A program made the translations under genes and the position numbers. Below, piece by piece: positions 1 to 21,282 of a stretch of 21,282 nt of DNA. The first letter of the stretch is position 1. Each line of letters opens with the position of its first letter. Origin of the DNA: a virus; IMG/VR virus record IMGVR_UViG_3300025282_000303, positions 1 through 21,282 of that record. One strand, 5' to 3'. The notes below the pieces were generated by a model. That model did no database searches. It worked only from the letters and a program-made list of their open reading frames with translations, and was not told the origin of the DNA.

Positions 1-588
1 CACCTGTGTGCCTGTTCTGTAATCTACGTTACCCGAACCATCTAATACTAAGAACTTATCTGTATCTGTTCCTGCCGCTGCAACGGTTGATAGCGTAAGC
101 GTATTAGCAACAGTAACCTTACCTGCAAATGCTGCCGTAGAATCAGCTACAGTGGCATTTGGAGTAAGAGTTATGTGAGTCACATAAGCATCTATGTCTG
201 CAATATTGTTAGCAAAGGTAACTACTCCACCATCAGCCACCGACCATCTCCACGCATCACCTGCTGTATCTCCTCGATCAGCATACAGATACATGTTAGC
301 GGCAGCACCATTGGCTCCTCTCACCGCAAGAGTCTGGGTATCTATGGATGACAAATGGATGGCGTCATCAAACTTGATCCTTCTCTTTGAAGAACCACTT
401 GTTACCTGGACATCAAATTCACCATTAGTTGTATGAGCAATTGCCCAGTAACCACTAGAGTTTGTGGTGGTAGAGGCTCTACTGGTAGCTGTATCGTTCT
501 TGTCAAATAAGTTGATCGTGGCTCCAGAGATTGCCGCCCCTGCATCGTCATAAACGAATCCCTTGAAGTTAATCGTTGGGGTTGCCAT
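1..588 (-). CDS. Tail fibre / receptor-binding-like protein, N-terminal part (runs off the left edge)
   Basis: An open frame runs from ATG at 588 to the window edge without a stop, giving 196 codons; the C-terminus lies outside. The start is firm: AGGAGGT sits at 603-597, eight bases before the ATG, and the preceding gene stops two bases upstream. Residues 5-70 (beginning INFKGFVYDDAGAAISGATI) look like a small carboxypeptidase-regulatory-like or Ig-like beta-sandwich, with the GxV-x-D-x-G-x-x-ISGA-x-I pattern and an SSGYW strand. Next come the TLAVRGANGAAANMYLYAD and GDAWRW motifs seen in many phage tail proteins, then Ala/Thr/Val-rich beta repeats ending near FLVLDGSGNVDYRTG. The likely role is a virion tail appendage that contacts the host surface. 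The general class is fairly sure; the receptor and the missing C-terminal half are unknown. Confidence 0.72.
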   Translation of the reverse strand, partial: MATPTINFKGFVYDDAGAAISGATINLFDKNDTATSRASTTTNSSGYWAIAHTTNGEFDVQVTSGSSKRRIKFDDAIHLSSIDTQTLAVRGANGAAANMYLYADRGDTAGDAWRWSVADGGVVTFANNIADIDAYVTHITLTPNATVADSTAAFAGKVTVANTLTLSTVAAAGTDTDKFLVLDGSGNVDYRTGTQV

Positions 589-590
589 TT

Positions 591-989
591 CTATCTACCT
601 CCTAATCGGGAGCGATCTTGATAATTTAACGCATCCCTTGTTATTCCTACAGGATCTTGTTCTAAATCGTCCTCGTCTACAAATATTAATGTTATGCCTA
701 AACCTGCCAGTGCCTCTCGTGCCATTATGTCACGTGCCTTAGTATCAGCACCCAGGTGGTAGTGATAATACACCCCTTGCACGTTAACTGCCAAGTTTGG
801 AGGATTAGTAAAGTCGAAGTCAAGAACCATTCCTCCCTTATCCAAGCGTCCTCCGAACTGGCTACTCTGGTATGAGAAGTCAACTCCGTCCTCATAACCC
901 AATTGCGCTAACGCTGCATAGAACATCCATTCAGGGAGCGATCCTGTCCATTCGTCAGGCGGAGACTGTATAACACTCTGAGTAACCAT
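591..989 (-). CDS. PD-(D/E)XK / Vsr-like nuclease-fold protein in the tail cluster
   Basis: This 132-residue protein starts at ATG 989, which shares a base with the stop of the gene before it (TAATG). A longer frame from TTG at 1013 is possible but less likely. The pattern suggests a small Vsr/DUF559-type restriction-endonuclease-like fold. Glu20 lies in an N-terminal helix (GSLPEWMFYAALAQLGY), and GGMVLDFDF supplies a catalytic-type Asp57. The strand LAVNVQGVYYHYH occupies the usual E-x-K position. A helix with K84 and D87 follows, then GITLIFVDEDDL as the last strand. The canonical Glu/Lys pair is replaced by Val/Gln, so activity is uncertain; I recall similar VQG-type proteins near phage tail genes but could not search. 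Possible roles are DNA processing, attack on host DNA after delivery, or a purely structural use of the fold. The fold assignment is inferred. Confidence 0.55.
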   Translation of the reverse strand: MVTQSVIQSPPDEWTGSLPEWMFYAALAQLGYEDGVDFSYQSSQFGGRLDKGGMVLDFDFTNPPNLAVNVQGVYYHYHLGADTKARDIMAREALAGLGITLIFVDEDDLEQDPVGITRDALNYQDRSRLGGR

Positions 990-1282
990 TAGCCGTCCAG
1001 TATCACCACCCAAGAAACTTTGTCGCCATTACTTGCCACGTCTACATAGAACGTAGAAAAGGGAATAGTCCCGCCCACGTCAGCAAAGTTAATTTCTAAT
1101 TCATTCCCAGCAGATAGTTCATATCCGTTGGTAGTAGTAATATCGCTAACACCAAAGTAAGCAATCCCTGAATTGGCAGCGAGTGCTTTAACCTTGATCC
1201 AACGAACACGATTAGCAGTGTTACTAAGCTGTTGCTCAGTTCCTGATGTAGCGACTGTAGTTGTTCCTGCGTCAAATATCAT
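989..1282 (-). CDS. Small beta-rich virion protein, function unknown
   Basis: This 97-residue protein starts at ATG 1282, overlapping the stop of the gene before it by four bases (ATGA), and its own stop overlaps the next ATG by one base (TAATG). Translation is therefore probably coupled along the tail genes. The sequence has no signal peptide or membrane helix and alternates short beta strands (RVRWIKVKALAANSG, AYFGVSDITTTNGYEL, ELEINFADV, FYVDVASNGDKVSWVVIL) with Gly/Asn turns. That suggests a single compact beta-sandwich. Phage tail loci often carry such small proteins as tail-tip, fibre-attachment or surface-decoration subunits, so a virion role is inferred from composition and position only. 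I do not recognise the family. Confidence 0.6.
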   Translation of the reverse strand: MIFDAGTTTVATSGTEQQLSNTANRVRWIKVKALAANSGIAYFGVSDITTTNGYELSAGNELEINFADVGGTIPFSTFYVDVASNGDKVSWVVILDG

Positions 1283-3228
1283 GGCTCCACCAGTGAGATC
1301 CTACTCACGCCTCTCTCGTCCATACCTGTATACTCTATACCTGTAGCACTCACAACATCAACGTAGTAATTGCGTGTGCCTCCGCTATCGTCACGGAAAG
1401 TGAATTCCACCAGGGTGTTAGACTCTATTGCGCTTATAAGATTAGAGCGAAGTCCTTTTGGATTGTTACCTTTATAAGATTCGTTTAATGATACTTCAAC
1501 TGAGTGTCCATACTTAGCGGGTAGCTTCTTGCGATACTCAAGCGTCAAGCTAACTACGTCTGGAGACTTTTTCATAATTGCTGTGGTAGTTCCTGCTTCC
1601 CTTGCCAGTGTTAACTTAAATTTTATTGATCGGAAAGTCGTTCCTACGTTAGATCCAAAGGTATAAGTAGTAGTGCCGTCAGACGTAATAGTCCCCATAG
1701 ACGTATACGAATCAGAATAATCTATCGCATACTGGACCACTACAGTTTCATTAGAACCGGCATCCTCAACCTCAACCTTCAACTTCAATGCCAGCTTGTC
1801 TACCTCAGACTGGCTTGCGTCAAACCAGGGAGACTCTATATAACCAGTGGTTTCATACTCCATGTTTACTAGCTGAGTAGGATTGATAACATCAGGCGGA
1901 AGCATCTGATGATACACCACACCGTTCCATCCCCAGAATAATCTATAGTCTCCCTCTCCCGCACTAGTAACTAGCATCTCGGTGATAGGTTGACCTGCTG
2001 ATGGTGCAGACCAAAGTGTCTGCCATCCCACGTCATTCCATGCAACTATAGAAGAAGTTCCCGAACTATCAGGAATAGCAGGAGAACTATGTCCTACCAT
2101 ACCAGCAGTTGCACCAGACTGATAAGCCATAGCAGGAGCCGGAGTAGCAGGTGCAGCCGTAGCATCGACTGCTGCTATCAGTTCCGTATGACTACCAATC
2201 AGCCTCTTGATAGTTCCTCGATTAGCTTCAGGTAAACCGTCATCTTTGTCAGGACCTGTTACGGTGATAACCGCAGACTGCGCTCCGTTAATATACTTGT
2301 AGATCCCTAGCCCTGACGGGAGATATATAGCATCCCTCCACCTAGTCGTTCCCGATCCATTGAATTCATGTAATGGTAATTTAAATTCTGTCTCTACCCA
2401 CCTGGCATTAGCAGAATCATGTGCGTATAGTCCTGTCTTAGTACTTGCATATAAGATCAAATCACCAGTAGCGTCACGTCCTACAAATAATGCGGTGACA
2501 TATCCGCTTTGGACAGGCAACTGTGCGTCATCCACCTTTGTTCCGTTCAAGGTTAGGGTATACCAAAGGAGTCCTGCGGAATCTATTCCCCATAACCGAT
2601 CATCCCAATAGGCAATAAACTTAACACCATCTGTAGTCTTTGTAGGCACAGAGGCATAAGACACATCCGTTACTGTTGTCGAAGAAGCAAAGTAAGAATA
2701 CCCTGCCTCATGTGCGACAACTACGTTATCAGTGCCACCCATTCTTGTCGTAAGGCTGTCGTTAGGACTACCAGGGAAAGTGTAGTCACTTCCACCGTGC
2801 TGAACCCTCTCCCACTTTGAATTACCATTTGTGTAGAAGTAAGGCACTGTTCCGTACCCTGCATATAGTGTCGATCCTAGTTCTGCAATGAATGTGATCT
2901 CTCCATCTATAGCCGTACCTGCTGCTGTCTCTGCTGTAGTTGCATTAGCTAAAGCAGACAAGACCAAGTGATGCCTGTGTCTCAGGTTAAGAGTGCTATA
3001 CCATGCTCTGTCCACATCAGCAGCCCCTTGCATACGCTCTACTCCTATACCTCCACGCCAGTCAGACCAACTGATAACACTGGATCTAATCTGTGAGTCC
3101 TTAGTGGTATCTCCGATGGTAATCTTTGCCGGATATATAGATGCAAGCGTTGATTGAACAGGGCGAGTTAACGGGTAATACGTCCCGTTTAAATATATCT
3201 CGTTAGTTTCTACAACTTTGTTTGCCAT
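1279..3228 (-). CDS. Large beta-rich (propeller-like) tail protein, possible tail hub/nozzle
   Basis: This 649-residue protein starts at ATG 3228, sharing one base with the adaptor stop (TAATG). Residues of about 85-430 contain recurring blade-like strands: FIAELGSTLYAGYG, FIAYWDDRLWGIDSAG, LILYASTKTGLYAHD, RWRDAIYLPSGLGIYKY and YRLFWGWNGVVYHQML. This is the pattern of a beta-propeller. From about residue 463 (TGYIESPWFDA) a second beta domain follows, ending in FRDDSGGTRNYYVDVVS and YTGMDERGVSRISLVEP. The order adaptor then large beta-propeller-like protein resembles the tail hub or nozzle of short-tailed phages (tail tubular protein B-like position). It could instead be a tail-surface or receptor-binding protein. 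A structural virion role is likely; the exact part of the tail is inferred from order. Confidence 0.66.
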   Translation of the reverse strand: MANKVVETNEIYLNGTYYPLTRPVQSTLASIYPAKITIGDTTKDSQIRSSVISWSDWRGGIGVERMQGAADVDRAWYSTLNLRHRHHLVLSALANATTAETAAGTAIDGEITFIAELGSTLYAGYGTVPYFYTNGNSKWERVQHGGSDYTFPGSPNDSLTTRMGGTDNVVVAHEAGYSYFASSTTVTDVSYASVPTKTTDGVKFIAYWDDRLWGIDSAGLLWYTLTLNGTKVDDAQLPVQSGYVTALFVGRDATGDLILYASTKTGLYAHDSANARWVETEFKLPLHEFNGSGTTRWRDAIYLPSGLGIYKYINGAQSAVITVTGPDKDDGLPEANRGTIKRLIGSHTELIAAVDATAAPATPAPAMAYQSGATAGMVGHSSPAIPDSSGTSSIVAWNDVGWQTLWSAPSAGQPITEMLVTSAGEGDYRLFWGWNGVVYHQMLPPDVINPTQLVNMEYETTGYIESPWFDASQSEVDKLALKLKVEVEDAGSNETVVVQYAIDYSDSYTSMGTITSDGTTTYTFGSNVGTTFRSIKFKLTLAREAGTTTAIMKKSPDVVSLTLEYRKKLPAKYGHSVEVSLNESYKGNNPKGLRSNLISAIESNTLVEFTFRDDSGGTRNYYVDVVSATGIEYTGMDERGVSRISLVEP

Positions 3229-4490
3229 TACTCAACCCATCTACCTGTAATCATAGTAGGGAACGCTCTCTTTGATTGCTCCGCAAGCCCAAACCAGAAC
3301 GCTGCCTGTTGCCGTCTTTGGTCAGGATCTGTAGAAGCTCCTCCCGAATTAGCAGCAAACGCTAACGCTGTTGCTCTGGCTATTATATAGCTGTCATCTA
3401 TCTCAGAAGTAGCTGTTTCTGTTGAAAGTAACGCTGGCTTGTCTCCACCCTGGATCTTGATCAATTTGTATCCCACTTCAAGACGGGCTGAGTCAGACAG
3501 TATCAAGTCTCTTGCTGAACGATCTATCCTCCATAAATGCTTTGGAAGAATCACCCAGTCGGCTGTATCGTTCTCAACCACCTTAATATCATCAAGTCTT
3601 ACCTGACAGGCTCCTAACTCCGAATCATACTCCAGACCTATAGATATGATTGCCGTATCTGTCTCCGGGTTAGCTAGAGCCATTCTTACGAAAGTCCAAG
3701 TGTTAGCTGTTAATGCAGGGACTTCTAAAGTTTCTATCGGAGATGCACAAGAAGCTGAGTCATCCAGGAGAATCTTTAAATTCCCTGCGCTTGTAGCTAC
3801 GGTAGACTTGATCCAACACTCTAAGTAATCGTACTTAGATATATCTTTGCTTCCTATGGAATCAGTAGCTATCTCGCCGCCGGTTGCTGCTCCTGCTATG
3901 ACAAACTTGTTACTACCAGTTCCTCTTTTCTTGTCCTCTGTATCTACAGTAACTGTAATGTCACTATCAACTGTCTCGTCAAACGCTGCATTGCAAGAAT
4001 GTAATAGGGTTGATGAAACTTTACTTCTATAGAATAGTCTGTTAATTATCGAAATATTAGACGGGATATCAAACCGCATGTTCCTGCTGTCTGCGTGTAG
4101 TTCCACGTTCTCTGTCGGATGGTACGCTTGACCTGTGGTATCTATGATCGCCTGGTTAATGAACTCATCAATTACTTCAGGACGAAATTCGTCATCCCAT
4201 ATCTCAAATGTATCTCCGGCAGCCGTAGCAAATGAATATGCTTGTTGTACCGTTAACCTGTAAGCACTTGCTGTGTAGTCACTAATGATCCTGGTTTCAG
4301 TATTGTTGGAGTTGGTGACGTCAGCAACCACGAGCCACTTACCATTATAAGAATCATCGCCACCAACGAGCGAAAGAGATATCAATGTCGTTGTTGATCC
4401 TGCGTCATAAGCAGTACCAGTTCGAATCGCTCCTAGATTGTTTCCGATACTTTGTCGGAGTTGCTTTCTTGTTCTTCCTTGCACTGGCAT
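3228..4490 (-). CDS. Head-tail adaptor-like protein with two inserted beta domains
   Basis: This 420-residue protein starts at ATG 4490, with an AGAGG Shine-Dalgarno seven bases before it. Three parts are visible. First, residues 1-20 (RKQLRQSIGNN) and about 99-157 (RPEVIDEFINQAI, YHPTENVELH, FDIPSNISIINRLFYR) plus 308-420 form a mostly helical frame resembling podoviral adaptor or tail tubular protein A/P22 gp4-type proteins. Second, residues about 22-98 form a small beta module ending AAGDTFEIW. Third, residues about 160-307 look like a carbohydrate-binding-type beta-sandwich, with KRGTGSNKFVI, DISKYDYLECWIKS, NTWTFVRMAL, AIISIGLEYDS and QVRLDDIKVVE. The adaptor reading fits its place between the capsid genes and the large tail protein. 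The insertions probably project from the neck. The sandwich is judged by pattern only. Confidence 0.62.
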   Translation of the reverse strand: MPVQGRTRKQLRQSIGNNLGAIRTGTAYDAGSTTTLISLSLVGGDDSYNGKWLVVADVTNSNNTETRIISDYTASAYRLTVQQAYSFATAAGDTFEIWDDEFRPEVIDEFINQAIIDTTGQAYHPTENVELHADSRNMRFDIPSNISIINRLFYRSKVSSTLLHSCNAAFDETVDSDITVTVDTEDKKRGTGSNKFVIAGAATGGEIATDSIGSKDISKYDYLECWIKSTVATSAGNLKILLDDSASCASPIETLEVPALTANTWTFVRMALANPETDTAIISIGLEYDSELGACQVRLDDIKVVENDTADWVILPKHLWRIDRSARDLILSDSARLEVGYKLIKIQGGDKPALLSTETATSEIDDSYIIARATALAFAANSGGASTDPDQRRQQAAFWFGLAEQSKRAFPTMITGRWVE

Positions 4491-4636
4491 AATAAAGCCT
4501 CTTCTTGCAATCGAAGTACAGTTCGCTTAAGAGCCACAATCTGTACCTCATAATCAGTTATTATATTAATCTTGTCACTCAAGACAGCCTGTATGTCTTG
4601 GTTAGTTATGCTAATCTCTGTACTCTGTTCGACCAT
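4433..4636 (-). CDS. Small coiled-coil protein overlapping the adaptor gene
   Basis: A 67-residue frame starts at ATG 4636, which shares one base with the stop of the previous gene (TGATG) and so is probably translated by coupling. Residues of about 15-50 (DIQAVLSDKINIITDY and VALKRTVLRLQEEALL) carry spaced Ile/Leu/Val consistent with a short coiled coil. The C-terminus is acidic and polar. The last 58 bases lie in a different frame from the start of the adaptor gene, an unusually long overlap for this tightly packed locus. Similar tiny helical proteins between capsid and connector genes occur in many phages without a known job. It is probably real because coupling and spacing are tidy and no competing frame covers 4491-4635. 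Function is unknown. Confidence 0.5.
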   Translation of the reverse strand: MVEQSTEISITNQDIQAVLSDKINIITDYEVQIVALKRTVLRLQEEALLCQCKEEQESNSDKVSETI

Positions 4637-4992
4637 CAGATACCTCTATATGTTATTTTGTTGTTAGTAGATTCTCGCATCATTGCGGTATATTTTCTAA
4701 ATTCTTCTATTGCCTTACCTATCTCCTTGAGTTCATCTCCCGTAGGCTTACGCTTCATCTCTCGTTCCTTTTCTTCTTCTAAGAAAGTCTCGAAGGATTG
4801 CGCTGCCATGTCCTCTATGTGCGCCTTGCTAACCATAGAATCAGCAGGGATTGATACCTCACACATTCTTCCCGTGATAGGAGACTTCATCTTGAACTGG
4901 TGAACCACCATAGACGCCCCAGACTCGCCATTAAACCCAACGTCAGTTGAGCCTAAGTAGACCATGCCTTGAGGCGTCCATAGTGCATCCAC
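4636..4992 (-). CDS. Small virion-locus protein of unknown function
   Basis: A 118-residue protein begins at GTG 4992, three bases after the previous stop; no strong ribosome-binding site is visible, so coupling to the decoration-like gene is likely. An internal ATG at 4965 is an alternative start but also lacks a well-spaced Shine-Dalgarno. The N-terminal half is beta-like (TPQGMVYLGSTDVGF, VVHQFKMKSPITGRMCEVSI). The C-terminal half is a charged helix (FETFLEEEKEREMKRKPTGDELKEI and the run up to EEFRKYTAMM) ending NNKITYRGI. No membrane segment, signal peptide or known catalytic motif is visible. Position after the capsid genes and before the adaptor suggests a head-completion or connector accessory part, but this is inferred from order alone. 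Confidence 0.52.
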   Translation of the reverse strand: MDALWTPQGMVYLGSTDVGFNGESGASMVVHQFKMKSPITGRMCEVSIPADSMVSKAHIEDMAAQSFETFLEEEKEREMKRKPTGDELKEIGKAIEEFRKYTAMMRESTNNKITYRGI

Positions 4993-4995
4993 TGA

Positions 4996-5766
4996 TTACG
5001 CTCGTATTTTTAACATTACTTGCTGATAGTCAGTAGAAACCGCAGCAATACTTATTGCAACACCAATTGGTTCCAAGTCAGTAGCACCTGAAGAATCATG
5101 CAAAGTAGCCATACCGCTCTGTCCTGACACTTCGCTGACCTCAATAGCATTACCTAAAGTCATAGCTGTAGTTCCGCTTACCTCAACAGAAGCAACGCCA
5201 TATGTTTGAAGCCAGAAGTAGTAAGAAGCAGTTACTGGAATAGGCGTAACACCAAGTGGTCCTGTTGTCTGGGTGCCATCACCATCAATGAGTTTTACTC
5301 CTGCATAAAGGTTTTCCCTTAATCCACATAAAGAAGCAGTAGTTAATGCAGTTCTTATTCCATCTTCTTCATCAAGCGTGATGATGACCGTGTTATCGGC
5401 AGATGCATCGTGAGCAGGATGCGACTTGATTCTATAGACTTCACCTTCGCCCGGTCCATCATTGAACATCAAGTATCCATCTGCATATTGGTCTTTGGTT
5501 AAGTCAGTAGTTGGTACTTCTATGCTAATTGTTGTATCACCAACACTATGAGCAGCAGTAGCAGCAACATCCATATCGTGTGCAGCAACTACGGCAGTAC
5601 CGTCAACAATCTTTCCAGCGGTGGCAAGTGACGTTCCGTCATCCTTTGCATAATAGAACACCCTGCCGTCAGGAGTTGTAGCCCTTGTTCCTAGCTTCTG
5701 CCTTTGGTCTGAAGTCTCCACTTTTTCTTGTCCATAAGACAAGTTTACTGTTAATGGAAATGCCAT
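4996..5766 (-). CDS. Capsid decoration-like structural protein
   Basis: This 256-residue protein starts at ATG 5766 behind a near-perfect AAGGAGGT six bases upstream, the mark of a highly translated virion gene. The N-terminus (QKLGTRATTPDGRVFYYAK) matches a pattern I associate with phage proteins encoded just after the major capsid protein. Residues about 70-140 contain a beta module with DQYADGYLMFNDGPGEGEVY and VIITLDEEDGI. The C-terminal part has PIPVTASYYFWLQTYGVASV and ends LEPIGVAISI then VSTDYQQVMLKIRA. The composition is low in charge and rich in Ala, Thr, Val and Gly, as expected for a beta-rich outer capsid protein. The likely role is decorating or stabilising the head. It could instead be a head-fibre or connector ring; placement and the strong ribosome site favour an abundant capsid protein. 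Confidence 0.58.
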   Translation of the reverse strand: MAFPLTVNLSYGQEKVETSDQRQKLGTRATTPDGRVFYYAKDDGTSLATAGKIVDGTAVVAAHDMDVAATAAHSVGDTTISIEVPTTDLTKDQYADGYLMFNDGPGEGEVYRIKSHPAHDASADNTVIITLDEEDGIRTALTTASLCGLRENLYAGVKLIDGDGTQTTGPLGVTPIPVTASYYFWLQTYGVASVEVSGTTAMTLGNAIEVSEVSGQSGMATLHDSSGATDLEPIGVAISIAAVSTDYQQVMLKIRA

Positions 5767-5796
5767 TTTAAACCTCCTTAAAGGTTATTTATTTGA

Positions 5797-5814
5797 GCAG
5801 GTTCAAAGCCCTGC
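5797..5814 (-). other. Small inverted repeat before the decoration-like gene
   Basis: GCAGG at 5797-5801 pairs with CCTGC at 5810-5814 around an eight-base loop. It lies in the 114-base gap between the metal-binding-motif gene and the decoration-like gene, about 30 bases before that start. The minus-strand RNA continues into an A/T-rich stretch (TCAAATAAATA) but no run of U follows, so it is a weak candidate for a terminator or mRNA processing element. Confidence 0.2.
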
Positions 5815-5838
5815 GATCAACCGTTAAGATTAGAGTAG

Positions 5839-5869
5839 TGGGAGGCACGGTCAATCTTTACACCTCCCA
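5839..5869 (-). promoter_or_regulatory. Inverted repeat in the largest internal gap, possible mRNA hairpin
   Basis: TGGGAGG at 5839-5845 pairs with CCTCCCA at 5863-5869 around a 17-base loop; after one mismatch three more pairs are possible outside it. It lies directly after the stop of the metal-binding-motif gene, in the longest internal gap of the window. No U-tract follows on the minus-strand RNA, so an intrinsic terminator is not supported. A stability element or a structure setting the level of the next gene is possible. Confidence 0.3.
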
Positions 5870-5880
5870 TTACCCACTAA

Positions 5881-6291
5881 TTATTTATGTTCCTTTGTCT
5901 TATGGAACCTAAGTTGAGACGAAGCGGTTGCCTTGTCTTCAGCATCAGGAACAAAGTCGCACTGATCACAGGCGATTACTCGTTCCTTAACTGGATCTTC
6001 CGCAACTGTTCCATTCTTGGCTGTAGATTCCTTGCACCATTGGCAATCACACTGATCTCCGGGTTTCCATGGGAACAAACCGATCTTTGCCTTTCTGAGT
6101 ACATAGTCTGGGTTTCCTGGCACACCCTTTGTAGTTGAGCCGACAGGTTCAGATAGGTTCCCATCAACAGTATAACTTGCCTTGTGTCGATATAGGGTAG
6201 TTTTAGGTTGCCACTCGTCTATATACCGTAAAGTGAATCCTGCATTAGTTAATTCTAACTTTTGCTGGTTTCGTTCAGTTATTCCTACCAT
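5881..6291 (-). CDS. Small Cys/His-rich, probably zinc-binding protein after the capsid gene
   Basis: This 136-residue protein starts at ATG 6291 behind an AAAGGA ribosome site. Two metal-binding clusters are visible. The first is C81-x-C83-x2-C86 (GDQCDCQWCKE). The second is C108-x2-C111 (ACDQCDF) with H130 and H135 near the C-terminus (RFHKTKEHK). The second resembles a C2H2-type finger with a longer spacer. The N-terminal half (LTNAGFTLRYIDEWQPKTTL and GVPGNPDYVLRKAKIGLFPW) matches nothing I know. Possible roles are a capsid-associated or DNA-binding protein, or a regulator carried within the structural operon. Zinc binding is inferred from residue spacing, and the function is not assigned. 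Confidence 0.55.
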   Translation of the reverse strand: MVGITERNQQKLELTNAGFTLRYIDEWQPKTTLYRHKASYTVDGNLSEPVGSTTKGVPGNPDYVLRKAKIGLFPWKPGDQCDCQWCKESTAKNGTVAEDPVKERVIACDQCDFVPDAEDKATASSQLRFHKTKEHK

Positions 6292-6314
6292 GAATTATTC
6301 CTTTCGATTAGTGC

Positions 6315-7190
6315 CTATGAAGTTGCAATATCACCGATTTCAAATATAACTCCTGCTCCACGACTATCATCGAGTTCAAAGACTCCATAGTCAGCAGTCA
6401 AGACAACTTCAGTAGCTCTGAGTGACGCATCTCTTTGTCGCTCAGTTCTAGTATCAACGCTGGTAAGTGCAGCCATAGCTGTCTTATCAGCTATAACTCC
6501 AATACCAGAATCAACTCCAGATGTTTTCTCAATATTCCCATCTTCAAAAATGGAAACGCCATTGATGGGTCGCAAGCCACTATAGAAGTTCTTTAGCAAG
6601 TCTACGCTCCATCCAGATGTAAGTTCGCCACCTACTGTGCTAGTAATAGTAGCTGACTCTCCAGAGAGATAAGCAACTGCGTTTGGATGGTGATTGATAT
6701 ACAACTGATTACCAAACTTATTAGCTTTGGCGTTAGAAATAATAGCGTGAACATTTGCTGCACTCATATTTCTTCCGTCTAAACCCAGTTTAGTACCGCC
6801 ATTTAAGTTGGTATACAGAGCGATGACATCAGTATCTTTCTTTCGTGCCATCCCATCGCCCAACTGCCTCCCGATCATCGAAAAGACGTTATCAGCAGCT
6901 TGTCGAACAAGTTTATCAGTAAGAATTACCTTTGCTCCTACCTCAGATGCGGTAAGGTCAACGGTAGTCATACCAATCTCTTCCTCGTCAATTATATCCT
7001 GTCCGTCTGTCAAGTCACTCATTGTCATCTGACCGACTTTTGGAACAGTTACTTGTTTAGCCCCTTTAGGGAGCTTGAACTGCTCAATAAGAGCGATTGC
7101 CGGAGCGTTATGTTCCTCTGTATATCTGGCTGCTGAAATTATAATGCGTTGAGCATTTTCCAGATTGCCAGTTGTAGCTGTCTGTGCCAT
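6315..7190 (-). CDS. Major capsid protein (HK97-fold type)
   Basis: This 291-residue protein starts at ATG 7190 with AAGGAGA seven bases upstream. Typical coat features are visible: an N-terminal helix (NAQRIIISAARYTEEHNAP); beta strands flanking an extended loop (KQVTVPKVGQMTMSDLTDGQ, then EEEIGMTTVDLTASEVGAKV); VILTDKLVRQAADNVFSMIG leading into a spine-type helix; and a C-terminal RATEVVLTADYGVFELDDSR strand set characteristic of phage coat proteins. The length fits a compact HK97-type coat. It directly follows the scaffold gene, as expected for a coat that needs a separate scaffold, and no protease gene is visible. It forms the icosahedral shell. Confidence in the role is high; no attempt was made to assign a named subfamily. 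Confidence 0.88.
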   Translation of the reverse strand: MAQTATTGNLENAQRIIISAARYTEEHNAPAIALIEQFKLPKGAKQVTVPKVGQMTMSDLTDGQDIIDEEEIGMTTVDLTASEVGAKVILTDKLVRQAADNVFSMIGRQLGDGMARKKDTDVIALYTNLNGGTKLGLDGRNMSAANVHAIISNAKANKFGNQLYINHHPNAVAYLSGESATITSTVGGELTSGWSVDLLKNFYSGLRPINGVSIFEDGNIEKTSGVDSGIGVIADKTAMAALTSVDTRTERQRDASLRATEVVLTADYGVFELDDSRGAGVIFEIGDIATS

Positions 7191-7215
7191 TTTAAATTCT
7201 CCTTATAATATAAAT

Positions 7216-7998
7216 TTAGCCTAGCCCAGCAGCCCTTCGTGCTGCTGCTTGTGCCTGAGAAGATCGGTCACCCTGATTATATCTCTCAAGCAACCTGCCC
7301 TCATCGGTGGAAGCTGCTGGTGTCGATTGACTATCGTCAAAAGACTGCGAGGGAACTAGCTGTGCCTTCAGCCTAGCTATTTCCGCATCCTTTTCCCTAT
7401 CGGATTTCATGCGTTTCGCCGCTGCTTCCATGCTCTGAGGATCTTGATATTTCCTCAACTCTGCCAAGTCCGGCAGATTTAAGTCGTATTGTGCAGCAAA
7501 GTGTTCTGCTGCTGCTGACTGACCCTGTATATGCCTAACGTAATCTGATTGCTGTTGCTGTATCTGTGCAACCTGTGCCTGTTGCGAAGACCAGTTCTGT
7601 GCAATCTGATCAGCTTGTTCAGGTAAATAGCCCTGTTGCTCAAGCTGCTGCCTATAGTGGTCAGTCTGTTGTTGTATCTGTGTTTGGTATTGCGCCTGTG
7701 CATACTGAGCATTCTGCTGTTCAACTTCCTGTATACGCCTGGTTAAGTCGTCTATAGGCGGAGCAGCAGGAGGAGCCTCTTCAGTTACTAGCGGGGCAGT
7801 GCTTGGCGACGAAGAGGCTTCGTTAGTATCCCCCTGACCTTCTTGTGACGATGAAGGCTCTGTAGTATCCTCTGCCGGAGACGCTGATACATCCTCAAAT
7901 GTATTCGCTCCTGCAAAGTCACCTGTAATATCCGTAGTAGTATTCCCTGTGTCCACAGGTGCTTCATTCTCTATAGGTTGTTCTGCCTGATTTACCAT
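7216..7998 (-). CDS. Capsid scaffolding protein
   Basis: This 260-residue protein starts at ATG 7998 behind AAAGGA. Residues 1-90 are acidic, Ser/Thr/Pro-rich and probably disordered (DTTEPSSSQEGQGDTNEASS). Residues about 90-165 are strongly Gln-rich and helical (QVEQQNAQYAQAQYQ). A charged helical stretch follows (ELRKYQDPQSMEAAAKRMKS, DREKDAEIARLKAQL), and the C-terminus ends in a short basic helix (SSQAQAAARRAAGLG). This arrangement, located directly before the coat gene, is that of phage scaffolding proteins, which organise coat assembly from inside the procapsid through a basic C-terminal helix. No protease motif is present, so it is not a fused scaffold-protease. Family assignment rests on composition and position, not on sequence similarity. 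Confidence 0.78.
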   Translation of the reverse strand: MVNQAEQPIENEAPVDTGNTTTDITGDFAGANTFEDVSASPAEDTTEPSSSQEGQGDTNEASSSPSTAPLVTEEAPPAAPPIDDLTRRIQEVEQQNAQYAQAQYQTQIQQQTDHYRQQLEQQGYLPEQADQIAQNWSSQQAQVAQIQQQQSDYVRHIQGQSAAAEHFAAQYDLNLPDLAELRKYQDPQSMEAAAKRMKSDREKDAEIARLKAQLVPSQSFDDSQSTPAASTDEGRLLERYNQGDRSSQAQAAARRAAGLG

Positions 7999-8011
7999 AT
8001 CTTTTCCTTTC

Positions 8012-8048
8012 GACCTTTAAAATACTATTAGTATAGCCCAAACGTCAA
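8012..8048 (-). promoter_or_regulatory. Candidate sigma70-like promoter for the scaffold/capsid genes
   Basis: Read on the minus strand, TTGACG (8048-8043) is followed after 18 bases by TATTTT (8024-8019), about 20 bases before the scaffold ATG. The -35 matches the consensus at five of six positions and the -10 at four. A perfect 13-base inverted repeat (8022-8034) overlaps the -10 area. The gap sits just where abundant capsid proteins would need extra transcripts. It is a pattern match only and could be chance in an A/T-rich gap. Confidence 0.3.
8022..8034. other. 13-base perfect inverted repeat before the scaffold gene
   Basis: ATACTATTAGTAT has arms of six bases around a single central base. 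It lies in the 46-base gap between the giant protein stop and the scaffold start, over a candidate -10 element. It may be an operator or simply A/T-rich sequence. Confidence 0.3.
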
Positions 8049-11000
8049 TTCGCTGTAGTCACGTTGCGTGGGATGAATCCCGATTTAGTAGTTCCGTATA
8101 ACTGATTGAAAAATAGTTGCCCACGAGTTGTCTCGCCTTCATGATAGCCCCTGCCTCCATACCAGTAAACTAATAATGTATCTAAGTAAGGGAATCCTCT
8201 CTGGGCGGATTCTTGTGCGATTAGCATCTTTCTCCTGGTAGTACGAACTTTCCGTAACGAATCAATATGAGGGTTCGCATCTACATACGCATTCTTTTGT
8301 GCCATATTAGGCAAGGCGTTATATTGATCCCATTGCTGCTGAAGTGCAGCAGAGGGATTACTCGTTAACTTGCTAACATCCTTCCCTATGTTCCAGTAAG
8401 TAGATAGATACCTGCGGGCGTTATCATACTTTGTCTCTGTCTCAGACATACTAGCCTGTAGTTCCCGGATGAAGTCAGCGTATACATTGTTTCCTTTAGC
8501 CTCAGAGGAAATTCGCATTTTATCCAGGAACTCATCTCTAATCTGATAGAACTTTACCCAGTCAGCAGATTCAGGGTGATCTCCTTCAGGCTCAATCGCG
8601 TAGTAACGTGCGATTAAGAGTTGCGTTCCTTGCCTTGTATCCTTTATCTGTCCCGCTGCTGTGTATAAAGACTCGTAATAAGCATCCCTGGCATCATCAT
8701 CCATAGCGTGAACAGAACGATCATATACTTCGGCAAGAGCCATCTTCATTCCCATTCGCTTATAAATTTTCTTCTTACGTTCTTCTATCCACTTAGTAGG
8801 ATCAATACCAGTAGTATTATCTTTCCTCCACTTATCAAGTTCCCCATCGAGTCTTTGCTGCTCAAACCTTAACTTGTCATTAACCTGCCTTGAAATGATA
8901 GCCGCGTCACGAATCTCCTTGGTAGAAATCTCAGGGAACGCTTCTTCCGTTTCCCTTCGTGCCATCTGCGCCAGTCCACCTCCACGCGCGGTAAAGTCAG
9001 AATCCTTATCAGCAGCCCCTGGAGAATAAGCGTTCATAAGTTTCGTAATGAACGGGAGTTTCAGGCGTGGTCTGCGAATCTCTTTCTGGAACTGTTCATA
9101 GTCTTTCGCATCAAGGTTAGTTACAAACTCTGTCCTGCTCGTCCGGTCCATCTCCCGGTACTCTGCTACTCGTTCCTCCATAGGTCTTGCTTCTTCTTCA
9201 CGGAAACTATCCAGCATACGAACAAGATAATCAGCCATAGTTAAGGCTTCCTGTCCTACCCCACCTGTAGCACTCGTGAAGAAATGCTCTGCTCTCTTTG
9301 GGCTACTTATTCGATTCTTGATCCAGTCGGGTAGATCCGTATCATATACAGCCTGGGCAGCCCTGATTGAAGCCTCGGAGCTACGAGTATCATATTGCTC
9401 TGGAGGAAGTTCATCTCTCAATCCAAGCCCAACAACAGGCTGATCACGGAACACATCCTGACCAGTTCTAACTTCATACAGATATCTTGCTAATTCCGGC
9501 ACCGGGATACCCTCACCCAGAGGAGACTGCTCCTTGTATAAGTTATAAGCAAAAGTTTTCAAGTCAACTGGCACCTCGTTGTGCAAGTGATCAACCATAA
9601 AAGTCACAGGCTGAAACACCATGTTCCAATCACGCAACCTGTGAGGAATAACAAGGTATCTAAGTTTTGGTCTTTTAGTCGTTACGTCAAAGATGTACTC
9701 ACCGTCCTCGTTCTTTGGAGGAGGCAGCATAATAATTATAGAATTGTTTCTGACATATTCAGGAACATCATAATATAGAGGAATTCCGTCATATTCCCAT
9801 TGTTTATTCCATGACATCTGTATGAAAGCATAAACACTTGTCGCAGCACCCACGCGCAACGCAACCGACTTCGGTCCACCCAGATCCGTCCTAAAAGCCC
9901 CGGCAGTTCCTGTTTCAAATGCCTTTCCCGGTGAGCCGACACCAGCCCTAAACATGCCCTTCCCAGGTTCAAGGAACTGATACTTGGGAACGCTCTCGTG
10001 AGAAACCCGAAGACCCTTAAAAGGTCCTTCTTCAATAAGATTAGTTGTTTCGTTAACTTTATATTGCCTCATTTTTACTTTAGGCAACAGATTGATTCCC
10101 ATTGCGCGGAACGGGTATTTCATGCCTTCCATAGTAGCATTCAGAAACAGAATATAACTATTCAGTTCCCTGATCATATCGCCACCACGCCCGAAGTCCA
10201 GAGTAGATTGCACTCCAGCTATCGAAGCTGCTTTTGCTTCAGCCGAGTCAATTAATCCTACTCCTGTCTTGTTCCAGTTGGTATGTAGCTCATACTCCCA
10301 GTCACGCTGATCGAGTTTCATCAGGCGTTTCCACTCTGCTTTGCCTTCTTTATCTCCGAGCCTGTTTCTTAACCCCCTCCTAAAAGATTTACGTGCAATC
10401 ACGTAACGAACTGACTGCTCTGCAAGTGTACCCGCCGCAGGAACAGTCTTCCATACCTTTATCCCCGCCAGATACTTGCTATCTTTCCATGTCTGATTAT
10501 CGATACCCATCATTTCCTTTGCTGAATCTTTTATCATTTTTTCTATTTCCGCTTGCCGTCCGGGTCCTTCTAGTGCCTTTACTATTTTGGCATCGTGCCG
10601 AGAGTCTGTAACGGCTTTAGAAAGTTTTCGATACTGATCTGGAGTAGGATCAAATACCCTGGCTAGCATTCCACCACTACCCGTGAATATCTGCTCGAAT
10701 CGATCCTCTGTCTTGAAAGCTATGTTTGCCGCGCTCTTTGCGAGCCTTTGCAAACTCTCATGAGGAACTTTTAATCCGGCAACCATTGTGCCAGTAAACA
10801 TATCGATGAATTGGTTCTTAACAATAAAGACAGGGCTAAACGTAGTTAACGCTCCTCTGAAGAATCCGTTTGACATTGCTAATGTATTCTTTAGAAATCC
10901 CCTTGAACCTACTCCCCGAACAGCTAAAGCACCACGCCCGTATATCGTATTCCAAAGAGTCGGACTAACCGCACCACCCGCTTCATTTGCCGCGAAAACC

Positions 11001-13915
11001 ATTCGTTCACCCTCGCGGAAGAACGTAATCACTCCTGATTTCATATCCTCATTGTATCCAGGAAGATCCACCTCATCGAATTTATATTTAGGCTCCGGTC
11101 TTTTCGCGCCCGTCGCAATAACATACTGGTTCTTGTTCCCTACGGGCTTACTGAGAATCCCCTCGTCAACCAACTTGTCCACAATAACTCTAATCTCTTT
11201 ATCACCTGCTTTAATGTCATCAATCAGTAATTGTCCCTTAATACGTCCGAGTCCAACCGTAGTTTCCCCTGGGTCTATCCGTAGCACTTTTGACACAGTG
11301 TCATAAACATGACTATCGTCAACAATCGTTTTAGTAAACTTACTGCTTACATTAACTAAACCGTGTTCCTCAAACAAACCCATCTCAAAGAGATCGTTCA
11401 GCAAATCATTCTCAGCAGCACGCATCTCGTCTGCCATCAAATGTTTCAGCATGATCTCTCCAGTTATTGGCTTTGCTGTATAACCGATATCCTCAACCCC
11501 CTCTATTGGGATAGCAGCAAACTCATCCCATGCTCCCTTGGATAACGCGGGACCTCCACGCGCACCAGGACGGAGTAATCCGCTTCTGGTTGACGCTGCT
11601 TCTATGTAAGACATCGGCATATACCACGGCTCTCTTATCAACCTGCCTCTGGGTGTCGGTTCTAGTTTTTCCATAATCTTATTGTAACGAATAACAAGAG
11701 CATCAATCCGTTCACGAGCAGCAGCACGGGCAGCATCATCTGTCGCTCCCGCTCGTTCAAACAAGGTATTGGCTCGTTTGATTGCGTCAGGTCTTGCATT
11801 TGTAGCAGGAGCTTTCTGCAATATTCTGCGTTCTGCGTTAGTCGCTGCCTGATAGTTGTCCCATAGCTGCTTTATCTGATCAGTCTCATTGGCAGCCATT
11901 TCCGCTATCTCCTCATCTACCATGTCATATTGCTCGAAGAATTCCCTGGAAATAACTTTGCTCTCAAACTGCCTGCGTCTTGACATTCTCATCATGTCCC
12001 GTGTGTCCCTTGCCACATCCTCAAGCCAGTCCAACTGATCCTGTGTATACTTCTTAAATAAATCAGATCCTTCGCTCACATCAGTCCATCTCTTAATCAT
12101 CTCTTTATCGACCAGGACTCCCTGCTCATTTATAAGTTTCCCAGCCTCATCAAATTCATAGTCTAAGAATCTCAGAGGTCCGCGTCCCGGAACCAACGGA
12201 TCTACTTGTTTCCATGCGTCATTTTCGTCATATAGATAACCTGCGCGTTTCGCAAACACGTAACGATCAATATCGAGCCTCTTAATACCACCCTGGGACA
12301 CCGCGGGGTCCAGACTGTTTTTTAGGTAATTAGCAAAGAATATCGGTGCCTTCATCTTCGCTCCCGCAGCAAGACGCCCCTTGGTCACAACGTCAAACTT
12401 GCCACCTGGCTCAAAGATTTTACCCTTAACTATCACATTAGAACGCCAGAAGTTCTCCTGAAGATTAGTCAACAAGAATTGCCCGTTGTGAAACTTGTTC
12501 ATGAATACGATATAACTGTCTGCCGCTCTACCTGTATTCATTCTCTGCACAAAAGGAACCTTGCCACTAAGTTCCGTAGTTAACCTGGCAAAGCTATCCA
12601 GCATTTGAGTAGTTGTTTGTTTTGCCATAGCTATAGGATTCAACCATTTACTAGACTCTAATCCATCAGTCACTACAGAGCTTGCAGGATCACTCGATGC
12701 TTTAGGTCCTATAGTTTCAGGAAGTATTTTGTTATCAGGAGGAGCTACCCGCCTACCGGCAGGAGGAGGAACAGCAGGAGCATCAGTCGCAAGATCAGCA
12801 GCCGCCTCTTCAACTCGCCGCAGGTCTATATCTGCTTCGTCAAGCCTACCTAACACTTTAGCACCCGCTGACACATTAGCCTTTGGATTTTCCCTTAGTT
12901 GATTATCCGCAGTCAGGGCAAACCTGTCAGTTATGCCCGTGGTAGTTGTTTTCGCGTAAGCCATGTTAGCATTCTTCAATACCTCTTCAGGAGGAATCCC
13001 TTCTTTAATTGCCGCTGTACCCTCAGAACGTAAATAATTGGTATGCTGACGAAGTAAGCCCCAGTCAGCAGTCTTCCTTCCTAAAGGTGCGGCAATAGCA
13101 CCCACTCCTCTACCCAAACCTCTGGCTGGTACTGAAATAGCTTTCATTGCTGCACGTTCAGCAATATCTAAAGGTTTCAGTGCTGCTTCACCTACCTTTA
13201 AGGCACCTCTTGCCGCTGCTGCAACTCCAGGAGCCTGTCTTGTAAGTGTGCCTGTAGGTTGGAACCGACCCGCTCCTTCAACCCCTTTTGCTATCCTTGC
13301 TCCAGCAGGTCCAAGCATCTTCCCTGCCCGTGTTGCTGCCAAAGCTCCTCTTGCTACTCCCGCAGGTGGAAATAAAAAGTAAGGGAATTCTTCTAAAGTT
13401 CCACGCATAAATGGAGGTAACTTATAAAGTTCCTCTCCAACCTGCCTGACCTCTGTCTTTGAAAGAGGACGACCTAACTCCTGATACTTCTGGTATAGAG
13501 CTTTTTCTATATTCGCGTAACGCCTTGTTCCGGGTGCAGCATATATAGGATCTCGCCTGCTTGTTTCATACGGAGCATACGGTCCGGGCAAAGTAGCAAT
13601 ATTGTGCCTAATCGCACTTGGTAGAAACTTCCCTTCGGGTGTTACCCACGCATCTGGCTTCCATGCGAAGTTAAATGCACCGGGTCCCGGCTCCCACCTA
13701 ACAGGTAATGACTGGGTTAACCCTTCAACTATAGGAGCGAGGGCTTCCTGTTTCAGGAACTCGAAAGGAGCAGCAAGTTTTTCAATCCCTGCGGTAGCTC
13801 CCCGCACAGCAGGACCCAAGAAGCTAGCCCAGACGCTAGGGTCTTGCACGACTTGTTGAGCCGCCTGTTCAGCAGCTATCCGTGCTGCTTCGCTAGGGAA
13901 TCGTGGCGTAGTCAT
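8045..13915 (-). CDS. Giant LPD38-like polyvalent / putative ejected internal virion protein
   Basis: At 1956 residues this is the largest gene here (28% of the window). It starts at ATG 13915, sharing a base with the previous stop (TAATG). Residues about 170-290 are Gly/Ala-rich and helical (GAGARIAKGVEGAGRF, ARGLGRGVGAIAAPLGRK) and might contact membranes. A Pro-rich linker lies near 385. The core (about 760-1450) carries hallmarks I associate with LPD38, a domain of phage polyvalent proteins: EPWYMPMSY near 767, FREGERMVFAAN, LTTFSPVFIVKNQFIDMFTG near 1030, STLDFGRGGDMIRELN then FLNATMEG near 1240-1260, and PEYVRNNSI with LVIPHRLRDWN near 1425. A segment near 895-935 (IRVIVDKLVDEGILS, GNKNQYVI) resembles a winged helix. 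The C-terminal 500 residues are charged and helical. Its place between portal and scaffold suggests a protein packed in the head and delivered with DNA. No lysozyme, protease or polymerase motif is visible. Confidence 0.6.
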   Translation of the reverse strand: MTTPRFPSEAARIAAEQAAQQVVQDPSVWASFLGPAVRGATAGIEKLAAPFEFLKQEALAPIVEGLTQSLPVRWEPGPGAFNFAWKPDAWVTPEGKFLPSAIRHNIATLPGPYAPYETSRRDPIYAAPGTRRYANIEKALYQKYQELGRPLSKTEVRQVGEELYKLPPFMRGTLEEFPYFLFPPAGVARGALAATRAGKMLGPAGARIAKGVEGAGRFQPTGTLTRQAPGVAAAARGALKVGEAALKPLDIAERAAMKAISVPARGLGRGVGAIAAPLGRKTADWGLLRQHTNYLRSEGTAAIKEGIPPEEVLKNANMAYAKTTTTGITDRFALTADNQLRENPKANVSAGAKVLGRLDEADIDLRRVEEAAADLATDAPAVPPPAGRRVAPPDNKILPETIGPKASSDPASSVVTDGLESSKWLNPIAMAKQTTTQMLDSFARLTTELSGKVPFVQRMNTGRAADSYIVFMNKFHNGQFLLTNLQENFWRSNVIVKGKIFEPGGKFDVVTKGRLAAGAKMKAPIFFANYLKNSLDPAVSQGGIKRLDIDRYVFAKRAGYLYDENDAWKQVDPLVPGRGPLRFLDYEFDEAGKLINEQGVLVDKEMIKRWTDVSEGSDLFKKYTQDQLDWLEDVARDTRDMMRMSRRRQFESKVISREFFEQYDMVDEEIAEMAANETDQIKQLWDNYQAATNAERRILQKAPATNARPDAIKRANTLFERAGATDDAARAAARERIDALVIRYNKIMEKLEPTPRGRLIREPWYMPMSYIEAASTRSGLLRPGARGGPALSKGAWDEFAAIPIEGVEDIGYTAKPITGEIMLKHLMADEMRAAENDLLNDLFEMGLFEEHGLVNVSSKFTKTIVDDSHVYDTVSKVLRIDPGETTVGLGRIKGQLLIDDIKAGDKEIRVIVDKLVDEGILSKPVGNKNQYVIATGAKRPEPKYKFDEVDLPGYNEDMKSGVITFFREGERMVFAANEAGGAVSPTLWNTIYGRGALAVRGVGSRGFLKNTLAMSNGFFRGALTTFSPVFIVKNQFIDMFTGTMVAGLKVPHESLQRLAKSAANIAFKTEDRFEQIFTGSGGMLARVFDPTPDQYRKLSKAVTDSRHDAKIVKALEGPGRQAEIEKMIKDSAKEMMGIDNQTWKDSKYLAGIKVWKTVPAAGTLAEQSVRYVIARKSFRRGLRNRLGDKEGKAEWKRLMKLDQRDWEYELHTNWNKTGVGLIDSAEAKAASIAGVQSTLDFGRGGDMIRELNSYILFLNATMEGMKYPFRAMGINLLPKVKMRQYKVNETTNLIEEGPFKGLRVSHESVPKYQFLEPGKGMFRAGVGSPGKAFETGTAGAFRTDLGGPKSVALRVGAATSVYAFIQMSWNKQWEYDGIPLYYDVPEYVRNNSIIIMLPPPKNEDGEYIFDVTTKRPKLRYLVIPHRLRDWNMVFQPVTFMVDHLHNEVPVDLKTFAYNLYKEQSPLGEGIPVPELARYLYEVRTGQDVFRDQPVVGLGLRDELPPEQYDTRSSEASIRAAQAVYDTDLPDWIKNRISSPKRAEHFFTSATGGVGQEALTMADYLVRMLDSFREEEARPMEERVAEYREMDRTSRTEFVTNLDAKDYEQFQKEIRRPRLKLPFITKLMNAYSPGAADKDSDFTARGGGLAQMARRETEEAFPEISTKEIRDAAIISRQVNDKLRFEQQRLDGELDKWRKDNTTGIDPTKWIEERKKKIYKRMGMKMALAEVYDRSVHAMDDDARDAYYESLYTAAGQIKDTRQGTQLLIARYYAIEPEGDHPESADWVKFYQIRDEFLDKMRISSEAKGNNVYADFIRELQASMSETETKYDNARRYLSTYWNIGKDVSKLTSNPSAALQQQWDQYNALPNMAQKNAYVDANPHIDSLRKVRTTRRKMLIAQESAQRGFPYLDTLLVYWYGGRGYHEGETTRGQLFFNQLYGTTKSGFIPRNVTTAN

Positions 13916-14271
13916 TAGAAGTAAATGTGCCTCGTACTAGGCGCATACCTACTGGTAGTAACGCCTCTTTGATACGGAGATAACTGTGCATACCTTTGTG
14001 TAAATGGAACAGTGCTTAAGAAATCTCCAAAGGTAGACCACTGTGAAGGATCTTTCCTCTGAGATATTTCCTGCGCCCGCTTACCAAGATACTGATTGTA
14101 TATATTGCTATATCTTCCAGACCAGTAATCCTGTGCGCGTTGCTGCATTGGAGCGGTTCCTCCGAACCCCTGTCTGCCCACGGCACCCATGTATGCTGTT
14201 TGCGGTTCTTCCTCTAATAAAGTCGAATAGAAATCATCAAAGGTATTTCTTCTGTTATTTTGCATAGTCAT
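13915..14271 (-). CDS. Small protein of the putative ejection cassette, function unknown
   Basis: This 118-residue protein starts at ATG 14271 with AGGTGA six bases upstream. A second ATG at 14265 is two codons inside, but the spacing favours the first. Its stop overlaps the giant gene's ATG, so the two are probably translated together. The sequence is rich in Tyr, Gln and Arg and lacks hydrophobic segments (RAQDYWSGRYSNIYNQYLGK, FGDFLSTVPFTQRYAQLSPY). The compact, polar and aromatic composition fits a small internal head protein or a partner of the giant protein. I do not recognise it; the role is inferred from tight coupling and position. Confidence 0.5.
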   Translation of the reverse strand: MTMQNNRRNTFDDFYSTLLEEEPQTAYMGAVGRQGFGGTAPMQQRAQDYWSGRYSNIYNQYLGKRAQEISQRKDPSQWSTFGDFLSTVPFTQRYAQLSPYQRGVTTSRYAPSTRHIYF

Positions 14272-14277
14272 AATTAA

Positions 14278-16911
14278 TCACCTTATCAAATCTAGTTGAG
14301 GGTTGTAAGGAATCGTATCGACTCCTGAAGCGAAATTGTATCGATCCCAGTCACCTTGTTGCAGACTTCCGCTAGCCAAAGCGTTTGATAAAGCATCAGA
14401 CTGTTGTTGCCTTGCTCCAGCAGCGAGTCCTGTGTAATCAGTTTGGTAAGGCGACTGGATCTGAGGTGCTAACTGCGTTCCGATTCCCTGCTGATACCGG
14501 GTTGGAGTATAAGGAGTGTATGAAGGTCGCTGGTAAGCCGAACTTATCCAGTCTGCAAACCTGCTTGCACCTTGAGGTCCATATAATTCGCTCATCCTGT
14601 TATACATGCTTGTAAGCCCTGGCTGAACATACCCAGTCATTCCTGGTCTAACTCCTAATGCCGCTTGTGTCATTCCTAAGATCGATTGTTGTAATTGCCC
14701 AGCGTCCATTCCTCCTAAATACATTTCATATCTTGGGTCAATATCAGTCAAGTCAGCACCAATTGAGCCTGCCCCAACTCCTGCGCTTGCCCTCAAGTAA
14801 TCACCTAGCCCTGCGTAAGTTCCCCTGATATCTCCCAGAGGTCTTCTCTGACCAGTTCCTAAGTATTGCCTGAACAATGATCCTCTGCCAAGTGGCTCGT
14901 ATCCACCTGCGGTTAATCCACCTGCCATCGCCTCATCGAGAGTAGGAGCCGCTATAGTTCCTGCTCCGGGAGTAACTGGTACTCCTGCCATACCGAGTGC
15001 GCCTGTAACTCCTGCTGCACCGGGAGTAACTCCTGCTACAGCACCAGGGATTCCTGTTGCTATCTGATTTAATAAGAATCTTCCGTAAGCAGGATCGAAC
15101 CCCCAACCAAGTGCTTGACCTGCTTGCTTTAATCCTGCAAGAGATAATCCAGGAAACTGCTCCATTCGGAACCTGCGGAAAGACTGTTCTGGACCCAACG
15201 CCTCTTCCCATAATGGTAGAGGTCTGGCTGCCGGTGTTACCTGATACGCACCTGGAACTGAAGCTGCGCCTGTTACCGTTGGCATCATGCCTGTAGATGC
15301 ATCTCTGCCGGAACCAAGTAATTGCGGTCCTCCCGTCATGCCTGGAGGCATTGGTGGTCCACCGGCTTCAGGAGAAGCTACCGTTCCCGCTCCATCTGTA
15401 ACGGCAACCGAATCACTTATTAATTGCGGGTACCGATCCATGAATGCTGTTCTGCTTTGATCGTATAGTGCATCTATCTCTGGAGTAACCGTGCCTCCAG
15501 CATTCGTCCACGCATCAAGTATCAACTCTTTATTAGGCATAAACCCATAAGGCGGATTATATACTCCCTGGAACTGTTCCTCTAAGAACTGAGCAAACGT
15601 CTGTGGCTGCCCAGTGGCTTGTTGTTGTCCACCAGCTTCAGTAGTCGTATCATCAGCAGTCGTGACTTTTTTGTCATCCGGAGGTCCCGTAGGTCTACCT
15701 GCTGCTTGCCAGTTCAGGAAGCTAAGTCCTCCACCCGCAGCCTTATAACTATTCCATAATACTCGATCAGCAGCATCGGGATCTACGACATCGGCTGCTC
15801 CTGCTTCGCCACCTGCGCCACCTGCGCCACCTGCCTCCTCGATAACCTCCGCAACTTCAACTCCACCAATTCCCGGCTCAGTGCCTAGTCCTCGTGCGGC
15901 ATACAATGTTGAGTAACTAGGGTCAACAACTGATGGCTGTGCAGCCTGTGCGTCTACGCCAGCAACTGCGGGACCCCCTGCCATGAGTCCACTTCTGGAA
16001 TAATCATGTAAGTTTTCCAAAGCCCAACCAGGAATCGTACCTGGATCAACAGCACCAGGAACAGCCATTCCCAGTTGACCCTCTGTAAATCCTTGTGGAG
16101 CAACTGCGCCCGTTCCAAATTCCATAAAGCCGGGTCCTGTCCCGATTCTAGTAGGTCGGACAACCGGTGGTTGTGTTACCGGTGGTGCGCCTCCGCCTCC
16201 AAATTGCTCAAATGTAGGAACGCCGTCCGTCATCGCGTAGAAATCTTCACCCATGGGTCCATAAGAAGGAATGCCTTCTTTTGGCGCAAATAGTTCATCT
16301 AATCCGGGTAATCCATAAAACCGTGTCTTGGCGTTAGCAACATCTAACTTGAGAAGATCGCTCTTTCGAGTTATACCCGACATCCCAGTCACCTGGTTGC
16401 GAACCGCCACTTGCTCTCCCCCTGGACCTCCGACTCCCGGTGGTCCACCCATTCCCCATAAAGTCGGGTCCTGCAAAGTCCTTTTCTGAACATCAGCAAC
16501 TGACTCGCCCGTGGGAACCCAGTTATTATCAAGATTCGTTATCCCACTAGCGGTATTAACCATGGGTGGCTCATCAGTTCCAAATTGTGCCTGATAAGGA
16601 ACAGGCGGAGGAACTTTCGCTTGGGCAAGTATAGCCGCAGCCTGGGATTCCAGCATGTTCGCCGGCAAAACAGTTTCTCCCGGAATCATAGGACCTCCGA
16701 CTCCCGGTGGTCCACCTCCCGCTCCCAACGGAATAAACTGCGTAAACCCTGGCTGATCCCTTTGGCTAAAAGCTCTAGGTACTGTCATGCCTGATTCTGG
16801 CATTGCCCCAAGATCACCAAGGTTAAGGAAATCTTCCGGACTAATAGTCTCCCTACCAATGTATCCTCTTTCGTGTCCTATCCACGGTCTGAGCGGATCT
16901 ATATGTGGCAT
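14278..16911 (-). CDS. Gly/Pro/Ala-rich 877-residue virion-locus protein, possible internal/ejection protein
   Basis: Starts at ATG 16911 behind CAGGAGGT, five bases upstream. Residues 1-560 are low complexity with repeated GGPPGVGGP (about 66-74 and 155-163), GGAGGAGG near 362 and many Pro/Gly/Thr linkers, so largely disordered. Short ordered islands include TFAQFLEEQFQGVYNPPYGF, RVLWNSYKAAGGGLSFLNW and FRRFRMEQFPGLSLAGLKQA. The C-terminal 250 residues look more folded and helical (MDAGQLQQSILGMTQAALGV, SMYNRMSELYGPQGASRFAD), ending in a Tyr/Gln-rich tail. No enzymatic motif is visible. It lies between the portal and two genes coupled to each other, so one of the internal head proteins ejected with DNA is a reasonable guess. 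A head-decorating or portal-associated protein is the alternative. Confidence 0.5.
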   Translation of the reverse strand: MPHIDPLRPWIGHERGYIGRETISPEDFLNLGDLGAMPESGMTVPRAFSQRDQPGFTQFIPLGAGGGPPGVGGPMIPGETVLPANMLESQAAAILAQAKVPPPVPYQAQFGTDEPPMVNTASGITNLDNNWVPTGESVADVQKRTLQDPTLWGMGGPPGVGGPGGEQVAVRNQVTGMSGITRKSDLLKLDVANAKTRFYGLPGLDELFAPKEGIPSYGPMGEDFYAMTDGVPTFEQFGGGGAPPVTQPPVVRPTRIGTGPGFMEFGTGAVAPQGFTEGQLGMAVPGAVDPGTIPGWALENLHDYSRSGLMAGGPAVAGVDAQAAQPSVVDPSYSTLYAARGLGTEPGIGGVEVAEVIEEAGGAGGAGGEAGAADVVDPDAADRVLWNSYKAAGGGLSFLNWQAAGRPTGPPDDKKVTTADDTTTEAGGQQQATGQPQTFAQFLEEQFQGVYNPPYGFMPNKELILDAWTNAGGTVTPEIDALYDQSRTAFMDRYPQLISDSVAVTDGAGTVASPEAGGPPMPPGMTGGPQLLGSGRDASTGMMPTVTGAASVPGAYQVTPAARPLPLWEEALGPEQSFRRFRMEQFPGLSLAGLKQAGQALGWGFDPAYGRFLLNQIATGIPGAVAGVTPGAAGVTGALGMAGVPVTPGAGTIAAPTLDEAMAGGLTAGGYEPLGRGSLFRQYLGTGQRRPLGDIRGTYAGLGDYLRASAGVGAGSIGADLTDIDPRYEMYLGGMDAGQLQQSILGMTQAALGVRPGMTGYVQPGLTSMYNRMSELYGPQGASRFADWISSAYQRPSYTPYTPTRYQQGIGTQLAPQIQSPYQTDYTGLAAGARQQQSDALSNALASGSLQQGDWDRYNFASGVDTIPYNPQLDLIR
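15808..15834. repeat. Three 9-base tandem repeats in the 877-residue gene
   Basis: GCCACCTGC occurs three times in a row in frame with the gene and encodes AGG tripeptides within the Gly/Ala-rich stretch near residue 362. Such repeats can change copy number by slippage without shifting the frame. Confidence 0.7.
16424..16449. repeat. 26-base direct repeat, copy 1 (GGPPGVGGP-encoding)
   Basis: This copy is identical to 16691-16716 over 26 bases, in the same orientation and frame of the same gene, and encodes GGPPGVGGP. The copies are 267 bases apart, and the sequence between them is unrelated, so this may mark local duplication or recombination. Confidence 0.75.
16691..16716. repeat. 26-base direct repeat, copy 2
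   Basis: Identical to the copy at 16424-16449; it encodes GGPPGVGGP near residue 70 of the 877-residue protein. Flanking sequence on both sides differs between copies. Confidence 0.75.
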
Positions 16912-16913
16912 AA

Positions 16914-18806
16914 TTAACCTCCTGTAGACGGTATCATTCCGATACTCGCCAATCTATTTTCTGTACTTTGTGCGCCTGGTCTTGGAGTTCCTGGTGGAAC
17001 TGAAGGACCCGGAACCTGATTTGGCATAGGCGGTGGAACGCCTAATGCTGCGTTTGGCATTACTTGTGGTGGTAATCCCGGAGGACCACCCATTCCTGGC
17101 GGTGGACCCATAGGACCACCCATCATTTCGGGAGGCATTCCCGGAGGCATACCACCCTGACCCGGAGGCATACCACCCTGCCCCGGAGGAGGTCCTCCCA
17201 TCATCTGCTGTTGCTCCATAGCCTTCATCATGTAAATACGGGAGAGTTCTCCCTGATAGAAGTTAGCCATGTCTTGCCGTCCCTGCCTGATTGCAGCTTG
17301 CAACAGTTCCCAAATCTGTGCTTCGGGTAATGCTTTCTCTGCAATCTGCATCTTAATAGAATCTTCCATTGCATCGGCAGACTGTAATCCTAAGATGTTA
17401 TCTCTAATATACATATCGGGAAGCAGGGGAGTAGGACCTTCTCTTGCGATCTGTGCCATACTCATCTTGCTCATGTCATCTTGTGGCAACTGTCCTATTA
17501 AGACAACTTCCACATCACCCGAATCCTTAATCATATCCGGCGTAATTTCTTCCTGGAAATACATACGGTTCTGATCTTGCCCTGATAGTTCCATAGCCTT
17601 AAATGCGCCTGTAATATACTGGTCACACAGCAAATGGAAGATACTTCGGTAAGCTCGTTCCATTGCATGCAGCCTTGGAATAAGCATACTCTCGACTCCC
17701 TGCCTGAGAGTATTAATAGCAAAACCAGATAATTGAAATTCTAATTGTCCGTAGATCGAATGAGGCAATCCGCCTCGCTGCATCTCACCGCTGACTAGTC
17801 CCATGAATGCGCCTGACTCTCGTGCCATTTCCAGCAAGCCAAGCGGCTCAACGTCTTCTCCCTGACCGAGTGCAATCTCGGAACCTTCCTTGTATGGATC
17901 TTCCTCAAGAGTTTTAGTTCCGTCTCGTGACTTAACCTTCAGTCCTTGTTTACGGGAGCGAGCGGTAAGCTCAAGCATTACCGACATCATAAGGTTATGT
18001 TTCTCATACAAGTCTCTTGAAGATTTAAAGCAAGATTCACCGTAGTCTTCTATGGTATCTAAGTTCCCTGTATCAGTAATTGCCTGGATCAGAGGGTTTG
18101 CACCAACTGGTCCTAAGAATACAGGAACCTTTTCCGAGCCGTGCTTAGTTGCACGTTTTAAAACTTCCTCACCGGTACAAACTATATTGTCTTCTTTGTC
18201 ATAGAAGTCATAAACTTCTACCGCATCTTCTGTCCCTGAGTCTTCACCTTCGCCTTTTAAGTCAACTCCCCACATAGCTTTAATCTCTGCCGGAGTCTTC
18301 ATGGTTTTATAGCAAGCCCACCCAAGCCCGTGCTTACCTTCTCCCCAGTAAGTATGTAGTGGGTCCCAAGGCTGAATATCTACGTAAGTCTCACCGTCTT
18401 CATCTTTAACTAACAACGCACGACCTGCGTACCATCCACGTAAACAGGTAAACCACGCAAGCTGCTGCCTGACTATAGGTTGAAACCTTGAAGTAAGCCT
18501 GTCGTCTGCTGCCTTTAAGACTCCAATAAGGAATCTTTCTTTTGCGTCATTGTTTTCCCGCTCTTCTCTTTGCGAGTTATTATACGGAACCCTGATCACC
18601 ATCTCTGCGGTGGTCATCCATGTAATAAGTTTATCTGCATAGACTTGTGGTTCATTAGATGTATAACTCTGGAACCCTTCACCTGCATCGTATTCTTCCA
18701 GTCGATAGATCTTATGATCGTCGTCCATACGGGTGCGTAGCGGTTCCGTGAGATCGTAGTGGTTATCAACAAGACTAATTATTTCTTCTGGTGTATAGTT
18801 TGCCAT
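16914..18806 (-). CDS. Portal protein with collagen-like Gly/Pro/Met-rich C-terminal tail
   Basis: This 630-residue protein starts at ATG 18806, sharing a base with the terminase stop (TAATG); an upstream TTG at 18812 adds two codons but is less likely. The portal makes the twelve-fold ring at the DNA entry vertex and binds the terminase. Support comes from position directly after the large terminase, length, a typical N-terminal helical region (YTPEEIISLVDNHYDLTEPL), a wing-type beta region (VDIQPWDPLHTYW), and a long stem/crown helix set (LPHSIYGQLEFQLSGFAINT, GVESMLIPRLHAMERAYRSI). Oddity: from about residue 533 the protein changes to a Gly/Pro/Met/Gln-rich stretch of about 85 residues with tandem GGMPPGQ units, ending STENRLASIGMIPSTGG. 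Such tails are rarely that repetitive; it may reach into the head. Confidence 0.82.
   Translation of the reverse strand: MANYTPEEIISLVDNHYDLTEPLRTRMDDDHKIYRLEEYDAGEGFQSYTSNEPQVYADKLITWMTTAEMVIRVPYNNSQREERENNDAKERFLIGVLKAADDRLTSRFQPIVRQQLAWFTCLRGWYAGRALLVKDEDGETYVDIQPWDPLHTYWGEGKHGLGWACYKTMKTPAEIKAMWGVDLKGEGEDSGTEDAVEVYDFYDKEDNIVCTGEEVLKRATKHGSEKVPVFLGPVGANPLIQAITDTGNLDTIEDYGESCFKSSRDLYEKHNLMMSVMLELTARSRKQGLKVKSRDGTKTLEEDPYKEGSEIALGQGEDVEPLGLLEMARESGAFMGLVSGEMQRGGLPHSIYGQLEFQLSGFAINTLRQGVESMLIPRLHAMERAYRSIFHLLCDQYITGAFKAMELSGQDQNRMYFQEEITPDMIKDSGDVEVVLIGQLPQDDMSKMSMAQIAREGPTPLLPDMYIRDNILGLQSADAMEDSIKMQIAEKALPEAQIWELLQAAIRQGRQDMANFYQGELSRIYMMKAMEQQQMMGGPPPGQGGMPPGQGGMPPGMPPEMMGGPMGPPPGMGGPPGLPPQVMPNAALGVPPPMPNQVPGPSVPPGTPRPGAQSTENRLASIGMIPSTGG
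17140..17180. repeat. 21-base tandem repeat in the portal gene tail
   Basis: Two 20-base identical copies (17140-17159 and 17161-17180), spaced as 21-base units, with a partial third copy starting at 17181. They encode GGMPPGQ on the minus strand, in frame with the portal. Slippage could vary the tail length. Confidence 0.75.
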
Positions 18807-20164
18807 TACCAACGCCTTACTTTAATTGTGCTACCTTCAGTAACGTAGCCGTAACCGTAACGATTTATAAGCCCATAGATCACAGCTTTAACGCCATGAT
18901 TATACTGATCTTGCGGAGTTTCGCCAACTATATTCCCATCTCGATCGTGTTTCCACCTGTATGCCCGTGTCTGTCCATCGAAGGGATTTGGCTGCACACC
19001 GAACTCAGAAAGGATACCTTTACACTTTGGATTAAATACGATGCGTGGTTCTCTCTGATCTACGGGATCAGTCTTTAAGAAAGCCTTTAATCTTTCAGTT
19101 CCTTCGTTAATTCTTATTTTCTGTGAATCAAAATAGATTCCAGTTCGATCCATCCAGACTTCTGCGGGAGCAGCCATAGCCTGATGCTGATATCCTGCGA
19201 TATCAATCACACCAAACTGTGCATCGCGCCACCAAGGGCGGGACTGTGCCACATCAATAATATCATCTGTAATAAGATCACGTTCATAAATTTCATCTAT
19301 AACTCTTATTTGATCATTTATTATCTGAATCACTTCACAGGCGTATGCTTCTGAGTAACCAGGATCAATCCAAATATGTACTGGTTCATCGGGTACATAC
19401 TCCACATCCTGCACATGAATATCAGCACGAATCTCTGTGAATACCAGTCCGCTCGGTGGTGATGGGATTCCCTCGATCCTCTCCATAAAGAAGTCATCGG
19501 AACTTGCTCGCTCTAACGCTAAAATTTCGGGATCATCTCTACCACCTGGATAAAGATACTGATTAGAATAGCTAGGTAAAGAGAACGATTGTTCGTCTTT
19601 TGAAGATGAGTATTCCCACGCCTGAAACATTTGAGGGTACCAGCCAAGTGAACCTTCAAAAGTACCAGATAAAAACATCCATCCGCGCTTCGGAGCGCAC
19701 CTACCGCGTAATCTATGAAAGGTTTCAAGGTCTAGCTGTGACGCCTCGCACCCTATAATACCGTCTGGCGCACGCATTGCTAATGTTCTTGGATCTTTAG
19801 CCGACTTAGTTTCTATCCTGGTCCCGTCAGCGAGAACGATTCTCCCCGGATCAACTCGTTTAGTAGCTGTATCAAGTAATCCAAGCGTAGCGAAGTCCTG
19901 CACCAGGTATTCAAATTCAGCTTTTGTTCTTTCATAATCCGCAGCTACCAGCCAGTAGAGACCCGGATCATCGTTATCAAGGAACCTACTGAGTAAATAC
20001 TTAGAGGCTACCATACTCTTACCGGCTTGTTCACCGCCCGCAACGAGTATAAACCGTTTACGAGAAGCGAGTATAGGTTTCTGTAATGGAGTAGGAGAGA
20101 ATCCTACCGTTTCATAGATATGATCGGTTATTTCATCTATTACCGGAGGCATGTGAGTAGTCAC
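18806..20164 (-). CDS. Large terminase subunit (packaging ATPase-nuclease)
   Basis: This 452-residue protein starts at GTG 20164, three bases after the small-terminase stop; ATG 20152 (residue 5) is an alternative. It drives DNA into the procapsid through the portal and cuts the genome. The ATPase domain has Walker A GGEQAGKS (43-50), a Walker B position GIIGCEAS (135-142) with Cys139 in place of Asp before the catalytic Glu140, and coupling motif FLSGTFEG (164-171). The nuclease domain has WIDPGY (Asp267), IDEIYE (about 289-294) and VIDIAGY (Asp321). The third acidic motif is altered: YNHGVKAVIYGL has Asn422 and Lys426 where Asp residues are usual, with only Asp419 nearby. Length is slightly short for the family. 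The assignment is secure; the meaning of the altered motifs is not. Confidence 0.9.
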   Translation of the reverse strand: MTTHMPPVIDEITDHIYETVGFSPTPLQKPILASRKRFILVAGGEQAGKSMVASKYLLSRFLDNDDPGLYWLVAADYERTKAEFEYLVQDFATLGLLDTATKRVDPGRIVLADGTRIETKSAKDPRTLAMRAPDGIIGCEASQLDLETFHRLRGRCAPKRGWMFLSGTFEGSLGWYPQMFQAWEYSSSKDEQSFSLPSYSNQYLYPGGRDDPEILALERASSDDFFMERIEGIPSPPSGLVFTEIRADIHVQDVEYVPDEPVHIWIDPGYSEAYACEVIQIINDQIRVIDEIYERDLITDDIIDVAQSRPWWRDAQFGVIDIAGYQHQAMAAPAEVWMDRTGIYFDSQKIRINEGTERLKAFLKTDPVDQREPRIVFNPKCKGILSEFGVQPNPFDGQTRAYRWKHDRDGNIVGETPQDQYNHGVKAVIYGLINRYGYGYVTEGSTIKVRRW

Positions 20165-20167
20165 TTA

Positions 20168-20641
20168 TCAATCATTTTTCTTGCCCCTTAGTATATCTTC
20201 TACTTGTTCTTGCGGTGTTCTGGGCGATTCTTCTTTTTCTTCGGTGCGCCTTACAACCTTGAACTTATCTCGTAATACTTTAAGTGTATCCTTAGCGGTT
20301 TCGTCAACTCCGCTCTCTTTAGGTCTGTATTTCTCTGCCCAGTGTGCATTAAGTAACGTAATCAGTAATACGGGATTATCTTTAGGACCCTGATCCTTAA
20401 CACGATTGACTGCCAGGTCTTGTAACATTTCCCTGAAATCATGCTTTGCATCCTCGAATTTCTTAGCAAACCCCTGTATATCATCTCTAGCCCACTGATG
20501 TGGAGTAGATCTTGAAAACCCAGTTACTTCACACGCAGCCCGTATACTACCTAGTTCCGCATAATGTGACAGGAATATATTCTGTCTCAGTATAACGTCT
20601 TCTGGTTCTGTGCCTTTTGCCCGTGAATTGCTTGCGGGCAT
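20168..20641 (-). CDS. Small terminase subunit
   Basis: This 157-residue protein starts at ATG 20641, immediately after the stop of the zinc-ribbon gene (TAAATG), with AGGAAG nine bases upstream. Residues about 28-52 (AELGSIRAACEVTGFSRSTP and HQWARDD) form a helix-turn-helix of the kind that binds the packaging site. Charged helices (GFAKKFEDAKHDFREMLQDL, DNPVLLITLLNAHW) follow and suit a multimer ring. The C-terminus (LKVLRDKFKVVRRTEEKEES) is charged and probably contacts the large subunit. It lies directly before the large terminase, as is typical. Its role is recognising phage DNA and loading the packaging motor. Assigned by HTH, length and neighbour. Confidence 0.82.
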   Translation of the reverse strand: MPASNSRAKGTEPEDVILRQNIFLSHYAELGSIRAACEVTGFSRSTPHQWARDDIQGFAKKFEDAKHDFREMLQDLAVNRVKDQGPKDNPVLLITLLNAHWAEKYRPKESGVDETAKDTLKVLRDKFKVVRRTEEKEESPRTPQEQVEDILRGKKND

Positions 20642-21175
20642 TTAATATTTCTTCCTGGTCATTACCAGTTTCTTGCCCGTTTTCTTGGCTGCTTTCTTAG
20701 CCCCGCTAACCGTCTTATACCTTTTCTTCCCAACTTTGGGCATAACACCTACCTCCAAATCATTACTAAGCCAGTAGAGTGGCTCTCCGTTTAACACCAC
20801 AAGATACCATAAATGCCTTCCCATGCAAACAAACTTATAGAAATGTTCTTCTCTTTTACGCATCGCATACTCCCAAGATCGCTTGCCAAGTGTCCTGTCA
20901 TTACATCCGTTAATAGGGCAGTCCATGAAATAGAAAACACGATCCAGCTTCTTCCTGGTCTGATACAGCAGAGTTATTACGGCTCCGCTTACGCCCCTGT
21001 GTTTCGGGTTCGCTCCACGGTAGGGCAAATAGAATCTATCAGCGTAAGGAACGTGACCTGTAAGTTTCTTCAAGGGAGGGATCACATATTCAGTCCACCC
21101 ACATGTAATACAACTAAAGCCATCTAAATCTTTTTTTGCGAGTTTTTTACATCTCGGACAAATTTTCGATAACAT
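20642..21175 (-). CDS. Zinc-ribbon protein with basic C-terminus, next to terminase genes
   Basis: The frame opens at ATG 21181, but ATG 21175 is preferred because the AGGG ribosome site is eight bases before it and only two before the upstream ATG. Residue numbers here count from 21181 (179 residues). C8-x2-C11 and C24-x2-C27 (KICPRCKKLA, FSCITCGW) make a zinc ribbon. A second set, C88-x4-C93 with H113, C119 and H123, may bind another zinc. The last 30 residues are Lys/Arg-rich (KKRYKTVSGAKKAAKKTGKK), suited to nucleic-acid binding. No HNH or other nuclease motif is visible. Many phages place an HNH nuclease beside the terminase genes, so a packaging or regulatory role is possible. I do not recognise the family. 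Confidence 0.6.
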   Translation of the reverse strand: MLSKICPRCKKLAKKDLDGFSCITCGWTEYVIPPLKKLTGHVPYADRFYLPYRGANPKHRGVSGAVITLLYQTRKKLDRVFYFMDCPINGCNDRTLGKRSWEYAMRKREEHFYKFVCMGRHLWYLVVLNGEPLYWLSNDLEVGVMPKVGKKRYKTVSGAKKAAKKTGKKLVMTRKKY

Positions 21176-21213
21176 TTGCATCGCCCTATGGTAGCATGAC
21201 GGCGCAAGGAGAG

Positions 21214-21226
21214 GTAATCAGATTAC
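21214..21226. promoter_or_regulatory. 13-base inverted repeat upstream of the terminase operon, possible operator
   Basis: GTAATCAGATTAC has six-base arms around one central base, about 33 bases before the first gene's start. Symmetry of this size fits a repressor or activator dimer site, but no regulator is encoded here. Chance cannot be excluded. Confidence 0.3.
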
Positions 21227-21260
21227 GGACCTGTCTCCGTTTCGACCACCTCCAGAAACG
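21225..21260 (-). promoter_or_regulatory. Two mutually exclusive hairpins in the leader of the packaging operon
   Basis: ACGGA (21225-21229) pairs with TCCGT (21236-21240) around six bases. CGTTTC (21238-21243) pairs with GAAACG (21255-21260) around eleven bases. The two share 21238-21240, so only one can form fully. This could be an attenuator-like switch or a packaging-site structure; the 101-base leader otherwise shows no gene, tRNA or clear promoter. Confidence 0.25.
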
Positions 21261-21282
21261 TCTGATCTGCACTAAACTGGAT

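Follow-up and report, generated by a model that had tools for sequence, protein, structure and literature searches.

A giant, cysteine-free LPD38 protein encoded between the portal and scaffold genes of a marine phage is a probable ejection protein

The window analyzed here, the 21,282 nucleotides of IMGVR_UViG_3300025282_000303 (positions 1-21,282, to which all coordinates refer), comes from a marine phage in which the gene for a giant LPD38 protein is sited between the portal and scaffold genes (Table 1). We consider this giant to be probably an internal-core or ejection protein analogous to gp16 of phage T7, in an unusual genomic place. It would be the largest product of a three-gene internal-core/ejection cassette, with P877 and P118, in a group of short-tailed marine phages. 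The original prediction had described it as a core ejection protein. That it is a core protein of the group is borne out by our neighbor survey, in which all 35 syntenic loci examined (30 distinct sequences) carry a giant ORF, of 1468-2929 aa, between portal/P118 and scaffold; its ejection is strongly suggested by the ejection-gene neighborhoods of LPD38 giants, mass spectrometry of phage JC1, and a cysteine-free composition.

Table 1. Features of the window, with the evidence for each assignment.
Feature	Position	Strand	Remarks
Probable short-tail nozzle, 649 aa	1279..3228	-	Inferred; propeller-like stretch; weak beta-propeller chain match, E 5e-4
Probable head-tail adaptor, 420 aa	3228..4490	-	Position and conservation only
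Major capsid protein (MCP)	6315..7190	-	Pfam Phage_capsid_4, E 1.5e-8
Probable scaffold protein	7216..7998	-	Position before MCP; very weak PHROG match, E 0.64
Giant LPD38 protein	8045..13915	-	1956 aa, 219 kDa, pI 8.9, no Cys
Pfam LPD38 (PF18857) match	9191..9775	-	Residues 1381-1575; 49.1 bits, E 9.5e-13
Extended alignment to LPD38 giants from named phages	9224..10279	-	Residues ~1213-1564, hhalign
Block IPHRLRDWN	9623..9649	-	Residues 1423-1431, within Pfam LPD38 model
Block FLNATMEG	10124..10147	-	Residues 1257-1264; relatives read PFLNARVQG
Block DFGRGGDMIRELN	10160..10198	-	Residues 1240-1252
Block FSPVFIVKNQFIDMF	10796..10840	-	Residues 1026-1040
P118	13915..14271	-	Small, conserved, cysteine-free; directly before giant; third cassette member
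P877	14278..16911	-	Gly/Pro/Gln-rich, mid-size, cysteine-free, fast evolving; starts MPHIDPLRPWIGH; cassette member
Portal-like protein, 632 aa	16914..18812	-	Weak PHROG portal match, E 8e-4; size, position
Terminase large subunit (TerL)	18806..20164	-	PHROG, E 6e-20
Probable terminase small subunit	20168..20641	-	Inferred from position before TerL

The predicted 1956-residue protein is confirmed as an ORF on the minus strand, which opens with ATG and contains no internal stop. The same giant is found at full length and with 100% protein identity in IMGVR_UViG_3300025277_001374, which differs from the window by 13 mismatches in 21,282 shared bases, while IMGVR_UViG_3300008217_000947 (2 mismatches in 11,803 shared bases) holds residues 705-1956, again at 100% protein identity. 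The ATG of the giant shares one base (TAATG) with the stop codon of P118, the 118-aa gene upstream, so that the two are probably translationally coupled. On the other side, the scaffold gene is so named because it is placed before the MCP gene, as in HTVC026P/112P.

To our knowledge, LPD38 has been assigned no function since it was named. The profile match at residues 1381-1575 exceeds the curated Pfam cut-off (49.1 against 27 bits), and alignment of the window giant with the LPD38 giants of named phages by hhalign gives a probability of 99.5 (E 2.8e-22, 246 columns). All four sequence blocks singled out in the original prediction are present in the order claimed, beginning at residues 1026, 1240, 1257, and 1423. 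Given the limits of the Pfam match, only IPHRLRDWN falls inside the Pfam model; DFGRGGDMIRELN and FLNATMEG belong to the wider LPD38 alignment, and FSPVFIVKNQFIDMF fits a motif, P-x-F-x3-N-x2-(R/I)-D, common to the LPD38 giants of PTXU04, D274, CF418P1, and HTVC010P. When the giant was searched against named phage records by tblastn, nothing was found at E 1e-5, and with laxer limits the LPD38 part alone matches. All LPD38 homologs found come from viral contigs or from phage records, the only collections searched. The literature describes LPD38 solely from phage-type polyvalent proteins and not from conjugative elements (PMC5512222), and the conjugative-element background of the original prediction is corrected accordingly.

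Across the group, the cassette consists of P118, one or two mid-size P877-like ORFs, and the giant. The giants vary in length from 1468 to 3057 aa and diverge fast; while MCP identity across relatives is 82-94%, that of the giants goes down to 14-36%, their N-terminal parts being the most variable. This fast divergence against a stable capsid agrees with the pattern reported for ejection proteins, which diverge fast relative to the portal (PMC8954989). In blastp, 10 of the 34 giants show no link to the window giant; a connection of these ten to LPD38 by hhalign was rejected, the alignments being nonsignificant, weak at the C-terminus only, and without LPD38 signal. The longest contig, of 39.9 kb, has neither a tape-measure gene nor a second giant in its late operon, and no other set of ejection proteins was seen there. 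A PDB search with P118 gave no credible match, and a relationship of P118 to the internal virion protein of Lederberg was discarded, as hhalign detects no homology.

Cysteine is absent from all 66,222 residues of the 34 distinct complete giants and all 33,468 residues of the P877 set, and occurs once in the 7,919 residues of the P118 set; for comparison, its content is 0.89% in TerL and 0.58% in the portal. The ejection proteins T7 gp15/gp16, N4 gp50-52, and P22 gp7/gp20/gp16 also have none, and the same is true of six LPD38 giants from other phages. A low cysteine content is not confined to ejection proteins, as scaffold, capsid, and siphovirus tape-measure proteins likewise have little or no cysteine. 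We found no mention of cysteine-free ejection proteins in the literature searched, of which coverage was incomplete, and claim no priority. In named phages, LPD38 giants keep company with ejection genes: they closely follow a protein that PHROG assigns to “DNA ejection” in BA3 and 1.183.O, and lie downstream of an “internal virion protein” in Lederberg. Mass spectrometry of purified JC1 virions identified the LPD38 protein gp69 (4515 aa), a distant relative of the window giant, by 51 unique peptides, and its upstream neighbors gp67 and gp68 are also present in purified virions (PMC9144972).

LPD38 is the sole domain that Pfam recognizes in the window giant. Pfam and PHROG searches revealed no polymerase or peptidase domain, PHROG and PDB searches gave no match, and a PDB search with the fold model found no relative. 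AlphaFold modeling of residues 971-1956 from the single sequence was of no use (pLDDT 36); with 23 homologs, the model reached pLDDT 60 and pTM 0.44 and is confident only in part. In a Foldseek search of this model against viral models, LPD proteins make up most of the named top matches, which were judged by E-values only, since a pLDDT of 60 leads to low TM-scores. Hydrophobic segments lie at the start of LPD38, a position common to the named LPD38 giants; as candidate membrane anchors they were set aside, their strength in the window giant being below that of shuffled sequence. The term “polyvalent” has been defined by at least two distinct functional domains, a location beside virion genes, and packaging and injection (Iyer et al. 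2017). The location is found in 35 of 35 loci; no second known domain was recognized, which leaves “polyvalent” unsupported in its strict meaning, though undescribed domains are possible.

An unlikely reading of the giant is that of a virion-packaged polyvalent effector, which would bring in activities to modify the host or counter restriction, in the manner of DarB or the carrier JC1 gp69, rather than form part of the DNA conduit. Other LPD38 giants do have helicase, methylase, and transglycosylase domains ahead of LPD38 (PMC9144972), and both the variable N-termini and the wide length range of the group's giants would suit such cargo. However, enzymatic Pfam domains were found in none of the 23 giants of the group searched, a PADLOC/defense-database search of the window giant gave no match, and the presence of a giant in every genome surveyed is more like that of a core part than of an accessory.

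The genomic slot itself brings in a reading that we hold to be very improbable, in which the giant serves in head assembly or as a minor component of the capsid, with a function like that of MuF/SPP1 gp7; it would then shape procapsid assembly and need not be ejected. In the capsid relative Mae-JY09, the gene between portal and scaffold encodes a MuF protein (361 aa, Pfam E 1e-17), and in pelagiphages this slot holds unassigned proteins. Yet Phage_Mu_F matches number zero in the 23 giants, and the size of the protein, the ties of LPD38 to ejection-gene neighborhoods, and the lack of any other ejection set in the late operon favor ejection. A MuF-like start of the giant would be compatible with a role in ejection later on. 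That it is the tape-measure protein of a long-tailed phage, moved upstream, is barely conceivable. Tape measures, too, are long proteins without cysteine, but a tape-measure match, which the original prediction had named as refuting its own reading, was found neither by sequence (Pfam, PHROG) nor by fold (Foldseek), while LPD38 does match. The late operon of the 39.9-kb relative showed no tail-tube or tail-terminator genes, and tape measures sit with tail genes in capsid relatives.

As an ejection protein, the giant would be made alongside portal and scaffold and take its place over the portal as the procapsid is built. It would later exit by way of the portal and short tail, either preceding the DNA or accompanying it. 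Once in the host envelope it would refold, and the C-terminal LPD38 module may there play the part of T7 gp16: attached to the inner membrane or passing through it, the module would guide the incoming DNA. Packaging, ejection, and the membrane role are predicted parts of this scheme, as is the short tail, from gene content. Apparently indispensable, cysteine-free, encoded with head genes, and free of recognizable enzyme cargo, the group's LPD38 giant offers a clean system for asking whether LPD38 is an ejection/membrane module, the vehicle of the enzyme-bearing giants.

An N-terminal peptide, MPHIPGH, recurs on the giants, on their neighbors, and on about two dozen unrelated marine-phage protein sets, all cysteine-free, several of which adjoin other cysteine-free giants. 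The carrier of this peptide or its variants (M-P-H-x3-H) is the giant, P877, or P118, depending on the genome; the window giant is without it, and the window P877 starts with a longer variant, MPHIDPLRPWIGH. MPHIPGH stands at the start of an ORF in 77 of 81 viral matches versus 3 of 68 in bacterial or archaeal genome contigs. None of the tagged viral ORFs contains cysteine, and within one genome the same peptide is encoded by different synonymous codons. Shared by differing cassette members and by unrelated cysteine-free sets, MPHIPGH thus behaves like an exchangeable packaging or portal/scaffold-docking signal. LPD38 was searched for, without a positive control, in contigs whose MPHIPGH proteins are unrelated, and was not found. 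We tentatively suggest from these sequence patterns that many marine phages may mark head-internal, perhaps ejected, proteins with MPHIPGH or M-P-H-x3-H as an address peptide. Sequence comparison mostly fails in uncultured phages; there, slot, cysteine absence, and N-terminal peptide in combination could flag virion proteins that are internal or ejected, independently of homology.

The podovirus LPD38 giants compared here (Lederberg gp8, BA3_0002, PTXU04 gp25, Vibrio phage D274 gp20, and JC1 gp69) resemble the window giant in having LPD38 near the C-terminus, upstream blocks in common, no cysteine, and small and/or mid-size cysteine-free neighbors just upstream. Unlike the window giant, which has no recognized enzyme domain, they are encoded behind the tail genes, and helicase/methylase domains occur in several of them. 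MuF/SPP1 gp7 head proteins occupy the same slot in one capsid relative, but the window giant has no MuF match and is five- to six-fold larger. The N4-type set gp52-gp51-gp50, the last being the virion RNA polymerase, is similar to the cassette in its sizes (150, 644, and 3500 aa), its lack of cysteine, and its giant encoded last; it differs in genomic place and in the polymerase/peptidase domains, of which none was found in the window giant. With T7 gp14-gp15-gp16, no sequence relation was detected, such proteins being known to diverge beyond detection, and a transglycosylase domain like that of gp16 was not seen in the window giant. P118 and P877 may be counterparts of gp14 and gp15, a pairing made by size and company only. 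T7-type ejection genes usually follow the tail tube genes (PMC10386132), and the T7 set sits between tail tube and fiber genes, whereas the window cassette lies between portal and scaffold. The cassette, a candidate internal set, resembles the T7 set in its gene content of small, mid-size, and giant proteins and in fast divergence; T7 gp15 and gp16 are likewise cysteine-free.

The 1,956-codon open reading frame (ORF) of the giant is stop-free and real, and its product recurs at 100% protein identity in two further IMG/VR contigs, one carrying it at full length and one as residues 705-1956 (13 mismatches to the window in 21,282 shared bases, and 2 in 11,803). The original prediction placed this protein in the LPD38 family (PF18857), and our analysis establishes that membership: residues 1381-1575 match the Pfam model at 49.1 bits against a cut-off of 27, and a profile of 23 relatives (residues 960-1956), compared with the C-terminal parts of the LPD38 giants of seven named phages, aligns over 246 columns (probability 99.5, E 2.8e-22). 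The four sequence blocks that had suggested the family were located at residues 1026, 1240, 1257, and 1423; only the last lies inside the Pfam model, those at 1240 and 1257 fall in the wider alignment, and the first corresponds to a P-x-F-x3-N-x2-R-D motif of PTXU04, D274, CF418P1, and HTVC010P. With the 23 relatives as input, AlphaFold gave a model of only partial confidence (pLDDT 60, pTM 0.44), whose best Foldseek matches among viral models are LPD proteins, including PTXU04 (E 1e-6) and the unnamed M1IP02 (E 2.7e-7; at 504 aa as long as the HTVC010P protein). Among named matches below E 0.001, most carry a large polyvalent protein annotation, and none of the significant matches is a tape measure, a result that would have spoken against the original prediction. 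The model has no match in the PDB.

The giant sits in a structural module encoded wholly on the minus strand and ordered TerS (putative), TerL, portal, P877, P118, giant, scaffold (putative), capsid, P136, P256, P118b, a 67-aa ORF, P420, P649, small ORFs, and tail fibre, where P-numbers give protein lengths in residues. A scaffold gene likewise adjoins the capsid gene in pelagiphages HTVC026P and HTVC112P. Three near-identical contigs all end inside one tail-fibre gene, two at the identical base and one about 144 bases further, probably because a variable or repetitive stretch stops assembly there.

Features of the window and of surveyed viral loci (L-numbers)
Locus	Position	Strand	Feature	Observation
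Window	8045-13915	-	Giant	LPD38
Window		-	TerL	PHROG match, E 6e-20
Window		-	Portal	Weak match only, E 8e-4
Window		-	Scaffold	Very weak PHROG match (E 0.64); named from position adjoining capsid gene
Window		-	Capsid	Pfam match, E 1.5e-8
Window	5881-6291	-	P136	Directly after capsid gene; cysteine-rich (3.4% across family); C2H2 zinc-finger-like end (CDQCDF...HKTKEH)
Window	1-588	-	Tail fibre	Contig break; also at L003 and L002 ends
Window	14278-16911	-	Cassette peptide	N-terminal on P877, P118, and giants; MPHIPGH or M-P-H-x3-H
L055	1067-9070		Cassette peptide	As above
L114	6419-14433		Cassette peptide	As above
L251	1373-13610		Gene order	TerL, portal-sized ORF, 2302-aa cysteine-free giant, MPHIPGH protein (357 aa), scaffold-sized ORF
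L082	31-9204		Giant	Same slot, no detectable similarity to window giant
L024	379-9168		Giant	As L082; likewise L031, L054, L066, L074, L075, L155, L170
L071	10745-16885		Extra ORFs	544, 447, 304, 293, 388 aa, between P256 and P118b genes; not in other relatives listed alongside

Loci were gathered with capsid and TerL queries (80 each). As predicted, the giant is a core gene of the group across the surveyed loci: all 35 with both a scaffold and an upstream marker, either portal or P118, carry a giant ORF (1468-2929 aa) between the two, 30 of them distinct, and in L082 a 3,057-aa giant likewise precedes the scaffold. Gene order is strict: portal is followed by one or two mid-size proteins, then by P118, the giant, scaffold, and capsid. 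Identity to the window proteins is 82-94% for the capsid, 51-71% for P649 and 48-76% for P420 (one near-identical relative aside), 33-69% for P118, 27-38% for P877 where detectable, and 14-36% for the giants. Pfam LPD38 is matched by 12 of 23 giants, and none of the 23 has another credible domain. With LPD38 as its one recognised domain, the window's giant does not so far qualify for the polyvalent proteins as strictly defined by multiple domains. For ten of 34 giants, blastp gives no connection to that of the window, and hhalign joins them unconvincingly; these reflect either extreme divergence or replacement in the same slot.

Giants and P877 proteins frequently start with MPHIPGH, MPHxWWH, MPHQIGH, or MPHRPWH, and of 1,433 distinct ORFs, 24 have such a start, 23 of them in the three families of the proposed cassette (P877, P118, and giant). 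In L114 and L055, the giant and P877 of one genome spell the peptide with different synonymous codons, so the peptide was not recently copied at the DNA level. Searching IMG/VR for exact occurrences of ATG-encoded MPHIPGH turned up 81 matches in 27 sequence clusters (one, of 43 aa, a probable chance match); 78 lie at most 18 codons from an upstream stop in the same frame, and 77 of those 78 stay open for 100 codons or more. Cysteine is absent from all 81 ORFs. Applied to 84,980 bacterial and archaeal genomes, the scan found 68 matches, of which only three are ORF starts of this type, a chance level. Because 39 of 42 other viral ORFs of at least 700 aa also lack cysteine, the association adds little for long ORFs; at 400-700 aa, 14/14 tagged versus 28/95 other ORFs are cysteine-free (counts unweighted for relatedness). 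In marine viral contigs (L186-L264), the peptide also occurs on roughly two dozen unrelated sets of proteins that lack cysteine. In two unrelated lineages (L251, L252), TerL and a portal-sized ORF are directly followed by a cysteine-free giant with a tagged protein next to it. The peptide may be an address tag that marks internal virion proteins; we regard it as a lead rather than a proven signal.

Homology, company, and composition together make it quite likely that the giant is an internal-core/ejection protein. LPD38 giants of named phages are encoded beyond the tail genes, at an ejection position like that of T7 and P22, and lie downstream, with one gene between, of a PHROG "DNA ejection" protein in BA3 and 1.183.O and of an "internal virion protein" in Lederberg. 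Purified JC1 virions contain the LPD38 protein gp69 (4,515 aa, 51 unique peptides) and the products of the genes immediately upstream, gp67 and gp68 (PMC9144972, Table 6). The late operon of the longest relative (39.9 kb) has neither a tape measure nor a further giant. The protein kind is already known, and what is new is its genomic place between portal and scaffold, which is unusual since genes for podoviral internal virion proteins are generally found rightward of those for the tail tube (PMC10386132).

Cysteine is absent from 34 distinct complete giants (66,222 residues) and from P877 homologues (33,468 residues) and occurs once in 7,919 residues of P118, compared with 0.89% in TerL, 0.58% in portal, and 3.4% in P136. 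This is not exclusive, as siphovirus tape measures, some tail fibres, and scaffold and capsid proteins are also free or nearly free of cysteine. We infer that it fits proteins threaded through a narrow channel and crossing the periplasm. T7 stores gp14, gp15, and gp16 above the portal, and the equivalent N4 trio is gp52, gp51, and gp50 (PMC12633501). Cysteine is likewise lacking in T7 gp15 and gp16 (gp14 has one), all three N4 proteins, P22 gp7, gp20, and gp16, all 4,515 residues of JC1 gp69, and the LPD38 giants of Lederberg, BA3, PTXU04, D274, 1.183.O, and CF418P1.
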